Assembly (NCBI GenBank): GCA_030614915.1
Contig: JAUXAG010000001.1
Coordinates: forward strand, 249,170 to 313,169
Reading direction: 5' to 3'
Origin: Actinomycetes bacterium
GTDB lineage: Bacteria > Planctomycetota > Phycisphaerae > JAACET01
Length of the DNA stretch: 64,000 bases
Shown here: positions 1 through 64,000 of the stretch, in pieces
Numbering within the stretch: position 1 is the first letter of the stretch
How the letters are laid out: the number at the start of each line of letters is the position of its first letter
Program-made: the position numbers and the translations under genes
The notes under the pieces: generated by a model
Told to the model about the DNA's origin: nothing
Databases searched by the model: none
What the model saw: the letters and a program-made list of their open reading frames with translations, nothing else

Positions 1-125
1 AACGAGAATTAAGGAGGGCACAGGGGTTAGGATGTGCTAAATCATACATCCAGGGGCAGTCTAACCTGCAACAGATTAAGAATATTCAATGGATCGTCGT
101 CGCTGCTCAACTGAATCGGCATTTG

Positions 126-320
126 TATGGTCGGGACTAAGCGATCACAGCCTACAAGCAGGCCATCCGCATCAAGCCCGATGATGCCAAGGCCCACTTC
201 AATCTTGGAGTTACCTATTTTGAGCTCGGCGACAAAGATTCGGCCTTGGAAGAATACAGAATCCTCAAAGATTTGGATAAAGATAGGGCCAACGAGTTGT
301 TCAACTTGATTCACGAATAG
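126..320 (+). pseudogene. TPR-repeat protein remnant with in-frame stop
   Basis: Reading from 126 gives a tetratricopeptide pattern (YGRD, stop, AITAYKQAIRIKPDDAKAHF, then NLGVTYFELGDKDSALEEY) that ends at TAG 318-320. A TAA at 138-140 falls where TPR helices usually carry Lys or Glu, so a single substitution probably killed the gene. The frame stays open upstream to at least position 63 but without clear TPR character and without a start codon linked to a ribosome site. No ATG follows the TAA in a sensible position. It is best read as the decayed 3' end of a TPR protein whose 5' part is lost or lies outside the window. Confidence 0.6.
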
Positions 321-339
321 GTTCTCCGGGGCATTAAAA

Positions 340-482
340 GCCCCCCCCCAGGACGCTCGTGCTTCGCAGCGCTTCGCAGAGTAGTACAGCCTGGGGGCGT
401 TTGGAAGCGAAGAAACCCCCGGTGGGCCCCCCAATCGCGATATTTCGCGATTTGGGACCCCTAAAACCGGGGGCTAAATATA
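340..482. repeat. Interspersed palindromic element, copy 1 (REP-like)
   Basis: This gap between the TPR remnant and the dehydrogenase has no gene. It holds a GC-rich element that starts with a C run and CAGGACG, continues with CAGCCTGGGGGCGTTTGG and AAGAAACCCCCGG, and ends with CCGGGGGCTAAATATA. The same blocks in the same order occur at 46459-46529. Copy 1 is longer because of an internal piece containing a doubled GCTTCGCAG motif (about 356-386) and a palindrome around TCGCGATATTTCGCGA. The C-rich start and G-rich end can pair. It resembles REP/RAYT-type or small hairpin elements; no transposase is nearby. Confidence 0.6.
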
Positions 483-641
483 GCATGATCCACAGAACCT
501 TTATGCAGCCGCGCGCCCTTGCCGCACGGCGGGCCAGATGTTATGCTATCTGCGTGCAGAGCTTGGCGGGCTCGGCGTGCGGAATGTATAAATCAGCATT
601 GAACGTAACCCCTTATGTTACAGCGGGAAAGGCTTAGGCAA

Positions 642-1694
642 GTGAAGAAGATAGCAGTAATCGGCGGAGACGGGACGGGGCCGGAAGTAGTCCGCGAGGC
701 TCTGAAGGTGCTCAAAGAAATCTCTGGGCTGGAAGACTTCAAGCACCAAACCGAGTCCTTCGACTTTGGCGGGGATCGGTATCTATCGACCGGGGAGATT
801 ATCAACGAGGCTGAGGTCGAGCGTCTGCGAAAGTTCGATGCCATCCTGCTCGGAGCGGTCGGGCATCCAAAGGTTGCTCCGGGCATCCTGGAGAAAGGAC
901 TGCTGCTGAGGCTGCGTTTCAGCCTGGACCAGTACATTAATCTTCGGCCGGTCAAGCTCTACCCCGGCGTGGACTGTCCGCTCAAAGACAAGGGTCCGGA
1001 AGAGATCGACTTCGTGATCGTCCGCGAGAACACCGAGGGCCTTTATACCGGGGCAGGCGGTTTTACCTACAAAGGGACAGAGCGGGAAGTGGCTACGCAA
1101 TTAATGGTCAATACGCGGGCGGGCGTGGAACGCTGCCTGCGGTATGCCTTTGAGCTTTGCCGCAAACGCAACGACAAAAAGATGCTGACCCTGGTGGCTA
1201 AGACTAATGTGCTGACTTTCGCCCACGACCTGTGGTGGCGGGCCTTCAACGAAGTGGCCGAGGACTACCCGGACATCACGACCGATTACAACCACGTGGA
1301 CGCCTGCTGCATGTGGATGGTTAAGAATCCCGAGTACTACGACACCATTGTAACCACCAATATGTTCGGGGATATCATTACCGACCTGGGGGCGATGATC
1401 CAAGGGGGCATGGGCTTGGCAGCCGGCGGCAATATTAACCCCGAAGGGGTGAGCATGTTCGAACCCATCGGCGGCTCGGCGCCGAAGTACACGGACAAAG
1501 GGGTCATCAATCCCCTGGCGGCTATCTGCGCCACGGCTATGATGCTGCGGACTATCGGGCTCGAATCGGCCGGCGATAAGGTTGAAGAGGCGGTGATGCA
1601 GGTTACACCGAAACTCAAGTCGATGTCGGCCGGCAAGATGGGCTACTCCAGCAGCCAGGTGGGCGACCTGGTTTGTAAAGCCCTATCGGACTAA
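642..1694 (+). CDS. leuB: Isopropylmalate/isocitrate dehydrogenase family, LeuB-type
   Basis: Decarboxylating beta-hydroxyacid dehydrogenase, most likely 3-isopropylmalate dehydrogenase, the NAD-dependent third step of leucine synthesis in the cytosol. Visible family marks are the N-terminal IAVIGGDGTGPEVV, LLGAVGHPK, INLRPVKLYPGV, the substrate-loop IVRENTEGLYTG, the metal-binding NMFGDIITDLGAMIQGG and the nucleotide-site FEPIGGSAPKYTDKG. The length, 350 residues, is normal. The GTG at 642 puts the start directly before KKIAVIGGDG with a purine-rich GGGAAAGG upstream; an ATG at 615 would add nine unconserved residues. The RENTEG loop is closer to isocitrate and tartrate/malate dehydrogenases than to classical LeuB (RELTGG), so substrate assignment is tentative. 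No other leu gene is adjacent. Confidence 0.75.
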   Translation: MKKIAVIGGDGTGPEVVREALKVLKEISGLEDFKHQTESFDFGGDRYLSTGEIINEAEVERLRKFDAILLGAVGHPKVAPGILEKGLLLRLRFSLDQYINLRPVKLYPGVDCPLKDKGPEEIDFVIVRENTEGLYTGAGGFTYKGTEREVATQLMVNTRAGVERCLRYAFELCRKRNDKKMLTLVAKTNVLTFAHDLWWRAFNEVAEDYPDITTDYNHVDACCMWMVKNPEYYDTIVTTNMFGDIITDLGAMIQGGMGLAAGGNINPEGVSMFEPIGGSAPKYTDKGVINPLAAICATAMMLRTIGLESAGDKVEEAVMQVTPKLKSMSAGKMGYSSSQVGDLVCKALSD

Positions 1695-1708
1695 AAGAAA
1701 GTTAAGCA

Positions 1709-2338
1709 ATGGATTCTAACGGTAGCGCCCTCACTTGCAACGTCTTGGTGCTGAACCGGCACTACCAGGCCCTGCGGGTAGTCCAGGCCAAGCGGGCCTT
1801 CTCGCTGCTGTTTCGACGGCTGGCTGAGGTGGTGGCTGTCGAGCAGGATACTTACAACACCTACGACTTCCAGAGCTGGGCTGAGGTTTCCGAACTGCGG
1901 CGGCAACTCTCGCCCGACGGTCACGACTGGGTGCATACGGTTCGGCTGACCATTGCCGTGCCGCGGATTATTCGCTTGTTATTTTACGATCGTCTGCCGC
2001 GGCAGCAGGTCAAGTTCAATCGGCGCAACATTTATGCCCGGGATCACAGCCGCTGCCAATATTGCGGCAAGCGCTACCCCAGCAGCGAACTGAGCCTGGA
2101 CCACGTGGTTCCGCGCAGCCGCGGGGGCAAGACGGTGTGGGGCAATGTGGTCTGCTGCTGCACGAGCTGCAATGTGAAAAAGGGTGGACGTTTACCGGCC
2201 CAAGCCGGGATGAAGCTGATTGCCAAGCCGGTCAAACCCCGCCGCTCGCCGTTGATCCACTTGCGTCTGGGCCTGGATAAATACGCATCGTGGAAACAGT
2301 TCTTAGACCATGCTTATTGGTCTGTGGAGTTGCACTAA
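1709..2338 (+). CDS. HNH endonuclease family protein
   Basis: A 209-residue protein with a C-terminal HNH nuclease core. The core shows a zinc pair C116-x2-C119 (CQYCGKRY), the catalytic DHVVPRSRGG at about 131-140 with Asp131-His132, Asn146 in WGNVV, and a second zinc pair C151-x2-C154. The N-terminal 110 residues (VLVLNRHYQALRVVQAKRAF) match the extension found on stand-alone HNH proteins common in planctomycetes and Bacteroidetes, where the true role is unknown. It starts 14 bp after the leuB stop, so the two are probably cotranscribed. There is no methylase or restriction partner nearby, so a restriction role is not supported. Confidence 0.85.
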   Translation: MDSNGSALTCNVLVLNRHYQALRVVQAKRAFSLLFRRLAEVVAVEQDTYNTYDFQSWAEVSELRRQLSPDGHDWVHTVRLTIAVPRIIRLLFYDRLPRQQVKFNRRNIYARDHSRCQYCGKRYPSSELSLDHVVPRSRGGKTVWGNVVCCCTSCNVKKGGRLPAQAGMKLIAKPVKPRRSPLIHLRLGLDKYASWKQFLDHAYWSVELH

Positions 2339-2363
2339 GACGAACATTAGGGGAGAATAAAAG

Positions 2364-2543
2364 ATGATTCTGCAACCGGGGATTTGTCCAAATTGTAATT
2401 CGGGAATGCTGCGGCGTGGCTTCGGCTGGCCAAGGGCTGTTTGCTTGGTGGTATTTTTTGTCCTCTTCTTTCCTTTTGCCATCATATTGGCTTTTAGCCC
2501 TAACTATCTTTTTTGCAGAAACTGCGGGGCAAGGTTTGATTAG
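2364..2543 (+). CDS. Tiny zinc-ribbon/membrane protein (59 aa)
   Basis: A short frame from ATG 2364 to TAG 2543 with a good ribosome site (GGGGAG at 2350-2355). The product begins MILQPGICPNCNSGML, has one hydrophobic segment of about 24 residues (VCLVVFFVLFFPFAIILAF), and ends FCRNCGARFD. The two CxxC pairs lie on either side of the membrane segment in sequence, so they can form one zinc ribbon only if both ends face the same compartment and the segment is a hairpin. It follows the HNH gene by 25 bp and may be the last gene of that transcription unit. No function is recognised. Confidence 0.6.
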   Translation: MILQPGICPNCNSGMLRRGFGWPRAVCLVVFFVLFFPFAIILAFSPNYLFCRNCGARFD

Positions 2544-2566
2544 AAGGCAAGCGGGGGGCCAATCAT

Positions 2567-3532
2567 TTATCCGGATAAAGGTTCGTCGGACGAGGTGGAA
2601 CTGGCCGTAGGGCTCTGAGCGGCGGAGCTGGGCATGGCGGTTTTGGCCCTGGCGGCTCGCCAGCGCTGCTGCATCGCTTTAATGGGACCGGAAAGCCCAA
2701 AAGCGCAAAACAGACACACCAGGGCGATTTGCAAATGAACCAGACAAAGAATAAAGAAGATGGTCAGGCGTACCAGGTGCTTGAAGCTGCGTCGGCCGGC
2801 CACGTACTGATTGAGCAGGTGAATGTAAGGTATCCGGGAGACCATAGCCAAGGCTAATATCAGAGCGATTGCGGGCAGGGCTCTGAGCAGCACATGTGCT
2901 GCCCAGGCTACGGTGCTGCTGGTAAGCCAATCACCCAGACCGGTGGCCTCGCGCAGGAATTCCTGGTGCAGGACCACCAGGCTGGCGATGGTTCCGGCGG
3001 CGGCTGGTGAGGGCAAGCCCCTGAAGGTCTGATGGCTCGAGATATCAGTAGTGCTTTCCACGTTGAATCGGGCCAGTCGCAGAGCCGTGCAACACAGATA
3101 GATGGCGGCTATTAGCCAAATCCCCTTACCAACGATAGGGGCTACAGCCAGCGAGGCTGCCTGAGTAGGGGTGAGAAGTTTGATCAGCAGAAAAGCCGGG
3201 GCCACACCGAAGCTGACCACATCAGCGAGAGAATCTAACTGGGCGCCGAAGTTGCTGGCTGACTTGCTCAGCCGAGCCAATCGTCCGTCGATGGCATCGG
3301 CCAAAATGGCGATGAGAAGCAAGTAACCGGCCAAGGCCAGGGGGGATCGGATAAAAGCAGAGATGAACAGCCGCTTATGGAAGTCGCCCTCGGGCATGGC
3401 CGTGTAGTAGATGGCGGCAAATCCGCAGATTGCATTTCCCAAGGTAAAAAGGCTGGGCAAGACAGCTACGCCTCGCAGTCGGCGGGGCTTTTTTGGGCGA
3501 GATCGGGACCACCGTCTACGGGTTTTAGTCAT
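2567..3532 (-). CDS. pssA: CDP-diacylglycerol-serine O-phosphatidyltransferase
   Basis: Integral membrane enzyme that makes phosphatidylserine from CDP-diacylglycerol and serine. The CDP-alcohol phosphatidyltransferase signature D-x2-DG-x2-AR-x8-G-x3-D-x3-D is intact (DAIDGRLARLSKSASNFG followed by AQLDSLADVVSFG, residues about 79-109). Several hydrophobic segments follow, and both ends are basic. The length of 321 residues is at the long end because of an N-terminal RRWSRSRPKKPRR patch and a C-terminal Ala/Ser-rich tail. The ATG (3530-3532) overlaps the 3' end of psd by 8 bp, which implies translational coupling. The product is the substrate of the neighbouring decarboxylase. Confidence 0.9.
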   Translation of the reverse strand: MTKTRRRWSRSRPKKPRRLRGVAVLPSLFTLGNAICGFAAIYYTAMPEGDFHKRLFISAFIRSPLALAGYLLLIAILADAIDGRLARLSKSASNFGAQLDSLADVVSFGVAPAFLLIKLLTPTQAASLAVAPIVGKGIWLIAAIYLCCTALRLARFNVESTTDISSHQTFRGLPSPAAAGTIASLVVLHQEFLREATGLGDWLTSSTVAWAAHVLLRALPAIALILALAMVSRIPYIHLLNQYVAGRRSFKHLVRLTIFFILCLVHLQIALVCLFCAFGLSGPIKAMQQRWRAARAKTAMPSSAAQSPTASSTSSDEPLSG

Positions 3533-4217
3533 CGGAGCTATCCTCTGGTGAGGTTATGGAGTCGTAGCCCAGCAAGACCGTCGAGCCAGCCTTTACCTTT
3601 TGACCCTTGCTGACCTGCAGTCGGAGCTTCTGGGAATAAGGCAGATATAACTCGACTCGCGAGCCGAACTTGATCATGCCGAAGGGCTCACCACGGTCCA
3701 AGCGTTGGCCCAGCCTGCAGCGGCAGACAATGCGGCGGGCCAAGACCCCGGCTATCTGCTTGATCAGCACGCTCTGGCCGGGAAGCTGCGGACAATTCAA
3801 AAGCACGCTGTTGGACTCGTTGTCTGCAGAGGCCCTGGCCCGCAGGGCGTTGAGAAACCTTCCAGGTACATGGTTGAGGGTAGTAACCGTACCGGCAGCT
3901 GGCGAGCGGTTGAGGTGAGCATCAAAGACACTCATGAAAATTCCAATCTTCAGAGTTCTTCCGGGCACGAGGGGGCAGTCCTGGACCTGGTCAATCTCGA
4001 CGACTTTACCGTCAGCAGGACTGACGAGGATTCCGGCCTGGGCCGGGATCTTCCTGGCCGGGTCGCGGAAAAAGAACAAGAGAAAGACAAGCAGGGCCAG
4101 AAAAGGCAGGGCCAGCCAAACACTCACATACATCCAGGCCAATACCGAGGTCGCCAGGAGCATCCCGCCAATAACAAGCAGGTCCACAATGCAATAGCGG
4201 GCTAAGGGCAGACGCAT
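3525..4217 (-). CDS. psd: Phosphatidylserine decarboxylase proenzyme
   Basis: Converts phosphatidylserine to phosphatidylethanolamine. It is of the short, archaeal-like type (about 230 residues): an N-terminal membrane hairpin (LLVIGGMLLATSVLAW and LPFLALLVFLLFFFRDP), then VSPADGKVVEI, GIFMSVFDAHLNRSP with the conserved His, and the self-cleavage site in MIKFGSRVELYLP, where the Gly-Ser bond is cut to form the pyruvoyl group. The start is set at the ATG giving MRLPLARYCI; the frame stays open upstream to 4445 but that part lacks conservation. It overlaps pssA at its 3' end, so the two form a psd-pssA operon. Confidence 0.88.
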   Translation of the reverse strand: MRLPLARYCIVDLLVIGGMLLATSVLAWMYVSVWLALPFLALLVFLLFFFRDPARKIPAQAGILVSPADGKVVEIDQVQDCPLVPGRTLKIGIFMSVFDAHLNRSPAAGTVTTLNHVPGRFLNALRARASADNESNSVLLNCPQLPGQSVLIKQIAGVLARRIVCRCRLGQRLDRGEPFGMIKFGSRVELYLPYSQKLRLQVSKGQKVKAGSTVLLGYDSITSPEDSSDD

Positions 4218-4374
4218 AGTTCTGTCAATCCTATGGATAAATCCCAAGGGCATTGAATTTCTGCAGTCATGGTACGTGCAAGAGGCCCCCAGTGTCAAGG
4301 TCCGGCGGGTCTTTGGGCCGGGAGTCGGGAGTCCGAACTTGTCGGTTCCGGGCCGAGAGGGTTTATCGGCAGAA

Positions 4375-5175
4375 TCAGGGCTCGCCGAAGAGGGAATTGT
4401 CTTGCGGCCCGAACCATCCGATATTCCACTCTTCCGGATTCGCATCGTACGCCGCCGTCTCCGAGTTGGAAAAGCTCATCTCTTGCGCATCCACGTGACC
4501 GTCGCACCAGGCGATGTTGGCCTCGCCGCGGTGACGAAAATGTGTGGTGGGCGTAGCCAGTCCCCACTCCTTTTTTACCTGTTGATCCCAGACCCAGTAC
4601 GGCGGCTGAAGGAAGGAGTATTCTATAAGATAATCACCGGCGTCAGCCCGAGCCATGGCCGAATCGGCGAACATGATGGTCTTAGTCGGACGAGGGATTT
4701 CCGTGTCGCGGGCCCCGCTGGTAATATCGCCGCCCCAGCGGCTCCGGGAGCCGACGTAGTCATTATTATAGCCGTATCCGCCACCCCCAGACTCAAAGGC
4801 GCTGCTGCCTTCCTGAACAAAGTCTTGGAAGTTGGGACACTGCTTCATCTTGCCATCCAGGAAGTAGGGCGAGAGTGGCCCCTTCGTCGGATCGAAGGGA
4901 TCGTTCAGCGTAGGTCTATAGCCGTGCCAGCGGAACAGCCCAGGCGAAACCCAGTCCATATCCGAAGCACCGGGTACGAAGAAACCATCGTGGTCGCCGA
5001 CGTAAAGACAATTAGCCAAGGCCAATCCATGCAAATTGGTGGCGCAGCGCGTCTTGTCGGCTAATTCACGGGCGTGAGTCAGGGCCGGGACCATGATAGA
5101 GACCAACAGGGCGATAATAGCCACTACTACCAACAACTCAATCAACGTAAACGCCCTTGCATTTCGCATGAACAT
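4375..5175 (-). CDS. Type II secretion-like pseudopilin, H-x9-DG family
   Basis: A 266-residue protein with a class III prepilin leader ([20 protein letters not shown], cleavage expected at A-FTLIE with the conserved Glu at +5) followed by one hydrophobic helix. Near the C-terminus the motif [15 protein letters not shown] fits the planctomycete H-x9-DG signature. The middle is Gly/Asp/Tyr-rich, as in this family. The start at 5175 is fixed by GGAGG seven bases upstream (5183-5187 on the plus strand). Hundreds of paralogues of this family occur in single planctomycete genomes; their roles are unknown, possibly surface fibres or secretion. An intrinsic terminator and a cobalamin riboswitch lie directly upstream on the same strand, so expression is probably tied to B12. 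Confidence 0.9.
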
Positions 5176-5205
5176 GTGCTTTCCTCCACCAAATCCGGGC
5201 AGAAT

Positions 5206-5250
5206 CAAAAAAAAACCTCAGGCCACGCGACTTCGCGAAGCATGAGGTTT
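5206..5250 (-). terminator. Intrinsic terminator between B12 riboswitch and pseudopilin
   Basis: On the minus strand, AACCTCA (5249-5243) pairs with TGAGGTT (5220-5214), an inner TTCGCGAA palindrome strengthens the hairpin, and a run of eight T residues follows (5213-5206). It lies about 30 bp before the pseudopilin start and after the riboswitch, which is where an expression-platform terminator is expected. Confidence 0.8.
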
Positions 5251-5324
5251 AATAAGCGCTTGGGATTACGTGCCGCCGGGCACGAGATGCCAGGACTCAT
5301 TCCGCGAAGTCATTGGCTCTATTT

Positions 5325-5500
5325 GCTACGGCGGCAGGTCTTCTGGCTTCCGGTTCGTTCTAGGGCCTCGCCTTCCCACCCGAAAAGTCGGACAGTGGCA
5401 TGAGCGGGCCTTCGTCCCCGGTTACAGCGGCGGGACCACGACGGATTCACACCGTCTTCCCTCTTGCAGATCCACCTAAAGCGGATCACCACCGCAGCGG
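5325..5500 (-). promoter_or_regulatory. Cobalamin (B12) riboswitch
   Basis: Read on the minus strand, the region holds the conserved cobalamin aptamer blocks in order: GGGAAGACGGTGTGAATCCG, then GGTCCCGCCGCTGTAACC, then CCACTGTCC, GGTGGGAAGGCG, and the B12 box AGCCAGAAGACCTGCC (about 5350-5335). The 5' boundary is approximate. The only gene downstream in this orientation is the pseudopilin at 5175, with a terminator between. The usual targets (btuB, cob genes, B12-independent isoenzymes) are absent. Confidence 0.9.
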
Positions 5501-5524
5501 TTCAATATTCACTTGTGCTTGGTG

Positions 5525-5553
5525 CATATATACCAGAGGGCCCGAATTGTCAA
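5525..5553 (-). promoter_or_regulatory. Promoter of the riboswitch transcript
   Basis: On the minus strand, TTGACA (5553-5548), a 17-bp spacer and TATATG (5530-5525) form a near-consensus housekeeping promoter. The predicted start lies about 20 bp upstream of the aptamer. Confidence 0.7.
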
Positions 5554-5582
5554 GGGCAAAAACGCGAACAATTTCAGTTTTT

Positions 5583-5611
5583 TTGACAAAGGCCCGTTTA
5601 GTATGGATAAT
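5583..5611 (+). promoter_or_regulatory. Promoter of the tsaD operon
   Basis: TTGACA at 5583-5588, exactly 17 bp, then GATAAT at 5606-5611. It points at tsaD, whose start is 36 bp further on, and is arranged divergently from the riboswitch promoter. Confidence 0.7.
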
Positions 5612-5646
5612 AACCGCTTCGGTGCATTTACGATGGAGCCTGCAAG

Positions 5647-6669
5647 GTGGTCGAGAAGAACTCAGCAATACTGGCTGTGGAGACTTCCTGTGACGAGACG
5701 GCCGCGGCCGTGGTTGTCGGCGGGCAAGAGGTGCTTTCGAATGTGGTGGCCAGCCAGGACGAGCTGCACGGCAAATACGGCGGGGTGGTGCCGGAAATCG
5801 CCTCGCGAGCCCATATCGAGCGGATCAATCCGGTAATTAGGCGGGCCCTGGAACAAGCTGGGATAAGTCCCTCGGGCCTGGCAGCCATAGCAGTTACCAA
5901 CAGACCGGGGCTAATCGGCTCGCTGTTGATCGGGGTCAGCGCCGCCAAGACACTGGCCTGGGCCTGGCAGAAACCCCTCATTGATATCGACCACGTCCAA
6001 GCCCACATATATGCAGCCCAGTTGGGACGAGAAAGGGCCTGGGCCTTTCCGGCTGTGGCCCTGGTGGTCTCCGGCGGTCACACCAGCCTGTACCACTGCC
6101 GCGACCCGCTGGACATCGAACTGCTGGGCCAAACGACGGACGACGCAGCGGGCGAGGCCTTCGACAAGGTGGCCTCTATTCTGAAGCTCGGATACCCCGG
6201 GGGTCCGATTATCGACAGGCTTTCCCGTCAGGGGAATCCGCAAGCAATAAAGTTCCCCCGAAGCTGGCTGGGCAAGGGCTCGCTGGATTTTTCTTTCAGT
6301 GGTATAAAGACCGCTGTGCTCTACCATGTTCGCGGACAAGACGCCCGGAGCCGACAAGTTAATCTGGATGAAACGAGCCGGGCGGACATCGCAGCGAGCT
6401 TCCAGCAGGCCGTGGTGGATGTGTTGGTGGGCAAAACGATATTAGCTCTGCAACAGCAGGGACTTAGCCGGGTTATCCTCGGGGGGGGCGTCTCGGCGAA
6501 CTCAACGTTGCGACAGGGGATGGCCGAGGCCTGTCGAGAAGCCGGGGCGGAGCTTTTCCTTGCCCTGCCGGCATACTGCACGGACAATGCAGCCATGGTG
6601 GCCGGGCTGGCCTATCACAAGCTGCGGGCTGGGCTAAGGGCGGATTTGGGACTGACTGGGCGAGCCTAA
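5647..6669 (+). CDS. tsaD: tRNA N6-threonylcarbamoyladenosine synthase, TsaD
   Basis: Transfers the threonylcarbamoyl group to A37 of ANN-reading tRNAs, working with TsaB and TsaE (neither is in the window). The Kae1/TsaD hallmarks are clear: ILAVETSCDETAAAVV at the N-terminus, YGGVVPEIASRAH, PGLIGSLLIGVSAAKTLAW, the metal-site IDHVQAHIYAA (His-x3-His), ALVVSGGHTSLY, GEAFDKVA and the C-terminal CTDNAAMVA. The 340 residues are normal for the family. A GTG start is used; the first conserved residues follow within six codons. It opens a plus-strand run of seven genes that ends near 11.6 kb. Confidence 0.95.
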   Translation: MVEKNSAILAVETSCDETAAAVVVGGQEVLSNVVASQDELHGKYGGVVPEIASRAHIERINPVIRRALEQAGISPSGLAAIAVTNRPGLIGSLLIGVSAAKTLAWAWQKPLIDIDHVQAHIYAAQLGRERAWAFPAVALVVSGGHTSLYHCRDPLDIELLGQTTDDAAGEAFDKVASILKLGYPGGPIIDRLSRQGNPQAIKFPRSWLGKGSLDFSFSGIKTAVLYHVRGQDARSRQVNLDETSRADIAASFQQAVVDVLVGKTILALQQQGLSRVILGGGVSANSTLRQGMAEACREAGAELFLALPAYCTDNAAMVAGLAYHKLRAGLRADLGLTGRA

Positions 6670-6709
6670 ACGCCGATACGTAAGTGAACAAGTTTGAGAA
6701 GCAATTGGT

Positions 6710-7519
6710 ATGAATCCCACGGATATTAAAAGTATTCTAGAGGCCGTCGAAAAAGGCAAGCTCAGCGTAGCCGATGCCTTGGGGCGTCTGCGGTCGCTGC
6801 CCTTCGAGGACCTGAGCTTCGCCCACGTGGACCATCACCGGCAGCTGCGCTGCGGCTTTGCGGAGGTGATTTTTTGCCCGGGCAAAAGCTCGCAGCAGAT
6901 TTGCGAGATTTTCGAACGGCTGCTGGCCGGCAGGGGCAACGTGCTGGCTACGCGGGCTGAGCCGGAAGTGTATGAAGCAATTTTTAGCCGTTTTCCCAGA
7001 GCCGAGTATAACGAAGTCGCCAAGACCATTACGCTTATCCAGGAACCGCCCGCCGAGCCCATCGGCCGAGTGGCCATCGTCAGCGCCGGCACCAGCGACA
7101 TACCCGTAGCCGAGGAAGCCAGGGAAACGGCCCGGATTATGGGCAGCGCCCTGGAGACTATCTACGACGTCGGTGTAGCCGGCCTGCACCGGCTGTTGGC
7201 CCATTGCCCGCAACTCCAGCAGGCTAACGTAGTAGTGGTCGTAGCGGGCATGGAGGGTGCACTGCCCAGCGTGGTTGGTGGGCTCGTCTCCGTGCCGGTC
7301 ATTGCCGTGCCCACCAGTATCGGCTATGGGGCGAGCTTTGCGGGGGTGGCACCACTGCTGACCATGCTCAACAGTTGCGCATCGGGGGTGTCGGTGGTTA
7401 ACATCGACAACGGCTTTGCGGGGGGATACATGGCTGGACTGATTAACAGGTTGGCTGTGCAGGGGGGCCCGGCCAAACAACAGACCGATACAAACTCATC
7501 CGACCAAAGGCAAACCTAA
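6710..7519 (+). CDS. larB: Nickel-pincer cofactor biosynthesis protein LarB
   Basis: LarB carboxylates the pyridinium ring of nicotinic acid adenine dinucleotide and cleaves it, giving pyridinium-3,5-biscarboxylate mononucleotide, the first step to the nickel-pincer nucleotide of lactate racemase-type enzymes. The sequence has the N-terminal LSVADALGRLRSLPFEDL and DHHRQLRCGFAEVIF with GKS, then a PurE-like C-terminal half: VAIVSAGTSDIPVAEEA, DVGVAGLHRLL, VVVVAGMEGALPSVVGGL, VPTSIGYGASF and NIDNGFAGGYMA. At 269 residues it is complete, with a short hydrophilic tail. LarC and LarE, needed to finish the cofactor, are not in this window, so they must be elsewhere or the product has another use. 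Confidence 0.92.
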   Translation: MNPTDIKSILEAVEKGKLSVADALGRLRSLPFEDLSFAHVDHHRQLRCGFAEVIFCPGKSSQQICEIFERLLAGRGNVLATRAEPEVYEAIFSRFPRAEYNEVAKTITLIQEPPAEPIGRVAIVSAGTSDIPVAEEARETARIMGSALETIYDVGVAGLHRLLAHCPQLQQANVVVVVAGMEGALPSVVGGLVSVPVIAVPTSIGYGASFAGVAPLLTMLNSCASGVSVVNIDNGFAGGYMAGLINRLAVQGGPAKQQTDTNSSDQRQT

Positions 7520-7528
7520 GGACAGACC

Positions 7529-8413
7529 ATGCCCGCACAAACTCGAAAGAAAATCAAAAGCATCCGGGCCATTCCTTCCCTACCCCGGCGAAAGCGCGAC
7601 TCGCACAAGGGCGATTTCGGCCGAGTGCTGATCATCGGCGGCTCGCGGGGAATGCTCGGGGCGCCGGCGTTGGCGGCCTCTGCTGCCCTGCGGGGCGGGG
7701 CCGGACTGGTGAAAATGGCCCTGCCCAAAAGCATTCAACTGGCTTGTGCGGCACTGGAGCCGTGCGCTACAAGTCTAGCTTTGCCAGAGAGCGGGGCGGG
7801 AACGTTTGCCACGGCAGCCATAGCCAAGATTACAAACGCTGCCAAGGATCACGATGTTTTGGCGGTGGGGCCCGGCCTGGATAAATCGGCGGCCCTGAGC
7901 AAACTGCTGGGAGCTATTATCGGCCTGGCAAACAAGCCGGTGGTTATTGACGCTGACGGATTGAACAATCTGTGTCAAGTTAGAGATTGGCCGAAGAAGG
8001 CTCGGGCTAAATTGGTTCTGACTCCTCATCCCGGCGAAGCCAAGAGACTGTGGGCGGGCCTGAAGAAATCGGCCTGGCCCAAGAGTCGCCGAGATGCAGC
8101 TCTGGAGTTAGCCCGGAGCTGCCGGCAGATCGTCGTACTCAAAGGGGCCGGGACGGTGGTAACCGACGGCTGTCGCATCTATGTGAACAAAACGGGCAAT
8201 CCGGGCATGGCCAGCGGAGGAAGCGGGGACGTACTCACCGGCCTCATTGCCGCCCTGGCCGGTCAGGGACTGGAGCTATTCGACTCAGCCGTGCTTGGCG
8301 TATACATACACGGCCGGGCTGGGGACTTGGCCGCCGAAATGGTTGGCCAAGTCTCGCTGACCGCCCACGATTTACTCGAAGTCCTACCCGACGCCTTCAG
8401 ACAAATACAATGA
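7529..8413 (+). CDS. nnrD: ADP-dependent NAD(P)H-hydrate dehydratase
   Basis: Repairs damaged NADHX/NADPHX by dehydration. This is the C-terminal half of the usual YjeF fusion, standing alone (294 residues, no epimerase domain). Motifs: GDFGRVLIIGGSRGMLGAPA, ALRGGAGLVKMALP, VLAVGPGLDKSA, PVVIDADGLN, LVLTPHPGEAKRL, IVVLKGAGTVVTDG and the catalytic-site GNPGMASGGSGDVLTGLIA. The first 25 residues are a basic extension. It begins 9 bp after larB and its stop overlaps the ribF start (ATGA), so translation is likely coupled. Confidence 0.92.
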   Translation: MPAQTRKKIKSIRAIPSLPRRKRDSHKGDFGRVLIIGGSRGMLGAPALAASAALRGGAGLVKMALPKSIQLACAALEPCATSLALPESGAGTFATAAIAKITNAAKDHDVLAVGPGLDKSAALSKLLGAIIGLANKPVVIDADGLNNLCQVRDWPKKARAKLVLTPHPGEAKRLWAGLKKSAWPKSRRDAALELARSCRQIVVLKGAGTVVTDGCRIYVNKTGNPGMASGGSGDVLTGLIAALAGQGLELFDSAVLGVYIHGRAGDLAAEMVGQVSLTAHDLLEVLPDAFRQIQ

Positions 8414-9384
8414 AAGTCATCGACAGCTCAGAACATTTCGATCCGGCCTTGAAAGGCGGGGCTCTGTGTATAGGTAACTTTGACGGCGTACACATCGGTC
8501 ACCAGCAGCTATTGGCCGAAACCGTCAAGCTGGCCAAGTCCGTGGGTGGGCTGGCGGTAGTTTTGACGCTTCAACCACATCCGATGAGATTGCTCAATCC
8601 CGAAAAGATGCCTGAGCCGATTTGCCGGGCTGCAGATAAGCTGTGCTGGTTGGAGCAGAGCGGGGTGGACATTGTGATTGTCGAGCGGACCCGCTCGGAG
8701 ATCCTAAAGCTCAGCCCCCAGCAGTTTCTGGATAAGCTTCTGCTCAAGCACATCGGGCCCAAGTGGATCGTCGAAGGGCAAAGCTTTCGCTTCGGGCTCA
8801 ACCGCAGCGGCGACGTGAATTTGCTCCAGGAATTAGCGGCTGACCGGAATTTCCAGCTTCGAGTTCTGGGGCCCGTTCAAGCAGACCTGGGGCGGGACGG
8901 AAAGTTCACGGTCTCGAGCTCGCTGATCCGGGAACTGCTGCGGAGCGGCCTGGTAGCTCAAGCTCGACAGTGCCTTGGCCGACCACACGTTATAACCGGT
9001 ATCGTCAGCCGGGGGGCCAGGCGAGGGAGAAAACTGGGTCTGCCGACAGCCAACCTGGAGCGAATCGAACAATTGACCCCAGCCGAGGGCGTCTATGCCG
9101 GGCGTGGATGGCTCGGTGGAAAATGCTACCCAGCGGCGATCAGCGTCGGAACAGCGGTAACCTTCGACCACGGCGAGCGACTGGTGGAGGCAATTCTGCT
9201 GGACTTTGACGAGGATATCTACGACCAGCAGATACACCTGGAATTTTACCTGCACCTCCGCCAGCAGTTGCGCTTCGGGAGCGCGGCTGAACTGGCCGAG
9301 CAGATCAGGGGCGACTGCAAAAAAGTAAAGCGACTGGTGGACAAAGGCGAAATTGAAATACCCCCAACGGAGCAAAATGAATGA
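8410..9384 (+). CDS. ribF: Bifunctional riboflavin kinase/FAD synthetase
   Basis: Makes FMN and then FAD from riboflavin. The N-terminal nucleotidyltransferase domain has GGALCIGNFDGVHIGHQQLL and LTLQPHPMRLLNP, with FTVSSSLIRELLRSG marking its end. The C-terminal kinase domain begins GRPHVITGIVSRGARRGRKL and includes GLPTANLE, EGVYAGRGWL and FYLHLRQQLRF. At 324 residues it is a normal prokaryotic RibF. The ATG at 8410 overlaps the nnrD stop; an open frame upstream of it is the shadow of nnrD. Its own stop overlaps the nrnA start in the same ATGA manner. Confidence 0.95.
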   Translation: MKVIDSSEHFDPALKGGALCIGNFDGVHIGHQQLLAETVKLAKSVGGLAVVLTLQPHPMRLLNPEKMPEPICRAADKLCWLEQSGVDIVIVERTRSEILKLSPQQFLDKLLLKHIGPKWIVEGQSFRFGLNRSGDVNLLQELAADRNFQLRVLGPVQADLGRDGKFTVSSSLIRELLRSGLVAQARQCLGRPHVITGIVSRGARRGRKLGLPTANLERIEQLTPAEGVYAGRGWLGGKCYPAAISVGTAVTFDHGERLVEAILLDFDEDIYDQQIHLEFYLHLRQQLRFGSAAELAEQIRGDCKKVKRLVDKGEIEIPPTEQNE

Positions 9385-10391
9385 GCAGCATTGACTTTTC
9401 CGAGGCGTTGGACTGCCTGAAGAAGGCCCAATCTGTTTTGATAAGCTGCCACGTCAGACCTGACGGGGACTCGCTAGGGTCGGCTGCGGGAATGGCCCAG
9501 ATGCTGGGGAGCCAAGGCATCTCGGCTGAGATTATCCTGCCGTCCGAGCTGCCGGATCGTTATGCGTTCCTGTTCGAGCAGGCGCGGCCCAGAGTTGTCA
9601 CGGATGATTGGCGCAGGGCGCAGCTGCGGGGATTTGATACGGTTGTGATTGTAGATACTTCGGTGCGGGCCCAACTTGAACCGCAGTATGATTTCCTCAA
9701 GAGTTGTAATTTGCCGGTGCTGGTGATCGACCACCATCTGGAATCCGAGAACATCGGCACAGTTGAGCTGCTTGACCCTTCAGCCAGCGCCGTCGGGCTG
9801 ATGGTAGCGGAGTTGGGCGAGGTCTGGCCTGCTGAACTAAGCGCCGGCGGGGCCAAGGCGCTCTTTACGGCTATCGCCAGTGACACCGGCTGGTTTAGAT
9901 TTCCCAACGCCGATTCCCGGACCTATTGCCAGGCTTGGCGGCTGCTGCAGGCGGGCGTCCGGCCGACGGAGGTGTATAGAAGCTTGTATATGCGGGACAG
10001 CGTCGGGAAGATAAGGCTGCTGGGTCGGGCCCTGGGCAGCCTGGAGTTGTTCTGCGAGGGGCGTTTGGCCTGTATGAGCCTGCTGAAGGAGGATTTCCGC
10101 CAGAGCCGGGCGGCACAGACCGAGACTGAAGGGCTGATAAATGAAAGCCTGCGGATCGGCTCGGTAATAGCTGCGGTGATGCTCACAGAGGATGAGAACG
10201 ACTCGATCCGAGTAAACTTCAGAAGTAAGCGGCAAATCAATGTGGCCCGGATCGCGGAGCGTTTCGGCGGTGGCGGTCACGAACTGGCCGCCGGGGCTCA
10301 ACTGGCAGGCAGCATAGAGCAGGCCAAGGAAAAGATTGTTTCAGCGATTCGCGAGGAGTTCTCGCGTTCGGGCGAACCGGGCGGGGAATGA
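9381..10391 (+). CDS. nrnA: DHH-family phosphoesterase, NrnA-like oligoribonuclease/pAp phosphatase
   Basis: Likely degrades short oligonucleotides (nanoRNA) and/or pAp. It has the DHH domain motifs SCHVRPDGDSLGSA, TVVIVDTS, VLVIDHHLESE and FTAIASDTGWFRF, and the DHHA1 C-terminal signature RFGGGGHELAAGAQL. The length of 336 residues is typical of NrnA. All metal-binding Asp/His residues are in place. It is translationally coupled to ribF; this ribF-DHH neighbourhood resembles the rbfA-nrnA-truB-ribF cluster of other bacteria with the other members missing. Confidence 0.88.
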   Translation: MSSIDFSEALDCLKKAQSVLISCHVRPDGDSLGSAAGMAQMLGSQGISAEIILPSELPDRYAFLFEQARPRVVTDDWRRAQLRGFDTVVIVDTSVRAQLEPQYDFLKSCNLPVLVIDHHLESENIGTVELLDPSASAVGLMVAELGEVWPAELSAGGAKALFTAIASDTGWFRFPNADSRTYCQAWRLLQAGVRPTEVYRSLYMRDSVGKIRLLGRALGSLELFCEGRLACMSLLKEDFRQSRAAQTETEGLINESLRIGSVIAAVMLTEDENDSIRVNFRSKRQINVARIAERFGGGGHELAAGAQLAGSIEQAKEKIVSAIREEFSRSGEPGGE

Positions 10392-10493
10392 GGTCAGCTC
10401 GACGACAGGCACAGTGAGCCTTGACAAACAGTCTCCATTGGCCGAATATAGGCGCATCCTCCGGGAATGGGCGTGCGTATCGGGGAATCGAGC

Positions 10494-10967
10494 ATGAACA
10501 CCACACTGCTGCCTAAATTGCTGCGTATGGTCCTTGCTCTGGCGGTGCTGAGCTGTTTGTGGGGCTGTCAGGGCAGGACCTCAGCCACAGCAAGCGTAAG
10601 CAAAGATGAGGAAATAAAACCGAGCGAAAAGCTGGTGGCCGATCCGGATAGGCGGCTGGTGGGCGTGCCCGTTCCGCTGGGTGCCCACTTCAAGGCCGGC
10701 TCTTCCAGGAGCTACCAAACAGGTTCCCGCCGTCGGGTTGATCACAACTACGGCATTTGGGCGAAAAAGCTGCTGGTGCGGAGGTTTTATCTGGACAACA
10801 TGCCGGTGCATGGTTGGGAACTGACCAACAGCATAACGGGCGGGGGAGCATACTACATGAGCTATAAGAAAGGTCGTGAGTCCTGCAGAGTGAGCATCGG
10901 TCCGAGCAACTGGTGCTTTCAGACGCGAATAGAAATAACAGTCCAACCGGTGAGTGATTTCGACTGA
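10494..10967 (+). CDS. Predicted lipoprotein, paralogue of the one at 55.8 kb
   Basis: A 157-residue exported protein with a lipoprotein signal (LALAVLSCLWGC, lipid-modified Cys about residue 23). The mature part has VPVPLGAHFKAGSSRSYQTG, an RRFYLDNMPVHGWELTN segment and a short C-terminal beta-rich region. The same layout recurs in the protein at 55791-56270 (LPVPAKMKIKKGESYSYEG, HRFYREQMPLNRWQLLT), so the two define a family present at least twice here. No function is recognised. ATG 10494 is preferred over 10467, because the signal peptide begins there. The next gene is 23 bp away. Confidence 0.75.
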   Translation: MNTTLLPKLLRMVLALAVLSCLWGCQGRTSATASVSKDEEIKPSEKLVADPDRRLVGVPVPLGAHFKAGSSRSYQTGSRRRVDHNYGIWAKKLLVRRFYLDNMPVHGWELTNSITGGGAYYMSYKKGRESCRVSIGPSNWCFQTRIEITVQPVSDFD

Positions 10968-10990
10968 GCCCTTGTGCAAGGCAAAAGCAA

Positions 10991-11608
10991 ATGAAATCAA
11001 GAGAACGACATGACCTGCGTCGTAATGAATTACTCGAGCTGCTGAGCAATCCGCGTGAACTGGGCCGGCGGTATGGTTTGCCGGCCCTGATCATAGTGGT
11101 GGCGGTGGTGGTGGCTATCTGGTTGATTGTCCGGGCCAGCGGAGCCGAAGACCGCAAATGGCAACAAGCCTGGTTACCGCTGGAAACGGCTGTGGCCACA
11201 CACAACGAAGAGCAACTGCGGGCCATTACCACCGGGGCCAAGAACGAGGCTCTAGTGCGAGCCTGGGCCAACGTAAAGCGGGGCGAGCTGCTGTACAATA
11301 GAAGCCAACAGGGCGAGTATTTCGGCGAGAAAGCGGCCAGGGAAGAACTGCTCAGCCAAGCCATCAGCTGCCACAAGCAAGCCTTGAAGATCGGCCAAAA
11401 GTGGCGGGAAGTGGTTGGCCAAGCCACCATCGGATTGGGTTTGTGCTATGAGAATCTGGGGCAGTTCGGGCGGGCTGCTGAGCAATACGAGGCGATAATC
11501 TCCCAGGCCGAAGAACGCTTCGCGGGAACCCTCTGGCTGAGCCGGGCTCAAGGACGCAAAAAGTTCTTGGCAGGGCCAGCGGAGGAGAAGGTAGTATTCA
11601 GCCCGTAG
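10991..11608 (+). CDS. Membrane-anchored TPR protein
   Basis: A 205-residue protein with a basic N-terminus, one transmembrane helix (PALIIVVAVVVAIWLIV, about 31-47) and a periplasmic helical part. That part includes AISCHKQALKIGQKWREVV and an evident TPR (ATIGLGLCYENLGQFGRAAE, then QYEAII). The plan is like YfgM/BamB-type TPR anchors that hold assembly factors at the membrane, but there is no specific match. It closes the tsaD-to-TPR run; the next element is a tRNA on the other strand. Confidence 0.7.
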   Translation: MKSRERHDLRRNELLELLSNPRELGRRYGLPALIIVVAVVVAIWLIVRASGAEDRKWQQAWLPLETAVATHNEEQLRAITTGAKNEALVRAWANVKRGELLYNRSQQGEYFGEKAAREELLSQAISCHKQALKIGQKWREVVGQATIGLGLCYENLGQFGRAAEQYEAIISQAEERFAGTLWLSRAQGRKKFLAGPAEEKVVFSP

Positions 11609-11660
11609 GGGCCATTCGGCCCTTGGGAAAATTAGGCTAATTTGCCACTGAAGGATTAAA

Positions 11661-11748
11661 TGCCCGGGACTGGATTCGAACCAGCACCCCCGATATTTTG
11701 GGGACTAGCACCTCAAGCTAGCGCGTCTGCCTATTCCGCCACCCGGGC
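11661..11748 (-). tRNA. tRNA-Leu (GAG)
   Basis: Read on the minus strand: acceptor GCCCGGG pairing with CCCGGGC, discriminator A, D-arm with TGGCGGAATAGGCAGACGC, anticodon stem-loop CTAGC-TTGAGGT-GCTAG (anticodon GAG), a long variable arm typical of class II tRNAs, and T-loop TTCGAAT. CCA is not encoded. It is 88 nt long. Confidence 0.95.
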
Positions 11749-11796
11749 TTTGGTCGGAAGTGTCCGGCTGGACAATTCTTGCATTCCTGTACAGGC

Positions 11797-11825
11797 AGAT
11801 TAGGCTAAAGAGCGTTTTGTGTCAA
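11797..11825 (-). promoter_or_regulatory. Promoter of tRNA-Leu
   Basis: On the minus strand, TTGACA (11825-11820), a 17-bp spacer, and TAATCT (11802-11797). The tRNA starts about 49 bp downstream. Confidence 0.6.
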
Positions 11826-12020
11826 GGGGCAAAAGTCAAAGAGGCACAAAGGCACAGAGGTAGAGAGGTAGAGAGAAAGGCTTGAGGCTTGAGGCGGAAA
11901 ACGGAGGCAGAAATATAGAAAGATAATTAGCCACAGATGAACACAGATTACAGAGAAAGAAATACAGAAGCTAGACGCTGATTACGCTGATTGCGCTGAT
12001 GAATATAGATAATACAGAAA
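11826..12020. repeat. Low-complexity repeat tract
   Basis: A purine-rich intergenic stretch made of short tandem-like pieces: AGAGGTAGAGAGGTAGAGAG, GGCTTGAGGCTTGAGGC, CCACAGATGAACACAGATTA, and GCTGATTACGCTGATTGCGC. Such pieces recur between genes of many environmental bacterial genomes and look like decayed filler. No gene is seen apart from the ribosome site of the MoaD-like gene. Confidence 0.6.
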
Positions 12021-12032
12021 GAAGTAGAAGCG

Positions 12033-12269
12033 ATGAAGATTAAGGTGAAGGTCTTTGCGACACTGCGGAAATACGCGGCGGACGAGTCGTCGGGCGAGCA
12101 GGAGCTGGAACTGGCTGAAGGGGCGACGGTGGGAGAGGCTCTTGCGGAACTGAAGATTCCTGAGGAGGAAGTGGCCTTTGTGTTTGTCAACTCGACGCGG
12201 AAAAAACTGGATGAGGTCTTAGCCGAGGGGGATGAGCTGGGGGTGTTTCCGCCCATAGCGGGGGGATAA
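12033..12269 (+). CDS. MoaD/ThiS-family sulfur carrier protein
   Basis: A 78-residue ubiquitin-fold protein (KIKVKVFATLRKYAAD at the start, VFVNSTRKKLDEVLAEGDEL in the middle, VFPPIAGG at the end). The C-terminal Gly-Gly is the site of adenylation and thiocarboxylate formation, so it should deliver sulfur, for molybdopterin (MoaD) or another pathway. FPPIAGG is the typical MoaD ending. No MoaE, MoeB or other cofactor gene adjoins it, so the pathway is open. Confidence 0.85.
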   Translation: MKIKVKVFATLRKYAADESSGEQELELAEGATVGEALAELKIPEEEVAFVFVNSTRKKLDEVLAEGDELGVFPPIAGG

Positions 12270-12419
12270 GCGGGCGGCATGGCGAATCTCTGAGCATCTC
12301 CAAACGCGAGCGAGCCAAATCAAGCTAGCTTTCCGGGCCATTCCATCAGCCAGGCTTGCGGGAAGTGTTGTTATTTCAATAGGTTAGACGCAGGAACTGG
12401 CCATAGGTAGAACCACAAC

Positions 12420-12444
12420 ATAGGGGCTATAATATTGCCCCTAT
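12420..12444. other. Perfect 8-bp inverted repeat around a TATAAT box
   Basis: ATAGGGGC (12420-12427) and GCCCCTAT (12437-12444) flank a 9-base loop that begins TATAAT. It marks the upstream side of the reverse transcriptase locus and could be an operator over a -10 box, a hairpin, or an element end. No good -35 box is seen. Confidence 0.45.
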
Positions 12445-12514
12445 ACAATTTATTGTGTCTGGGGCTTGCATTTCTATTTCAACCATGGTACATATATAAT
12501 TGGCTGGATGTGCC

Positions 12515-12618
12515 ACCTGGCGGTGCGGACGCTGATCGCAGCATCACGCATCGACTGGCCACGGCCCACGAGACCGACAGCCGCAACTACGGCAGATCGA
12601 CTCGTGAGGTGGACATTC
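12515..12618 (+). repeat. 104-bp direct repeat, copy A
   Basis: Identical base for base to 12931-13034. The unit begins ACCTGGCGGTGCGGACGCTG and ends CTCGTGAGGTGGACATTC. Inside are small hairpins: GCTG-ATCG-CAGC, and CACGAG/CTCGTG enclosing GCCG-CAACTA-CGGC. The sequence on either side differs between copies. Open frames through it give Arg/Thr-rich peptides without protein character, so it is treated as non-coding. Confidence 0.9.
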
Positions 12619-12775
12619 GAGAGCCTGGACTGTACGGGCTGTGTCCCGTGCGTTGCAGGTCGCCACCAGCTTGGTCGCCGTCGTCGCCTACGGTAAACCA
12701 AAAGCGACGGAGTAGACGATTTTTGATGAGCTGGTGGGCAGCCGCGGCAAAAACCGAAAAAAGGCGAACTGCCCC

Positions 12776-12802
12776 TTGACAGCGGGTAAAAACCGTTATA
12801 AT
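12776..12802 (+). promoter_or_regulatory. Strong promoter upstream of the reverse transcriptase
   Basis: TTGACA (12776-12781) and TATAAT (12797-12802) are both perfect consensus hexamers; the spacer is 15 bp, shorter than the ideal 17. Transcription would start near 12809, about 300 bp before the reverse transcriptase, and run through repeat copy B. Confidence 0.65.
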
Positions 12803-12808
12803 CGCCCA

Positions 12809-13115
12809 CGGGAGTATGCCGAGATGCGAACATGCAGGAACATGACCGACGCGAGGAAAAGCTCTGGGAGTAGTCCTGCATGGGACGTCGCCGACGGGTG
12901 CCTGATAATGTGCCCCGTCAATGTCGCGGGACCTGGCGGTGCGGACGCTGATCGCAGCATCACGCATCGACTGGCCACGGCCCACGAGACCGACAGCCGC
13001 AACTACGGCAGATCGACTCGTGAGGTGGACATTCTATCTCGCACCTGGTTGTAGTCGTAACGTTTTGGTCACCAGATGCCACAAGAGAGACACCCTAGTG
13101 TCAAGGGAGGGGTCT
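12809..13115 (+). ncRNA. Candidate structured leader RNA of the RT locus
   Basis: The roughly 300 nt between the promoter and the RT start have no plausible ORF but can fold. CATGCAGGA (12831-12839) pairs perfectly with TCCTGCATG (12874-12882). GACGGG (12893-12898) pairs with CCCGTC (12914-12919). Repeat copy B adds the GCTG/CAGC and CACGAG/CTCGTG stem-loops. A structured RNA just 5' of a stand-alone bacterial RT is the arrangement in retrons and several defence RTs. This is inference from position and base pairing only; ends are approximate. Confidence 0.45.
12931..13034 (+). repeat. 104-bp direct repeat, copy B
   Basis: Exact copy of 12515-12618, 416 bp downstream of it. It lies within the candidate leader RNA and ends 81 bp before the RT start. 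The lack of any mismatch means recent duplication, active copying, or strong constraint. Confidence 0.9.
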
Positions 13116-14405
13116 GTGCGCATACCACTCATTCGCAGAATTTCCGAAGATCGTCGTGCACTCCAGCCAGCCTGGCAACGAGTCCGCGCAAGGAGCTCGC
13201 CAAAGAGCATGGGACCTGATGCAGTAAGTATGGAGCAGTTTGCTCGCCAAGCCGTGGAGCAACTGAGGCAACTTCGTAAGGATCTTCTTGACGGAACCTA
13301 CGCATTTGGTGGCTACAGAGGTGTGGCTCTTGTAAAGGACCGCGCCAAGCCGGCAAATGACCCCAGAAATCGCCGACAGATTTCTATTGCAAGTATTCGA
13401 GATCGGGTCGTACAGAGGTCTATTTTGGACACCATTTGGGTAAGTATCCGCGATAAGGTCTGCACGAAGTCCAGTTTTGGCGGCATCGGCCGATATAGCC
13501 GCCACCGACGTCGTAGGGGTGTTCCGAGTGCCCCCAATTACGAGCCGAAGCGAAATGTTCGAGCAGCTGCCGCCGAAATCGTTAGGTTGCGACAATCAGG
13601 ATTTGGGTGGGTATTTGAAACTGACATAGAGAAGTTTTATCCATCGATTGACCGAAATCGTCTCTTGAAATTACTCCGCACCATCCTGCCAGATAACACT
13701 CTCAATGATCTGATTGTTGACTTCCTTTCAACATCGATTACGAATGCGGAAGAACTACCGGACTACCTGGCAGAGCTCTGGGATCCACTTATTGGTGTAC
13801 CTCAAGGCGGAGTCCTGTCCCCTGTGATGGCCAACTTGTATCTGAACAAATTTGATAAGGGAGTAGAGGGAGTCGGTTTTCATATGGTCCGCTACGTGGA
13901 CGACCTGGTCATCCTCACGCAGTCTGAGACGGATGCGCAACGGGCCTATGAGTTCTGCCGCAGCATGCTTAGCGCCGTAGATCTCAAGATCCATCCGCTC
14001 GGAAGGGCAACAAAGAGCAAGACTAACATCCTACCCCCGGGCAAATCTTTCACGTTTCTTGGGCTCGACTTTAACCAGGCGACAATCCGACCCAGTCAGG
14101 AGAAATGGGATCGTCTTCGTAAGCGGCTCCGACGGGCAACAAACGCCCGACTGGTATCAACTTTGCCCAAGGTCATAAACGGAACCAATGGGCTCGTACG
14201 GGGCTGGGTGAAAGCTTATTCGTTCTGCAACATAGGCAAGAAGGAACTACGCAGAATCGATGATGAGGTTACGGATTCAATTCAAGGCTGGATGAGGGAG
14301 AATGGACTGCTATTCAAACGACAAACGCTCGAACGGAGGGGACGAGATGCCCTGGGGCTCGAAAGGGCTGAAAAGATACACATCTCGCCACTGCTCACGA
14401 TTTAA
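13116..14405 (+). CDS. Group II-like reverse transcriptase, stand-alone
   Basis: A 429-residue RT with all polymerase motifs: RRQISIASIRDRVVQRSILD (RT1/2), VFETDIEKFYPSID (motif A), IGVPQGGVLSPVMANLYLN (motif B), VRYVDDLVIL (motif C, YVDD rather than the usual YADD), then FTFLGLDF. A C-terminal KWDRLRKRLRRATNARLVST and VINGTNGLVRGWVKAY region resembles a maturase thumb/X domain. There is no HNH domain, and no domain V is apparent after the stop. The GTG at 13116 follows AGGGAGGGG; it keeps ALQPAWQRVRARSS before MGPDAV, as in group II RTs, though an in-frame ATG (MGPDAV) lies downstream. An upstream extension of the frame runs through repeat B and is unlikely to be coding. It is probably an UG/DRT-type or group II-derived domesticated RT. 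The gene on the other side is convergent, 67 bp away. Confidence 0.85.
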   Translation: MRIPLIRRISEDRRALQPAWQRVRARSSPKSMGPDAVSMEQFARQAVEQLRQLRKDLLDGTYAFGGYRGVALVKDRAKPANDPRNRRQISIASIRDRVVQRSILDTIWVSIRDKVCTKSSFGGIGRYSRHRRRRGVPSAPNYEPKRNVRAAAAEIVRLRQSGFGWVFETDIEKFYPSIDRNRLLKLLRTILPDNTLNDLIVDFLSTSITNAEELPDYLAELWDPLIGVPQGGVLSPVMANLYLNKFDKGVEGVGFHMVRYVDDLVILTQSETDAQRAYEFCRSMLSAVDLKIHPLGRATKSKTNILPPGKSFTFLGLDFNQATIRPSQEKWDRLRKRLRRATNARLVSTLPKVINGTNGLVRGWVKAYSFCNIGKKELRRIDDEVTDSIQGWMRENGLLFKRQTLERRGRDALGLERAEKIHISPLLTI

Positions 14406-14472
14406 TGACGCTAACCTCCTTTTGCGCCAAGCCATGAAGTTCGTACTGCAGTATGGATCAGGTTTGTGCTGG

Positions 14473-15906
14473 TTATTCGATATAAACTCTGTCACCCATT
14501 TTGATGGGGGGCAGTTGGGGGTTTCTGGCGAGGAATTCGTCGGTGTCGAGGGCAAAGAGGGGAGAAATCTCCAAAGTACAAGCAGGTTCACCCTGGGGAT
14601 TGTGGGGTAGTTCGATGCCGGCGAGTCTGAGCCAACGGGCGGCGCGGCGAATCATGTCGCGGCGGCAAGTTCGCGGGGAATCGGGGCCCATGGCATTCTT
14701 GACAGGAGAGAACTCCTCGGGGCGGTCGGTCTCAAAGACGATGCTCTTGGCGGCTACGGGCAGGGCGTCAAAGATAAACATTTCCAGCTTGACGGCATTT
14801 GGGTCGGCCGGCTCGATGTGCAGTCCTTCGGCGTCTATGAAAGCGACCCTTTTCTCGGCTCGATGGTAGGGCAGAGATGATCCGGTCTGGGTGAGACACT
14901 GAACGAAATCGACGTTAATAACATGGATGGCAATACTGCCGGCGTTGAAGGTGCGTGAGCCGTCGGGATTGTGGGCGTGGGCTAAGTCGTCGGGCAAATC
15001 AGAATACTCGATGACCATGAGCTTGCCGTCACTGGTGCAAAAGTTGCCGACGCGCTCGAGGTCATCGATCTTGGGCAGAGATTTGCTGGAGATCTCGGAG
15101 TCGTCGGCGATGTGCAGGCCAATAAACACGGGGTCGAGGACGCTGACGAGGGGATTGTCCACCTGGATATAAGAGAGGTACTGCACGGAGTCGTGGGCGA
15201 GCTTGTCGAGGCAGCCGGAGCTTTTCAGGGCCAGGAGGGTTCCTCCGTGGCCGTTGGGCGAAAGGGCCAAGCTATCCTTGGCGGCCAAGAGCAGTTTGCC
15301 GTCGAAGTCAAAGGCGGGTAGAGTGCCCTGCGTGAAAAAGCAGACGCTGTCGGGGGACAGGCCGAAATAGTCGTGCTGGGCGAAGAAATCTCGAATCTGG
15401 CGGTCATTGGTGGGGCTGGTCATAATGTACCAGGCGATTTGGCGTTGGTAACGGCGTTGATTGGCCAGGAGAGACTCGGCAAAGAGCTGAAAAAGGGATT
15501 TGTTGCGGACGGGCGAGATGCAGAAGGCGCCTTTGGGTCCGTCGAATCCTAAACGAGTTCCCTGTCCACCGGCCACGGTGAGCAGAGCGACCTTGCCCTG
15601 GCTGATGGCTTCGGAGCCGAGCCGATGTGCGCGTTTGTAGAAGTCCTGCTGGTCTGGGGCGGGCTGGCGTGGGAAAAAGGGAGCGGGGGTGATATTGGCA
15701 GGGACAATCTTGTCGGGCTTGGCCAAGACGTGAGTGAGGATGAGAGGGTCGAGCTGGTCGAAGTCCAGGGCTTGGATCTGGTCGAGCAGAGGACCCCGGG
15801 CGATAGGATCGAGCTGGTCCCAGAAGCGCAGGAGATGGCCCTGTTTGCGGGCAGTGAGAATCTTTTGAGCAGCTCTGTAACGCCGGGTAAGCTTGGAGGT
15901 AAGCAT
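14473..15906 (-). CDS. UDPGP-family UDP-sugar pyrophosphorylase (UAP-like)
   Basis: A 477-residue enzyme of the eukaryote-like UDP-GlcNAc/UDP-GalNAc pyrophosphorylase family, making UDP-N-acetylhexosamine from UTP and the sugar 1-phosphate. Visible: the nucleotide loop VAGGQGTRLGFDGPKGAF, WYIMTSPTNDRQI, PNGHGGTLLAL, YIQVDNPLVSVLDPVFIG, EYSDLP, and the sugar-site NAGSIAIHVI, with EMFIFDALP further on. The start at 15906 has AGGAG eight bases upstream; a 17-codon upstream extension lacks conservation. It stands alone between convergent and divergent neighbours, so it probably has its own promoter. UDP-glucose as substrate cannot be excluded. Confidence 0.85.
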   Translation of the reverse strand: MLTSKLTRRYRAAQKILTARKQGHLLRFWDQLDPIARGPLLDQIQALDFDQLDPLILTHVLAKPDKIVPANITPAPFFPRQPAPDQQDFYKRAHRLGSEAISQGKVALLTVAGGQGTRLGFDGPKGAFCISPVRNKSLFQLFAESLLANQRRYQRQIAWYIMTSPTNDRQIRDFFAQHDYFGLSPDSVCFFTQGTLPAFDFDGKLLLAAKDSLALSPNGHGGTLLALKSSGCLDKLAHDSVQYLSYIQVDNPLVSVLDPVFIGLHIADDSEISSKSLPKIDDLERVGNFCTSDGKLMVIEYSDLPDDLAHAHNPDGSRTFNAGSIAIHVINVDFVQCLTQTGSSLPYHRAEKRVAFIDAEGLHIEPADPNAVKLEMFIFDALPVAAKSIVFETDRPEEFSPVKNAMGPDSPRTCRRDMIRRAARWLRLAGIELPHNPQGEPACTLEISPLFALDTDEFLARNPQLPPIKMGDRVYIE

Positions 15907-16110
15907 GAGCGGGGCTCCTGAGAACAGCTGCCAAGATGGTCTGAGCGGTCCAAGCAAGGGACGCCAACAAAGTGATGGTAATGCCGAGGGGCTGGCCTGG
16001 CAAGAGCATAGGGTGGGTTTTTGCAGTTGTATCTAGGGGCAAGATAGCCTAGATTCTCTCGGGTGATTGGGGACAGGCCGACAGGGATCAGACAATATGC
16101 GGAGACAAGC

Positions 16111-16434
16111 ATGAACGTATTACTAGCTAACATACTGGAGGACTTCTGGAAGGTGTCGGGGTGGGAAAAGGCGTGGCTGGCCATAGGAATAGGGGGCCAG
16201 TTACTGTTCACGGCACGTTTCGTAGTCCAATGGATAGTTTCGGAACGAAAGAAACGCTCGGTTATACCGGTGGCGTTCTGGTATCTGTCATTGGTCGGAT
16301 CTCTGGTGTTGCTAAGCTATGCAATCTACAGAAGGGATCCGGTATTCATCCTGGGGTTCAGCCTGAATTCGCTGGTCTATGTTCGAAATTTGTGGCTGAT
16401 TTATCGTCCGGGGGCAGTTGTGGCAGAGAAATGA
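16111..16434 (+). CDS. LAB_N (lipid A biosynthesis N-terminal) domain protein
   Basis: A 107-residue membrane protein that is just the LAB_N domain: GIGGQLLFTARFVVQWIVSE, then PVAFWYLSLVGSLVLLSYAI and FILGFSLNSLVYVRNLWLIY, giving three transmembrane helices. This domain sits next to or is fused with lipid A and polyprenyl-phosphate sugar transferases and is related to small transporters; its exact job is not settled. No partner glycosyltransferase is adjacent. ATG 16111 follows GGAG at a good distance. It would fit an organism with an outer membrane. Confidence 0.85.
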   Translation: MNVLLANILEDFWKVSGWEKAWLAIGIGGQLLFTARFVVQWIVSERKKRSVIPVAFWYLSLVGSLVLLSYAIYRRDPVFILGFSLNSLVYVRNLWLIYRPGAVVAEK

Positions 16435-16534
16435 AGGGATGCGGGGGGAGGGATTTTGACTTGAACGGGCCGAGAAAGGACGGTAAAGTCAGTGGGGGTG
16501 GGTCTGAGGGGAAGAACGTAAGGAGGATAAGACT

Positions 16535-17473
16535 ATGCTCAGGAAAACTATGACAGTTGTGGCCTTGACGGCAGCGGTTATTGGGCTGGGGTTTAATGTA
16601 TCGGCGGTGCTGGGCGAGAGTGAATCAGGCGCAAGCAAGGCGAGCTTGGACAAGCTGGTCCAGCAACTAATAGACGCCCGTAGCAACTACGGGGAGAATC
16701 TGCACCAGCTCATAGAATACTACAAGAAGATGGGGAATTCGCAGGGGGAAGACTGGGCAAAGCGGGAACTGAAAGAGTTTGGCAAGATCCGTCAGAGGGA
16801 GTATTTGCCGGGCCTGAAAGCGAAGCTGGTAGTGGTGAACACCGAAGCCATGGGGGAAAGCGATATCGTCGAAGCTCTGGTGGGGTATCGGCAGGTGTAC
16901 CGGAAGAGCCTTGAATCGCTGGTGGGGGTGCTGAAAGGGGCCAAGGATGTGAAGCAGTGGACGCTAGCCAAACGGGAACTAAAGGAGTTGATATCAGTAA
17001 ACAAGTACATGTACCTGCGGGATGCGGATACTCCGGGGGCTGAGTTGCGAGCAAGGGATGAGATCGGCGCAGCCGAGAAGCTCTACTCCCAAGCATTGGA
17101 GCTGAAGAAGAGGTCCAAAGGCTTTAGGGTGCGGAGGTACGAAACGCAGGCGGCGATGGAGGGTTTTCGGCGATTAATACGGGAGTATCCAAGTTCGGAG
17201 CGGATCGACGATGCGGCCTATCAGATAGGCGAACTGTGCCGGGATAACTTGAAGAACTATCAGCGAGCAATCCGCTGGTACGAGTGCGTGGTGGCCTGGG
17301 ATCCGGATACGCAAGTACGGGCCAATCTTCGTATTGCCCAGATATACGACAGACATCTGGTGAACCGCCTGACGGCGTTGGATTACTACGGTCGGGCTTT
17401 GAAGATAGAAGCCCGGGGCTCGTCGGAGCGGAGAAGTATCGAGCGGCGGATTAGGCGACTGAGCGGTAAATAG
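16535..17473 (+). CDS. Exported TPR-like protein
   Basis: A 312-residue protein with a signal peptide (TMTVVALTAAVIGLGFNVSA, cleavage probably after AVLG). The middle is charged and helical, with an internal near-duplication (DWAKRELKEFGKIRQREYLP and WTLAKRELKELISVNKYMYL). The C-terminal third has TPR units, clearest in MEGFRRLIREYPSSERIDDA and in NYQRAIRWYECVVAWDPDTQ. This looks like a YbgF/outer-membrane assembly type repeat, but the family is not recognised. Its stop is 9 bp before the signal peptidase gene, so the two are probably cotranscribed. Confidence 0.7.
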   Translation: MLRKTMTVVALTAAVIGLGFNVSAVLGESESGASKASLDKLVQQLIDARSNYGENLHQLIEYYKKMGNSQGEDWAKRELKEFGKIRQREYLPGLKAKLVVVNTEAMGESDIVEALVGYRQVYRKSLESLVGVLKGAKDVKQWTLAKRELKELISVNKYMYLRDADTPGAELRARDEIGAAEKLYSQALELKKRSKGFRVRRYETQAAMEGFRRLIREYPSSERIDDAAYQIGELCRDNLKNYQRAIRWYECVVAWDPDTQVRANLRIAQIYDRHLVNRLTALDYYGRALKIEARGSSERRSIERRIRRLSGK

Positions 17474-17482
17474 GCCCTGCAA

Positions 17483-19105
17483 ATGAAGAGCCCAACAACT
17501 AGGTTGCAGTCATCAGATAAAGAACGAAGGGGAAACAAATCGGGCAAGACCAGTGTGCTCTCGGTGCTGGGCCTGTTGGAATCGTTGACCCTGGTGGTGC
17601 TGCTGGCGCTGGTGTTTAGAGGCTTCGTGGTGGAGGCCTTTGTAATTCCCACCGGCTCAATGGCTGAGACCTTGCTGGGGGAACATACCGAGACAATCTG
17701 CAAGCAGTGCCGATATGTGTATGTAAGCAGTGTTCCCCCGGAGCGGAACAATAGGCGGGCAATGGGCCGCATGGGGAGTGGGAGACTGCGTTGCCCCAAC
17801 TGTGGGGCCGCGCCTAGACAAGAGGCCTTGGAACGGGCGGGCGACCGGGTGCTGGTGCTTAAACCGATGTATTTCCTGAGCCGTTATAAGGGCCTGGAGT
17901 GGCTGGGGCCCAGGCGCTGGGACGTGGCGGTATTCCTGTACCCCGGCAACGGCCAAGAAAACTATATCAAACGGATAACGGGACTGCCGGGAGAATCAAT
18001 CGAGGTAATCGACGGAGACATCTACATTAACGGGCAAATCGCCCGCAAGCCTCCCAGGGTTCAAGAACAGATGTGGATTACGGTCTTCGACAACGACTAC
18101 CAACGGCAGGACGATGGTCCGGATGGACCCGCCTGGCAAGAGGTGAGCGGCCGAATGGAGAGGCTCCGGGAGGGGCGAGTATTAAGGCTAAACGCCAAGG
18201 GGAGCGAGAGGACGTTGGTTTATAAAGGTGCGATTAACAATGGACTGGCCTATAATGCTCTGCACGGGTCAGAGGGGCCCGCTGTTACGGTATCAAACTT
18301 GCGGCTGAGCTTCGACGTGATTGGGCGAGAGAGGGGTAAGACAAGCGAAGTGACAGCGGTACTGAGCAAGGCAAATCGCCAGTTCCGGCTGCGGTTGGGG
18401 TTCTTGGATGAAGAGGCAGTGATAGAACTGCAAAGCCGATATGCCACAGAGACAGGAGAAGGGCGGACATACTGGAAGACTGTGCGAGATAAGGGTGGCT
18501 CCGAGCTGCGTCGAAGGCTGGGGGCAATCGCCCCGGGAAAGTCGGTACAACTACGATTGCAAAACGCGGATTACCGAGTGAGCGTATGGGTGGACGGGGA
18601 GGAAGTTCTGGCGACCACGGACAGCAGCTATGGACCTGCGGCCCTTGGCCAACTGCGTGATTCGGCCCAGAGCAGGGCGGCCAGGCCCTACGTGGCGATG
18701 GGGGCCAAAGACTGCGAGGTGGACCTGCTGCACATAAAGCTGGATCGGGATGTGTATTACACCTCACCGAGGAGAATCAGTGTTCCGCCAGAAGACCGCA
18801 GGCGAGATGCAATAGCGGCTAAACTTCACGGGGCGCGGCCCCGGGCCTGCGGTGAGCCTTTCAGAATGCCGCCGAGGAGAAATCATCCGGAGCCGGCATA
18901 CTTTATGATGGGAGATAATAGCTCCAACTCGCAAGACTCTCGGCTGTGGTGGTCAAAGCACGGGGGTCTGGGAGACGATTACGTTCTGGGGACAGTTCCG
19001 CGAAGCTATGTGATCGGGCAAGCATTTTCCGGATATTGGATACCAGTGCTGGGTAAACAACCAGAGCTAATACCCCGGGTCTCCAAGGTGCACCTTATCC
19101 GCTAG
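17483..19105 (+). CDS. lepB: Signal peptidase I with zinc-ribbon and beta-sandwich insertions
   Basis: Membrane protease that removes signal peptides. One N-terminal transmembrane helix (about 34-50) is followed by the nucleophile box EAFVIPTGSMAETL (Ser59), the general base in NYIKRITGLPGESIEV (Lys163) and the C-terminal GDNSSNSQDSR box. At 540 residues it is about twice normal. Between Ser and Lys lies a zinc ribbon (C73-x2-C76 and C104-x2-C107). Between the Lys box and box E lies about 230 residues with beta-sandwich (LamG/concanavalin-like) character, for example NADYRVSVWVDGEEVLATTD. Large insertions are known in planctomycete signal peptidases; the zinc ribbon is unusual. The catalytic pair is intact, so it should be active. 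Confidence 0.92.
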   Translation: MKSPTTRLQSSDKERRGNKSGKTSVLSVLGLLESLTLVVLLALVFRGFVVEAFVIPTGSMAETLLGEHTETICKQCRYVYVSSVPPERNNRRAMGRMGSGRLRCPNCGAAPRQEALERAGDRVLVLKPMYFLSRYKGLEWLGPRRWDVAVFLYPGNGQENYIKRITGLPGESIEVIDGDIYINGQIARKPPRVQEQMWITVFDNDYQRQDDGPDGPAWQEVSGRMERLREGRVLRLNAKGSERTLVYKGAINNGLAYNALHGSEGPAVTVSNLRLSFDVIGRERGKTSEVTAVLSKANRQFRLRLGFLDEEAVIELQSRYATETGEGRTYWKTVRDKGGSELRRRLGAIAPGKSVQLRLQNADYRVSVWVDGEEVLATTDSSYGPAALGQLRDSAQSRAARPYVAMGAKDCEVDLLHIKLDRDVYYTSPRRISVPPEDRRRDAIAAKLHGARPRACGEPFRMPPRRNHPEPAYFMMGDNSSNSQDSRLWWSKHGGLGDDYVLGTVPRSYVIGQAFSGYWIPVLGKQPELIPRVSKVHLIR

Positions 19106-19529
19106 GCGAGTGCCGAACAGCAGGGCTGGTTGAGCTCGGGACAGTTGAGGATTTATGAACGGGTGTAAGTTCATTGGCCAAGTAAAATACGGATAATTGG
19201 TCGACAGAGCGGGTGTTTTTCAACAACTTATCCACAAGCCGGCTGGAAGCTGGGTTTTGGCGGTCGGAAGAAAGCTTGAATGGGCAGAGCCAGGAAAAGT
19301 GCCTCAGGTTGAATAATAGGGTAGGATTACGGAGGTTGAGGAAGGTAACTGCTTATTATTGTGCCAGTTACGCGCATAGATTGATCGTAAACGTCAAAAA
19401 CGACTCGGGGTGAGGTTGGGTTCGGATGTCGGTGCGGGCAGCGAGCGGAAAATAAAGCAGAACAAACGGAAATTGTCTGACAGTTTATCCACAATCAGGC
19501 AGGAAGGAACTCCAGAGTCCCATAACTAG
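19106..19529. other. Intergenic region with DnaA boxes (possible origin or DnaA-regulated site)
   Basis: A 424-bp gap between lepB and lptB with no credible gene; a 66-codon frame at 19213-19413 has no protein character. It holds two perfect DnaA boxes, TTATCCACA, at 19228-19236 and 19485-19493, both on the plus strand, and a degenerate TTATCCGTA on the minus strand at 19188-19196. The sequence is more AT-rich than the neighbouring genes. Neither dnaA nor dnaN is nearby. Confidence 0.5.
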
Positions 19530-20282
19530 ATGGAACAAACAAACATGAACCTATTGGAAACCAGAGGCTTAGTAAAAAAATACTCCGGGCGAGTTGTGGT
19601 GGACCACGTTTCACTACGAGTGGCCCCGGCGGAGATAGTCGGTTTGCTGGGACGAAACGGAGCGGGCAAAACGACGACCTTCCGAATGACCATCGGAATG
19701 GTCAGGCCCGATGCGGGCACAGTAATGTTCGATGGAATGGATGTTACCCATATGCCGATGTACAAGCGAGCTCGGCGAGGTATGGGATATCTGGCCCAGG
19801 AGCCGAGCGTCTTTCAACGTTTGACGGTGGAAGAAAATCTGCTGGCGGTGCTGGAATCGATGACCATGTCGCGGAAACAACGCCTGAGCCGAGCAGAAGA
19901 GCTGATGGACGAGTTCGGCCTGACCTACCTGCGAAAGCAATTGGCCCGGACGCTGTCAGGCGGGGAACGTCGGAAACTGGAGATAGCCAGGAGCCTGATA
20001 ACCAATCCGACGCTGGTGTTGCTGGATGAGCCGTTCAGCGGAGTAGACCCCATAGCGGTAGAGAGCCTGCATCATGAGATCGGGTCGCTGCGCGATTCGG
20101 GGATATCGGTGCTGCTGACGGATCACAACGTGCGGGAGACACTGTCGGTGACGGATCGGTCATACATTATCTTCGACGGGCGGGTGCTGCGCGACGGGAC
20201 ACCGCGGGAACTGGTCAACGATCCGCTGGTGCGGAAGACGTATCTGGGCAGCAGGTTCAGCGCAGCAGAATTCGAGGGCTGA
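19530..20282 (+). CDS. lptB: LPS export ABC transporter ATP-binding protein
   Basis: Cytoplasmic ATPase of the LptBFG complex that pulls lipopolysaccharide from the inner membrane. The 250 residues carry Walker A GRNGAGKTTTFRMTIG, the Q-loop in YLAQEPSVFQRLTVEENL, the signature LSGGERRKLEIARSL, Walker B LVLLDEPFSGVDP and the switch His in LLTDHNVRETL, the last being LptB-like. The ending KTYLGSRF is also typical. A second ATG at 19545 is possible; neither has a clear ribosome site. No lptA, lptC, lptF or lptG is nearby. The 3' end of this gene has a degenerate copy after the arsenic cassette. Confidence 0.9.
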   Translation: MEQTNMNLLETRGLVKKYSGRVVVDHVSLRVAPAEIVGLLGRNGAGKTTTFRMTIGMVRPDAGTVMFDGMDVTHMPMYKRARRGMGYLAQEPSVFQRLTVEENLLAVLESMTMSRKQRLSRAEELMDEFGLTYLRKQLARTLSGGERRKLEIARSLITNPTLVLLDEPFSGVDPIAVESLHHEIGSLRDSGISVLLTDHNVRETLSVTDRSYIIFDGRVLRDGTPRELVNDPLVRKTYLGSRFSAAEFEG

Positions 20283-20318
20283 GAACAAAGTACTCCTTCA
20301 ACCAACGAGTATTCACAG
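20268..20318 (+). repeat. lptB 3'-end segment, left copy flanking the ars cassette
   Basis: Begins GAATTCGAGGGCTGAGAA at the lptB stop. It matches 23713-23762 (GAATTTGAGGGCTGAGAA) closely over the first 18 bases and then loosely, including CCAACGAGTATTC against CTAACGAATATCC. Confidence 0.5.
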
Positions 20319-20451
20319 CAGGGAAAAGACATCTCTGAGGGAGATGATACGCTGTCATGGACAGGCACTTCCAGGCTATGCCCACAACAAGCTCAGGCTT
20401 GCCTGCAACACAGGGACTTCTCAGATCAGCGAGATATTCTCAAGAAAACAC

Positions 20452-20480
20452 TTGACAATCCTTGGCTATTTGGCAAAATA
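20452..20480 (+). promoter_or_regulatory. ars promoter with overlapping ArsR operator
   Basis: TTGACA at 20452-20457 with an A-rich -10 near 20475-20480. The spacer and -10 carry TCCTTGGCTATTTGGCAAAA (20459-20478) followed by TA. A near copy stands before arsP at 20850-20871 (19 of 22 bases the same). The arms TTGGC and GGCAA/GCCAA are inverted repeats, fitting a dimeric ArsR regulator that covers the promoter and represses until arsenic binds. Confidence 0.65.
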
Positions 20481-20508
20481 GAAAACTATGGACAAGAAAG
20501 GACTAATC

Positions 20509-20826
20509 ATGGACCCCAAGACCAAGTCCCGATATAAGGCCAAGGCGAAGATCATAAAAGCCCTGTCGCATCCGACACGGCTTTTCATCGTGAATGAGCT
20601 CTCCAAGGGCGAGCGTTGCGTGTGTGAACTCACCGAGATGGTCGGCGACGACATTTCCACTGTGTCCAAGCACCTGTCGGTTCTCAAGAATGCCGGGATC
20701 GTCTCGGACGAGAAGCGCGGCACGCAGGTCTTCTACTCGCTGCGGCTTTTGTGCGTGCTCAACTTCTTTTCCTGCGTGGAGTCTGTGCTGAAAACGAAGG
20801 GGAAGGAACAAGCTTTGGTAAAATGA
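20509..20826 (+). CDS. arsR: ArsR-family metalloregulator
   Basis: A 105-residue winged-helix repressor with ALSHPTRLFIVNELSKGERC, the trivalent-arsenic motif CVCEL (the ELCVCDL type, two Cys as ligands), and the recognition helix DDISTVSKHLSVLKNAGIV followed by the wing EKRGTQVFYSL. The ATG at 20509 has AAAGGA seven bases upstream, better than the ATG at 20488. It heads the arsenic cassette and has operator-like palindromes before itself and before arsP, so it likely autoregulates and controls the downstream genes. Confidence 0.9.
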   Translation: MDPKTKSRYKAKAKIIKALSHPTRLFIVNELSKGERCVCELTEMVGDDISTVSKHLSVLKNAGIVSDEKRGTQVFYSLRLLCVLNFFSCVESVLKTKGKEQALVK

Positions 20827-20849
20827 GACGATGCTTTTTTTTGGGATTA

Positions 20850-20871
20850 TCCTTGGCCATTTAGCCAAATA
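20850..20871 (+). promoter_or_regulatory. Second ArsR operator-like site, before arsP
   Basis: TCCTTGGCCATTTAGCCAAA then TA. TTGGC-CATTTA-GCCAA is a perfect 5-bp inverted repeat with a 6-bp centre. It matches the site overlapping the arsR promoter. It lies in the 64-bp gap between arsR and arsP. Confidence 0.6.
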
Positions 20872-20890
20872 ACAACAGGAAGATACTTTG

Positions 20891-22204
20891 ATGCAGTGGA
20901 AGGATGAATGGAAAAAGCTCCTGGCGATAACAGCAGCCTTTTTGGCGTGCTTCTACTTGCCGATCGAGAGGCTGCAGGGCTCTGAGCGGATTAGCAATGC
21001 TGTCTGGGAGGCTTTTTTCCTCATCCGCTGGTATGCCCGCGAGCACGTGCTCTTGTGCCTGGTGCCGGCGTTTTTTATCGCCGGGGCCATTGCGGTCTTC
21101 GTCAGCCAAGCGTCGGTGATGAAATACCTGGGGGCCAAGGCCAACAAGGTTCTCGCTTACGGCGTAGCCTCGGTTTCCGGAACAATCCTAGCAGTCTGCT
21201 CTTGTACGGTACTGCCGCTTTTTGCGGGCATTTACCGTATGGGCGCAGGACTGGGACCAGCCACAGCATTTTTGTATTCCGGCCCGGCTATCAACGTGCT
21301 GGCTATCATCCTGACGGCACGGGTACTGGGTCTTGAGTTGGGTGTGGCTCGGGCAGTCGGAGCAATCCTGTTCAGCATTGTAATCGGTCTGCTGATGCAC
21401 TTGATCTTCCGCAAGGAGGAGTTGGCCAAGGCGAACGCCCAGGCCGAGCTGCCAGAACCGCAGGTCTCGCGGCCGCTCTGGCAGAACGCGCTGTTCTTTG
21501 CTGCTATGGTGGGTGTTTTGGTTTTTGCCAACTGGGGCAAGTCGGATTCAACAACTGGCGTCTGGTACACCATATATAGCGCCAAATGGATCATAACGGC
21601 GGTCTTTGCGGCGGGGCTTGGTCTAATACTGGTGTTCTGGATCAAGGTGTTATGGTTCAAGGTCGTACTGGCTGCCATCCCTACGGCCATTCTGGCGGCT
21701 GTATTCCGTCACGAGCCGATGATCCCGTTTGCCGCGGCCGTGGTCGGACTTTCCTGGGCCACAAGTACGAATGAGGGAGAAGCTAGTGAGTGGTTTACCT
21801 CATCCTGGGGATTTGCCAAGCAGATTCTGCCGCTACTTTTGGCTGGAGTGCTGGTAGCCGGCGCGCTCCTGGGGCGTCCTGGGCAAGAAGGGTTGATCCC
21901 CTCGGAGTGGGTGACCAAAGCGGTCGGCGGCAATTCGCTCTTCGCCAACTTCTTCGCCTCGCTGGCCGGAGCGTTCATGTACTTCGCCACGCTGACGGAG
22001 GTGCCGATCCTGCAGGGACTCATCGGTAGCGGCATGGGTAAAGGGCCGGCCCTAGCGTTGTTGTTGGCAGGACCTGCACTCAGTTTGCCTAACATGCTGG
22101 TCATTCGCAGCGTGATGGGAACCAAGAAGACCATGGTCTTCGTGGCACTCGTCGTCGTCATGGCCACGGTCACGGGAATGATCTATGGTACCGTTTTTGG
22201 ATAG
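20891..22204 (+). CDS. arsP: ArsP-like permease (DUF318), organoarsenical efflux
   Basis: A 437-residue permease with about ten hydrophobic helices in two halves. The first half has VPAFFIAGAIAVFVSQASVM and SGTILAVCSCTVLPLFAGIY, with the conserved CSC that is implicated in binding trivalent organoarsenicals, then LGPATAFLYSGPAINVLAII. The second half repeats the plan with FMYFATLTEVPILQGLIGSG and LLLAGPALSLPNMLVI. Related permeases have been proposed to move Cu/Zn, but the arsR-arsEFG context favours arsenicals. ATG 20891 follows AGGAAG. The next gene starts 9 bp on. Confidence 0.82.
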   Translation: MQWKDEWKKLLAITAAFLACFYLPIERLQGSERISNAVWEAFFLIRWYAREHVLLCLVPAFFIAGAIAVFVSQASVMKYLGAKANKVLAYGVASVSGTILAVCSCTVLPLFAGIYRMGAGLGPATAFLYSGPAINVLAIILTARVLGLELGVARAVGAILFSIVIGLLMHLIFRKEELAKANAQAELPEPQVSRPLWQNALFFAAMVGVLVFANWGKSDSTTGVWYTIYSAKWIITAVFAAGLGLILVFWIKVLWFKVVLAAIPTAILAAVFRHEPMIPFAAAVVGLSWATSTNEGEASEWFTSSWGFAKQILPLLLAGVLVAGALLGRPGQEGLIPSEWVTKAVGGNSLFANFFASLAGAFMYFATLTEVPILQGLIGSGMGKGPALALLLAGPALSLPNMLVIRSVMGTKKTMVFVALVVVMATVTGMIYGTVFG

Positions 22205-22213
22205 GAGTTCGCT

Positions 22214-22444
22214 ATGAAGAAGATTCAGATACTGGGCACCGGCTGCCCGAAGTGCAAGAAACTCGCGGAGAACGCCGAGGCTGCCGCCAAGGAACTCGGC
22301 ATCGAGTACGAACTTGTCAAGGTCACGGACATCAACGAGATTATGAAGTTCGGCGTCATGATGACGCCTGCGCTTGCCGTGGACGACGAGGTGAAGTCGG
22401 CGGGAAAGGTCCTGTCGGCCGACGATATCAAGGAGTTGCTTTAG
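22214..22444 (+). CDS. arsE: Thioredoxin-fold small protein, ArsE-like
   Basis: A 76-residue thioredoxin-fold protein: KIQILGTGCPKCKKLAENAE carries the redox CxxC (C-P-K-C), and MMTPALAVDDEV is the cis-Pro loop. In the arsEFG system of Shewanella, the small thioredoxin-like ArsE works with ArsF, apparently in reducing nitroaromatic arsenicals. AGGAG lies six bases before the ATG. The gene is between arsP and arsF in one orientation with short gaps, so one transcript is likely. Confidence 0.8.
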   Translation: MKKIQILGTGCPKCKKLAENAEAAAKELGIEYELVKVTDINEIMKFGVMMTPALAVDDEVKSAGKVLSADDIKELL

Positions 22445-22468
22445 GCACTGGCGTAAGGAGATTGTTGC

Positions 22469-22993
22469 ATGAGAGCCAAGAAGACTATTACCGTTGTTCT
22501 GCTCGCTTTTGTCGTTGCGAGCGTGGTGTACCTGGTTATCAAGGAATCGGGCGGGAAAGCCAGCGTTCCAGCAAGGCCGCAGACGAATGAGCAAACCACC
22601 ATCACAGAGGAAGAGCCCCAGATCCCCGGTGCATCCGAGAAGGAGGCAACAAATCGCAAAGTTGTGGCCTACTACTTCCACGGCAACATGCGCTGCGCGA
22701 CCTGCCGTACGATCGAGGCCTATACCAAGGAGGCTATCCAAGCTGGCTTCCCCAAGGCCCTGAAGGATGGACGGCTGGAGTTTCGGGTTGTGAACGTGGA
22801 TGAGCCGGACAACGAGCACTTCGTGCAGGATTACCAGCTCGTAACCCGCTCCGTGGTAATCGCCGAGTTTGAGGGCAGTAAGCAGAAGCAGTGGAAGAAC
22901 CTTGAGCAGGTCTGGCAGCTCGTCAGCAACGAGCAAGCGTTCGTCAAGTACATCCAGGACGAGACGGGCAGCTATCTGGAGGGGAGGAACTGA
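22469..22993 (+). CDS. arsF: ArsF-family protein
   Basis: A 174-residue exported or membrane-anchored protein with an N-terminal hydrophobic helix (TVVLLAFVVASVVYLVI), an acidic linker, and a thioredoxin-like domain beginning VVAYYFHGNMRCATCRTIEA (CxxC as C-A-T-C), then LEFRVVNVDEPDNEHFV and SVVIAEFEG. This is the family called nitrophenyl compound nitroreductase subunit ArsF. Its stop and the arsG ATG overlap (TGATG), so the two are coupled. The role in reducing aromatic arsenicals comes from family knowledge, not from this sequence. Confidence 0.85.
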   Translation: MRAKKTITVVLLAFVVASVVYLVIKESGGKASVPARPQTNEQTTITEEEPQIPGASEKEATNRKVVAYYFHGNMRCATCRTIEAYTKEAIQAGFPKALKDGRLEFRVVNVDEPDNEHFVQDYQLVTRSVVIAEFEGSKQKQWKNLEQVWQLVSNEQAFVKYIQDETGSYLEGRN

Positions 22994-23685
22994 TGACTGA
23001 GTTTCTGCTGGCTGTGGTTTCGGCTTTCTGGTTGGGGATACTCACTTCGATCAGCCCGTGTCCTTTGGCCACCAACATCGCGGCTATCTCGTTCGTGGGC
23101 CGCAGGGTCGGGAGTCCGATGAAGGTCTTTCTGGCCGGGCTTTTCTACACGGCTGGACGCACGCTGACCTATCTGGTGCTCGGAGTGCTGCTGGTGTCGA
23201 GCCTGCTTTCGGCCCCGGCTGTGTCACACCTGCTCCAGAAATACATGAACAAACTGCTTGGACCGCTGCTCATCCTGGTGGGGATGATCCTGCTTGAGCT
23301 GATTCAGTTCAAGTTCTCCGGCTCAGGCGTAAGCGAAAAGATGCAGAAGCGGGTCGAAGCCATGGGCATATGGGGCGCACTGCTCCTGGGCGTAGTCTTT
23401 GCACTTTCTTTTTGTCCGGTCTCTGCGGCACTCTTTTTTGGTAGTCTCATCCCCCTGGCCCTGAAGTGCGAATCCGGTGTAATCCTTCCCTCCGCCTATG
23501 GGGTGGCCACGGGGTTGCCGGTTCTGGTTTTCGCCGTTCTGATCGCCCTGGGCGCGAAGCGCGTGGGCCAAGCCTATGACAAACTCGTAGTTTTCGAGAA
23601 ATGGGCTCGGCGAATCACGGGCGTGATTTTCATCAGCGTGGGCATTTACTACTGCCTAACCCAGATCTTCGGGGTATTCGGGTGA
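22993..23685 (+). CDS. arsG: Aromatic arsenical efflux permease, ArsG family
   Basis: A 230-residue, six-helix membrane protein of the CcdA/DsbD/LysE-like fold. It has WLGILTSISPCPLATNIAAI and FALSFCPVSAALFFGSLIPL, two Cys-Pro sites at matching positions in the two halves, as in DsbD-type transmembrane domains. In the ArsEFG system it exports trivalent aromatic aminobenzyl arsenicals. Together with ArsP the cassette has two different organoarsenical exits. Nothing that detoxifies inorganic arsenic (ArsC, ArsB, ArsM) is in the window. Confidence 0.85.
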   Translation: MTEFLLAVVSAFWLGILTSISPCPLATNIAAISFVGRRVGSPMKVFLAGLFYTAGRTLTYLVLGVLLVSSLLSAPAVSHLLQKYMNKLLGPLLILVGMILLELIQFKFSGSGVSEKMQKRVEAMGIWGALLLGVVFALSFCPVSAALFFGSLIPLALKCESGVILPSAYGVATGLPVLVFAVLIALGAKRVGQAYDKLVVFEKWARRITGVIFISVGIYYCLTQIFGVFG

Positions 23686-23712
23686 GGAGCGAGCAGCAGG
23701 TCCAGCGGGGCT

Positions 23713-23762
23713 GAATTTGAGGGCTGAGAAAAACGAGCCTTCTTGAACTAACGAATATCCGC
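23713..23762 (+). repeat. lptB 3'-end-like segment, right copy flanking the ars cassette
   Basis: GAATTTGAGGGCTGAGAA matches the lptB end; preceded by GGGGCT, the frame reads Gly-Ala-Glu-Phe-Glu-Gly-stop, against Ala-Ala-Glu-Phe-Glu-Gly-stop in lptB. Similarity fades over about 50 bp. It lies 27 bp after arsG. Confidence 0.5.
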
Positions 23763-23871
23763 CTCTCTAAAGTAAAATCTGGCAAACAATCTGGGTTTGT
23801 TTAGAGTAAAAAGGCTTGCTCAAGTGTGTGATAAGTGAGGAACGATCGTTCGAAGTCAGGCACAAAAATAG

Positions 23872-24417
23872 ATGGTAGAAGACAGACTACTCATATTGAG
23901 GTTCAAACGTGGTAGCAGCGATGCTCTGTGCCATATATACGAAAAGTATAGAGTTTATCTGCTGAAGTTAGCAACTGCTCTTCTACATGATACTAATATC
24001 GCCGAAGATGTTGTGCATGACGTTTTCCTTCGCTTCGCTCAATCTGGAGATACGATCAAAGCAAACGGAAGTTTGAAAGGTTACTTGAGAACATGTGTTG
24101 TCAATAATGTGCGCAATAGAAGCAGGAGCAAACAGCTTCGGCCATCAGTTAGGCTTGATGAGATTGCCCCGGTGGCTGGGGACTCAAATAGGCCGGATCG
24201 TTGGATCACATGCAAAGAAGAATCTGGGCGAATAAGTCATGCACTAGCTCAGCTTCCATTGGAACAACGAGAAGTGGTCGTACTTCATTTGATTGCAGAC
24301 ATGAAATTCAGACAAATAGCTCGATTGCAGGAGGCTTCGATCAAGACAGTCCAAAGTCGGTACCGCTATGGATTGGACAAACTGCGGTCACTATTAAATA
24401 CTGAGGTGGAAAAATGA
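23872..24417 (+). CDS. ECF-type RNA polymerase sigma factor
   Basis: A 181-residue sigma factor: region 2 (DALCHIYEKYRVYLLKLATA, DTNIAEDVVHDVFLRFAQ) and region 4 (LPLEQREVVVLHLIADMKFR, then QIARLQEASIKTVQSRYRYG). It is visibly AT-richer than its neighbours, as is the next gene. A 12-bp palindrome GAACGATCGTTC (23840-23851) lies just upstream. The stop overlaps the next start (ATGA), the usual sigma/anti-sigma coupling. The stimulus is unknown. Confidence 0.88.
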   Translation: MVEDRLLILRFKRGSSDALCHIYEKYRVYLLKLATALLHDTNIAEDVVHDVFLRFAQSGDTIKANGSLKGYLRTCVVNNVRNRSRSKQLRPSVRLDEIAPVAGDSNRPDRWITCKEESGRISHALAQLPLEQREVVVLHLIADMKFRQIARLQEASIKTVQSRYRYGLDKLRSLLNTEVEK

Positions 24418-25583
24418 GGCCGGCAAAGAATATAGAAGAGTTGATTAGAAAGTTTGAAGTGGATGCCAATAGGCAGAAGGATCAAAAAGTGCTTAGCGGG
24501 CTATTGAAAGCACAAGCACAATCTAAAGCAGATAGGCTGAGTTCATCTCGGCCAAATATATGGAGGACGATTATGAAAAGCAGAATAGCAAAACTTGTAA
24601 CTGCAGCGACGATTATTATTGCTGTACTTGTGGGCATATACGTGATCGGCGGTTCGGGGGCAAGCGTGGCCTGGGCTGAGTTGGTCAAAAGAGTAGAACA
24701 GTCACATGATAAATATATGCAAGAGCTTTCCTTGGCCGCGAAAGAAAAGGACGGCGAGAAGATCGTTTTTTGCGCGAATCTACTAAGCGAATTCTGGCAA
24801 AAACTAGGTTGGCTGGCCGAAGCTAGATTGAATCCGGAACTTCAGATTCGGATGTCAGCTATAATCGCTGACAAAGAAGCCGTTTACGATAAGGGTGAAG
24901 AGAGTGACGAGATAGGTATTCGAATATTCAGGGCACATGCGGACCGGTTCAATGATTGGCTCGGGCAAATCGAGGATGTTACATGGATCAACGAGACTGT
25001 GCATGTATGCAAACAATTGGAGGAATATGCGGAGGAAATACGTGATGGCGCCAGGGACTCCGAGGATGGTTTAGCATATATTGAACACTGCATGCCAAGC
25101 TTTCTGGCATATGCTGACTGGTTCAAACAGTTGCCATGGGATGATCCAAGCGAACATGTCGGAGCTGATAAGCTTTTGAGAGTAATTGAGCGGGACCTGG
25201 AAATAAGTCGTCGAGAAATACGACAGCTGAAAATTGATGGGCTTGACAGATTTGCCAAACGCAGTGTGGAACACGCAGAGAATAACGTCCTGGAACTGGG
25301 AAAGAGGCTACAGTTTAAATCAACGCAAAATGAGAAGCAGAGGAAACTCTACAAAAAATTGAGCAGAAAAGTTGGCGAAATTTCCGACCTTCTGACGTAT
25401 GCGATAATCGCTGGCTGGGACATACAACAAACTGAGCGCATTAGCCCTGATGAAGGATTTCGCCAAATATTGCGAAAAGAGTTCGGCGGCAGAGGCCCTT
25501 TGGGGGCTTTGCTTATCGAGCAAATTGACGAATCGATGGATTTGTGCAAAAAATTGCTGGAAGAACTTCAGTCTAAGCAATGA
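24414..25583 (+). CDS. Membrane-anchored ECF partner protein, planctomycete family
   Basis: A 389-residue protein starting MRPAKNIEELIRKFEVDANR, then RPNIWRTIMKSRIAKLVTAA and one transmembrane helix (about 58-76). This N-terminal layout is a recurring planctomycete family found behind ECF sigma genes, so the cytoplasmic part may bind the sigma factor; no zinc-binding anti-sigma motif is seen. The external 300 residues are charged and mostly helical (for example KRSVEHAENNVLELGKRLQF) with no recognised domain. An intrinsic terminator follows 22 bp after the stop. Confidence 0.75.
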   Translation: MRPAKNIEELIRKFEVDANRQKDQKVLSGLLKAQAQSKADRLSSSRPNIWRTIMKSRIAKLVTAATIIIAVLVGIYVIGGSGASVAWAELVKRVEQSHDKYMQELSLAAKEKDGEKIVFCANLLSEFWQKLGWLAEARLNPELQIRMSAIIADKEAVYDKGEESDEIGIRIFRAHADRFNDWLGQIEDVTWINETVHVCKQLEEYAEEIRDGARDSEDGLAYIEHCMPSFLAYADWFKQLPWDDPSEHVGADKLLRVIERDLEISRREIRQLKIDGLDRFAKRSVEHAENNVLELGKRLQFKSTQNEKQRKLYKKLSRKVGEISDLLTYAIIAGWDIQQTERISPDEGFRQILRKEFGGRGPLGALLIEQIDESMDLCKKLLEELQSKQ

Positions 25584-25605
25584 TGCGTCTTTGCCGATCA
25601 CAATG

Positions 25606-25637
25606 GGCCGGGCTAGCGTTAGCTCGGCCCTTTTAGT
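25606..25637 (+). terminator. Intrinsic terminator of the sigma-factor operon
   Basis: GGGCCGGGCTA and TAGCTCGGCCC pair over 11 positions with one mismatch, a 4-base loop GCGT, followed by TTTTAGTTT. It ends the sigma/partner transcript before tgt. Confidence 0.85.
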
Positions 25638-25693
25638 TTCTAGAGGTGGGCGAAAAACTGATAGCTCCATTCATACAAATCGGTTATGTTTGA

Positions 25694-26881
<1,188 letters not shown>

Positions 26882-26958
26882 AATCGAGGCCCTGGCTGCA
26901 GGGACTTAGCCCGGCCGAGAGCGTTTATTGACGTTTTCACGTATAGGAGTGCACAGAC

Positions 26959-27315
26959 ATGTTCGATTTTTTATCGGCCCAGGCTTCGATGGCAGTGCTT
27001 CTAGGACAGGATGGCCCGCCAAACTGGTGGAGGATGTGGCCCTGGCTGGCCATCCTGGGAGTGATGCTGCTGGTGATGATTCTGCCGGGAAGGCAGCAGG
27101 CCAAGAAACGCAAAGAGATGATGGCAGGGATGAGCAAAAATGATCGAGTGCTGACCCGGGGGGGGATTATCGGGGTGGTTATGGAGGTCCGCGATCAGGA
27201 GGTCATCCTGAAGGTGGATGAGTCCAATAACACTCGGATGCACTTTACCAAGCAGGCCATCCAGCACGTCTTCGCCGACAAGGATGATATCGACCCCTCG
27301 CAGGCGGGATCCTGA
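26959..27315 (+). CDS. yajC: Preprotein translocase accessory subunit YajC
   Basis: Small membrane partner of SecDF. At 118 residues it has one transmembrane helix (WPWLAILGVMLLVMILPGRQ) followed by the family block KKRKEMMAGMSKNDRVLTRG and IIGVVMEVRDQEVILKVDE. The C-terminal tail is acidic. AGGAG stands at 26946-26950 before the ATG. It is in the expected position between tgt and secDF. Confidence 0.93.
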   Translation: MFDFLSAQASMAVLLGQDGPPNWWRMWPWLAILGVMLLVMILPGRQQAKKRKEMMAGMSKNDRVLTRGGIIGVVMEVRDQEVILKVDESNNTRMHFTKQAIQHVFADKDDIDPSQAGS

Positions 27316-27440
27316 CGGTTGGGGCCAAAGCGAGCCGCTGAGCAGGGGATTGCACGAAGCGGGTCCGGCGGTTCAAGCGGCCCAGTTGCAGCAACAAAGG
27401 CCTGGCGAAAGATCAATTCAATATTGAACAAAGGTAAACT

Positions 27441-30400
27441 ATGGACCGCAAGCTGTGGACAAAACTGATTCTTATTATCTGCATCCTGGCCTTGGCAATT
27501 TACTACGTAGGTGTAAGCAGAGATAGTACAACCGGGAAAATCCAGATCGGCGCAAACCTCAAAGGGGGCATCGACCTGAAAGGGGGCACGTCGCAACTGT
27601 GGGAGATAGACACGACGGGGATGAGGGACACTCACGGTGCAGCTGAAGAGATGATCAAGGTGCTGCGCAAGAGAGTTGATCCGGACAACGTGCGGAACCT
27701 GGTGTGGCGGCCGATGGGCAATACGCGGATCGAGATTCATATGCCGCGGCCCAGCGAGAAGAACCGCAGAATAACGCAGGACTATCTGGGGGCGGTCGAA
27801 AGTTTGGAGGCTGAGAATATTGTGCTTTCGGCTGTCCATAAGGTACTGCGGCTGCCTGCGGGGAGCGAAGGAGATCAGGAGTGGAAGGAGTTGGTGAAAG
27901 AATATCCGGATTACAAGGCCCGGCTAGAGGTGTACAGCAAAGCATACGAGGAACTGGTCGAGGCACATGGACTTTGGAAGGGGGATACTGAATCAATCGA
28001 GGCCCGAGCCAAGTGGGGTACGGCCAAGGTTGATATGAGAAGGACAAGGCAGTCTCTGCTGGACGCGGACATCAACCGCAAGAGACTGGAAGACATCCTG
28101 GGTTTGGCCGGGCGCTTCGATACGCCGGTCTTTGTCAGCAAATCGAAGGACGTGCCCGATGCCTACGATCAGCAGGTGTTGCGGCTGAAGGGGCAAGGCC
28201 CACAGAGCCAACAGCGAGAAGCAGAAAACGATCCGTACGTCTGGCTTAGCGAAGAGGACATAAAACTACACGTCGGCAATGACGGCAGGCGGGCATATTT
28301 CAGGAGCTTTGCGACCCTGCAGGCAGAGCTGGAAAAAACGGGAATCTCGCCGGTGCTGGCCCAGAGCGAGTTAGACGGCGAAACTTACATTCTGGCCTAT
28401 GCCTCTCGGAACCGGCGAAAGATTGCCATGGAACGGCTGCTGAAAGAGCACCCCAGCCGGAAGGATAAGATTCTAAAGGCAACGGGATTTTACGATTCCT
28501 GGAGCCAAATAAGAGGTCAGATGGACGACCCGGCGTCGCTGAAGCGTTTGCTGCGTGGTCAAGGAGTTTTGGAATTTGCGATCCTGGCCGAAGGTGATCC
28601 GGATTCGGATGAATTGTCCCCGGAGATCCGGCGGTTGAACGAGAAAGGCCCGGAGCTTTCCCAACGTAAAGCCAAGGCCGGGGCCGGCGAGGACTACGCC
28701 TGGTTCGAGATATTCAACAAGTCCTTTCGTGAAAGTATGCAAGGGCAAAATGTAATCATCCGTCAGTGCCGTCAGGACGGCAAGAGCTACGTGCTGGCCC
28801 ATATCAGTCCGGACAAGACCATGCTGATGAGACGGGACGCCGAGGGCAAGAGGGTTTGGCAGCTGACCAGGGCCAAGGTGGGGCGAGACGCATACGGAGG
28901 CCCACAGGTTAACTTTTCCTTTGATCCTGCGGGGGGGAGGATTTTCGAAAAACTTACTCATGCTCATAGGCGTACCGCGGAGAAGCGTGGGGGATTTTTG
29001 GCCATAGTGCTGGACGATGTGGTCTATTCGGCACCGGAAATTCAAAGTGCCATCCGCAGGGATGGCCGGGTTACTGGTCGGTTTACCCTGGAGGAAACTC
29101 GGCAACTAGCCAGCACGATGAACGCCGGTTCGCTGGCGGCGAAGCTGCATCCGGAGCCGATCCGGGAATACACGATCGGGGCGACCATGGGTCAGGAAAA
29201 CCGGGACCGCGGAGCCCGAGCGGCCTTTTACGCCCTGATCGCAGTGGCGGTGTTCATGGTAGTGTACTATCTATTTGCGGGAGTGGTGGCCAATGTGGCC
29301 CTGTTTATGAACCTGATTGTGGTGCTGGGGATTATGGCGGGGGTTTCGGCGACGTTCACCTTGCCGGGGATCGCAGGGCTAATCCTGATGGTGGGCATGA
29401 GCGTTGACGCGAACGTGCTGATCTTCGAGCGGATCCGGGAGGAACACCTGCAGGGCTCGAGCTTACGGATGAGCATCCGCAACGGTTACCGCAAGGTTTT
29501 CTGGACTATATTTGATGCCAATCTGACTACGCTGATCACGGCGTTGATTCTGTATTGGGTGGGTTCGGAGCAGGTCCGTGGTTTTGCGATCACCCTGGGC
29601 TATGGAATCTGCGTGAGTATGTTCACGGCCCTGTTCGTGACGCGGACCGTCTTTGAGATTCTAGTGGAACAGGGTTGGCTGAAGAAGCTGCCCATGCTGC
29701 GTTTGATTAAGCGTCCGAGTATAAACTGGATGGCCAAGCGGAAGACGTTCTATATTATTTCAGCAGTTTTGGTAATCGGTGGTCTGGGTCTGTTCGTGAG
29801 CCGATCGACGGGTTTGCTGGCCGCGGATCGGAATCTGTATGACATCGAGTTTGCCGGCGGCACATCGGTATGGTTCCGCATGAGCGAACCGGTGAGTGAC
29901 GGCGAGGTTCGCGAGGCAATAGTGAAGACCGGGAAAGAGCTGGGGGATGAGATGATGGCTACGGCGAGTATTTACGCTATCAACCCTTCGGGTGACGAGC
30001 GAGAGTCGAGGGATTTTAAGCTAGATACGGCCCAGACAGATCAGACAAAGGTTAAGGGGGCAATCGAAGCGGCCTTTGCGGACAAGGCTGGTCCACAACT
30101 TCAGGAGCAAAAGCGGATAGGTTTTGAACTGCTTAGATCGAAGGAATATCCGGAAGGGCTCCGGCCGGTTCTTGAGGAGGACGTGCTGGTGGGCGGTTCG
30201 CCGGTGGACCTGAAGCTGGTGGACTATATCGGCGGTTTGAAGATTACCCTGGAGAATCTGGACGAGCCGCAGTCGTTGCGGCATCTGCGTGAGCGAATCC
30301 GGGCTACACGGCTGAGCCCCGACCGCGAATTCAGTGGCGTTCAGTATCGGAAGTTCGAGGTATTCGGTCTGGAAAAAGCGGCCGATACGGTCGGGGCAGA

Positions 30401-31181
30401 TGGTGAGGATCGCTACAAGTCCGTGGTGGTGGCGGTGGTCGATGCGGCTTATGAATACAGCCTGAGCAAGGCCGAGGCCTGGAAAAACGAATTCGCCCAG
30501 GATGAGCTTCGACTAGTGGAGAGGTCGCTGCAACGAGCCAGCCGCTTCCAGGGTGTGACGCAGTTCAACCCGGAGGTAGCGGCGGAAGCGAAAGTCAAGG
30601 CGGGCTTTGCCATCGTGTTGGCCCTATTGGCTATCGTGGGTTATGTCTGGGTGCGATTCGGGAAGGGTCGTTATGGGCTGGCAGCGATCATAGCGTTGAC
30701 TCATGATGTTTTTGCGGTGCTGGGCTTGATGTCGCTGGCTACGTTTGTTTACTACACGCCGCTGGGGCGAATGCTGGGAATAAGCGATCTGAAGATTGAC
30801 ATGACGATGATTGCGGCGCTGCTGACGATTATCGGTTACTCGCTGAACGATACAATCGTGGTGTTCGATCGGATCAGGGAGAATCGGGGGAGGCTTGCAG
30901 ATATTTCACCGACGATTGTGAACAACAGTATCAACCAGACGATGAGCCGAACCGTGCTGACCTCGTTGACTACGCTTTTGGCGGTGGTGATCATGTACAT
31001 CTGGGGTGGGCCGGGCATCCACGGGTTCACCTCAGCGATGATTCTTGGGGTGCTGGTTGGTACTTATTCGTCGATCGCCATTGCCAGCCCGACGGTGCTG
31101 TTGATGGGAAAGCTCTGGCAGAAATGGGCCGCCCGGAGCGAGGCCAAGGCGGCAGCGGCCAAACAGGCGGCACGCAAATAG
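27441..31181 (+). CDS. secDF: SecD-SecF fusion, protein export
   Basis: Membrane partner of SecYEG that uses the proton gradient to pull preproteins out. The SecD half starts with one helix and KGGIDLKGGTSQLWEIDTTG, a periplasmic region, VNFSFDPAGGRIFEKLTHAH, and the membrane block VGMSVDANVLIFERIREEHL with the conserved Asp. The SecF half begins near residue 765, has DIEFAGGTSVWFRM, and ends with IGYSLNDTIVVFDRIRENRG. At 1246 residues it is far longer than the usual 750-850 fusions: the first periplasmic domain has coiled, charged inserts (residues about 120-470) and the SecF periplasmic loop is enlarged to over 200 residues. All proton-path motifs are present. Confidence 0.95.
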   Translation: MDRKLWTKLILIICILALAIYYVGVSRDSTTGKIQIGANLKGGIDLKGGTSQLWEIDTTGMRDTHGAAEEMIKVLRKRVDPDNVRNLVWRPMGNTRIEIHMPRPSEKNRRITQDYLGAVESLEAENIVLSAVHKVLRLPAGSEGDQEWKELVKEYPDYKARLEVYSKAYEELVEAHGLWKGDTESIEARAKWGTAKVDMRRTRQSLLDADINRKRLEDILGLAGRFDTPVFVSKSKDVPDAYDQQVLRLKGQGPQSQQREAENDPYVWLSEEDIKLHVGNDGRRAYFRSFATLQAELEKTGISPVLAQSELDGETYILAYASRNRRKIAMERLLKEHPSRKDKILKATGFYDSWSQIRGQMDDPASLKRLLRGQGVLEFAILAEGDPDSDELSPEIRRLNEKGPELSQRKAKAGAGEDYAWFEIFNKSFRESMQGQNVIIRQCRQDGKSYVLAHISPDKTMLMRRDAEGKRVWQLTRAKVGRDAYGGPQVNFSFDPAGGRIFEKLTHAHRRTAEKRGGFLAIVLDDVVYSAPEIQSAIRRDGRVTGRFTLEETRQLASTMNAGSLAAKLHPEPIREYTIGATMGQENRDRGARAAFYALIAVAVFMVVYYLFAGVVANVALFMNLIVVLGIMAGVSATFTLPGIAGLILMVGMSVDANVLIFERIREEHLQGSSLRMSIRNGYRKVFWTIFDANLTTLITALILYWVGSEQVRGFAITLGYGICVSMFTALFVTRTVFEILVEQGWLKKLPMLRLIKRPSINWMAKRKTFYIISAVLVIGGLGLFVSRSTGLLAADRNLYDIEFAGGTSVWFRMSEPVSDGEVREAIVKTGKELGDEMMATASIYAINPSGDERESRDFKLDTAQTDQTKVKGAIEAAFADKAGPQLQEQKRIGFELLRSKEYPEGLRPVLEEDVLVGGSPVDLKLVDYIGGLKITLENLDEPQSLRHLRERIRATRLSPDREFSGVQYRKFEVFGLEKAADTVGADGEDRYKSVVVAVVDAAYEYSLSKAEAWKNEFAQDELRLVERSLQRASRFQGVTQFNPEVAAEAKVKAGFAIVLALLAIVGYVWVRFGKGRYGLAAIIALTHDVFAVLGLMSLATFVYYTPLGRMLGISDLKIDMTMIAALLTIIGYSLNDTIVVFDRIRENRGRLADISPTIVNNSINQTMSRTVLTSLTTLLAVVIMYIWGGPGIHGFTSAMILGVLVGTYSSIAIASPTVLLMGKLWQKWAARSEAKAAAAKQAARK

Positions 31182-31185
31182 AAAC

Positions 31186-31728
31186 ATGCGCTGGAATACT
31201 CGAATAGCCATATTGGCAGGGGTGGGCTGTGTGATCGCGGCAGTTCTCTACTTCCGCATTTTCCAGCCGGGTCAGTCCTATTCGGCTATCCGTATTGATT
31301 TTGAAGAGCGGGCGATGGATCCGTTCGAATTGGTTTTGGCTAATCGTTCACACTCTGGGCAGGACAAGTTAGACGAACTCGCGGAGACTGGGCCAAGAAT
31401 CTCTGAGCCGAGCGGGCGGATATCTGCCCCGTCGGCGCCAAAGGTCAAGCAGGAGGAAGCTAAACCGATCCTGCCGAAAAAAGTTCCGCAGCGGCCTGCT
31501 CCCGTCAAGCGTGTTGTGATGGAGGTCCGGGCCAAGAGCGAAGAAACTGCCAAACCCCAACGGCGCATCTACACGGTCAAGCGTGGCGACTCCTTGTGGA
31601 GGATCGCCCGCGACCAGCTTGGGGATGCCAGCCGACATCTGGAACTTGCCAAGCTCAACGAAGCTGTGCTTGATGGTGATCCGGATAACTTGAAGCCGGG
31701 ACAGAAAATAATCCTGCCGCCGAAGTGA
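31186..31728 (+). CDS. Membrane-anchored LysM protein
   Basis: A 180-residue protein: an N-terminal signal-anchor (IAILAGVGCVIAAVLYF), a Pro/Lys/Glu-rich spacer of about 90 residues, and a C-terminal LysM domain (RRIYTVKRGDSLWRIARDQL through GQKIILPP) that binds peptidoglycan. It starts 4 bp after secDF and probably shares its transcript. No catalytic domain is present, so it most likely tethers something to the cell wall. Confidence 0.82.
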   Translation: MRWNTRIAILAGVGCVIAAVLYFRIFQPGQSYSAIRIDFEERAMDPFELVLANRSHSGQDKLDELAETGPRISEPSGRISAPSAPKVKQEEAKPILPKKVPQRPAPVKRVVMEVRAKSEETAKPQRRIYTVKRGDSLWRIARDQLGDASRHLELAKLNEAVLDGDPDNLKPGQKIILPPK

Positions 31729-31759
31729 ACCTCCAGCGAGCAGGCTCGGTGGAGGTCTA

Positions 31760-31823
31760 CTGTTAGAATCTGGTAGCGTCGGCTTAGGGAACCGAAGTTG
31801 GGGGTTCGAATCCCTCGAGGCGT
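31760..31823 (+). pseudogene. tRNA-Pro remnant with broken acceptor stem
   Basis: A D-arm (GTTA-GAATCTGG-TAGC), an anticodon arm TCGGC-TTAGGGA-ACCGA (anticodon AGG; closing pair C-A is broken), a 4-base variable loop and a T-arm GGGGG-TTCGAAT-CCCTC are recognisable. The bases that should form the acceptor (AGGTCTA and GAGGCGT) do not pair. This is best explained as a decayed tRNA-Pro or a 3' tRNA fragment left by an integration. galK begins about 40 bp downstream. Confidence 0.5.
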
Positions 31824-31861
31824 GTTTTGGCCAATCGAATCCCGCGTCAGAAGCTTTGAGT

Positions 31862-33049
31862 ATGCCAAAAGATCTAATAGAGCGCTTGCAGCGGGAATTG
31901 TCATCTCACTTCGGCCAAGGCGAAAAAACCTTCTTGGCCGTTGCTCCGGGGCGAGTAAATCTGATCGGAGAACACACCGACTACAATGACGGGTTTGTGT
32001 TGCCCATGGCCATTGACCGGCATGTATTCTTGGCTTTTCGCCCACGAAGCAATGCCGAAGTTCGCGTTGTGGCTTTGGACTTAGGCGAACAGGCCCAAGC
32101 AGAGCTCGATGCCGCAGATTTCGAGGCTATGCCTGCGTTCCTCAAATACATCGCCGGGCCCGGCAAGCTGCTCCAGAAGTATCAAAAACCCATCCGAGGC
32201 TTTGAAGCCGTCGTCAGCAGTACCATACCAATTGGAGGCGGACTTTCCAGCAGTGCAGCTCTGCTGGTGACGGCAGTGCTCGCTTTTCGCCAGATCAATC
32301 ATCTAAGCGCAAGCAAAGCTGAACTCGCCCATCTATGCGCCCAAAGTGAACGGCACTTTAGTGGCGCTGAGGTGGGAATAATGGACCCGTTTACATCCTT
32401 GCATGGCCGGGCTGGTTGCGCTTTACTGTTGGATTGCCGTTCACTCGAATACCATCATATACCGCTACCGAGCGATCAACTGACAATACTCGTAGCTGAT
32501 ACACGCGTCAGACGCCAGCTCTCCGCCACAGCCTACAATGATCGCCGCCGGGCCTGCGAACGGGCCTCTGCGTCCATTGCGAAAATCTATCCACAGGTCC
32601 GTGCTTTGCGTGACGTCGACGAGGCTATGCTTGCCGATGTCCGTCAACAAATGGATGAGCAAACCTACCGACGGGCCAGACATGTAGTCAGTGAAAACGC
32701 CCGGACCCTCCAAGCAGTCCAGGCTCTGCATGAACCAGACATCAGCCGTTTCGGCGAGTTGGTCAATGCCTCACATCAAAGCCTGCGGGATGATTATGAG
32801 GTCTCCTGCGAAGAGTTGGACATAATGGTAGAGGCCGCCGGGCATGGGCCGGGCTGTATCGGGGCTCGGATGATGGGTGGCGGTTTCGGTGGCTGCGTCC
32901 TGGTCTTGGTCCGCCCAGGTAATGCCCAGGCTATGATCGAGCATCTTCAGCAAGAATACAAAAATCGTACTGCTATTGAGCCGAACATCTTCACTGCCAA
33001 TGCCGCAGATGGAGCAACCGTAGAACCGCTGGCGCAGAAGTTAGCCTGA
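31862..33049 (+). CDS. galK: Galactokinase
   Basis: Phosphorylates galactose at C1 with ATP (GHMP kinase fold). Motifs: FLAVAPGRVNLIGEHTDYND, GFVLPMAIDRHVF, the phosphate loop IPIGGGLSSSAALLV, EVGIMDPFTSLHG with the catalytic Asp, and the C-terminal ARMMGGGFGGCVLVL. It is 395 residues long; ATG 31862 is preferred to a TTG two codons earlier. No galT, galE or mutarotase is adjacent, so it is an orphan here. It sits next to a tRNA remnant, which leaves acquisition by transfer possible, but codon use does not look strikingly different. Confidence 0.93.
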   Translation: MPKDLIERLQRELSSHFGQGEKTFLAVAPGRVNLIGEHTDYNDGFVLPMAIDRHVFLAFRPRSNAEVRVVALDLGEQAQAELDAADFEAMPAFLKYIAGPGKLLQKYQKPIRGFEAVVSSTIPIGGGLSSSAALLVTAVLAFRQINHLSASKAELAHLCAQSERHFSGAEVGIMDPFTSLHGRAGCALLLDCRSLEYHHIPLPSDQLTILVADTRVRRQLSATAYNDRRRACERASASIAKIYPQVRALRDVDEAMLADVRQQMDEQTYRRARHVVSENARTLQAVQALHEPDISRFGELVNASHQSLRDDYEVSCEELDIMVEAAGHGPGCIGARMMGGGFGGCVLVLVRPGNAQAMIEHLQQEYKNRTAIEPNIFTANAADGATVEPLAQKLA

Positions 33050-33140
33050 TTGCCCGCGAGAAATCAAACGGTTTGAAGAAGGATTTTTGGCCGGAGATGT
33101 TTCACGAAGATCACATTTATAACTCAAACTGACCGGTTTA

Positions 33141-33218
33141 GGTTGTCATCCCTGCAAAGCTTGTCCCTGCACAGGCAGGGAGCAGGGATAGGTATTGACA
33201 GAATGGATTCCCGCTGAA
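33141..33218. repeat. GTCATCCCTGC...GGATTCCCGCTG intergenic repeat, copy 1
   Basis: TTGTCATCCCTGCAAAGC, CTGCACAGGCAGGGAGCAGG and ATGGATTCCCGCTGAA match, in opposite orientation, parts of 47248-47362. Elements of this wording are dispersed in many bacterial genomes. The rest of the gap between galK and the MATE gene holds nothing else visible. Confidence 0.55.
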
Positions 33219-33232
33219 ATAAAGTGCGCTGG

Positions 33233-34603
33233 CTAGTCCGCTGGAGAGTGAGCGCGCCAAAGGCGCACACTCCAGAGTATAGCTATAAGTCCGATGGAAA
33301 GGTTGCAAACAGTAGCGGCAACGAAGATGCCAGTGTAGCCGAGGAGCCATTTGCCGAGATAGGCCAATGGCAGATAAAGCAGAATGGCTCGAGAAAGGTT
33401 CATGATTGTTGAAGGGAGCGGTTTGCCGAGGCCGTTAAATGCCGAAGAGGAGATTATTATGATCCCGCGAGCGCCGTAGCTCAGGGGGACGATGAGCAAG
33501 TAAGCACGTGCCACGGAGACAACTTCGGTGTTTTTGCCGAAGAGCCGAACCAGCGGTTGGGCAAAAACAGCCAGGACGATGGCGACAAGTGCTCCCCAGA
33601 GCAGAGAGAAGGCAAAGCCGTACTTGAGGCCTTTTTTGACGCGATCGTAGCGTCCGGCTCCGGAGTTCTGTCCGACAAATGGGGCCATGATCGAGGCGAA
33701 GGCTGCCAGGACCAACAAGGAAAAGGCCTCAATTCTGGAGGCTACTCCGAAAGCGGCGACGGCTTCGTTGCCGAAATAAGCCATCAGGGAGGTGATGACG
33801 GCCAGGGACAGCGGTGCGGCCAGATTGGTTCCGGCTGCGGGTAAGCCTACGTGGACAATGGTCTTCCAGGACTGCAAAAGGGCTTTGGCCTTTGGGCGGG
33901 CGAAAAGAAGGAGCCTCTCTCGATAGTGAAGAACAGCCAGTGCGGCGATCATGGTGGTGAATCTGGCGATGACCGTGGCGATGGCGGCTCCCCTGAGGCC
34001 GAGCCAGGGTTGGCCAGAGAGGTCGAAGATAAGGAAACGATCGAGAAGGACATTCAAGACAGCCGCGAGGGTCATCATCAGGGCGGGGATCTTGACATCG
34101 CCAAGGGCGCGGAGGGCATTGTTTCCGACCATGGGTATGACCACGAAGACTACACCCAGGTACCAGATTTCCATGTATTGGCGGATGAGGGGAATCACTT
34201 GCGGATCGGCCCCCAAGGATCTGAAAAGCGGGCCGATAGTCAACAAGCCGACGACAGCAAAGACCGCTACGATTAGACAGGCGAGCAAAAGGCCGTCTGT
34301 GGCGAGTCTTTGAACCTTGAGGTGATTGCCTTGGCCGATGGCTCTGGAAATGGCTGAAGAGACCCCGATCCCCAAGCCCAGGGCAACACCTCCCACGACC
34401 ATTACCACGGGGAAGGTGAAACTTATGGCTGCCAGCTTTACAGTGCCATTGCCCAGGCGGCCGACAAAATAGGTATCAACGAGATTGAAGGATACTATGG
34501 AGAAAAGGCCCCAGATCATGGGCACGGTGAGGCGGAACAGAGTCGGGCCCACGTGGCCTTGGGTGAGCTTTGGACGGGCAGAATTGTTTTGAGTTTCAGC
34601 CAA
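33233..34603 (-). CDS. MATE-family multidrug efflux transporter
   Basis: A 456-residue, twelve-helix antiporter that uses Na+ or H+ to expel cationic compounds. The start LTQGHVGPTLFRLTVPMIWG and FNLVDTYFVGRLGNGTVKLA are typical, as are GIGVSSAISRAIGQGN in the first half and AFVGQNSGAGRYDRVKKGLK in the second (with an extra PF between AP and VG). It is the last gene of the pabB-pabC-nif3-MATE run on this strand, 10 bp after nif3. Substrate unknown; the folate context may be accidental. Confidence 0.92.
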   Translation of the reverse strand: MAETQNNSARPKLTQGHVGPTLFRLTVPMIWGLFSIVSFNLVDTYFVGRLGNGTVKLAAISFTFPVVMVVGGVALGLGIGVSSAISRAIGQGNHLKVQRLATDGLLLACLIVAVFAVVGLLTIGPLFRSLGADPQVIPLIRQYMEIWYLGVVFVVIPMVGNNALRALGDVKIPALMMTLAAVLNVLLDRFLIFDLSGQPWLGLRGAAIATVIARFTTMIAALAVLHYRERLLLFARPKAKALLQSWKTIVHVGLPAAGTNLAAPLSLAVITSLMAYFGNEAVAAFGVASRIEAFSLLVLAAFASIMAPFVGQNSGAGRYDRVKKGLKYGFAFSLLWGALVAIVLAVFAQPLVRLFGKNTEVVSVARAYLLIVPLSYGARGIIIISSSAFNGLGKPLPSTIMNLSRAILLYLPLAYLGKWLLGYTGIFVAATVCNLSIGLIAILWSVRLWRAHSPAD

Positions 34604-34613
34604 ATGCGTTGTT

Positions 34614-35726
34614 CTAGCGGATGGTTATGGGATCGCTATCGGCAGTACTCAAGATGACTTCGGTGGTTTTGAGGGCGGCGTTCAGTTGGCGAACGAGTTG
34701 TACGAGGCCCGGTCTTTCGGAACTCCAGTGTCCGACGGCCGCTACGGTAAGATTATTCTGGGCGGCCAGCAGGGCATCGTGATGTTTAATCTCGCCGGTT
34801 AGCAGGAATTCTGCGCCACTGCTGATGACATCAGGCATCAGATCACTGAGTGAGCCGGCAACCACGGCCGCGATGCTGACCTTCGGCTTGTCCGAGCCGA
34901 TAAGTCGCAGACTCTTGATAGCCAGCCCAGCCTTTATGCGTTTTAGAAGGGTGGCGGCCGTAACCGCCCGGGTGAGTTTGCCGACTCGGCCCATGCCGAC
35001 GCGGTCGTCGAAGGGTTCGAGGGGGATCAGATCGTAAGCGGGCTCTTCATAGGGATGGGCAGTGCGCAGGGCACTGAGTACTGCGGGCAGATCGCGGGCT
35101 GGTACGATGGTCTCCAGGCGGAGCTCCTGCACGTATTCGCGGCGGCCGGGGCGGCCCAGAGCCGGGGAGGTGGATTCGTCGCCGTGAAAAGTTCCCACGC
35201 CGCCGCTGGCGAATGAACACTCGCGGTAGCGGTGCTGATGTCCGATGCGTCCGGCGCCGGCGGCAAAGAGGGCTTCACTGAGTGGGTCGACGCTCTCGAC
35301 GGGTACAAAGACCACGAGCTTGTAGTTGCTGCCGGTGCGGGAGAGTCTCACGGGGCGCAGATCGGCGGTGATGCCGAGGATGTCGGCCAGGACGTTGTTG
35401 GTGCCGCCTTCAATGGCGTCAAGATTGGTGTGCATAGCGTAGAGGGCAATATTGGCGCCGATAGCCTGGTATATCAAGCCGGCCTGGGAGGGGCGGTTGA
35501 TGAGGCGGCTGATCTTCTGAAAGATTGGCGGATGGTGGGTAAGGACCATCTGGGTGCGGTGCTTTCTGGCTTCGGCTAATACGGCAGGGGTGAGGTCCAC
35601 GGCGACTAGAATGCGGCGGATGTTCTGGCCAGGGTCGCCGCAGATCAAGCCGACATTGTCGAAGGATTCGGCGAAAGACGAGGGCACGAAGGTTTCAAAC
35701 AGTTTAACCAAACGCGATAACTTCAT
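34614..35726 (-). CDS. Nif3-like dinuclear metal protein
   Basis: A 370-residue member of the NIF3/YbgI/DUF34 family of hexameric dimetal proteins, proposed as hydrolases or metal chaperones. It has FAESFDNVGLICGDPGQNIR, the metal ligands in MVLTHHPPIFQKIS and AMHTNLDAIEGGTNNVLADI, and the C-terminal GEIKHHDALLAAQNN. The middle insertion (about residues 130-230, with AHPYEEPAYDLIPL) is the PII-like domain of the longer subgroup. The ATG at 35726 has GGAG seven bases upstream. It starts directly after the pabC stop, so cotranscription is likely. Confidence 0.9.
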   Translation of the reverse strand: MKLSRLVKLFETFVPSSFAESFDNVGLICGDPGQNIRRILVAVDLTPAVLAEARKHRTQMVLTHHPPIFQKISRLINRPSQAGLIYQAIGANIALYAMHTNLDAIEGGTNNVLADILGITADLRPVRLSRTGSNYKLVVFVPVESVDPLSEALFAAGAGRIGHQHRYRECSFASGGVGTFHGDESTSPALGRPGRREYVQELRLETIVPARDLPAVLSALRTAHPYEEPAYDLIPLEPFDDRVGMGRVGKLTRAVTAATLLKRIKAGLAIKSLRLIGSDKPKVSIAAVVAGSLSDLMPDVISSGAEFLLTGEIKHHDALLAAQNNLTVAAVGHWSSERPGLVQLVRQLNAALKTTEVILSTADSDPITIR

Positions 35727-35728
35727 GA

Positions 35729-36607
35729 TTACACTCCGCACTTTTCTGCCACATCCTGCCGATACAATTCGGCGAGGCGCTGTGTCAAGGGTCCTGGTTG
35801 CTCATTGCCCACGGCGTGCTTTTCAAAACGGCAAACGGGCATGACCTCCATGATAGAGTTTGTCAGGAATATTTCCTCGGCCCCAAGGAGGTCGTCTATG
35901 GTGAGGGTCTGCTGGCGAGTGGGTATCTTGTCGGCCTGGGCCAGTTCGAGCACGGCGTCACGGGTTATGCCGGGTAAGATGGGCTCTTCCAATGGCGGAG
36001 TGAGCAAGGTGGAGTCCTTGGCGAGAAAGACGTTGGAAATGCAGCCTTCGCCGAGGTGATTGAGTTCGGTGAACCAGAGGGCTTCGCCGGCGCCGAGCTG
36101 CTGAGCCTTGCGGAGGACGAGGAGTCGAGAGAGGTAATTGCTGCTTTTGTGGCGGGCGAGGGGGTCGGAAGAATTGAGCTTTACGTCGGAAAGGACAACG
36201 GTCATTCCCTTTTGGTAAAACTGGGCTGGGTAGGGAGTCATAGCGGAGGCGGTGATCACGAGGGTGGCTGGGTGGGTATGGTCGGGAGGGCGGCGGAGAT
36301 CGCCACGGCTGAGGGTCAGACGCAGGCGGGCTTCGGATAAGCCGTTGGCTTGGAGGGTCTGTTCGACGGCGCGGCGGAGGGAATTCTTGTCGGTGGTGAG
36401 AGGAATAGACAAAGCTTTGGCGGATTTGGCGAGCCTGTCAAGGTGCTGATCGAGACGATAGACTTTGCCGGCATAAGCCCGCATGGTTTCAAAGAGACCG
36501 GCCCCGTGGAGAAAGCCGGCGTCGAATACGCTGAGAGTGGCCTGGTCGGCGGGAACAAGGCGGCCATTTAGGAAAACTTTTTCAGTGGTGGTCACTGGTT
36601 TGCCCAT
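35729..36607 (-). CDS. pabC: Class IV aminotransferase, probable aminodeoxychorismate lyase
   Basis: A 292-residue PLP enzyme of fold type IV: SVFDAGFLHGAGLFETMRAY, the PLP-lysine in LARHKSSNYLSRLLVL, FTELNHLGEGCISNVFLAKD and IFLTNSIMEVMPVC. The family includes branched-chain aminotransferases, D-amino acid transaminases and PabC. The position 14 bp after pabB argues for aminodeoxychorismate lyase, which releases p-aminobenzoate and pyruvate for folate. The start giving MGKPVTTTEKVFLNGRLV is used; the frame stays open upstream inside pabB. Confidence 0.82.
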   Translation of the reverse strand: MGKPVTTTEKVFLNGRLVPADQATLSVFDAGFLHGAGLFETMRAYAGKVYRLDQHLDRLAKSAKALSIPLTTDKNSLRRAVEQTLQANGLSEARLRLTLSRGDLRRPPDHTHPATLVITASAMTPYPAQFYQKGMTVVLSDVKLNSSDPLARHKSSNYLSRLLVLRKAQQLGAGEALWFTELNHLGEGCISNVFLAKDSTLLTPPLEEPILPGITRDAVLELAQADKIPTRQQTLTIDDLLGAEEIFLTNSIMEVMPVCRFEKHAVGNEQPGPLTQRLAELYRQDVAEKCGV

Positions 36608-36621
36608 AAGAGAAAAGGAAG

Positions 36622-38100
36622 CTACTTGAAGACCAATTGGCTCAGGGGCATGTTGCGCAGGGCGGCCATCATGGCCAATCCTTTGTCGAGGGTTTCCTGG
36701 TACTCGGCGTCGGGGTCGGAATCGGCGACGACGGCGCCGCCGACCTGGCAATGGGCGCGGGGCCCGTCAGCAATGATAGTGCGGATGGCGATGTTTAGCT
36801 GGCAGGAGCCGTCGAGGCCGATATAGCCAATGGCTCCGGTGTAGACGCTGCGACGGGTAGGTTCGAGCTCTTCGATGATCTCCATGGCCCGAACCTTGGG
36901 GGCTCCGCTGATGGAGCCTCCAGGAAAGGTGGCCCGAAGCAAATCTACGGTGGATGTGTGGGGGGCGAGCTGGCCGGTTACCGTGGAAACAAGGTGGAAG
37001 ACCGTGGGATGCTCTTCCATTTGGCGGTGGTGGGTGACGCGGACGGAACCGTAGTCGCAGACCCGGCCGAGATCGTTGCGCTCGAGGTCGACGATCATGT
37101 TCAGCTCGGCGGCGTCCTTTATGCTTTTGCTGAGCTCATGGCGCATTCGCAGATCATGGTCGGGCTGGGCGCGCCGGGGTCGAGTGCCTTTGATCGGTCG
37201 GGTGATGACTGTCTGACCGCGACGGCGCAGGAAGAGCTCGGGAGAGCTGGAGAGGATGGCCTTGCCGGGCATTTGGATGTAGGCGGCGAACCAGGCGGGG
37301 CTGATCCGGCGAAGCTGGAGGTAGGCCTGCAGCGGATGGCACTGCAAATCCACCGTGAATCGCTGAGAGAGGTTAACTTGAAAAATATCGCCAGCGGCAA
37401 CGTAATCGCGGGCCCGGCGGACGGCCCGGAGGTATTGTTCTGGGGTGAAATTGCACTGGGGTGAGTCGGTGGAATGGCCAGTCGTGGGCCAATCGGTAAG
37501 CTCGGTGGTGTCGGCGGTCAAGAGGGCTGCGAGGCGATCCATCTTCTGGGTTGGGCTTTGGCCACGGTCGAGCCAGGAACCCCTGGGAAACTCCAAGGCA
37601 GCGAGGGACCAGCGGCCAGTTGTGTGGTCGTAGGCAGCCCAGCAGTCGTAGAGGTTCAGGCACAGCTCCGGCAACGCGATATCCGAACACGCCAAGCTGG
37701 GTAGCCTTTCGATATATCGGCCCAGGTCATATGAAAAGTATCCCACCAGGCCGCCGGAGAACTGCTCCGGGGCAGAGGGGTTGGCCAGGGTCAAGGCATT
37801 GGACAACTGCTCGAGGGCGCGGAAGGGATTTTGAGCCAAGTCGCGGTGGCGGGCGTGCCCGGGCAAATCGTCGCTGAGCTCCAGTCGCGCCGGGCCGGGA
37901 GAGGTGAAGGTCAGAGTCAGCAAGGGGTCGCATCCAAGATAGCTGAATCGACCCCAGTGGGGATGCTGGGCAGCGCTGTCGAGAAAAAACGGCCTGTCGG
38001 CCTGGGCCAAGGATTGCAGATACTGGGCGGGCTCAGCGGGCAGGTCAAAGGGCCGATGAGCTACCTTGCAGAGGATAGGAGGAACTCGCCAAACAGCCAT
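36622..38100 (-). CDS. pabB: Aminodeoxychorismate synthase component I
   Basis: Combines chorismate with ammonia from PabA to give 4-amino-4-deoxychorismate. The chorismate-binding domain is complete: AGDIFQVNLSQRFTVDL, SSSPELFLRRRG, TRPIKGTRPRRAQPD (the PIKGT lysine separates PabB from TrpE), LNMIVDLERNDLGRVCDYGS, FPGGSISGAPKVRAMEIIEE, and YTGAIGYIGLDGSCQLNIAI. It has 492 residues from ATG 38100, which has GGAG nine bases upstream. The matching glutaminase pabA is 8.5 kb away on the other strand. Confidence 0.92.
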   Translation of the reverse strand: MAVWRVPPILCKVAHRPFDLPAEPAQYLQSLAQADRPFFLDSAAQHPHWGRFSYLGCDPLLTLTFTSPGPARLELSDDLPGHARHRDLAQNPFRALEQLSNALTLANPSAPEQFSGGLVGYFSYDLGRYIERLPSLACSDIALPELCLNLYDCWAAYDHTTGRWSLAALEFPRGSWLDRGQSPTQKMDRLAALLTADTTELTDWPTTGHSTDSPQCNFTPEQYLRAVRRARDYVAAGDIFQVNLSQRFTVDLQCHPLQAYLQLRRISPAWFAAYIQMPGKAILSSSPELFLRRRGQTVITRPIKGTRPRRAQPDHDLRMRHELSKSIKDAAELNMIVDLERNDLGRVCDYGSVRVTHHRQMEEHPTVFHLVSTVTGQLAPHTSTVDLLRATFPGGSISGAPKVRAMEIIEELEPTRRSVYTGAIGYIGLDGSCQLNIAIRTIIADGPRAHCQVGGAVVADSDPDAEYQETLDKGLAMMAALRNMPLSQLVFK

Positions 38101-38311
38101 GAGATTGTTCTCCGGCGAACAGATGGCTCGCAAAAGCAAACTATAGCGGGAGAGGACTGGAAAATCCACCATCTGGGGCGATTGGGGGGATGATAGGTGC
38201 ACGAAGTTGCTCTGGCGAGTGTCGGGCGGCAAAGGCGGAGTGGGATTGACTGGCCGATGGAAATTGCTTAGAATACTTGAGCCGCTAAGCGGTGTAAAAC
38301 AGGGGCTTGCT

Positions 38312-38572
38312 GTGCCTGAGTGGATGTGGCAGTTAGTTCTAGGAGTTGCGGGCCTGGCGTTGGTGTCGGTGGTGCTGATTTGGGGTTTGGCACGTCTGAA
38401 GCGGTATCTTCAGGGACCGTCAGTGCCGCCAAGCGGCTCTGGCTGGACTCTGGAGCAGGTCAAAAGGCTCTACGAATCTGGGCAACTGACCGATAAGCAG
38501 CATAAGCGGCTGCGAGAGGAAGTCGCGAAGGGTTTGAAAAAGGAAGGATACGGCAAGCACCCTCGCAGGTGA
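38312..38572 (+). CDS. Small membrane protein with SHOCT-like tail
   Basis: An 86-residue protein: a short N-terminus, one transmembrane helix (QLVLGVAGLALVSVVLIWGL), a linker, and a C-terminal LEQVKRLYESGQLTDKQHKR segment like the SHOCT (short C-terminal) domain, then LREEVAKG. The GTG at 38312 is preferred because AGGGG stands six bases upstream; an ATG four codons on is possible. The function is unknown. It lies 57 bp before clpX. Confidence 0.65.
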   Translation: MPEWMWQLVLGVAGLALVSVVLIWGLARLKRYLQGPSVPPSGSGWTLEQVKRLYESGQLTDKQHKRLREEVAKGLKKEGYGKHPRR

Positions 38573-38629
38573 ACCTCTCGTAATGTTTTTTTATAGAACG
38601 GGTTACTATAGCGAAGGAAGGTGATTCCA

Positions 38630-39913
38630 ATGGCCTCGAACGGCAGGAAAAAGGGCGGCGGGCCCGGCCGGGACAGAAGAGCCAACGTTTGCAGCTTTTG
38701 CGGCAAGGGGCAAACAGATGTCGGGCCGATAGTTGAAGGCCCGGACAATGTACGTATCTGCGGTGCATGCATAGACTTATGCCGAAATATCATCCGCCAG
38801 GAGCGGCGCAAACACGGGCCGAAAAAGAGTGGCTTTTCCGGCCAGCTGCATACGCCCAGAGAGATCAAGGAATTCCTGGATCAGTACGTTATTGGGCAGG
38901 AACGTGCCAAGCGGGTTCTGAGCGTGGCGGTGCACAATCACTATAAACGACTGACTGTCGGCGAGGACAGCTCTGTCGAGCTGGATAAGTCGAATGTTCT
39001 GCTGATAGGGCCGACCGGTTGCGGTAAGACCTTGTTAGCTAAGACGTTAGCTCGATTCCTCAACGTACCTTTTGCCATCGGTGACGCGACGACGCTGACT
39101 GAGGCAGGGTATGTGGGTGAGGACGTGGAGAACCTTCTGCTGAAACTGCTGCAGAACGCGGATTTCGATCTGGAGGCGGCGGAGCAGGGCATTATCTACA
39201 TCGACGAGATTGACAAGATCGGACGGACGGTGCAGAACGTTTCTATTACCAGGGACGTCTCTGGGGAAGGTGTGCAGCAGGCTTTGCTGAAGATGCTGGA
39301 AGGTACAACTGCGAACGTTCCGCCTCAGGGAGGCCGAAAGCATCCGGAACAGCAGTACATCCCGGTGGACACTTCGCAGATACTGTTTATCTGCGGGGGC
39401 ACGTTCACGGATTTGGACAACATAATCCGCCGGCGGACCGGCAAACAGGCCATCGGCTTTGCCCAGGAGCAGCAGACAAAGGCTGAGCAGGAGAACATAG
39501 CAGATGTTCTGGTGCAGGTGGAGCCGGAAGATCTGGTGCATTATGGGATGATTCCGGAGATGATTGGCAGGCTGCCAGTGGTTACGGTCCTTGATGGTTT
39601 GGATGAAGAGGCGATGGTGGACATTCTGACCGAGCCCAAGAATGCCCTGGTCAAGCAGTACCAGAAGTTTTTCGAGATGGAAGGAGCAGAACTGGAGTTT
39701 GCGGCGGATGCGCTGCACGCGTTGGCGAAAAAGGCCATGGCCCGCTCGGCCGGTGCCCGGGGACTTAGAGCGGTACTGGAAGACCTGATGCTGGATCTGA
39801 TGTTCGAGCTGCCGGAAGCCAAGGACGTTGAGAAATATACGATCACCAAAAAGGTGGTCCTGGGCGAAGAGCCAGTACAGAAGGGTCGGAAGAGCAAACG
39901 CAGAAGTGCCTAG
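38630..39913 (+). CDS. clpX: ATP-dependent protease ATP-binding subunit ClpX
   Basis: AAA+ unfoldase that feeds ClpP. The N-terminal zinc domain has [11 protein letters not shown] and CGACIDLC. The AAA+ module has [20 protein letters not shown], Walker [41 protein letters not shown], Walker [11 protein letters not shown], the [19 protein letters not shown] segment, and sensor 2 in [20 protein letters not shown]. The ClpP-contacting loop IGF is present. At 427 residues it is normal. ATG 38630 is about nine bases after AAGGAAGG. The clpP genes are downstream with a tRNA and tig in between. Confidence 0.96.
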
Positions 39914-39965
39914 GTTGGGGGTATTTTCGGGTTGGTGTATAGAACGTTTTTCGGTGATTTTGGCT

Positions 39966-39994
39966 TTGCCTGCGAAGGCGCTGATCGGTATAGT
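39966..39994 (+). promoter_or_regulatory. Promoter of tRNA-Gly
   Basis: TTGCCT (39966-39971), 17 bp, TATAGT (39989-39994), 15 bp before the tRNA. Confidence 0.5.
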
Positions 39995-40009
39995 ATCGTT
40001 TTTGAATCT

Positions 40010-40082
40010 GCGGGTGTAGCTCAGCTGGTAGAGCACAACGTTGCCAACGTTGTTGTCGTCGGTTCAAATCCGATCACCCGCT
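40010..40082 (+). tRNA. tRNA-Gly (GCC)
   Basis: Acceptor GCGGGTG pairs with CACCCGC, discriminator T, D-arm GCTCAGCTGGTAGAGC, anticodon arm AACGT-TGCCAAC-type loop with anticodon GCC, T-arm GTCGG-TTCAAAT-CCGAT. No encoded CCA. 73 nt. Confidence 0.95.
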
Positions 40083-40168
40083 TTGTTGTTTAGAAGTGTC
40101 TTTCAGAGAAGATTAGCCAGGACGAAGGTACAGAGGTTCCAAGGCTTTGCATTGAGGAGTAGCTGCTG

Positions 40169-41581
40169 ATGGCTGAGAAGGAAGAATCCGCGTCGGGCAC
40201 GGCGGAGGAGACTAAAGGCCTGGGGCAGGGCGAAGGAGAAGATTTGCCGGAAAACAGCGTAACGGTGGAAGAAGTCGGTCCGGCGAGGGTGCGGATTAAG
40301 ATTGAGATACCTGCCGAGCGTATCGAGGCCCGGCTGGACAACGACCTGGACGAACTGCGGAGGAGCGCGGAGGTGCCCGGTTTTCGGGTGGGTCGGGCTC
40401 CACGGCGACTCATCGAAAAGCGCTTCGGCAACGAAACTCGGGAGCGTTTGAAAAACGTTCTGGTGGCCGAGGGGTTGGAGGGGGCCATCGAGAAGCGTGA
40501 GCTAAAAACGCTGGGAGAGCCTCAGCTAGACATTGAGGCGATCGAGATGCCGGAGGAGGGCCCACTGTGCTTCGAGGTGGAGACAGACATCGAGCCGAAG
40601 TTCGATCTACCCAAGCTGGAGGGAATCGCGGTTAGCAAGCCGGCCGTTACTGTTGAGGATGAAGACGTCGAGGCAACTATAAAGTCGATGCTGGCCCGCG
40701 AAGGGGTATATGAACCGGTAAGCAAGGGTGCGGCGGAGAAAGGTGATCAGATTGTAGGCGACCTGTGGCTAAAGGTGGGGGACGAGGAGATTACCAGGCG
40801 CGATGAGATGGCTCTGTTGGCGGGGCCGAGCAATTTGGCCCTGATGTCCGTGGAGCTGAATGACCTGTGTGAGAGTTTTGTGGGAGCCAAGACCGGCAGC
40901 CAAGTTACGGCTAAGGTTACTGTCGGCGAGGACCACGTCAACGAAGAGGTCCGCGGCAAAAAGGGCGTGGCCGGGATGGACATCAAAGAGATCAAGCGGA
41001 TGAAGATTCCTCCGCTTACGGACGAGTGGCTAAAAAAGGCGGGCTGGGAGAACAAGGATGAATTCCGTTCGATGGTGAGGACCAATCTTCAGCGTCAGGC
41101 TAAGGAGCGAGTTGCGGAGGAGATGCGAGGACAGCTGCGGGAATACTTGCTGAGCCAGACCAAGCTGGAGCTGCCGGAAAAGCTCTCGGCGGAGCAAATC
41201 CAGCGTGCTGAGAACCGCCAGCTTATCAGACTGATGCAGATGGGCATTCCCGAGGCGCAGGCGCGGGAGGTAGTGGCCAAGAAGTCTGAGCAGACTCGCA
41301 ATCAGGCCCTGGATGAGACCAAGCTGTTCTTTATTCTCAGTCGGATCGCTGCTGAGTACAAGATCGAGGTGGACGAGGCGGAGATTAATGGGCAAATCGC
41401 CAAGATGGCGGCGATGTACGGCAGCAGACCGGAGAAGATGAGACAGCAGCTGGCTAAAAGCGGCCAACTGGGTATCATGGCCAGCCAGATTCGGGAAGGA
41501 AAAGCGCTAGATAAACTCCTGGAGGAAGCTAAGATCAGCGAAGGCAAAAACACGACTAAGAAGAAAGAAAACTCCAGCTAA
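40169..41581 (+). CDS. tig: Trigger factor
   Basis: Ribosome-bound chaperone with peptidyl-prolyl isomerase. The 470 residues open with an acidic extension of about 30, then the ribosome-binding domain with PARVRIKIEIPAERIEARLD and the signature VPGFRVGRAPRRLIEKRFG. The FKBP-like domain follows (GDQIVGDLWLKVGDEEITRR), and the long helical C-terminal arm has FILSRIAAEYKIEVDEAEIN. It is followed by clpP1 within 20 bp, the common tig-clpP order. Confidence 0.94.
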   Translation: MAEKEESASGTAEETKGLGQGEGEDLPENSVTVEEVGPARVRIKIEIPAERIEARLDNDLDELRRSAEVPGFRVGRAPRRLIEKRFGNETRERLKNVLVAEGLEGAIEKRELKTLGEPQLDIEAIEMPEEGPLCFEVETDIEPKFDLPKLEGIAVSKPAVTVEDEDVEATIKSMLAREGVYEPVSKGAAEKGDQIVGDLWLKVGDEEITRRDEMALLAGPSNLALMSVELNDLCESFVGAKTGSQVTAKVTVGEDHVNEEVRGKKGVAGMDIKEIKRMKIPPLTDEWLKKAGWENKDEFRSMVRTNLQRQAKERVAEEMRGQLREYLLSQTKLELPEKLSAEQIQRAENRQLIRLMQMGIPEAQAREVVAKKSEQTRNQALDETKLFFILSRIAAEYKIEVDEAEINGQIAKMAAMYGSRPEKMRQQLAKSGQLGIMASQIREGKALDKLLEEAKISEGKNTTKKKENSS

Positions 41582-41598
41582 ACAAGGCGAGGTGTTGG

Positions 41599-42234
41599 GT
41601 GTCTAATCAAAAGCAGTTTGGCAGGTATATCCAAATACCTTCGTCTTACCAGCGCACGCGGGAGATGGGCATCAACGAGATGCTGCTGGAAAACCGGATC
41701 ATCTTCCTGGATTTGCCTCTGGACCCGCAACTGGTGACCAAGGCGGGGACGGTTTGCTCGTGGGTGATCAAGAGCATGCTCTATCTGCAATCTCTGAGCA
41801 AAGATAAGGACATTCACCTGTACATTAATTGCCCCGGGGGCAGCGTGGATGACACACTGGCAATTTACGATACGATGCAATTCGTCTCCTGCGATGTAGC
41901 GACGTACTGCGTGGGCAGCGCGGCGTCGGGTGGTGCGATTGTTCTGGCAGCCGGGGCCAAGGGCAAACGTCATGCCCTTCCGCACGCAAAGATTATGATC
42001 CATCAGCCGTGGGGTGCGGTGGGAGGGCAAGCGGCCGACATCCAGATACAGGCTGAGGAGATTCTGAAGGATAAGGAACGGCTGAATAAGCTGCTGGCCA
42101 AGCATACGGGTCAAACTCTGGAGCGGATTAGAGAAGATACGGAGCGAGATCGTTATATGACGGCTGAGGAAGCCAAGGAATACGGCCTGGTGGACGAAAT
42201 TCTGACCAACGAGCCGGAAGAAAAGAAAAAATAG
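41599..42234 (+). CDS. clpP: ClpP protease subunit 1
   Basis: Serine protease core subunit. Motifs: [34 protein letters not shown], the nucleophile in [20 protein letters not shown] (ASGGA instead of the canonical ASMGA), His in IMIHQPWGAVGGQAADIQ, and Asp in DTERDRYMTAEEAKEYGLVD. At 211 residues it is normal. The GTG start at 41599 is 17 bp after tig. The nucleophile loop differs from clpP2, so the two subunits may form mixed rings. Confidence 0.93.
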   Translation: MSNQKQFGRYIQIPSSYQRTREMGINEMLLENRIIFLDLPLDPQLVTKAGTVCSWVIKSMLYLQSLSKDKDIHLYINCPGGSVDDTLAIYDTMQFVSCDVATYCVGSAASGGAIVLAAGAKGKRHALPHAKIMIHQPWGAVGGQAADIQIQAEEILKDKERLNKLLAKHTGQTLERIREDTERDRYMTAEEAKEYGLVDEILTNEPEEKKK

Positions 42235-42317
42235 CCGGCCGTTATTGTCCCCATGGCGTATCCACGGCAAAATGGTATTTACATTTTGATTCTTGATGTT
42301 TTAAGGGGTTCACACTG

Positions 42318-42935
42318 ATGCAAGGACAACATCTGGTACCTATAGTTATCGAGAAGGAAGAACGGGCTGAGCGGGCTTACGATATCTTTTCGCGTCTGCT
42401 GAAGGACCGGATAATTTTTCTGACCGGAGCGATGGACGATCAGGTTGCCAATCTGACCATTGCCCAGATGCTGTTTCTCTCGCGAGAAAATCCCAAGGCG
42501 GACATTAATTTCTACATCAATTCACCGGGCGGGCCAGTTACAGCGGGGCTGGCAATCTACGACACCATGCAGTTTCTGCGCTGCGATGTGGCCACCTATT
42601 GCGTGGGACTGGCGGCGTCAATGGCAGCCCTGTTGCTGGCGGCCGGGGCCAAGGGCAAGCGTCACGTTCTGCCCAACGCCAAGACGCTGATCCATCAACC
42701 GATGATTCGCGGGGCCATCCCCGGGGTGGCTACGGACCTGTCAATCGAAGCCAAGGAGATAATCCGGACTCGGCAGCGGATCTACGAGATTCTGGCTGAT
42801 CATACGGGGCAGGAATTGGGCAAAATCGAGAAGGACTGCGACCGCAATCTGTGGCTGAGCCCCGAGGAAACGGTTTCTTATGGCCTAGTTGACAGGGTAC
42901 TGAAGAAGATGCCGGCCGCTGCCAAGGAAGAATAG
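42318..42935 (+). CDS. clpP: ClpP protease subunit 2
   Basis: A 205-residue second Clp[41 protein letters not shown], nucleophile in [20 protein letters not shown], His in [18 protein letters not shown], Asp in [20 protein letters not shown]. The catalytic triad is complete. It is clearly diverged from clpP1 in the N-terminal loop and around the Ser, so it is an ancient paralogue rather than a recent copy. The 83-bp gap has an AT-rich stretch that may carry its own promoter. AGGGG stands upstream of the ATG. Confidence 0.93.
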
Positions 42936-43027
42936 GCGTGGGGCGTGAGGCTTGAGGGGCGGGACTTGAGGGCTTACTAATCGGACTTTGTATCAGAGCC
43001 GGGCTGGAGTATTCAAGGATGGTGGCA

Positions 43028-43669
43028 ATGGTTCTGGGGAGCATCTCGCGTTTGCAGACACGGTGGTTGGTGGTCGGCACATTGGCGGGGCTGATGAGCT
43101 TGGCCGGCTGTGCGCTCAAGACGGATGAGGTGCTGGAATTACAAAGGGGAAATCGCGAGTTGCACAGGCGGCTGCGGCAGGCCGAGGGGACTATTGCCGA
43201 ACAGCAAGAAACTCTCAGGCGAAAAGATGAGCAGATCAGCACCTTGTCGGAGCTGGGACCGGAGCGGCTGGAGGTGCTGTTTGCGGTCGAGAAGATAGAG
43301 CTGGGCCGCTATACGGGGGGAACCAATCTGGACGAGAAGGGCGGCGACGACGGGGTAAGAGTATATATGATTCCGCAGGATCAGAGCGGGCGAACCGTAA
43401 CGGCCGTGGGAAGCGTGGAGATTGATGTTTTTGATCTGGCCCGGAAGGAGGAGTCGCTGCTGATGAGTTATTCGTTCACGGCCGCCGAGGCCAAAGAGCA
43501 CTGGCAGAGCGGGGGTTTGGCCAACCACTACAGTTTTACCTGTCCCTGGAAAGACAGAGAGCCACTGGGGGGCGAAATTACTATCCGCGTGAAGTTCGTC
43601 GATTATCTAAGCGGGCGAAGCTTCACGGCCACTAAACAGTGCAGTATAAACAATTCCCAGAAGCGTTAG
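43028..43669 (+). CDS. Predicted lipoprotein with coiled coil
   Basis: A 213-residue exported protein: lipoprotein signal ending GLMSLAGC, a coiled coil (VLELQRGNRELHRRLRQAEG and IAEQQETLRRKDEQISTL), and a beta-rich C-terminal domain (EVLFAVEKIELGRYTGGTNL, then VYMIPQDQSGRTVTAVGSVE and FTCPWKDREPLGGEITIRVK). The family is familiar as a planctomycete hypothetical but has no known role. ATG 43028 is chosen for its spacing to AAGG. Its stop faces that of the next gene with a small inverted repeat between (about 43671-43702) that may end both transcripts. Confidence 0.72.
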   Translation: MVLGSISRLQTRWLVVGTLAGLMSLAGCALKTDEVLELQRGNRELHRRLRQAEGTIAEQQETLRRKDEQISTLSELGPERLEVLFAVEKIELGRYTGGTNLDEKGGDDGVRVYMIPQDQSGRTVTAVGSVEIDVFDLARKEESLLMSYSFTAAEAKEHWQSGGLANHYSFTCPWKDREPLGGEITIRVKFVDYLSGRSFTATKQCSINNSQKR

Positions 43670-43700
43670 TGCAAAAGCGAAGGCGTGGATCGGCGCTTTG

Positions 43701-44387
43701 CTATCCACCGGCAATGGGGGGAAGTCTCTGGCCGAGGACACCGAGGTCGTAGGCGACGCCGGGCTCTTGGGGATTGAGCTGGTAGGCAATCTTGAGGTGC
43801 TTGCTGGCTGAGTCGAAATCGCCGAGGGCTCGATAGAAGCGTCCGGCGGTGGCCTGGATATAGGAATCGGCTGGTGCGGCACCGACGGCCTTGGCCAGGA
43901 CGGGGGGCATCTGGTCGGTACGGCCCATGCGATAATAAGCTGCGGCCAGAGTCAGATAGATTCGTCCTCGCTGAGGGACGATACTCACGGCGGAGGCGAC
44001 GGCATCGTCGATCTCTTCCTGGGGGGCGTTCATCTGGACGAGGCAATCGATCTTTCCGGAATGGGCTTTGCCGTTGCCGGGATAGCGCTGGAGGGCCCGG
44101 TCATACTCGCGCATGGCCCGGTCGTATTCCTTTAGGGCCTGGCTGGCCCTAGCCAAACGGTAGTGGCGGTCGGCGGCCCTGGAGTCGTGATCGACGGCCC
44201 TTTGAAACTCCAACTGGGCCTTGCGGAAGTTATCGTTTGCGGCCTGGTGGTCCCCATGGCTCTTGGCCTCCTTGGCAATATCGAAAGCTTCGAGTCCCCG
44301 CTTGGTAGCCTGGTCGGCGTAATATAGGTTACAGCCGCTGAGGAGCAAACCCGCGGCCAACAGCGGCATAAAAAGATATGTTTTCAT
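43701..44387 (-). CDS. TPR lipoprotein
   Basis: A 228-residue lipoprotein with signal LLAAGLLLSGC and at least four TPR units, for example NFRKAQLEFQRAVDHDSRAA, RLARASQALKEYDRAMREYD, YLTLAAAYYRMGRTDQMPPV and RFYRALGDFDSASKHLKIAY. It is probably anchored in a membrane on the periplasmic face as a scaffold. It lies 75 bp after aspS on the same strand. Confidence 0.8.
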   Translation of the reverse strand: MKTYLFMPLLAAGLLLSGCNLYYADQATKRGLEAFDIAKEAKSHGDHQAANDNFRKAQLEFQRAVDHDSRAADRHYRLARASQALKEYDRAMREYDRALQRYPGNGKAHSGKIDCLVQMNAPQEEIDDAVASAVSIVPQRGRIYLTLAAAYYRMGRTDQMPPVLAKAVGAAPADSYIQATAGRFYRALGDFDSASKHLKIAYQLNPQEPGVAYDLGVLGQRLPPIAGG

Positions 44388-44462
44388 CTGCGGTGCCTCC
44401 GTGAGAGCGAAGAGAAAACTACTTGGTCATAGTACCATGGCCCAGGGTCTTGGGCAAGGGCC

Positions 44463-46301
44463 CTAGGGATGTTTCTTTTTGGCACTTAGCAGTCGCAGGC
44501 CGAGCTCGCTGAGCTGTTGAGGGTCCACGGGTGATGGGGCCTCGGTCATCAGGCAGTTGCCCCTCTGGGTCTTGGGAAAAGCGATGACGTCTCGGATGGA
44601 ATCGAGGCCGCAGAAGAGCATGACCAGGCGATCCAGGCCCAGGGCGATGCCGCCGTGCGGGGGAGCGCCCATGCGGAGAGCATCGAGGAGGAAGCCGAAG
44701 CGCTGCTGGGCTTGCTGCTCTTCGATGCCGAGCAGGGCAAAGATACGCTTCTGGAGGTCCTGCTGGTGAATACGGATCGAGCCCCCGCCGAGCTCGGTGC
44801 CGTTTAGAATGATGTCGTAGGCCCGTGCCCGGGCGTTGAGGGGGTCGGCTTCGAGGGTGTCGAGGTCCTGCGGATTCGGTGAGGTGAAGGGATGGTGTGT
44901 GGGTGTAGGCCGGTGGGTCTGGGGGTCAGTCTCGAAAAGTGGAAAATCCGTTATCCAGCAGAAGCGGTATTGGCCTTGCGGTATAAGGTTGAAACGCTCA
45001 GCGAGATTGGTGCGCAGAGCGGAGAGGGTTTTGGCGACTACAGCCGGGGTGTCAGCGATGGTCAGAATCAAATCTCCCGGCTTGGCGTCGAAGGTGCTTG
45101 TGAGCAATTCGAGCTGCTCTGTGGTGAAGAACTTTGCTATGGGGGCGTAGAGCTTGTCGGGGTCGATGCGGAACCAAGCGAGGCCCTTGGCACCGAGGCC
45201 CTGGACGAAGGTGGTGAGCTGGTCGAGGTCCTTGCGTGAGAGGGTGGCGCCGCCGGAAAGGCAGATGCCGCGAACCTGGCCGCCGGACTCGATGACCTTT
45301 CGATAGACCTGGAACTTACAATCGGCGGCTACGGCTTTGAGGTCCTTGAGTTCCATGGCGAAACGCAGGTCGGGGCGGTCGCAGCCGAAACGATCCATGG
45401 CCTCGGCGTAGCTGATGCGGCCGAAAGGCTCGGGCATTTCGATCTGGAGGATCCGGCGGGTGAGCTCTTTGAGGAGGGATTCGGTTACCTCCATAACCTG
45501 CTCTTCAGTGACGAAGGCCATCTCCAGGTCGAGCTGGGTGAACTCGGGCTGGCGGTCGGCGCGGAGGTCCTCGTCGCGGAAACAGCGGACGATCTGGAAG
45601 TATTTGTCGTAACCGGCGGTCATGAGAATCTGTTTGAAGAGCTGGGGGGACTGGGGCAAGGCGAAGAAGTGACCGGGGTTGAGTCGGGCGGGTACGAGAA
45701 AGTCGCGGGCGCCCTCGGGGGTGCTCTTGGTAAGGAAGGGGGTTTCTATTTCCCAGAAGCCTCGCTGGTCGAGGAAACTGCGTATTGCCTGGCAGATGCG
45801 GTGGCGAGTTTGCAGGTTCTGCTGCATGGCTGGGCGACGAAGGTCGAAGAAACGATAGCGCAGGCGGAGGTCCTCGGAGACTTCGCTGCCTTCGCTGAGC
45901 TCGAAAGGCAGGGATTCGGGGCGGGCGAGTATCTGGAGCTGGTAGACGTCGACTTCGATCTGGCCGGTGGGCAGGTCGGGGTTGATGGTGCCTTCGGGGC
46001 GATGATCGACGACGCCCTCAACGGCGATGACGTGCTCGGTGCGAATGGACTCGGCGAGGCGGTGGGACTCGGCGTGGGTCTGGGGGTTGAAGACGACCTG
46101 GGTGATGCCTTCACGGTCTCGGAGGTCGACGAAGATGACGCCGCCGTGGTCGCGGTATGAATGTGCCCAGCCGGCCAATCTGACGGTGGAACCGACGTCG
46201 GCGGCCCGGAGTTGGCCGCAGTGATGAGTGCGAATGTAGAGCGGGTCGGTCCCTTTAGCCCCGCAATCGCCTCGAGTGTTCTGTCCGGAAACTGGAGTCA
46301 T
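44463..46301 (-). CDS. aspS: Aspartyl-tRNA synthetase
   Basis: Bacterial-type class IIb synthetase, 612 residues. N-terminal OB fold (VRLAGWAHSYRDHGGVIFVD), motif 1 (RGFWEIETPFLTKSTPEGAR), QSPQLFKQILMTAGYDKYFQ, motif 2 (CFRDEDLRADRQPEFTQLDL), the bacterial GAD insertion (about 300-430), GGSIRIHQQDLQKRIFALLG and motif 3 (GGIALGLDRLVMLFCG). ATG 46301 has AAGGAG eight bases upstream; a GTG two codons earlier is possible. Whether it is discriminating or also charges tRNA-Asn cannot be told here; gatCAB genes are absent from the window. Confidence 0.95.
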   Translation of the reverse strand: MTPVSGQNTRGDCGAKGTDPLYIRTHHCGQLRAADVGSTVRLAGWAHSYRDHGGVIFVDLRDREGITQVVFNPQTHAESHRLAESIRTEHVIAVEGVVDHRPEGTINPDLPTGQIEVDVYQLQILARPESLPFELSEGSEVSEDLRLRYRFFDLRRPAMQQNLQTRHRICQAIRSFLDQRGFWEIETPFLTKSTPEGARDFLVPARLNPGHFFALPQSPQLFKQILMTAGYDKYFQIVRCFRDEDLRADRQPEFTQLDLEMAFVTEEQVMEVTESLLKELTRRILQIEMPEPFGRISYAEAMDRFGCDRPDLRFAMELKDLKAVAADCKFQVYRKVIESGGQVRGICLSGGATLSRKDLDQLTTFVQGLGAKGLAWFRIDPDKLYAPIAKFFTTEQLELLTSTFDAKPGDLILTIADTPAVVAKTLSALRTNLAERFNLIPQGQYRFCWITDFPLFETDPQTHRPTPTHHPFTSPNPQDLDTLEADPLNARARAYDIILNGTELGGGSIRIHQQDLQKRIFALLGIEEQQAQQRFGFLLDALRMGAPPHGGIALGLDRLVMLFCGLDSIRDVIAFPKTQRGNCLMTEAPSPVDPQQLSELGLRLLSAKKKHP

Positions 46302-46458
46302 AGCCACAACTCCTTCGCCACAATTAACCGCGAAGTTCAGAAGCAGACATTATACAGCAGACGAACCGACAGTAAAGGGTGATGAGAAGAGATGCGTTAG
46401 GGTTTTCGAAGGATACTTCGTGTCGTGGAAATCACCGTTTAAGCGATGCGGGGCGATG

Positions 46459-46529
46459 CCCCCCCAGGACGCAGCCTAGGGGCGTTGAAAGATAAGAAAC
46501 CCCCAGGATAAACCTGGGGGCTAAATATA
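46459..46529. repeat. Interspersed palindromic element, copy 2 (REP-like)
   Basis: The shorter copy of the element at 340-482: CCCCCCCAGGACG, CAGCCTAGGGGCGTTGAAAG, AAGAAACCCCCAGG, CCTGGGGGCTAAATATA. CCCCCAGG pairs with CCTGGGGG across a short loop. It lies in the 339-bp gap between the divergent aspS and pabA genes, which otherwise holds only promoter-like AT-rich bits. Confidence 0.65.
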
Positions 46530-46640
46530 AGAGTGATTGGCTTTGTAGTGATAGGTGCAGATGAATGGGCAGATTTGGGTTGCCGGTAGAATAATCAGCG
46601 GTTAGGATAGGTGGGCGGGTATTGGAGTTGGACGAGAGTT

Positions 46641-47210
46641 ATGATTCTGATTATCGATAACTACGATTCATTTACATATAACCTGGTGCAGCGGATCGGG
46701 GAGCTGGACTCGTCGATCGAGCTGCGTGTGTTTCGCAACGATAAGATTACGGTGGGGCAGGCTGAGGAGTTGGGGCCGGAACGGGTGATTATTTCGCCGG
46801 GGCCCTGCACGCCGTTGGAGGCGGGGATCTCGAATGAGATTGTCAAGCACTTTGCGCCGAAGGTGCCACTATTGGGGGTGTGCCTGGGGCATCAGTGCGT
46901 TGGGCATAGTTTCGGGGCCAGCATCGTGCGGGCGGATAGGCTGATGCACGGCAAGACGTCGATGATCCATCATGACGGCAAGACGATTTACGCGGGGCTG
47001 GATAATCCGTTCGAGGCGACGCGGTATCATTCGCTGATTATCAAGCCGGGGACGCTGCCGGATTGCTTTGAGATTACGGCCCGGACGGATCAGGACGAGA
47101 TTATGGGCATCCGGCACAAGGAGTTTGCCTTAGAAGGCGTGCAGTTCCATCCCGAAAGTTTTCTGACGGGGGTAGGGCCCAAGCTGCTGGGGAATTTTCT
47201 CGAACTCTAA
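46641..47210 (+). CDS. pabA: Aminodeoxychorismate/anthranilate synthase glutaminase
   Basis: Glutamine amidotransferase (class I, 189 residues) that gives ammonia to PabB and possibly TrpE. It starts [20 protein letters not shown] and has [14 protein letters not shown], the nucleophile [17 protein letters not shown] (Cys), [18 protein letters not shown] and the His-Glu pair in [14 protein letters not shown]. It stands alone, far from pabB/pabC and without trp genes in the window, so it may be shared between folate and tryptophan synthesis (amphibolic). Confidence 0.92.
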
Positions 47211-47247
47211 GAGCTTTGAAAACACTGACAAGCATAACGATTTGTGT

Positions 47248-47362
47248 CATTCTCGCCAAGCCGTCTCTCTGTCATTCCCGCCCCGCAGCAAATGCGGGAT
47301 AAACTTCAGCGGGAATCCACTCATTTGGTTTTAAGATGGACCCCTGCTTTCGCAGGGGTGAC
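47248..47362. repeat. GTCATTCCCGC...GGATCCCTGC intergenic repeat, copy 2
   Basis: TGTCATTCCCGCCCCGC, AGCGGGAATCCACTCATT and GACCCCTGCTTTCGCAGGGG form a compound palindromic element (CCCCTGC-TTTC-GCAGGGG is a perfect hairpin). Read in reverse it matches the element at 33141-33218. It is a dispersed repeat without coding capacity. Confidence 0.55.
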
Positions 47363-47430
47363 GGGCTAATGCATATGCCCTGCAGGGGGACGGCCGGGGG
47401 ACAGAGGTGGATTGCTTTTGAGGGGTAAAG

Positions 47431-48537
47431 GTGGTAGGTTGGGGGCGAAAAGCAAGTCGAAAATCAGCTAAAGAGGGACAGATATTGGAAGCATCATCGA
47501 GCAAGGGGCAGGGACAGAAGTGGTGGTGGGCGGCTAAGATTCTCCTGGCCGTGGTGCTCTGCTGGCTGGTGCTGCGCAAGACGGAGCTGAGCGAATTAGT
47601 CTCTCTGGGTAAGAAGGCCTACGCGAGCGGTTCAGTCTGGCTGGGTGTGGGGCTGATTCCGCTGGCTGTACTTCTGGGGGCCTGGCGTTGGCAGAAACTG
47701 CTAAAAACGGGCGGGATTGAATTGCCATATACAAAGGCCGTGCTGCTGACGGCGGTGGGGAACTTTTTCAATCATGCCTTGCCGAGCCTGATCGGCGGAG
47801 ACGTGGTCAAGGCATATTACGTTATGCGCTGGCAGCCGGACCGCAAGAGCCAAACGGTAATCTCCTTGATAGCCGACCGGATGGCGGGTCTGGGCGGTCT
47901 GGCGATAATATGCCTGGCGGCTATCGCTCTGGGCTGGGGTGATCCAGTGGTGGCGAGGATAAGAGGCCCGATATTTCTGGTGGTTGGCCTGCTGGGGTTG
48001 GCAGCGGTGGTGCTGTTTGTGCCGAGGGTAGCACGTTGGCTGCGTCTGAGCCGACTGATTGAAAGGCTGCCGTTCAAAAGACTGCTGGGAAAACTTCGGC
48101 AGGCAGCGCGGCTGTACTCGGCTCAGCCGGTGGTGTTGGTGCAGGCCCTGGGGCTGAGCGTGGTGATTCATATGATATTGCTGAGCTGTGTGTATCTTGG
48201 CGGTCGAGCGTTGGCCCCGGGGCCGAGCTATCACAGCTATCTGCTACTGGTGCCGCCGACCTGGATGATCTCGTCGGTTCCGATTACCCCCGGTGCGGTG
48301 GGACAGATGGAGATTGTCTATCAGGCCATGTTTTCGCGGGTGGGGGTTTCGGCGACGTCGGCTCTGAGCCTGAGTTTGTTTAACCGCTTGCTCTGGCTGT
48401 TGTGGGCCTTGCCGGGACTGATTATTTATATCAAAGGGCCGGGCCTGCCTGCGGCCGAACAGTACAGCATCGAACAGGTGGAAAAGATGCTCGAAGAACA
48501 ATCCCAAGGGTCCACAGATGAGCGGAATCGCAGATAG
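47431..48537 (+). CDS. Lysylphosphatidylglycerol synthase TM-region family membrane protein
   Basis: A 368-residue membrane protein of the UPF0104/AglD family (flippase-like domain of MprF): VVLCWLVLRKTELSELVSLG, LLGAWRWQKLLKTGGIELPY, AVGNFFNHALPSLIGGDVVK, SLIADRMAGLGGLAIICLAA, then WMISSVPITPGAVGQMEIVY and LFNRLLWLLWALPGLIIYIK. About eight helices. The catalytic LPG synthase domain of MprF is missing, so it is likely a lipid or polyprenyl translocator. A GTG start at 47431 is used; a TTG at 47485 with AGAGGGA upstream is an alternative. The 3' end overlaps comF by 20 bp. Confidence 0.82.
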   Translation: MVGWGRKASRKSAKEGQILEASSSKGQGQKWWWAAKILLAVVLCWLVLRKTELSELVSLGKKAYASGSVWLGVGLIPLAVLLGAWRWQKLLKTGGIELPYTKAVLLTAVGNFFNHALPSLIGGDVVKAYYVMRWQPDRKSQTVISLIADRMAGLGGLAIICLAAIALGWGDPVVARIRGPIFLVVGLLGLAAVVLFVPRVARWLRLSRLIERLPFKRLLGKLRQAARLYSAQPVVLVQALGLSVVIHMILLSCVYLGGRALAPGPSYHSYLLLVPPTWMISSVPITPGAVGQMEIVYQAMFSRVGVSATSALSLSLFNRLLWLLWALPGLIIYIKGPGLPAAEQYSIEQVEKMLEEQSQGSTDERNRR

Positions 48538-49273
48538 CTGCCGGCGGGGGCTGGGCGAGCTGGGCAGGGCCGTGAGTGATACTCTGCTGCCGCGAAGCTG
48601 CCAGGGGTGTGGGGAAGTTCTGGAAGCAAATGAGCGTGGGCTGTGCGTACTATGCTGGCGGGGCCTGCGGGATGCCATCGGCGACGGGGAGTATTGTCCG
48701 CGGTGCGGGTCGGCGGTGGGAGCGTTCACACAAGCAAAGGACGGGTGCAACAGGTGCAGAGATTTCAAGCCGAGTTACGAGCAGCTGGCGAGAGTGGGAT
48801 TGTACCGGGGGCCACTGGCGGAGATGATCCGGAAGTTAAAATTTCGGCGGGAGACGCATTCGGCACGGCTGCTGGGCGAACTGCTGCTGGGGGCGGTGGA
48901 GGGGGTTCAATGGGAGATGAAATTCGACCTGATCAGCTGGGTTCCTCTGCACTGGTGGCGGCGGTGGTGTCGAGGTTTTAATCAGGCGGAACTTCTGGGT
49001 CGCCGGCTGGGGGCCCTGAGAGGCCAGCGAGTAGGTCGGCTGCTGAGGCGGGTGCGGTGGACGGCCCCACAGACACACCTGAGCAGGCAGGAGCGGCGGG
49101 AGAACGTTCGTGGGGCGTTTGCCCTGAGGCGAGGGGTGGCTGTGGCAGACAAGAAGATTCTGCTGATAGATGACGTGGTGACCACGGGGGCTACGGCCAG
49201 TGAGGCAGCCGGTGTGCTGCGAAAGGCGGGGGCGAGGGTGGCCGTGGCCGTGGTGGCAGTGGCGGGTAGGTAA
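48518..49273 (+). CDS. ComF-family phosphoribosyltransferase-like protein
   Basis: A 251-residue ComF/GntX family protein. The N-terminus has zinc Cys pairs (CQGCG, CVLCW, CPRCGS, CNRCRD), then the family block GLYRGPLAEMIRKLKFRRET, VPLHWWRRWCRGFNQAELLG, and the PRPP loop ILLIDDVVTTGATASEAAGV. In naturally competent bacteria ComF helps take single-stranded DNA across the inner membrane; elsewhere it may be a house-cleaning enzyme. It overlaps the preceding membrane-protein gene, so translation is coupled. Confidence 0.9.
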   Translation: MSGIADSCRRGLGELGRAVSDTLLPRSCQGCGEVLEANERGLCVLCWRGLRDAIGDGEYCPRCGSAVGAFTQAKDGCNRCRDFKPSYEQLARVGLYRGPLAEMIRKLKFRRETHSARLLGELLLGAVEGVQWEMKFDLISWVPLHWWRRWCRGFNQAELLGRRLGALRGQRVGRLLRRVRWTAPQTHLSRQERRENVRGAFALRRGVAVADKKILLIDDVVTTGATASEAAGVLRKAGARVAVAVVAVAGR

Positions 49274-49391
49274 GAGATGTTTTTTTGCTGGCCGGCGGGG
49301 CAGGGGCGGATATAATCAAGTGCGTGGTCTGGGGCAGGAATGGGGGCAGGAGAAACGCAGCCGGGGCAGATAATAGGGAGGAGCAAAGCTC

Positions 49392-49760
49392 ATGGCCGAA
49401 GAAGGCAAACTGATGGTTCAGACGGTTCAGGGGATAACCGTGGTAATTTTCGAGGATACATCGATTCTGGATCCGCTACAGGTGCATGATATCGGGCAAA
49501 AGCTGCATCGGCTGGTAGAAGACGAAGATCGGCAGCGGATGATCCTGGATTTCCACAAGGTGAAAATACTTTCCAGCCAGATGCTGGGTGTGCTGATCGG
49601 GATGCTCAAGCGGATCCACAGCAGCAAAGGGCGAATCGTAATCTGCGGGATGAAGGCGGACCTTTACAAGGTGTTTAAGATTACCAATCTGGACAAGCTT
49701 TTCAGTTTCTACGAAAGCGAAGGCCACGCCCTGCGTTCGTTCAAGAGCGAGGCGCTGTGA
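49392..49760 (+). CDS. STAS-domain protein (anti-sigma antagonist-like), first of pair
   Basis: A 122-residue STAS protein: KLMVQTVQGITVVIFEDTSI, MILDFHKVKILSSQMLGVLI and KGRIVICGMKADLYKVFKIT. The SSQMLG loop retains the Ser that partner kinases phosphorylate in SpoIIAA/RsbV. Its stop is followed 60 bp on by a second STAS gene. No RsbW-type kinase or PP2C phosphatase is in the window, so the circuit must be completed elsewhere. AGGAG lies upstream of the ATG. Confidence 0.85.
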   Translation: MAEEGKLMVQTVQGITVVIFEDTSILDPLQVHDIGQKLHRLVEDEDRQRMILDFHKVKILSSQMLGVLIGMLKRIHSSKGRIVICGMKADLYKVFKITNLDKLFSFYESEGHALRSFKSEAL

Positions 49761-49819
49761 AAGACGGGGGCAGTGCGGTGCGGGGGGCAAAGGGCTCAAG
49801 GTCCGAGGCTGCAGCAGGT

Positions 49820-50197
49820 ATGAGCGAAGAAACAAATAATAAGAACAATGCGGTGATCTGCCGTCAGACAGGCAAGGCCCTAGTAGTAAGCTTCAGAGAG
49901 AAACTCATCTACGACGTGAGCGCGGTGGAGGCGGTGGAGGGGAAGATACGCTCTCTGCTGGAGGATGGACCGGAGAACATGGTGATCAACTTCGCGGGCG
50001 TTGATTTTATGGTTACGCGAGTGATTAACATTCTGCTGGTGGCCCTGAAGCAAATCCGTACGGGCGGCGGAGAAGTGTATCTGGCGGGGATGAATGCCAA
50101 TATCCGCCGGGTCTTCGATATTATGAGGCTTAACGTGGTTTTCAAGATTTTCGAGAGCGAAGAAGAGGCCTTGGCGGCCCTGGAAAAGCGATCGTAA
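49820..50197 (+). CDS. STAS-domain protein, second of pair
   Basis: A 125-residue STAS protein: KALVVSFREKLIYDVSAVEA, MVINFAGVDFMVTRVINILL and GGEVYLAGMNANIRRVFDIM. The phosphorylation loop reads MVTRVIN, without the usual Ser-Ser/Gly pattern, so it may not be phosphorylated like its neighbour. The fold and ending (FKIFESEEEALAAL) match. Pairs of unlike STAS proteins suggest a heteromeric or decoy arrangement. ATG 49820 is chosen over an earlier in-frame start inside the preceding gene's tail. Confidence 0.82.
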   Translation: MSEETNNKNNAVICRQTGKALVVSFREKLIYDVSAVEAVEGKIRSLLEDGPENMVINFAGVDFMVTRVINILLVALKQIRTGGGEVYLAGMNANIRRVFDIMRLNVVFKIFESEEEALAALEKRS

Positions 50198-50217
50198 TTT
50201 TCCCCCCAATTAATATG

Positions 50218-51567
50218 CTAGCCGGCGGCTTTGACTTTGAGGTCGTAGCCGTCGAAGCCGGCAACTATGGCGGGGACAATCTGTCCGGCGGCAAGCGACC
50301 GGCGGGTCTGGATGCGGCAGAGACTGTCGACCTCTGGGGCTTGGGCATAATAGCGGCCTTCGAAGCGACGGGGACTTATTTGGCGGTCAATTAGTACGTC
50401 GATTTTTTCACCTAGCAAGGCGGTGTTGCGCTGGGCGACAATCTGCTGCTGGAGTTGCATCAGGGCCTGGAGCCTTTGCTGCTTGACGTGCCCCGGCACC
50501 TGGTGGGGAAAATCAGCCGCGGCGGTACCGGGTTCGGGCGAGAACGTAAAGGCCCCGAGGGCATGGAAGCGGACACGATGGACAAACTGGAGGAGTTCGG
50601 TGAATTGAGCGTCGGTTTCGCCGGGGAATCCGACAATGATGGTGGTTCGCAGGGCCAAGTCGGGCATGGCTTTGAACAGGCGGTCAATGAGTCTTTCGGT
50701 GCGGGCTCGGCTAAAACGGCGGCCCATGCGTCGAAGGATAGGGTCACAAATGTGCTGGAGGGGCAGGTCCAGGTAATGGACCAGGTGGGGCAAGTCAGCT
50801 ATGGCCTTGATGGTCTCGTTGGTCAGGCTGGAAGGATAGGCATAGAGGATGCGCAGCCAGTTTAGGCCGCGGAGCTTGTCGAGCCGCCCCAGCAACCGGG
50901 GCAATCCTGTGCTGGCGGGCAGATCGCGGCCGTAGCTGGTGGTGTCCTGGCCGATGATGTTGAGCTCGGCGGTGCCGTCGGTGAGTAATTCCCTGGCTTC
51001 GGAGAGAATGGTCCTGGGTGATTTGGACCGGAAGGGCCCGCGAATGGCTGGGATAGTGCAAAAGCTGCAGTGCTGGCTACATCCTTCGGAGATTCGCAGA
51101 TAGGCGTAGGAGATGGGGGTAATGCGGAGGCGGGGAGTATCGCGGGTGGGCGTTTTGGTTTTCCTGTCCAGGAGGACCTTCGGGGTAGATTGAGAATCGG
51201 CGGCGATGGCCCGGAGCAGGTCGTCGCGGTTGTTGACAGCGACCAAGGCGTCGATGCCCGGCAAATCGTCGAGCAGCCTGCGGCCGAGTCTGCTGGGCAG
51301 GCAGCCGGTGACCACCACCCGGCGGCAGGGGCCGGTCTGTTTGCGAGCCAAGGCTTCGCGGATGACTTCATAGGATTCGCGACAGGCGTCGGCGAGAAAT
51401 CCGCAGGTATTGATTACAATAACCTCAGCCTGGTCCTGGTCGGCTCCGATGATATAGCCGGCCTGGCCCAGCAAGGCCAACATCCGCTCGGAATCGACGA
51501 GGTTTTTGGCGCATCCGAGGGAGACGAAGGCAACGGAGAGGGGTTTGGGGGGTGTTCTGGAGGGCAT
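50218..51567 (-). CDS. rimO: Ribosomal protein S12 methylthiotransferase RimO
   Basis: Radical SAM enzyme that adds a methylthio group to the S12 Asp near the decoding centre. The N-terminal MTTase domain has its three cluster Cys (VSLGCAKNLVDSE, INTCGF, VTGCLP). The radical SAM core has YLRISEGCSQHCSFCTIPAI with C-x3-C-x2-C, then RSKSPRTILSEARELL and IIGQDTTSYGRDL. The C-terminus (LGEKIDVLIDRQ) is a TRAM domain. RKSP-type RSKSP and SLGCAKNLVD mark RimO rather than MiaB. 449 residues, complete, single gene between convergent and divergent neighbours. Confidence 0.94.
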   Translation of the reverse strand: MPSRTPPKPLSVAFVSLGCAKNLVDSERMLALLGQAGYIIGADQDQAEVIVINTCGFLADACRESYEVIREALARKQTGPCRRVVVTGCLPSRLGRRLLDDLPGIDALVAVNNRDDLLRAIAADSQSTPKVLLDRKTKTPTRDTPRLRITPISYAYLRISEGCSQHCSFCTIPAIRGPFRSKSPRTILSEARELLTDGTAELNIIGQDTTSYGRDLPASTGLPRLLGRLDKLRGLNWLRILYAYPSSLTNETIKAIADLPHLVHYLDLPLQHICDPILRRMGRRFSRARTERLIDRLFKAMPDLALRTTIIVGFPGETDAQFTELLQFVHRVRFHALGAFTFSPEPGTAAADFPHQVPGHVKQQRLQALMQLQQQIVAQRNTALLGEKIDVLIDRQISPRRFEGRYYAQAPEVDSLCRIQTRRSLAAGQIVPAIVAGFDGYDLKVKAAG

Positions 51568-51821
51568 GGAGAGGGCCTACTATCGGTTAGTTTGTCTAGA
51601 GCGGTGAAGGTAGATTAAACGGCCGATTTTTCCAGGATACCACGACAGGGCCACCAAGCCAAGACTTCTGAGAAGCGGCAGAGATAGCCGGTAGAAAAAT
51701 AGTTGTTTATACTTTCTTGACAGGAGAACTCGGGGAACTAGAATCCGCGGTAAGCGGTCATTGAGGGGGCATCTTCAGCGAAGGCGAATAGGCCGAAACG
51801 TTTCTTTAACTCAAGGCGACC

Positions 51822-53543
51822 ATGGAAGCAATCTTCAAGATAATCGGCGGCCTGGGCTTCTTCATGTACGGGATGCACCTGCTGTCCGGCGGGTTGCGGA
51901 AGGTGGCTAGCCATCAACTGCGCCGAATACTGGGGGCTCTGACCAAGACACGTGTAAAGGGTCTGCTGATGGGGGCCCTGGTTACTGCGGTGGTGCAGTC
52001 CAGTAGCTTTACGACGGTAATGACGGTGGGGTTGGTCAACGCGGCCCTGTTGACACTCAAACAGGGCATCTGCGTGATTCTGGGGGCAAACATCGGCACG
52101 ACGGTAACGGCCTGGATCGTGGGGGCGGTCGGGGCGGCAGAGCACCTCAAGATCACCGACTATGCCCTTCCGGCAGTGGGGATAGGCTTTTTTCTGGCAT
52201 TTGTAGCCAAGAGGCAGAACATCAAGAACTGGGGATCCGTGCTGCTTGGCTTTGGAATGCTCTTCTACGGCATCGGTACTATGAAAGGGGCCTTTCCGGT
52301 CAGTACCGACGACATGAGCTCGTGGGCGTACGTGTTCTTCGAGAACTTCAGTCGACAACCACTGCTGGGGATTTTGGCCGGAGCTGCTTTGACCATGTTG
52401 CTGCAAAGCAGCAGCGTGACCATTATGATTGTTCAGGTTCTGGCCTTGAACAACCTGATCAGCTTTGAGGCGGCCCTAACGATTGTGCTGGGAGATAATA
52501 TCGGGACGACGATCACGGCCGAGATTGCCGCCACGCAGACCAATACTAACGGCAAGCGCGTAGCCCGGGCTCACACGCTGTTTAACGTTGTTGGGGTGGG
52601 GCTGCTTTTGCCGTTTTTGTACATTGGCAGGCCCGACTGTCTGTGGGGGCAACTGGTTTCGGCAGTATCGCCATCACAGAACGTGGGTGTGAAAATCGCC
52701 ATGGCCCACTTTCTGTTCAACACCATCAATGCGGTGGTGATCTTTTTGCCGGCGGTTTCGCTGCTGGAGCGGGCCAGCGTATTGCTGGTGCGTAGACGGG
52801 AAGGCGAACTGGAACTGGGCTCGGCCAGCCTGGAACGACATTTGCTGGCCACGCCGATGGTGGCCCTGGATCAGGTGCGGAAGGAGATCGTGCGGATGCT
52901 AACTATTGCCCGCTCGGCGATAGCTGATGCGGCGGAGGGTTTCTTTGAGAGCAAGGAGCGTCGAAGATTGGCCGATGCCCAGGCCAAAGAAGACGTTGTG
53001 GACAGCCTGCAGGCGGAGATTACTCAGTATCTGATCGAACTTTCCGAGCAGGGGCTAAACCCCGAGGAAGCGGAGCAACTGCCGGTGTTCATGCACACGG
53101 TAAACGACGTGGAGCGGGTGAGCGACCACGCGACTAATATTATTGAACTGGCCCAGAGGAAAGACGAACAGAGAATCAGCCTGTCGGAATATGCGCAAGG
53201 CGAGCTGCGAGAGATGCTCGAGCGAGTAGACCAGATGCTGGCGGAGGTATCTAAGGGGCTGGCAGAAAAGGATCGGAAGGCCGCCGAAAGGGCTCTGGAG
53301 ATAGAAGATTATTTGAACCGCAGACAAGTGGAGCTACAGAAAAACCATGTCAATCGTCTCAATGAGGGGACTTGTACGCTGCAGGCAGGATTGCTCTTTC
53401 TGGATTTTGTGGACAACATGGAGGAGATGGGGGATAAGCTGGCGAACATTGCCCAGGCGGTGATATCGGGTCTGCGGTGGGAGATGGCCGCCCCGCCGTC
53501 GCATCGGCCAGCCCAAAGCAGCAGCGGCGATCAGGAAAGATAG
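51822..53543 (+). CDS. Na/Pi cotransporter family protein with PhoU-like tail
   Basis: A 573-residue transporter of the NptA/YjbB family. The two inverted repeats carry QSSS motifs: VVQSSSFTTVMTVGLVNAAL and LLQSSSVTIMIVQVLALNNL, followed by GANIGTTVTAW and GDNIGTTITAE. About eight helices are followed from residue 340 or so by a cytoplasmic PhoU-like four-helix region (TVNDVERVSDHATNIIELAQ, DNMEEMGDKLANIAQ). It should move phosphate, in or out. No pst or pho regulator genes adjoin. The 3' end meets a 98-bp inverted-repeat element. Confidence 0.92.
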   Translation: MEAIFKIIGGLGFFMYGMHLLSGGLRKVASHQLRRILGALTKTRVKGLLMGALVTAVVQSSSFTTVMTVGLVNAALLTLKQGICVILGANIGTTVTAWIVGAVGAAEHLKITDYALPAVGIGFFLAFVAKRQNIKNWGSVLLGFGMLFYGIGTMKGAFPVSTDDMSSWAYVFFENFSRQPLLGILAGAALTMLLQSSSVTIMIVQVLALNNLISFEAALTIVLGDNIGTTITAEIAATQTNTNGKRVARAHTLFNVVGVGLLLPFLYIGRPDCLWGQLVSAVSPSQNVGVKIAMAHFLFNTINAVVIFLPAVSLLERASVLLVRRREGELELGSASLERHLLATPMVALDQVRKEIVRMLTIARSAIADAAEGFFESKERRRLADAQAKEDVVDSLQAEITQYLIELSEQGLNPEEAEQLPVFMHTVNDVERVSDHATNIIELAQRKDEQRISLSEYAQGELREMLERVDQMLAEVSKGLAEKDRKAAERALEIEDYLNRRQVELQKNHVNRLNEGTCTLQAGLLFLDFVDNMEEMGDKLANIAQAVISGLRWEMAAPPSHRPAQSSSGDQER

Positions 53544-53640
53544 AAGCCATCCCAAAACCCCAATTTCTGCTGCGAACGGCCCTTTTCACGTTAGTGAAAT
53601 TGCTCGTTCTCGCCACGAAAGCAGGTTTTGGGATGACTTC
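53543..53640. repeat. 98-bp palindromic element between convergent stops
   Basis: GAAGCCATCCCAAAACC (53543-53559) and GGTTTTGGGATGACTTC (53624-53640) are inverted repeats of 17 bp with one mismatch. A nested TTTCACGTTAGTGAAA hairpin lies inside. The element fills exactly the gap between the stop codons of the Na/Pi transporter and the debranching enzyme. It could be a bidirectional terminator or a small MITE-like element. Confidence 0.65.
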
Positions 53641-55622
53641 TAGGAAAATATCAGGGCGTGGGCTCGGAGCAACTCGGCAACGCTCCAGGCCTGAGCGATA
53701 CATCCGCGGGGTGTGTGGGGGGGATCACCATCGAAAATCTCAGAGATGAATCCGACACCGGCCTTGTCCAGGTGATCGAAGAGCGGCTGGATCATCTGCT
53801 TGGCCTGCTGCCTGGCCTGGAGGGAAAAGTGGTGGACATTCAGGTAGGCCTCGACGAAGGGTCCAATCAGCCAGGCCCAGACGGTGCCCTGATGATAGGC
53901 GCTGTCCCGGCTGAAAGGGTCTGCGTCGCAGGAGCAACGGTATTGGTAGTTTTCGCGGTCCAGACTGCGCAGGCCGAAGGGAGTTAGTAAATGCCGTTGG
54001 ACCACCTCGACGACAGATTTCTGCTGCCCAGCAGTCAGGGGCGAACAGGGCAAGGAGACGGCGAAGATCTGATTGGGCCTAAGATCGGCATTTGGCTGGC
54101 CGTTGGCGATGAAATCATAAAGGTATTCTCCGTGGGGGTTCCAGAATTCCGTTTGCAGGGCCAATGCGGCCTTATCGGCCAAGGCCGAATATCGCCCGGC
54201 ACGGTCCGGATCGTCGCCGGCCAGACGCTCTGCCATTCGGCGCAGGACGCTGTGCCATAGGGCGTTGACTTCCACGGCGGCGCCGGGCCGAGGGGTAAAG
54301 CACTGCCCGTTACACTGAGTATCCATCCAGGTAAGCTGGGTATTTTGGTCGCCACAGACAATCAAGCCGCGTTGGTCGGCGTGAATCCCAAAGCGAGTGC
54401 CCGTTTCGTAGGCGTCGAGTATTTTGCAAACGGCCGGTGCCAGCAGCTTCTTCCAGGTGTCGGCGTCATTGGTAGCCTGGAGATACAAATCGGCAGCGTG
54501 CACAAACCACAGGGAAGCATCGACACTGTTGTAGGCAGGTTTGGAGTCGTAGTCATCGAAGCAATTGGGAATCATCCCCTCGCTCAAGGCGGCGGCGAAG
54601 GTTTCGAAGACCTCCCGAGCCAGAGCGAATCGCCGATTTAGCAACAATAAGCCGGGCAGGGATATGAAGGCGTCTCGGCCCCAGTCTCCGAACCAATGGA
54701 AGCCGGCCAAGATCGTGGCCCGGGGGCCTCGGTCGGCTAGCGAACGGCGGGCTATAAAAGCATCAGCGGATTGGAACAGGCGTCGGACGGCGGGCTCGTC
54801 GGCTGATACGTGCTGGGCTGAGGTCTGGTCGGACTTTTCGGGCAGCTCTGCATCGGGATGTTCGTCCAACGAAGCGATAAAGACGACCTCAGCGCCAGCG
54901 GAGCCGGAGACAACGAAATCACCGGGAACGAAAAGGTCCTCAAAACAATCCTGACCTCGCTGGGCTTCTTTGCGGTAGTGAAACTTATACCACCAGTGGG
55001 CAGCGGGCTGGAACTTGCTGCCGGGTGAGCGCATATACAGTGTGGGGGTATCGGTCAGGCGGTCGTGCACCGAAATCTGCTCACCGGAACCTTCGATTAC
55101 CATTTGATCGTCAATGAAGAAGCTGCGCAGGGAGTGAAAATCGCGCAGGGCAACAAAGGGCCGCAAGGCCAGTTGCCAAGGTGTTTGTCCCGGCTCGATA
55201 CGGTAGCGAACCACGAGAGTATCTTGGCCAGGTAGGAGGGAAATGGTTTTTTCGATTCGGGTCTGGTCAATCTGGTAGAGCATGTGGACGGCTGAATCGA
55301 CCTGCACGGTGCGCAAATAATTGAAGCCCTGAGGATGGAAGGCGTCGGCAAATTCCCAGGCGAAGAGTTCAAAAGACTCACCGGCAATAGTGAGTGTTTC
55401 ACCCAGTCCGGCGAGCATATTTATCCTGGCCAGAGGGGGTCTGGCGGCGGCGATCAACAGGCCGTGATAACGGCGGGTATTGATTCCGGCGATGGTGGCC
55501 GAGCTATACGAGCCGGTGCCGTTGGTCAGCAGCCACTCGGTGCCGAGCAAGCTGTCGATGGGCTGATCCGGGTCTGTGGTGGCCAGGAAAGCGTCGGACT
55601 GCTGTATAGATGTATCGGTCAT
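53640..55622 (-). CDS. Glycogen debranching enzyme (amylo-alpha-1,6-glucosidase)
   Basis: A 660-residue protein with the bacterial/archaeal debranching N-terminal domain (GTEWLLTNGTGSYSSATIAG, NTRRYHGLLIAAARPP) and a C-terminal (alpha/alpha)6 glucosidase domain of GH133 type: GFHWFGDWGRDAFISLPGLL, LIVCGDQNTQLTWMDTQCNG, YHQGTVWAWLIGPFVEAYLN and FISEIFDGDPPHTPRGCIAQ with the catalytic acids. It probably removes branch points from storage polysaccharide. No other glycogen gene is in the window. The start giving MTDTSIQQSDAFLATTDP is used. Confidence 0.9.
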   Translation of the reverse strand: MTDTSIQQSDAFLATTDPDQPIDSLLGTEWLLTNGTGSYSSATIAGINTRRYHGLLIAAARPPLARINMLAGLGETLTIAGESFELFAWEFADAFHPQGFNYLRTVQVDSAVHMLYQIDQTRIEKTISLLPGQDTLVVRYRIEPGQTPWQLALRPFVALRDFHSLRSFFIDDQMVIEGSGEQISVHDRLTDTPTLYMRSPGSKFQPAAHWWYKFHYRKEAQRGQDCFEDLFVPGDFVVSGSAGAEVVFIASLDEHPDAELPEKSDQTSAQHVSADEPAVRRLFQSADAFIARRSLADRGPRATILAGFHWFGDWGRDAFISLPGLLLLNRRFALAREVFETFAAALSEGMIPNCFDDYDSKPAYNSVDASLWFVHAADLYLQATNDADTWKKLLAPAVCKILDAYETGTRFGIHADQRGLIVCGDQNTQLTWMDTQCNGQCFTPRPGAAVEVNALWHSVLRRMAERLAGDDPDRAGRYSALADKAALALQTEFWNPHGEYLYDFIANGQPNADLRPNQIFAVSLPCSPLTAGQQKSVVEVVQRHLLTPFGLRSLDRENYQYRCSCDADPFSRDSAYHQGTVWAWLIGPFVEAYLNVHHFSLQARQQAKQMIQPLFDHLDKAGVGFISEIFDGDPPHTPRGCIAQAWSVAELLRAHALIFS

Positions 55623-55790
55623 AGGCAAGATTTTACGCTGGGCGGGCCGACGGCTCAAGCGTCAAAATCAGGGCTATGGGGGGGCTGACGATTGCTTGAC
55701 AACAAGCGGCCAATAACCGAACATAGTGGCGACCTGGTCGTGCAAAGAGATTTGCTGATTTACGGCCAAGCAGACAAAAGGGAGTGGCAA

Positions 55791-56270
55791 ATGAGTAATT
55801 TGCGAAAGGTTCAGCAGCGATTCATTTTGGCGGTTATGGGCGTAGTTCTGATAGGGCTGGGGGCGGGGTGTGCCCCGACAGCTTCGACGGAACCTCTTGA
55901 CAGCCAAGTGGCCGGCGCGCCCTCCGATCAGGCTCCACTTGCTGCGCACAAGATTACAGCGGTTTCGGACCTGCCGGTACCGGCCAAGATGAAGATTAAG
56001 AAAGGTGAGTCGTACAGCTACGAGGGGGCCGGCAGCAGAACGATCGACTACACCTACACGGGCCGGGTGAATATTCGTCGGGTACACCGCTTTTACCGCG
56101 AGCAAATGCCCCTGAACCGTTGGCAATTACTCACTGACAATGACATTCGCGGGGTCTATTGGCTGACTTTCCAAAAGAACAGAGAACTCTGTACGGTGAT
56201 CATCCGTAAGAGCATGATTTTCTGGACTGAGGTGCGACTTCTTATTCAACAACCCGAAATAAACAGATAA
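55791..56270 (+). CDS. Predicted lipoprotein, paralogue of the one at 10.5 kb
   Basis: A 159-residue lipoprotein: signal MGVVLIGLGAGC, a variable spacer, then LPVPAKMKIKKGESYSYEG, a DYTYTGRVNIRRVHRFYREQ segment and MPLNRWQLLTDNDIRGVYWL. It matches the protein at 10494-10967 in domain order, length and key positions (RRFYLDNMPVHGWELTN against HRFYREQMPLNRWQLLT). The family resembles short periplasmic proteins of unknown function. GGGAG precedes the ATG. It lies 46 bp upstream of the M20 peptidase. Confidence 0.75.
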   Translation: MSNLRKVQQRFILAVMGVVLIGLGAGCAPTASTEPLDSQVAGAPSDQAPLAAHKITAVSDLPVPAKMKIKKGESYSYEGAGSRTIDYTYTGRVNIRRVHRFYREQMPLNRWQLLTDNDIRGVYWLTFQKNRELCTVIIRKSMIFWTEVRLLIQQPEINR

Positions 56271-56316
56271 AGCTGGGCGAATATAATTTGCGTAATCTGG
56301 GGCTGGAGGCTGCTTC

Positions 56317-57687
56317 ATGTCCGAAGTGATTGATTATCTAAATACCAAGCAGGAGCGGGCCAGGCAGGAACTTTTCGAACTACTGCGGATTCCGTCGATA
56401 AGCACGCAAGTCGAACACGCTGGCGATATGCTGCGGGCGGGGCAATGGCTGCAGTCACGACTGGGCCAAATGGGTCTGGCAGCAGAAATAATCAAGACAG
56501 AAAAACACCCCATTGTATTCGCCCAGAGTAAAAAGCAGGCGGGCAAGCCCACGGTGCTGATCTACGGTCATTACGACGTGCAGCCGCCGGATCCGCTGGC
56601 GGAGTGGGAAAGCGAACCGTTTGAGCCGAGCATCCGTAATGGGGCTATTTTTGCCCGGGGGGCCAGCGATGATAAGGGGCAATTGATGTGCCACGTGGCG
56701 GCCGTGCAGGCCTGGATGGCCACGAAGGGTGAGCTGCCGGTGAATGTGAAGTTTGTGGTGGAAGGGGAGGAAGAGGTCAGCGGGGATAGTCTGGCCAAGC
56801 TGGTGCGGTCGGATAAGGCCCGGCTGGGGGCGGACTACGTGGTGATATCCGACAGCTCGCAGTTAGGGCCGGGCGCTCCGGCGATTACCTACGGCCTGCG
56901 GGGGCTGGTGTATATGGAGGTAATCCTCAGCGGTCCAAGCCAGGACCTACATTCGGGTCAATACGGCGGGGCGGTGGCCAATCCAGCCAACGTGCTGAGC
57001 AGGCTTATCGGCGGCCTGCATGACGAGCAGGGACACGTAATGCTGGAAGGTTTTTACGAGGGGGTCAAGCCAATCGATATCCAAGAGCGCAAGGCCCTGG
57101 CCCAGTTGGGCTGTGAGGATGATAAGATTAAAAAGATAATCGGAGTTCAAGCCCTCAGCGGAGAGGAGGGATACTCGAATCGGGAGCGGATGTGGGCCCG
57201 TCCGACACTCGATGTGAACGGTTTGGTGGCCGGCTATATCGAACCAGGAGCCAAGACGATAATTCCGGCCAAGGCGTCGGCTAAGATATCGATGCGCCTG
57301 GTGGACAGGCAGAACCCCCAGGCGATAACGGAGTCGTTCAAGAAGTACTTCAGGGAGCGGGCCGGGTCCGGCGTGAGTGTGGAATTTATCGAGCACGGTT
57401 CGGCTAAGGCTGTGCTGATCGAAAAGTCCGGCCCGGGTATCCAAGCGGCCAAGCGGGCTGTGGAAAAGGGTTTTTCAGCGCCGGTGTCCTTCGTACGAAC
57501 TGGGGGCAGTATTCCGATCGTGAGCCTGCTGGCTGAGGAAGTGAGCGGGGAGATATTACTCGTGGGGTTCTCGCAGCCGGACGACAACGCTCATGGGCCT
57601 AATGAGAAGTTCCGACTCGAAGACTATCATAAGGGTCAGTTGGCAGCAGCGTACCTGCTGAGGGAGCTGGGCGGAGCCGAAATCTGA
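56317..57687 (+). CDS. M20-family metallopeptidase (dipeptidase)
   Basis: A 456-residue dizinc peptidase of the M20 family, cytosolic dipeptidase type. Metal and catalytic positions are clear: VLIYGHYDVQPPDPLAEWES (His, Asp), GASDDKGQLMCHVAAVQAW, FVVEGEEEVSGDSL (Glu-Glu), VISDSSQLGPGAPAITYGLR, the dimerisation domain with HSGQYGGAVANPANVLSRLI, and the C-terminal NAHGPNEKFRLEDYHKG with the last His. It should cleave dipeptides or N-acyl amino acids. GGAGG stands seven bases before the ATG. Confidence 0.92.
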   Translation: MSEVIDYLNTKQERARQELFELLRIPSISTQVEHAGDMLRAGQWLQSRLGQMGLAAEIIKTEKHPIVFAQSKKQAGKPTVLIYGHYDVQPPDPLAEWESEPFEPSIRNGAIFARGASDDKGQLMCHVAAVQAWMATKGELPVNVKFVVEGEEEVSGDSLAKLVRSDKARLGADYVVISDSSQLGPGAPAITYGLRGLVYMEVILSGPSQDLHSGQYGGAVANPANVLSRLIGGLHDEQGHVMLEGFYEGVKPIDIQERKALAQLGCEDDKIKKIIGVQALSGEEGYSNRERMWARPTLDVNGLVAGYIEPGAKTIIPAKASAKISMRLVDRQNPQAITESFKKYFRERAGSGVSVEFIEHGSAKAVLIEKSGPGIQAAKRAVEKGFSAPVSFVRTGGSIPIVSLLAEEVSGEILLVGFSQPDDNAHGPNEKFRLEDYHKGQLAAAYLLRELGGAEI

Positions 57688-57806
57688 GTGTAAGTTGTGC
57701 TATAGTAGAGTCTTATATCAGGGGCCGTGCGGGGGTTTCCGGCGGGCGCATTTTGATACAATAATTGCAGTTTTTGCTGCGTCTATGTTAGTGGGTGTGA
57801 GGCCGG

Positions 57807-58343
57807 ATGAAGAATAAGACGTCCAATAATAATCCGGGCTCTGCATCGTGTGATCCGGCTGAGCTGTTCAGGACACTCGGAACGTCTGTGTATGGTTACG
57901 CGATGAGTGTGCTGGGCAAAGCAGCCGAGGCCGAGGAAGTTTTGAGCGAAACGTTTTTGCGGGTATGCAAAAACAAGGAGCAATATAGTAGTCGGGGCAG
58001 TATCAGAGCCTGGGTGTTTAGTATAGCCCACCGGCTTTGCATGGATGTCCTGCGAGACAGGGCGAAGTCGGCAAAGCCGGTGAGCTTGCCCGAGCAGTTG
58101 GCCTCGGCTGATCCGCCGCCAACAGTTCCAATCGAGAAGCAGGAACGGCAGGCAATTATAACGGAGGCCATTGAGAGGCTTTCTGCTGAACAAAAGGAAG
58201 TGGTTATGCTTAAGATGTATGGGGGTTTGACCTTTCGGGAAATCAGCGAGACGCTGGGTATACCGCTAAACACGGCCCTGGGGAGAATGCACCAGGGGCT
58301 CAAGCGGCTGGGCAGGGATCCAAATCTGGCTAAGGCACTCTAA
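57807..58343 (+). CDS. ECF-type RNA polymerase sigma factor
   Basis: A 178-residue sigma factor: region 2 (AELFRTLGTSVYGYAMSVLG, then KAAEAEEVLSETFLRV and SSRGSIRAWVFSIAHRLCMD) and region 4 (IERLSAEQKEVVMLKMYGGL, then TFREISETLGIPLNTALGRM). It forms a pair with the zinc-finger anti-sigma 110 bp downstream. The last codons and stop lie within the left arm of a 23-bp perfect inverted repeat, which would make the transcript fold strongly between the two genes. Confidence 0.93.
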   Translation: MKNKTSNNNPGSASCDPAELFRTLGTSVYGYAMSVLGKAAEAEEVLSETFLRVCKNKEQYSSRGSIRAWVFSIAHRLCMDVLRDRAKSAKPVSLPEQLASADPPPTVPIEKQERQAIITEAIERLSAEQKEVVMLKMYGGLTFREISETLGIPLNTALGRMHQGLKRLGRDPNLAKAL

Positions 58344-58434
58344 CAAGACCTGACGGGAGCCGCGTTGTGAGACAAATCGGATGGATGCAAGGAAGAACGA
58401 CGGCGGGGCCGCGTCAGGTCTTGTTAGAGTGCCT
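58333..58434 (+). repeat. 23-bp perfect inverted repeat between sigma and anti-sigma genes
   Basis: Left arm 58333-58355 begins AGGCACTCTAACAAG and ends CTGACG; right arm 58412-58434 is its exact reverse complement. The 56-bp spacer is GC-rich. The left arm covers the sigma factor's stop codon. No T run follows, so it is not a simple terminator; it may work as an RNA hairpin that lowers anti-sigma expression, or it may be a duplication scar. Confidence 0.9.
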
Positions 58435-58453
58435 AAGATAGGAAGAACAGAAA

Positions 58454-59056
58454 ATGGACTGTGAACGCGAACACGAATGCTTGCTGTACCTTTGGGGCGA
58501 AATGGAGCAGAGCGAGCGAGCAGCTTTCGGCCTGCACCTGGAGAAGTGCCCGGCGTGTAAGGGGCAAGTCGAGCAATTGGAGCCGTTGGTGCGGTCGATG
58601 CGAGTCATGGAGGTCGAAGAGCTGCCGGAGGAAGTGGCCCGGCGTGTAAGCGGTCGGCTTGCTGAGGCCGGCGAAAGTCGGCCGAGGGCAGTGCGGTTTC
58701 GGACGCAGAGAGTGCTGGCTGCGGCAGCGTCAATCGTGTTGGTGGTGGGGGTTGGTATTCTGTGGCTGAACACACTGAACAAGTCGCCAGGGCCCGGAGG
58801 AGCCGGCCCTGAGCGAGTGGAAAGGACAGAGCCGCCGCTCAGCGATGACGATTATGTGGAGGCACTGGCTCTGGTCTTAATAAGCGAACCTGCCGATGCG
58901 GACGATATCCTGACCGAAGCAATTGAGGATGTGGCTTATCAGATAGCCGAACTATCGCAGGAGATTGAGGAGGACTTCGGGCCAATCGAGCCAAGCAAGA
59001 GCGGGCCCGATGAACAAGGGTCTAATCCTGCGGCTGGGAAGGTCAGGATGGCATAG
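58454..59056 (+). CDS. Zinc-finger anti-sigma factor
   Basis: A 200-residue membrane protein with an N-terminal ZAS domain: ERAAFGLHLEKCPACKGQVE gives the H-x3-C-x2-C motif (His28, Cys32, Cys35). One transmembrane helix follows (VLAAAASIVLVVGVGILWL, about 90-108), then an acidic periplasmic part (DDDYVEALALVLISEPADAD) without known domain. It should hold the preceding ECF sigma factor inactive at the membrane. Confidence 0.9.
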   Translation: MDCEREHECLLYLWGEMEQSERAAFGLHLEKCPACKGQVEQLEPLVRSMRVMEVEELPEEVARRVSGRLAEAGESRPRAVRFRTQRVLAAAASIVLVVGVGILWLNTLNKSPGPGGAGPERVERTEPPLSDDDYVEALALVLISEPADADDILTEAIEDVAYQIAELSQEIEEDFGPIEPSKSGPDEQGSNPAAGKVRMA

Positions 59057-59112
59057 GCCCGGGCGGAAAAAATGGCCTGGTGGATTGAGTTTTATGTGAA
59101 AGGAGCAAGAAC

Positions 59113-60129
59113 ATGAAAAAGCTAATAGCGAGTCTATTGTTGGTAGTGCTAGTTGTTCCGAGTCTGGCCTGGGCCGAGCAGGGCAAGCAGCCGCAGCGGC
59201 GCCGGCAGCAAAAGGACGCCCCTGGTAGAGGTGGGATGAAGCTGGAGCAGGTTGGAGGCAAGATTGTGTCGCTGTCGGCAAACACGGTGACCATTGCCAA
59301 AGCGGCGCAAACAGAAGATGACAAAGCCAAGGTTCAGCAGGTGAAGGTGCGGACAGCGGACAAGCCGGAGTTGCGAGGCTTACTGGCTAAGGGACTTGGG
59401 CAGAAAGCTCAACTGCTTTGCAAGAAAACGGACAAGGGGGCCTGGGTCCTGGTGAGGATAAAAAGCATCGAGGGTGTGGAGGTTGCAGAGCAAGGGCGCC
59501 GATGGCCGGGGATGAGGGACAGGATGCGTCAGAGAGGCAAGGAACTAAGCCCCGAGCAGCGCGAAAAGATGAGGGAACGGTTCAAGACGATGGGCGCGCA
59601 CCTCCGGAAGAACCCGGAACTGCGGAAGAAGCTGAGGGAATTGGCCGAGAAGGACCCCGAGGCTTTTCGGCGTCGGATTCGGCAGATTCACGAACAGGGG
59701 CCAGGGCGTCCGGATAGGATGAGGCCTCGCTGGGAGCCACGCGGGCCGATGCCGCAGGCGGATAGGCGGCGGCCAGGTGAGCCGATGCCCCCGCTGGGGC
59801 TGGGAATGAGCCCAATGGGGGTATCTCGACGTCGGGCTTCAGCCGAGAGCGCGGAAATCCGCAAGCTGGAACAGCAGAGCCAGGAATTGGGCAAACGGTA
59901 CCGGCAAGCCAAGGGCCGAGATAAAGAAAAGCTGGGGGAGAAACTTCGGAAAACTCTTACAGAGGTCTTTGAGCTAAAGGTTCAAACGCAGGGCAAACAA
60001 GTCCAGCGTCTGGAAAGGCAACTGGAGAAGCTGCGCGGCCAACTGGAAAAACGCGAGCGGAATCGCGAGGCCATAATTGAAAAGCGTTTCACAAAGTTGA
60101 CCAGGCAAGAGGAGGAGCTATCCTGGTAA
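59113..60129 (+). CDS. Exported, highly charged protein of unknown function
   Basis: A 338-residue protein with a signal peptide (LIASLLLVVLVVPSLAWA) and a mature part rich in Arg, Lys, Glu and Gln. After a small beta domain (GGKIVSLSANTVTIAKAAQT, resembling DUF5666/KOW-like strands), there are long helices, for example LSPEQREKMRERFKTMGAHL, and a Pro/Arg/Met-rich linker. The C-terminus is a coiled coil (VQRLERQLEKLRGQLEKRER). This reminds one of CpxP/Spy-like periplasmic helical proteins, but there is no clear LTxxQ motif. Third gene of the sigma/anti-sigma cluster, so a likely target of that sigma factor. Confidence 0.7.
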   Translation: MKKLIASLLLVVLVVPSLAWAEQGKQPQRRRQQKDAPGRGGMKLEQVGGKIVSLSANTVTIAKAAQTEDDKAKVQQVKVRTADKPELRGLLAKGLGQKAQLLCKKTDKGAWVLVRIKSIEGVEVAEQGRRWPGMRDRMRQRGKELSPEQREKMRERFKTMGAHLRKNPELRKKLRELAEKDPEAFRRRIRQIHEQGPGRPDRMRPRWEPRGPMPQADRRRPGEPMPPLGLGMSPMGVSRRRASAESAEIRKLEQQSQELGKRYRQAKGRDKEKLGEKLRKTLTEVFELKVQTQGKQVQRLERQLEKLRGQLEKRERNREAIIEKRFTKLTRQEEELSW

Positions 60130-60150
60130 TGCCAACTCGCCGCTAAGAAA

Positions 60151-60186
60151 AAAGAGCTACCCGAGGCAGAACTCCGGTAGCTCTTT
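60151..60186. terminator. Bidirectional intrinsic terminator
   Basis: AAAGAGCTACC (60151-60161) and GGTAGCTCTTT (60176-60186) form a perfect 11-bp stem with a 14-base loop, with A-rich sequence before and T-rich after. It lies between two convergent genes (stops at 60129 and 60196) and can act in both directions. Confidence 0.9.
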
Positions 60187-60195
60187 CCTTATCGA

Positions 60196-62127
60196 TTATT
60201 CTTCAGCCAGCTGCTGGTTGAACTCTGCGATTTGGTTGGCGAGGCGGTCGAGCGCCCACTGGACGTAGGTATTCTTGTGGGCTAAGCGGGAGTGGCGTTC
60301 CTTGCTGAGCCCCTCAAAGATGACAGCACAAAATCGGCCGACGACATTTGGGGGGATAGGCTCTGGTTTGCGCGACCAGGCGATCAGCTCATTTAGCTGT
60401 TCGAGAAGGTGGGGACGGTGCTCAAGCTGCTCAGGGGTAAGATAATCGCCCAGGTCCAGAGCCAACTGCAAACCCTTCAGGGCCAATATGAGGGTTTCAT
60501 AGTTGATGTGGTCGCCGAGACGAACGAACTTGAACTGCTGGACAATGGATGGTCGAGCCGGTCGCAAGAGGGTGGGCTCTTCCTGCCGGTCCCCAGCGGT
60601 GGCCCGGCGGCGGGCGGTGCGAGCAAAAATCAAACCGTCCTTGTGCTCGGGGGAGCCGATTTCGTCAGCCATCATGCGGCTAATGGTCGGGCGGGAGTCT
60701 GCTGCGGGCTGGGGGTCGCCGCCAAGAGCGAGCAGACATTTGGCGAAATCCAGGGGCAGAATTCCCTGGGGGTCTTTGTGGTGGCGGAGTAATTGTATGG
60801 ACAGGTGCAGACTGTGAGGCTTGACCGGGTAAAAGCGGACCACTTCGCGAATGAGCTGGGCCAAGAGCCAAGGGTCCTTGGTGGCGGGGACGGAGAACTT
60901 GGGCTCCATGGAGAAGGCCCCCGGAGAAAACTCCAGGAATCCGCGCAGGCAGTGGTCGGATCCGTGGGCTTGATGGTCGTCGATGTGGCCGCCTAACTTC
61001 CAGGTCAAGGCAGGCAAGGCAAAATTGCGGAAATAGCGGAAGCCGTCGAAGGCCTGGTCTTTAGTGCCGGGCCCGCTGTCGTAATCGGCGATCACGGCGT
61101 GGCCGACGTTGGAGAACTCCAACTCAGCGCCAAGGGGGAGCAATCCGCCTTCGAGATTCTCGCGTATCCAGCGGAAGATTCCGGCGGCCATCCGGGTGTC
61201 GTAGAGGGATTCGGCAGCGTGAATAGCCCAGGCTACGATGTCGAGCAGGTCATGACGTTGGGGGTCAAAATCATTGAGCAGCTCATGAACCAGCTTATCG
61301 AGGAGGCTCCTGCGGCGGTTGAGCATGGTCAGGGCGGCCATGGACGAAGTGGTATGCTCGTAAAAGCGCAAGGACAAGCCCATATGATCCAAGTCGAAGC
61401 GGAACTGTTCGAGAAACTTCTGCTCGGTCTGGTTAAAGAGAACCTGGCGGACGACCAGGTCCAGATAGTTCCTGATATATGGCTGAGCCAGGGGGTCTTT
61501 GGATAAATCGCGGATGGAGGCCAGGGGCCTAGAAAGTTCACGTTTGAGGAAATAGTCGGCGACGGATCCGCTTTCGAGCCGGGCCCGGATGAGATCTCGA
61601 ATGGTCAGCCCGCGGAGCTCTTCCTCGGCGGTGACGCGATAACGAGGCAAGAGGGCAGAGTCTGCAGACTCGGCAGCCCGTTTGGCGAGAAACTCCTCGA
61701 CCCGCTTGGTGATGAGGTGCTCGTGTTTGAGGTTTATGCGAAAGCGGTCGCCGAAGTCCTGGCGGAGGGTTTTTTCGTTGGCCAAGTAGGTGAAGGCCCG
61801 GATGCGATGGGCCTCCTGATGGACTCTGACCTTGGTTCGAATATAGCGCTTGCCCTCGTGGTGGTCGAGCAAATCGATCAGCTGGCTGGGAAGGGCGTAA
61901 ATGAGATATCCGCTGATACGATGTCCCCGGCGAGGGATGGCATAGAGATACATCCCGTCGGGAGAGATTTTTCGATGGCTGGCGAGAATGGCCTCTCTGG
62001 CCTCGAGAGATGCCGGGGTGGCCTGGGCCTGACCGGGAAGGGCATAATCTCTCCCGGTGACCCAGCGGAAGAGCCGACGGTCCATAAATGTGCCGTAGAC
62101 GAAGAGGTTGAAGGTTTTCGCGGGCAT
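60196..62127 (-). CDS. Fusion: GGCT-like (AIG2) domain plus amidoligase-like domain
   Basis: A 643-residue two-part protein. Residues about 5-125 are a gamma-glutamylcyclotransferase/AIG2-like domain: FNLFVYGTFMDRRLFRWVTG and LLDHHEGKRYIRTKVRVHQE, with Glu91 in the catalytic position. After a helical linker, residues about 330-450 look like the glutamine-synthetase-fold amidoligase family: LPLGAELEFSNVGHAVI, TWKLGGHIDDHQAH, RGFLEFSPGAFSMEPK and KPHSLHLSIQLLRHH, matching the ELEF, E-x-SP and H-x-H-x-S type positions. Such pairs are known from comparative work on amidoligases that make or trim gamma-glutamyl bonds. A C-terminal helical tail (about 460-643) is unassigned. The amidoligase call is inference from motifs. 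Confidence 0.65.
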   Translation of the reverse strand: MPAKTFNLFVYGTFMDRRLFRWVTGRDYALPGQAQATPASLEAREAILASHRKISPDGMYLYAIPRRGHRISGYLIYALPSQLIDLLDHHEGKRYIRTKVRVHQEAHRIRAFTYLANEKTLRQDFGDRFRINLKHEHLITKRVEEFLAKRAAESADSALLPRYRVTAEEELRGLTIRDLIRARLESGSVADYFLKRELSRPLASIRDLSKDPLAQPYIRNYLDLVVRQVLFNQTEQKFLEQFRFDLDHMGLSLRFYEHTTSSMAALTMLNRRRSLLDKLVHELLNDFDPQRHDLLDIVAWAIHAAESLYDTRMAAGIFRWIRENLEGGLLPLGAELEFSNVGHAVIADYDSGPGTKDQAFDGFRYFRNFALPALTWKLGGHIDDHQAHGSDHCLRGFLEFSPGAFSMEPKFSVPATKDPWLLAQLIREVVRFYPVKPHSLHLSIQLLRHHKDPQGILPLDFAKCLLALGGDPQPAADSRPTISRMMADEIGSPEHKDGLIFARTARRRATAGDRQEEPTLLRPARPSIVQQFKFVRLGDHINYETLILALKGLQLALDLGDYLTPEQLEHRPHLLEQLNELIAWSRKPEPIPPNVVGRFCAVIFEGLSKERHSRLAHKNTYVQWALDRLANQIAEFNQQLAEE

Positions 62128-62317
62128 GAGTGCACCGATTTCGAAGACGCAATTGCCTATAATGAAAGGATAGCGGTGTTAGCTGTGAAAAGCAATTGGG
62201 CGCGGGTTTGTGGGGCACTTATTTTCGTGATTTCGGCAGTCATTCGCGATATGGTATGGGGACAGAACACGAGGGGTCAGGCGGATCTAACAGGCCAAGT
62301 GGGAAAGGACAAATCCA

Positions 62318-64000
62318 ATGGAGTCAGGCAAAAACATGAGCTTTCGGCGCTACGGCCGATCGTACCATTTGCATATAGAAACGGCTGCTGAACTGCAGAG
62401 CGTTCTGGAGCTGGACCAGGCCCACTGGGTGGCGACCAACGCGCCGATAAACACTATCAACTGCGACGGGACGTTCCTGACGCTGATGGACACGGATAAG
62501 AACGGGCGAATCATCTGCCAGGAAGTGAAAGACGGGATCGTCTGGCTCTTGGAGGTATTCAGCGATCACGAAGGGATAAGCAAGGGGAGCCGGAGATTGC
62601 GGCTGGGGGCCATCAACTACGACAATCCGCAAGGCAAAGAGATTCACGAGGCGGCGGTGAAGATGCTCAGGAGGCTGGGGCGGGGCGACGCTGAAGAAAT
62701 CACGCTGGAAGATATCCGGCAGATAAAGGCCCAGGTGCAATCGCAGTCGGTGAGCGAGGCTGGGGTCATTCTGCCCGAAGCTGCTGAGGATGCCCAAGTG
62801 AGCGAGTTCATCGGCGAGGTTATAGCGACGGTTGGCGGGGTGGAGCATCCCGGAGGGGCTTTGGGTGTTGATCAGGGCAAGCTGGATGAGTTCGTTAAGC
62901 AGGCGGAAGCTTTTCTGAAATGGCATCAGCAGGGCCAGATTCCTGCCGGCAAAGCCAAGACCGAAATAATGCCGCTGGGGGGCCAGACGGCGGGGAGGTA
63001 TGCAATCCTGGCCTCGGTGGCAGACAAAATCGAGCAGTACTTCGCTCAGTGCACGGTTCTGGCGTTGGGGGAGAAGTTCGGCGAACAGATGGGCTGGACG
63101 GCGGCGGAGCTGCAAGAGTTGGACCTGGACGAGCCAGGAGTAATTGAGGAGGTTCTGCGAAAGGCGCCGCTGGCCAAGCCCAGAGCGGCAGATGTGCTCT
63201 GCTTGGCTGAGCAGATCAATCCCTATTATGCTCGGGCCCTGGCGCGCTTTGGCAAAGAGGTGATGCCGGAGGTGCTGAAAGAAACGGGCGATACGATGAC
63301 CAGCGGACAATGGGGGCAGATTAAGGACTTCTTCGGGGCTCACAAGGGGTGGATTAAAGGCAAGCCGAACACGGCCCTGGAGTCGCTGGGGGTCCAAAAG
63401 CTGCGAAATTATGTGGATGGAAATTTCACCAAGGCTGTGCAGGCCTTAATTGCCAAGAGCAAGGACACGGCATTCGCCCTGGATAACATCCGCCTGGCAG
63501 AAAAGGCGGTTCTGTATCAGGCGTACATGATATCTCTGGCAAACAACTTTGTGAGCTTTCCGCATCTCTACGACGCCCAAAAGCGGGCGATGTTTGAAAT
63601 GGGAACGCTGGTAATGGACGGTAGAAGATTCAACCTGGCAGTCAATTCAGTGGATCGCGCCCAACATGCCAAAGTAGCCAAGACATCGAACATGTACGTA
63701 TTGTACGTGGAGATTACAGGGAGAGACGGCAAGGCGAAATATGAAGTGGCTGTGCCGGTAACCTCCGGGGGTAAGGGCAATTTGTGCCTGGGCAAGCGGG
63801 GAGTATTTTATGATCTGGCGGGCGAAGAAGCCGATGCCAAGGTTGTGCATATTATCGAGAATCCGATCAGTCTAGCCGAGGCGTTGCTGGCACCGTTTCT
63901 GCGGCTGGGGCGAATGCTGACAGGGAAGATTGAATCGATTACAGCTGAAGCTGAGAAGAAATTCGATAGCAAGGCGTCAACGGCGATGAATCAGGCTACT
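62318..64000 (+). CDS. EF-hand containing protein, incomplete at window end
   Basis: An uninterrupted frame of 561 codons from ATG 62318 (AAAGGA eight bases before) to the last base, with no stop. The N-terminus reads MESGKNMSFRRYGRSYHLHI; an EF-hand calcium site follows (TLMDTDKNGRIICQEVKDGI, residues about 47-66, D-x-D-x-N-G). The rest is mixed helical (AADVLCLAEQINPYYARALA) with a C-terminal beta part (NMYVLYVEITGRDGKAKYEV). It belongs to a planctomycete family of unknown function. It is divergent from the GGCT/amidoligase gene with a 190-bp shared promoter region. A minus-strand frame over the same bases is a shadow. Confidence 0.8.
   Translation, partial: MESGKNMSFRRYGRSYHLHIETAAELQSVLELDQAHWVATNAPINTINCDGTFLTLMDTDKNGRIICQEVKDGIVWLLEVFSDHEGISKGSRRLRLGAINYDNPQGKEIHEAAVKMLRRLGRGDAEEITLEDIRQIKAQVQSQSVSEAGVILPEAAEDAQVSEFIGEVIATVGGVEHPGGALGVDQGKLDEFVKQAEAFLKWHQQGQIPAGKAKTEIMPLGGQTAGRYAILASVADKIEQYFAQCTVLALGEKFGEQMGWTAAELQELDLDEPGVIEEVLRKAPLAKPRAADVLCLAEQINPYYARALARFGKEVMPEVLKETGDTMTSGQWGQIKDFFGAHKGWIKGKPNTALESLGVQKLRNYVDGNFTKAVQALIAKSKDTAFALDNIRLAEKAVLYQAYMISLANNFVSFPHLYDAQKRAMFEMGTLVMDGRRFNLAVNSVDRAQHAKVAKTSNMYVLYVEITGRDGKAKYEVAVPVTSGGKGNLCLGKRGVFYDLAGEEADAKVVHIIENPISLAEALLAPFLRLGRMLTGKIESITAEAEKKFDSKASTAMNQAT

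What the first reader, a model, noticed from the sequence alone, without database searches (positions are those of the whole stretch)
12420..14405. Reverse transcriptase with strong promoter, structured leader and exact repeats: possible new RT/ncRNA system
A complete YVDD reverse transcriptase of group II-like sequence stands alone. About 300 bp upstream is a promoter with two perfect hexamers (12776-12802). The space between has no ORF but several perfect stems (12831-12839 with 12874-12882; 12893-12898 with 12914-12919). This is the layout of retrons and defence RTs (promoter, structured RNA, RT). It is not a group II intron by what I can see (no domain V after the ORF, no HNH) and not a DGR (no variable-gene target, no adenine-biased mismatches, motif B is QGGVLSP). 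The RT is intact, so it is probably functional.
Basis: partly seen in the sequence, partly recalled or inferred. Interest (0 to 1): 0.82.

Follow-up and report, generated by a model that had tools for sequence, protein, structure and literature searches.

The report
Reverse transcriptase with twin structured repeats
A bacterial reverse transcriptase, a distant cousin of the DNA-repair enzyme G2L4, always comes with two identical folded repeats around a short spacer that seems to hold a small gene cut in two and out of order, which suggests that the enzyme copies the RNA to assemble that gene.

Summary
In detail: an intact YVDD reverse transcriptase (RT, 13116-14405) lies behind a structured leader with an exact 104-bp direct repeat (R1 12515-12618, R2 12931-13034). 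It is not a group II intron, DGR or retron. By tree (support 99/94), profile and fold it is a sister lineage of G2L4, the group II intron-like RT known for DNA end joining. The new point is the layout P1-R1-U-R2-RT, present in all 9 testable loci of this clade, including 4 found only after the prediction was made. About 30 other non-DGR RT loci lack it; one group II intron has a shorter imperfect repeat. R1 and R2 match within each locus (about 86-100%), R differs between deep lineages, and R folds into strong hairpins. In all lineages R is open in a frame running into U on both sides: a signal-peptide-like start precedes R2 and a 44-89-codon tail follows R1. U thus appears to hold a circularly permuted small gene that an R-to-R template jump would restore, much as DRT2 assembles neo. 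The architecture is well supported; the mechanism is inference (about 0.45). I found no description of the repeats in the papers searched.

The parts
12495..12500 (+). P1: TATAAT-like -10 box just upstream of R1 (putative start of the R1-U-R2-RT transcript)
   Evidence: Sequence; a similar -10-like box lies shortly before R1 in most relatives, weak or absent in others. No -35 at good spacing. Inference.
12515..12618 (+). R1: first copy of the exact 104-bp direct repeat, two strong hairpins
12619..12930 (+). U: 312-nt unique segment between the repeats
   Evidence: the same layout in 9/9 testable clade members
12516..12779 (+). Open frame R1 to U (C-terminal half of the proposed permuted ORF; its stop TGA lies inside the P2 -35 box)
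   Evidence: ORF 12435-12779; 52 codons past R1
12776..12802 (+). P2: TTGACA-15 nt-TATAAT promoter with A5 tract in the spacer, conserved in the clade
   Evidence: 8 of 9 loci; chance about 0.01 each
12825..13054 (+). Open frame U to R2 (N-terminal half of the proposed permuted ORF; ATG 12825, GGGAG at 12811-12815; short hydrophobic stretch just before R2)
   Evidence: ORF 12734-13054
12831..12882 (+). 9-bp perfect stem (12831-12839 with 12874-12882)
12893..12919 (+). 6-bp perfect stem (12893-12898 with 12914-12919)
12931..13034 (+). R2: second copy of the 104-bp repeat, 100% identical to R1, ending 81 nt before the RT start codon
13116..14405 (+). G2L4-like reverse transcriptase (YVDD), fingers, palm and thumb with RT3a insertion, no HNH endonuclease

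Best explanation
The locus is one unit: a G2L4-like RT with a repeat-flanked RNA, P1-R1-U-R2-RT. Shown by sequence: identical structured repeats R1 and R2, an internal promoter P2 in U, and an open frame through R that continues on both sides, found across the clade. Inferred: RNA from P1 carries R at both ends of U. The RT reverse-transcribes it, and because both ends are identical the cDNA reaching one R anneals to the other (R-to-R template jump), giving a circular or concatemeric (R-U)n cDNA. Only in that product does P2 face a complete reading frame: signal-peptide-like start (3' end of U), R, then C-terminal part (5' end of U). In the chromosome the same pieces are out of order, so the small exported or membrane protein is silent or truncated until the RT is active. 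Several relatives sit beside phage-defence genes, so the likely trigger is infection and the likely role abortive-type defence; this last step is the weakest.
For: Architecture in 9/9 testable clade members: window, L004, L072, L074, L080, then L092, L093, L094, L097 fetched after the prediction. Repeat 84-138 nt, about 86-100% identical within a locus, unit 321-416 nt, ending about 50-85 nt before the RT. Absent from nearly all other non-DGR RT loci. Clade support 99/95 and 99/94. P2 in 8/9 loci with spacer 15-16 and AAAAA tract, 85-128 nt before R2. R and U are more conserved than the RT at DNA level: L072/L074 R 100% (twice), U 96.3%, R2-RT gap 98.5%, RT 78.4%; L094/L097 R 87%, U 83%, RT 66%. 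R folds strongly in window, L004, L072 and L080. Permuted frame: open on both sides in 8/8 loci tested (Fisher p 0.001); with a hydrophobic stretch at the U/R2 border, combined p 1e-9. The L072 and L080 tails align best in the predicted frame of nine. DRT2 precedent: a promoter and ORF reconstituted only in concatemeric cDNA (PMC12039810). G2L4 RT has strong strand annealing (PMC12337344). Defence neighbours: ShosTA at L074, DUF6998/mREase_II-like at L080, TIR-like at L072.
Against: No RNA or cDNA data. Units are not multiples of 3 in most loci (416, 376, 353, 355, 361; 384 and 321 are), so there is no endless ORF as in DRT2. Codon-position bias is weak in R (e.g. 4, 4, 9) and absent in the tail, so the strong constraint may be on RNA rather than protein. 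In the window itself the signal-peptide-like stretch is the weakest of the set. L004 has no recognisable P2. The L080 repeats differ by a 13-nt indel. The published role of G2L4 is DNA end joining without any RNA partner. Defence neighbours are absent in the window (housekeeping genes on both sides). Part of the ORF statistic is post hoc and the loci are not all independent.
Confidence: 0.45

Rival explanations
1. R-U-R is a non-coding RNA partner of the RT (scaffold, primer or template) whose two R hairpin pairs are binding sites. The RT makes cDNA from it, or is regulated by it, and no permuted gene is assembled.
For: Nucleotide-level conservation of R and U far above RT synonymous sites (46% of RT third positions changed against 0% in R for L072/L074); strong hairpins in R; weak codon-position bias.
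Against: It does not explain why R is open in one frame that continues on both sides, with a hydrophobic start, in every lineage, nor the conserved P2.
Confidence: 0.3
2. Direct repeats are a recombination switch: RecA-dependent or slippage recombination between R1 and R2 excises U as a circle and leaves P1-R-RT, switching RT expression or releasing a minigene. The RT works separately in DNA repair.
For: Two about 100-bp direct repeats 320-416 bp apart are good substrates for deletion (general knowledge); the permuted gene would also be restored in such a circle.
Against: The repeat pair tracks the RT clade, which points to the RT; no locus with a single R was seen; U is kept in all nine.
Confidence: 0.12
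3. DGR-like accurate retrohoming: R1 is a template repeat and R2 the copied 3' part of a small exported gene driven by P2. The RT keeps or renews R2 from R1.
For: R2 forms the body of a short ORF with a signal-like start; R1 = R2 within loci while R differs between lineages implies concerted evolution.
Against: No adenine-specific changes (mismatches); the order TR-VR-RT differs from DGRs; the RT is not in the DGR clade; this leaves the open tail after R1 unexplained.
Confidence: 0.08
4. Stand-alone G2L4-type DNA repair RT; the repeats are an incidental duplication with no function.
For: The nearest characterised relative works in microhomology end joining (PMC12337344).
Against: Repeats in 9/9 clade loci with unrelated repeat sequences between deep lineages and near-constant geometry.
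Confidence: 0.03

Closest known systems
G2L4 reverse transcriptase (P. aeruginosa, PDB 9d4s/9d5x)
   Same: Best sequence and fold match; same supported clade; F/Y-GGI in RT2a; longer RT3a (motif A to xQG 59-62 against 53 residues in group II RTs); GWxKAxxFC in the thumb; no intron RNA. A 49%-identical Pseudomonas relative (L072) has the same R-U-R layout.
   Different: YVDD not YIDD; PQG not AQG; the R190/R191 plug arginines and most RT0-loop serines are not conserved; 24-29% identity. The G2L4 papers searched do not mention repeats or a partner RNA.
DRT2 (UG2) defence system
   Same: RT with an upstream RNA; a promoter and ORF that are complete only after the template unit is joined head to tail (here inferred).
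   Different: Different RT lineage (Drt2 model 56 bits against cutoff 390); DRT2 uses short ACA motifs and not long direct repeats, a 120-nt unit divisible by 3, and an endless ORF; here about 321-416 nt units with stops.
Diversity-generating retroelements
   Same: A pair of about 100-nt repeats upstream of an RT gene.
   Different: RT of another clade; identical repeats with no A bias; order and spacing differ.
Mobile group II introns
   Same: RT ancestry (TIGR04416 188.9 bits, below cutoff 300).
   Different: No D5/D6, no intron boundaries.

Membership tests
G2L4-like RT clade (G2L4 in the wide sense) | Groups with G2L4 RT and apart from group II, CRISPR and DGR RTs | tested here: met
   99/95 and 99/94 support
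G2L4-like RT clade (G2L4 in the wide sense) | No group II intron RNA around the ORF | tested here: met
   No D5/D1-D4 match up to E 10; positive control L058
G2L4 sensu stricto | YIDD active site | tested here: not met
   Window has YVDD; L004, L072, L080, L092-L097 have YIDD
G2L4 sensu stricto | RT3a 9-aa insertion with conserved R190/R191 | tested here: inconclusive
   About 7-aa insertion present (distance 60 against 53), arginines absent
Group II intron | Domain V/VI downstream and catalytic RNA | tested here: not met
DGR | DGR-clade RT and adenine-biased TR/VR differences | tested here: not met
   R1 and R2 identical; RT outside the DGR clade
Retron | Retron-type RT | tested here: not met
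   Best retron model 60.7 bits against cutoff 235
DRT2 | UG2/Drt2 RT | tested here: not met
   Drt2 56 bits against cutoff 390
DRT2 | Template unit divisible by 3 with an endless ORF | tested here: not met
   Unit 416 nt; stop in the junction frame
DRT2-like gene assembly (works like) | RT-dependent head-to-tail cDNA restoring promoter and ORF | not testable with these tools
   Needs cDNA sequencing; only the sequence logic is shown

The most novel reading that the evidence does not exclude
G2L4-type RTs are not simply domesticated repair enzymes but RNA-templated gene assemblers. Terminal direct repeats on their RNA drive an R-to-R template jump that turns a circularly permuted, chromosomally silent minigene (P2, signal peptide, R, C-terminal part) into an expressed one, a second and separate case of a gene that exists only as cDNA after DRT2.
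Probability: 0.35. Interest if true: 0.94.

Novelty: new variant of a known kind. Interest (0 to 1): 0.82.

Why it matters
G2L4 RT is described in the papers found here as a protein-only DNA repair enzyme. A conserved repeat-flanked RNA beside the G2L4-clade genes tested would give the family a natural template and a testable physiological role. If the permuted-gene reading holds, it would mean that RT-made genes arose more than once, here by retrovirus-like terminal repeats. The first decisive test (is there an RT-dependent R-U junction DNA?) is simple.

Tried and rejected
Group II intron: no D5. DGR: rejected on RT clade, motif and repeat identity. Retron/known DRT: below model cut-offs. Dispersed repeat or IS end: R occurs only here in its own genome and likewise for L004. 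Integron attC sites: considered by eye for L004, core sites do not fit. Empty-site comparison with sister genomes G001/G002 failed: G002 carries unrelated sequence beside the UDPGP gene, G001 ends before it. DRT2-style endless ORF: rejected, units not divisible by 3. Homology of R between the four deep lineages compared: none detectable. Homologues of the permuted protein: no Pfam match and no plasmid copy elsewhere. E. coli genomes: no match to the Pseudomonas unit. First-pass homologue scan of GTDB contigs gave only distant RTs. In one search the tail comparison of L072/L074 was off frame by one base and was not used; differences there were read from the alignment.

Full report
Observation. 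The RT is complete (GTG 13116 to 14405). The two hexamers at 12776-12802 are perfect but 15 nt apart, the named stems are exact, and the leader folds better than shuffles. The leader does carry open frames.

What the RT is. The closest relative in about 500 genomes of the phylum is L004 (39% identity). A two-sequence profile finds G2L4 RT as best solved structure (9d5x, E 1e-38), and an AlphaFold model (pLDDT 70, so of moderate confidence) has 9d4s, G2L4, as first hit, closely followed by a group II intron RT. A tree places window and L004 as sister to G2L4 with 99/95 support and 99/94 with more members. The RT3a region is about 7 residues longer than in group II RTs, as in G2L4. It differs from G2L4 proper by YVDD, PQG and the missing plug arginines.

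The layout is a clade hallmark. L004 has a 113-bp repeat pair upstream (96.5%), unrelated in sequence. The G2L4 relative on a P. aeruginosa plasmid (L072) has a 137-bp pair at 98.5%, its 86% relative in a viral contig (L074) a 138-bp pair at 99.3%, and L080, from a genome of the class around L002 (Gammaproteobacteria), a pair with a 13-nt indel. A uniform scan of RT loci finds pairs in all five, in 5 of 6 DGRs (their TR/VR) and otherwise only in one true group II intron (53 nt, 89%). A last scan then brought in six more clade members. All four with enough upstream DNA have pairs of 133-136 bp at 99-100%, spacing 353-361, while the non-G2L4, non-DGR hits of the same scan that were tested have none. 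That was a prediction made before the data were seen.

Constraint. Between L072 and L074 the two R copies are 100% identical, U 96.3%, the gap to the RT 98.5%, but the RT gene is 78.4%, with 191 of 411 third positions changed. Between L094 and L097 R is 87%, U 83%, RT 66%. Recent exchange of the module cannot be excluded for one pair, but the same gradient appears in both. R is not alignable between the deep lineages compared although R1 equals R2, or nearly so, in each, so the copies evolve in concert. In each of the four lineages folded it forms consecutive strong hairpins.

Promoters and frames. U carries TTGACA (at most one mismatch)-15/16-TAnnnT in 8 of 9 loci, 85-128 nt before R2, with an A5 tract in the spacer; chance about 0.01 per locus. 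In every locus tested R is open in a frame that continues upstream in U through a hydrophobic, signal-peptide-like stretch at the U/R2 border and downstream from R1 for 44-89 codons. With U shuffled, openness alone gives a combined p of 0.001; openness with hydrophobicity about 1e-9 (post hoc and not fully independent). The L072 and L080 tails align best in this frame. Thus U looks like the inside-out half of a minigene: tail, P2, start. Codon-position bias is weak, so protein coding is not proved.

Mechanism. Inferred: RNA with identical ends, R-to-R template jump by an RT whose nearest characterised relative is a strong strand annealer (PMC12337344), cDNA circle or concatemer, expression from P2 of the restored frame. 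DRT2 is the precedent for a promoter and ORF restored only in cDNA (PMC12039810), but its RT class, unit length and endless ORF differ. The role in phage defence rests on neighbours only: ShosTA, an mREase_II-like DUF6998 gene and a TIR-like gene beside relatives, none beside the window's copy.

Literature. The held papers on G2L4 and on bacterial RT classes do not mention the repeats in the passages found. The original 2022 G2L4 study was not found in the library, so novelty of the repeat observation is likely but not certain.

Verdict. Architecture: near certain. RNA partner with identical ends: very likely. Permuted gene assembled by the RT: plausible, about 0.35-0.45.

Noticed in passing
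window 5316-5508 (-): Cobalamin riboswitch, 114 bits.
   Followed up: no
window 11878-12010: Stretch matching dozens of places in the two sister genomes G001 and G002, a dispersed repeat family upstream of the ThiS-like gene.
   Followed up: no
window 41857-42009 and 42549-42701: 153-nt direct repeat, 73% identical.
   Followed up: no
L058:655-708 and 810-862: A true group II intron (D5 53.7 bits) with a duplicated 53-nt segment holding GTGCGACGCGCC, which looks like an intron 5' end.
   Followed up: partly
L074:2470-8890: Prophage or island edge with HigBA, the R-U-R/RT unit, a resolvase-like recombinase and ShosTA in a row; L072 also has a tRNA-Ser-like sequence upstream and a resolvase just downstream.
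   Followed up: partly
L002:7447-8313: Distant RT (FADD) in a Sedimenticola MAG close to a CRISPR-like array.
   Followed up: no
L110, L111, L112: Further DGR-like RT loci in viral contigs with 82-89% repeat pairs.
   Followed up: no

Follow-up and report, generated by a model that had tools for sequence, protein, structure and literature searches.

Fusion of a gamma-glutamyl cyclotransferase domain to a predicted GS-fold ligase-like domain in Phycisphaerae

Phage genomes repeatedly pair a gene for a gamma-glutamyl cyclotransferase (GGCT) with one for an amidoligase: LUZ24-like phages (PMC3890496), the planctomycete phage Phage-ZRK32 (PMC10945688) and prophages of Clostridium (PMC11318856) all do so, in each case as separate genes; the last two reports cite the amidoligase survey of Iyer et al. 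2009. Some of the phage clusters also include glutamine amidotransferase and ATP-grasp or glutathione-synthase partners. The locus described here has the pairing in common with them, but whereas the phages use two genes, it encodes both parts in one chromosomal polypeptide, and its ligase half, compared with phage amidoligases, matches neither PF12224 nor PF14395. Although GGCT and amidoligase pairs are known as separate phage genes, the fusion and its ligase family look new, and no report of a GGCT-ligase fusion was found in our partial coverage of the literature.

The GS-fold families that resemble the C-terminal domain of the fusion protein in structure make or break gamma-glutamyl amide bonds. 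Dop and PafA provide the best structural match, but the protein described here has a GGCT domain in front, no Pup_ligase match, no adjoining tag gene and only about 10% identity to them, and no evidence of their small C-terminal domain was seen in it. Gamma-glutamylcysteine synthetase and YbdK (GCS, GCS2) have the GS fold (Z 11.6-13.0) and a GxExE first strand in common with it, but no profile match links them to it and no thiol genes were seen nearby. A similar cap-and-release logic operates in butirosin production, in which a glutamyl cap is added and later removed by a GGCT-like enzyme (BtrJ/BtrG). In that system, BtrJ is an ATP-grasp enzyme rather than a GS-fold one, and the two are separate proteins of an antibiotic pathway, whereas here a single chain is involved.

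Domain layout and the cyclotransferase half

The fusion gene and its parts are placed as follows in the window, by which we mean the whole 64,000-nucleotide stretch of DNA that was analysed.

60196..62127, minus strand: fusion gene, 643 aa, open reading frame with an ATG start
61744..62118, minus strand: GGCT (AIG2-like/GGACT) domain, about residues 4-128 (PF06094, 45 bits)
61855-61857, minus strand: codon of the catalytic Glu, E91, in the HHEGKRY motif
61150..61743, minus strand: helical linker domain, about residues 129-326 (read from the model's secondary structure)
60199..61149, minus strand: GS-fold carboxylate-amine-ligase-like domain, residues 327-643 (predicted model from residue 320)
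61117..61131, minus strand: G333-A-E335-L-E337, presumed metal-binding first strand of the ligase domain (conservation and start of the structural alignment)
60931..60933, minus strand: E399 in LEFSPG, presumed metal or nucleotide acid (kept in 51/52 sequences)
60793..60816, minus strand: H438-S-L-H441-L-S-I-Q445, presumed nucleotide/metal-binding strand (near-invariant H438, H441 and Q445)

The gene is real, and the position and strand stated for it at the outset were borne out. Its product has three parts, an N-terminal gamma-glutamyl cyclotransferase domain, a helical linker domain and a C-terminal GS-fold ligase-like domain, and both the fusion of a GGCT with a GS-fold-like domain and the predicted fold (full-length model: pLDDT 78, pTM 0.73) are well supported. 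Outside GGACT, a Pfam search of the protein returned nothing even at E = 10, and an NCBIfam search returned no match. Residues 328-643 fall into no Pfam, NCBIfam or PHROG family, and no Pfam match was found for the helical linker in the window protein or in 20 family members.

The N-terminal domain carries the GGCT pattern, catalytic Glu included, that had initially been read from the sequence. PF06094 (GGACT) matched residues 8-119 with 45 bits against a curated cut-off of 22.8, and 20 of the 20 family members scanned also matched it (E up to 10). In the predicted model this region has the GGCT fold, with VIA Z scores of 13.6 to 2g0q, 12.0 to human GGCT (3cry) and 10.6 to 3juc, and the full-length model aligns with GGCT structures over residues 3-129. 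The YGT motif corresponds to Y11-G12-T13. E91 occupies the conserved Glu-Gly position of the family in an alignment to AIG2-like structures, and was present in all 51 sequences that cover the position in a 52-sequence alignment. The catalytic Glu of human GGACT is E82, and 3jud is the entry for its E82Q mutant.

The domain is like other members of GGACT/GGCT (PF06094) in family score, fold, YGT motif and catalytic Glu, but it opens a protein of 643 aa, whereas the GGACT matches in class genomes that lack the fusion are mostly in frames of about 100-220 aa, with some longer. In each fusion genome with a GGACT profile match, the fused domain was the sole GGACT found, in a genome search that missed the known fused domain of the window's own genome and in which absences are no proof.

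The GS-fold ligase-like half

When modelled alone from residue 320 (model md15d9d8856e5; pLDDT 72, pTM 0.77), the C-terminal domain gave VIA Z scores of 14.1 to Dop, 14.0 to PafA, 13.0 to gamma-glutamylcysteine synthetase, 12.8 to a bifunctional glutathione synthetase, 11.6 to YbdK and about 10 to GS, with GCS structures at 12-13; scores less than 1 apart are ties, and Dop, PafA and GCS are too close for reliable ranking. The initial annotation had named a confident non-GS model of the ligase region as the finding that would speak against it. The model instead favoured the GS fold: 42 GS-fold entries scored from 14.1 to 9.2 before the first chain of another fold at 5.0. In the full-length model, about residues 328-643 again resembled Dop (Z 10.2), GshAB (9.8), PafA (9.7) and GS (about 9). 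Foldseek on its own placed the same folds on top, modestly (best E 4.7e-3, probability 0.95), and structural matches in BFVD were weak. Model confidence of the domain is moderate and is lowest in the loops around the putative site. As a prediction from structure, the assignment to the GS fold is well supported.

At the sequence level, no profile tied the domain to a known ligase family. Amidoligase_2 (PF12224), COOH-NH2_lig (PF14395), Pup_ligase (PF03136) and GCS2/YbdK (PF04107) all failed to match any of 20 family members, even with the E limit raised to 10, and searches of the window's own genome for GCS2, Amidoligase_2 and Pup ligase also found none. The predicted amidoligase of the initial annotation thus held up as a GS-fold carboxylate-amine-ligase-like domain in the model, but not as a member of a Pfam amidoligase family. 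Comparisons by hhalign of 24- and 52-sequence profiles with Pup ligase, GCS2 and Amidoligase_2 scored no higher than unrelated controls. This null result is no evidence against homology because the test also scored poorly between known GS-fold families taken as positive controls (0.1-70% probability). RNase H matches (E 0.05 and above) and a kinase match (E 0.06), the former from a search of PDB sequences, were taken as chance. The profile libraries used here did not recognise the GS fold predicted for this domain, which would thus widen the known range of these enzymes.

The amidoligase-like motifs GAELEF, LEFSPG and HSLHLSIQ were confirmed as first quoted; the acids and histidines in them hardly vary in the 52-member family. 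Across 52 distinct sequences, G333, E335, H438, Q445, R484, E489, R507, Q531, R536, E544 and K551 were kept in all 52, and E337, D361, D383, E399 and H441 in 51. The structural alignment begins at model residue 328, opposite Dop residue 1, and would place E335 and E337 on Dop Glu8 and Glu10 if the first strand is ungapped, a correspondence known from the alignment start only. In Dop, magnesium is coordinated by Glu8, Glu10, Tyr92, Glu99, His155 and His241 (PMC8599861), and we infer that E399 may correspond to Glu99 and H441 to His155.

The sole exception at the 51 of 52 sites is a gene from family f9 (L059, 7528-9480), which has the changes E337D, D361N, D383E, H385M, E399R and H441R and keeps E91. 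A second f9 genome (L148, fusion gene at 2332-4503) has also lost E399 (to Val) and H441 and kept E91. These two genes form a natural loss-of-function series, in which ligase acids and His are lost and the cyclotransferase Glu is retained. That the ligase site can decay while E91 stays suggests an active GGCT half with a function in its own right.

Distribution and gene neighbourhood

A protein search found full-length homologues in 27 of 101 near genomes, including the window's own, at 36-92% identity, and a profile of the C-terminal domain matched 98 of the 397 class genomes. Matches were confined to families f1 (that of the window), f9, f10, f16, f20, f117 and f118. There is one copy per genome, save in two that look split between contigs, and the open frames span about 640-880 aa, with a handful of shorter ones resembling contig-edge or split pieces. 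Among 392 genomes of the phylum, the fusion was confined to members of the class: two matches outside it (L030 and L031; E 1e-7 and 8e-5) were ordinary stand-alone GGCTs with no fusion, and the long open frame around L030 contained no GGCT-ligase fusion. Collections of phage, plasmid and viral contigs held no relative of the fusion protein. Beyond the phylum, coverage consisted of one contig scan with a short pattern, which recovered two near relatives and missed known distant ones. PF07596, a family typical of planctomycetes, scored below threshold in the window's own genome.

Separate trees of the GGCT and GS-like domains both recovered f1, f10 and f20 as clades. Their concordance in family groupings suggests that the fusion is old and that its halves have travelled together. 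Judged from these comparisons, the fused gene arose long ago and has been inherited vertically in single copy.

Within the window, the fusion gene stands alone, convergent with a 338-aa gene and divergent from a gene for a protein with an EF-hand-like loop, with flanking intergenic gaps of 66 and 190 bases.

59113-60129: gene for a 338-aa charged protein
60151..60186, no strand assigned: inverted repeat between the convergent 3' ends, with 15-nt arms (AAAGAGCTACCCGAG/CTCCGGTAGCTCTTT)
62318-64000, continuing past the window end: divergent gene, a 748-aa open frame in the genome, with one EF-hand-like loop, DTDKNGRIICQE

The inverted repeat, with arms that are 93% complementary, a 6-nt loop, A-rich and T-rich flanks and a terminator-like match on the minus strand, is likely a two-way terminator shared by the convergent genes. 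Pfam found no domain, and no EF-hand, in the divergent protein, which had initially been proposed as the substrate of the fusion enzyme, with conserved linkage as the check. That linkage is not kept across genomes. The EF-hand-loop gene has a patchy distribution across the class; a second genome from the same genus, G002, carries a homologue of it on contig C149 and the fusion on C6; homologues are present in f2, f5, f6, f7 and f15, families in which the fusion was not found; and none of the f16 genomes, all of which carry the fusion, gave a match to it. We therefore rejected the EF-hand protein as a partner on the grounds of this genomic unlinking.

A different arrangement was found in f16, f20, f117 and f118, where the fusion closes a same-strand gene run (24 loci, compared over ORFs of at least 90 aa). 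The run includes a many-pass membrane protein (24 of 24 loci), a polyprenyl-phosphate-type GT2 (22 of 24) and a class I/II aminotransferase (21 of 24), and its upstream gaps are mostly <100 bases. An alanine racemase gene lies directly upstream of the fusion in f16 (9 of 9) and f118, with gaps of -1 to 98 bases, and a heptosyltransferase-like gene follows the fusion in 10 of 13 f20 loci. The conserved neighbours showed no gshB and no further thiol gene. The run is absent from f1, the lineage of the window, and from f10. Its membrane protein is likewise present in f16 and f20, absent from f1 and essentially absent from f10, and is not an obligate partner because it is also found in f7, f8 and f13, families without the fusion. 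Given these two observations, the run points towards envelope or amino-acid metabolism but does not prove a role there.

The membrane protein is itself of note as a family: the representative in L040 (2928-5687) and its homologues (alignment A4) are about 770-1080 aa long, have many membrane passes and lie beside the GT2 and the fusion in f16 and f20. It has a GT-C-type look with no supporting match, and no Pfam or NCBIfam family was found for it.

Possible roles of the fused domains

The retention of active-site residues in both domains across distant genomes makes an enzyme that makes and breaks gamma-glutamyl bonds the most economical reading. We put at roughly 0.5 the probability that the protein is a bifunctional gamma-glutamyl-amine ligase/cyclotransferase that acts on a small amine, perhaps in envelope metabolism. 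The GS-fold domain, with ATP and magnesium, would activate a gamma-carboxylate, probably that of glutamate, and then couple it to an amine to give a gamma-glutamyl amide; the GGCT domain would cyclise this amide, releasing the amine and 5-oxoproline. The two domains might thus cap and uncap a small amine or amino acid within one chain, and the gene run in many relatives suggests that the target may be an amine from an envelope glycan or amino-acid pathway. What the data show is the domains, the predicted fold, their conservation and co-inheritance, and the gene order; the two activities, the glutamate donor, the order of capping and uncapping and the envelope role are what we infer. An enzyme that formed and cleaved the same bond within one chain would run a futile cycle unless substrate, time or regulation kept the two steps apart. 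The loss of ligase residues in two f9 members also counts against this reading, as do the missing sequence-profile link, the moderate model confidence and the absence of the gene run from f1 and f10.

A more specific and tentative possibility is that the ligase domain represents a new family of GS-fold ligases, restricted to a clade of the class, and that it and the cyclotransferase together carry out a reversible gamma-glutamylation of a single target, as a self-contained on/off switch on an envelope amine or a protein.

In another reading, which we consider unlikely, only the ligase half is a usual enzyme, and the GGCT domain has turned into a substrate-binding or quality-control module that removes products glutamylated in error or holds a gamma-glutamyl intermediate. 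GGCT folds do bind gamma-glutamyl groups, and the ligase core is the best-conserved part of the protein, with a mean pairwise identity of 57% over residues 328-460 compared with 48% for the GGCT domain, 44% for the middle and 50% for the GS-like domain as a whole. The invariance of E91, even in the f9 members with a decayed ligase, points instead to an active cyclotransferase.

Two further readings are quite improbable. The GS-fold domain could act as Dop does and hydrolyse or deamidate a gamma-glutamyl (isopeptide) bond, in which case the two halves would both cut such bonds; this would suit Dop and PafA as the top structural matches, but GCS follows close behind, Pup_ligase matches neither the family nor anything in the window's own genome, and the fold does not discriminate a ligase from a hydrolase. 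Improbable too is a gamma-glutamyl-cysteine or glutathione-like thiol cycle, with the ligase making gamma-Glu-Cys and the GGCT degrading it. The scores of GCS structures and the lack of a GCS2 match in the window's own genome are consistent with such a cycle, but the conserved neighbours include no thiol gene and no sequence link to GCS2 was found.

Of the make-and-trim enzyme proposed initially, the GGCT/GS-fold fusion and the retention of both sites stood, but its peptide or protein tag is very unlikely: although the closest folds include Pup ligase and depupylase and both halves would act on gamma-glutamyl bonds, the idea is unsupported because the gaps beside the gene leave no room for a tag gene (66 and 190 bases within the window, mostly <100 in the operons), the EF-hand neighbour is unlinked and the neighbouring genes are metabolic and envelope enzymes.

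For the preferred gamma-glutamyl-amine ligase/cyclotransferase, the maintenance of a single-copy fusion across several families of bacteria suggests that both steps are parts of a single process, and the fusion offers a purifiable protein on which both could be tested together. A glycan amine as the target would reveal a modification of the envelope in a little-known group, and a protein target would mean a modification of a rare, self-reversing kind.

Elsewhere in the window, at 57807-59056, a sigma-factor-like gene (178 aa) is followed by one whose 200-aa product has a CPAC motif and a single hydrophobic stretch, a pair that resembles an ECF sigma/anti-sigma set and lies ahead of the 338-aa charged protein.
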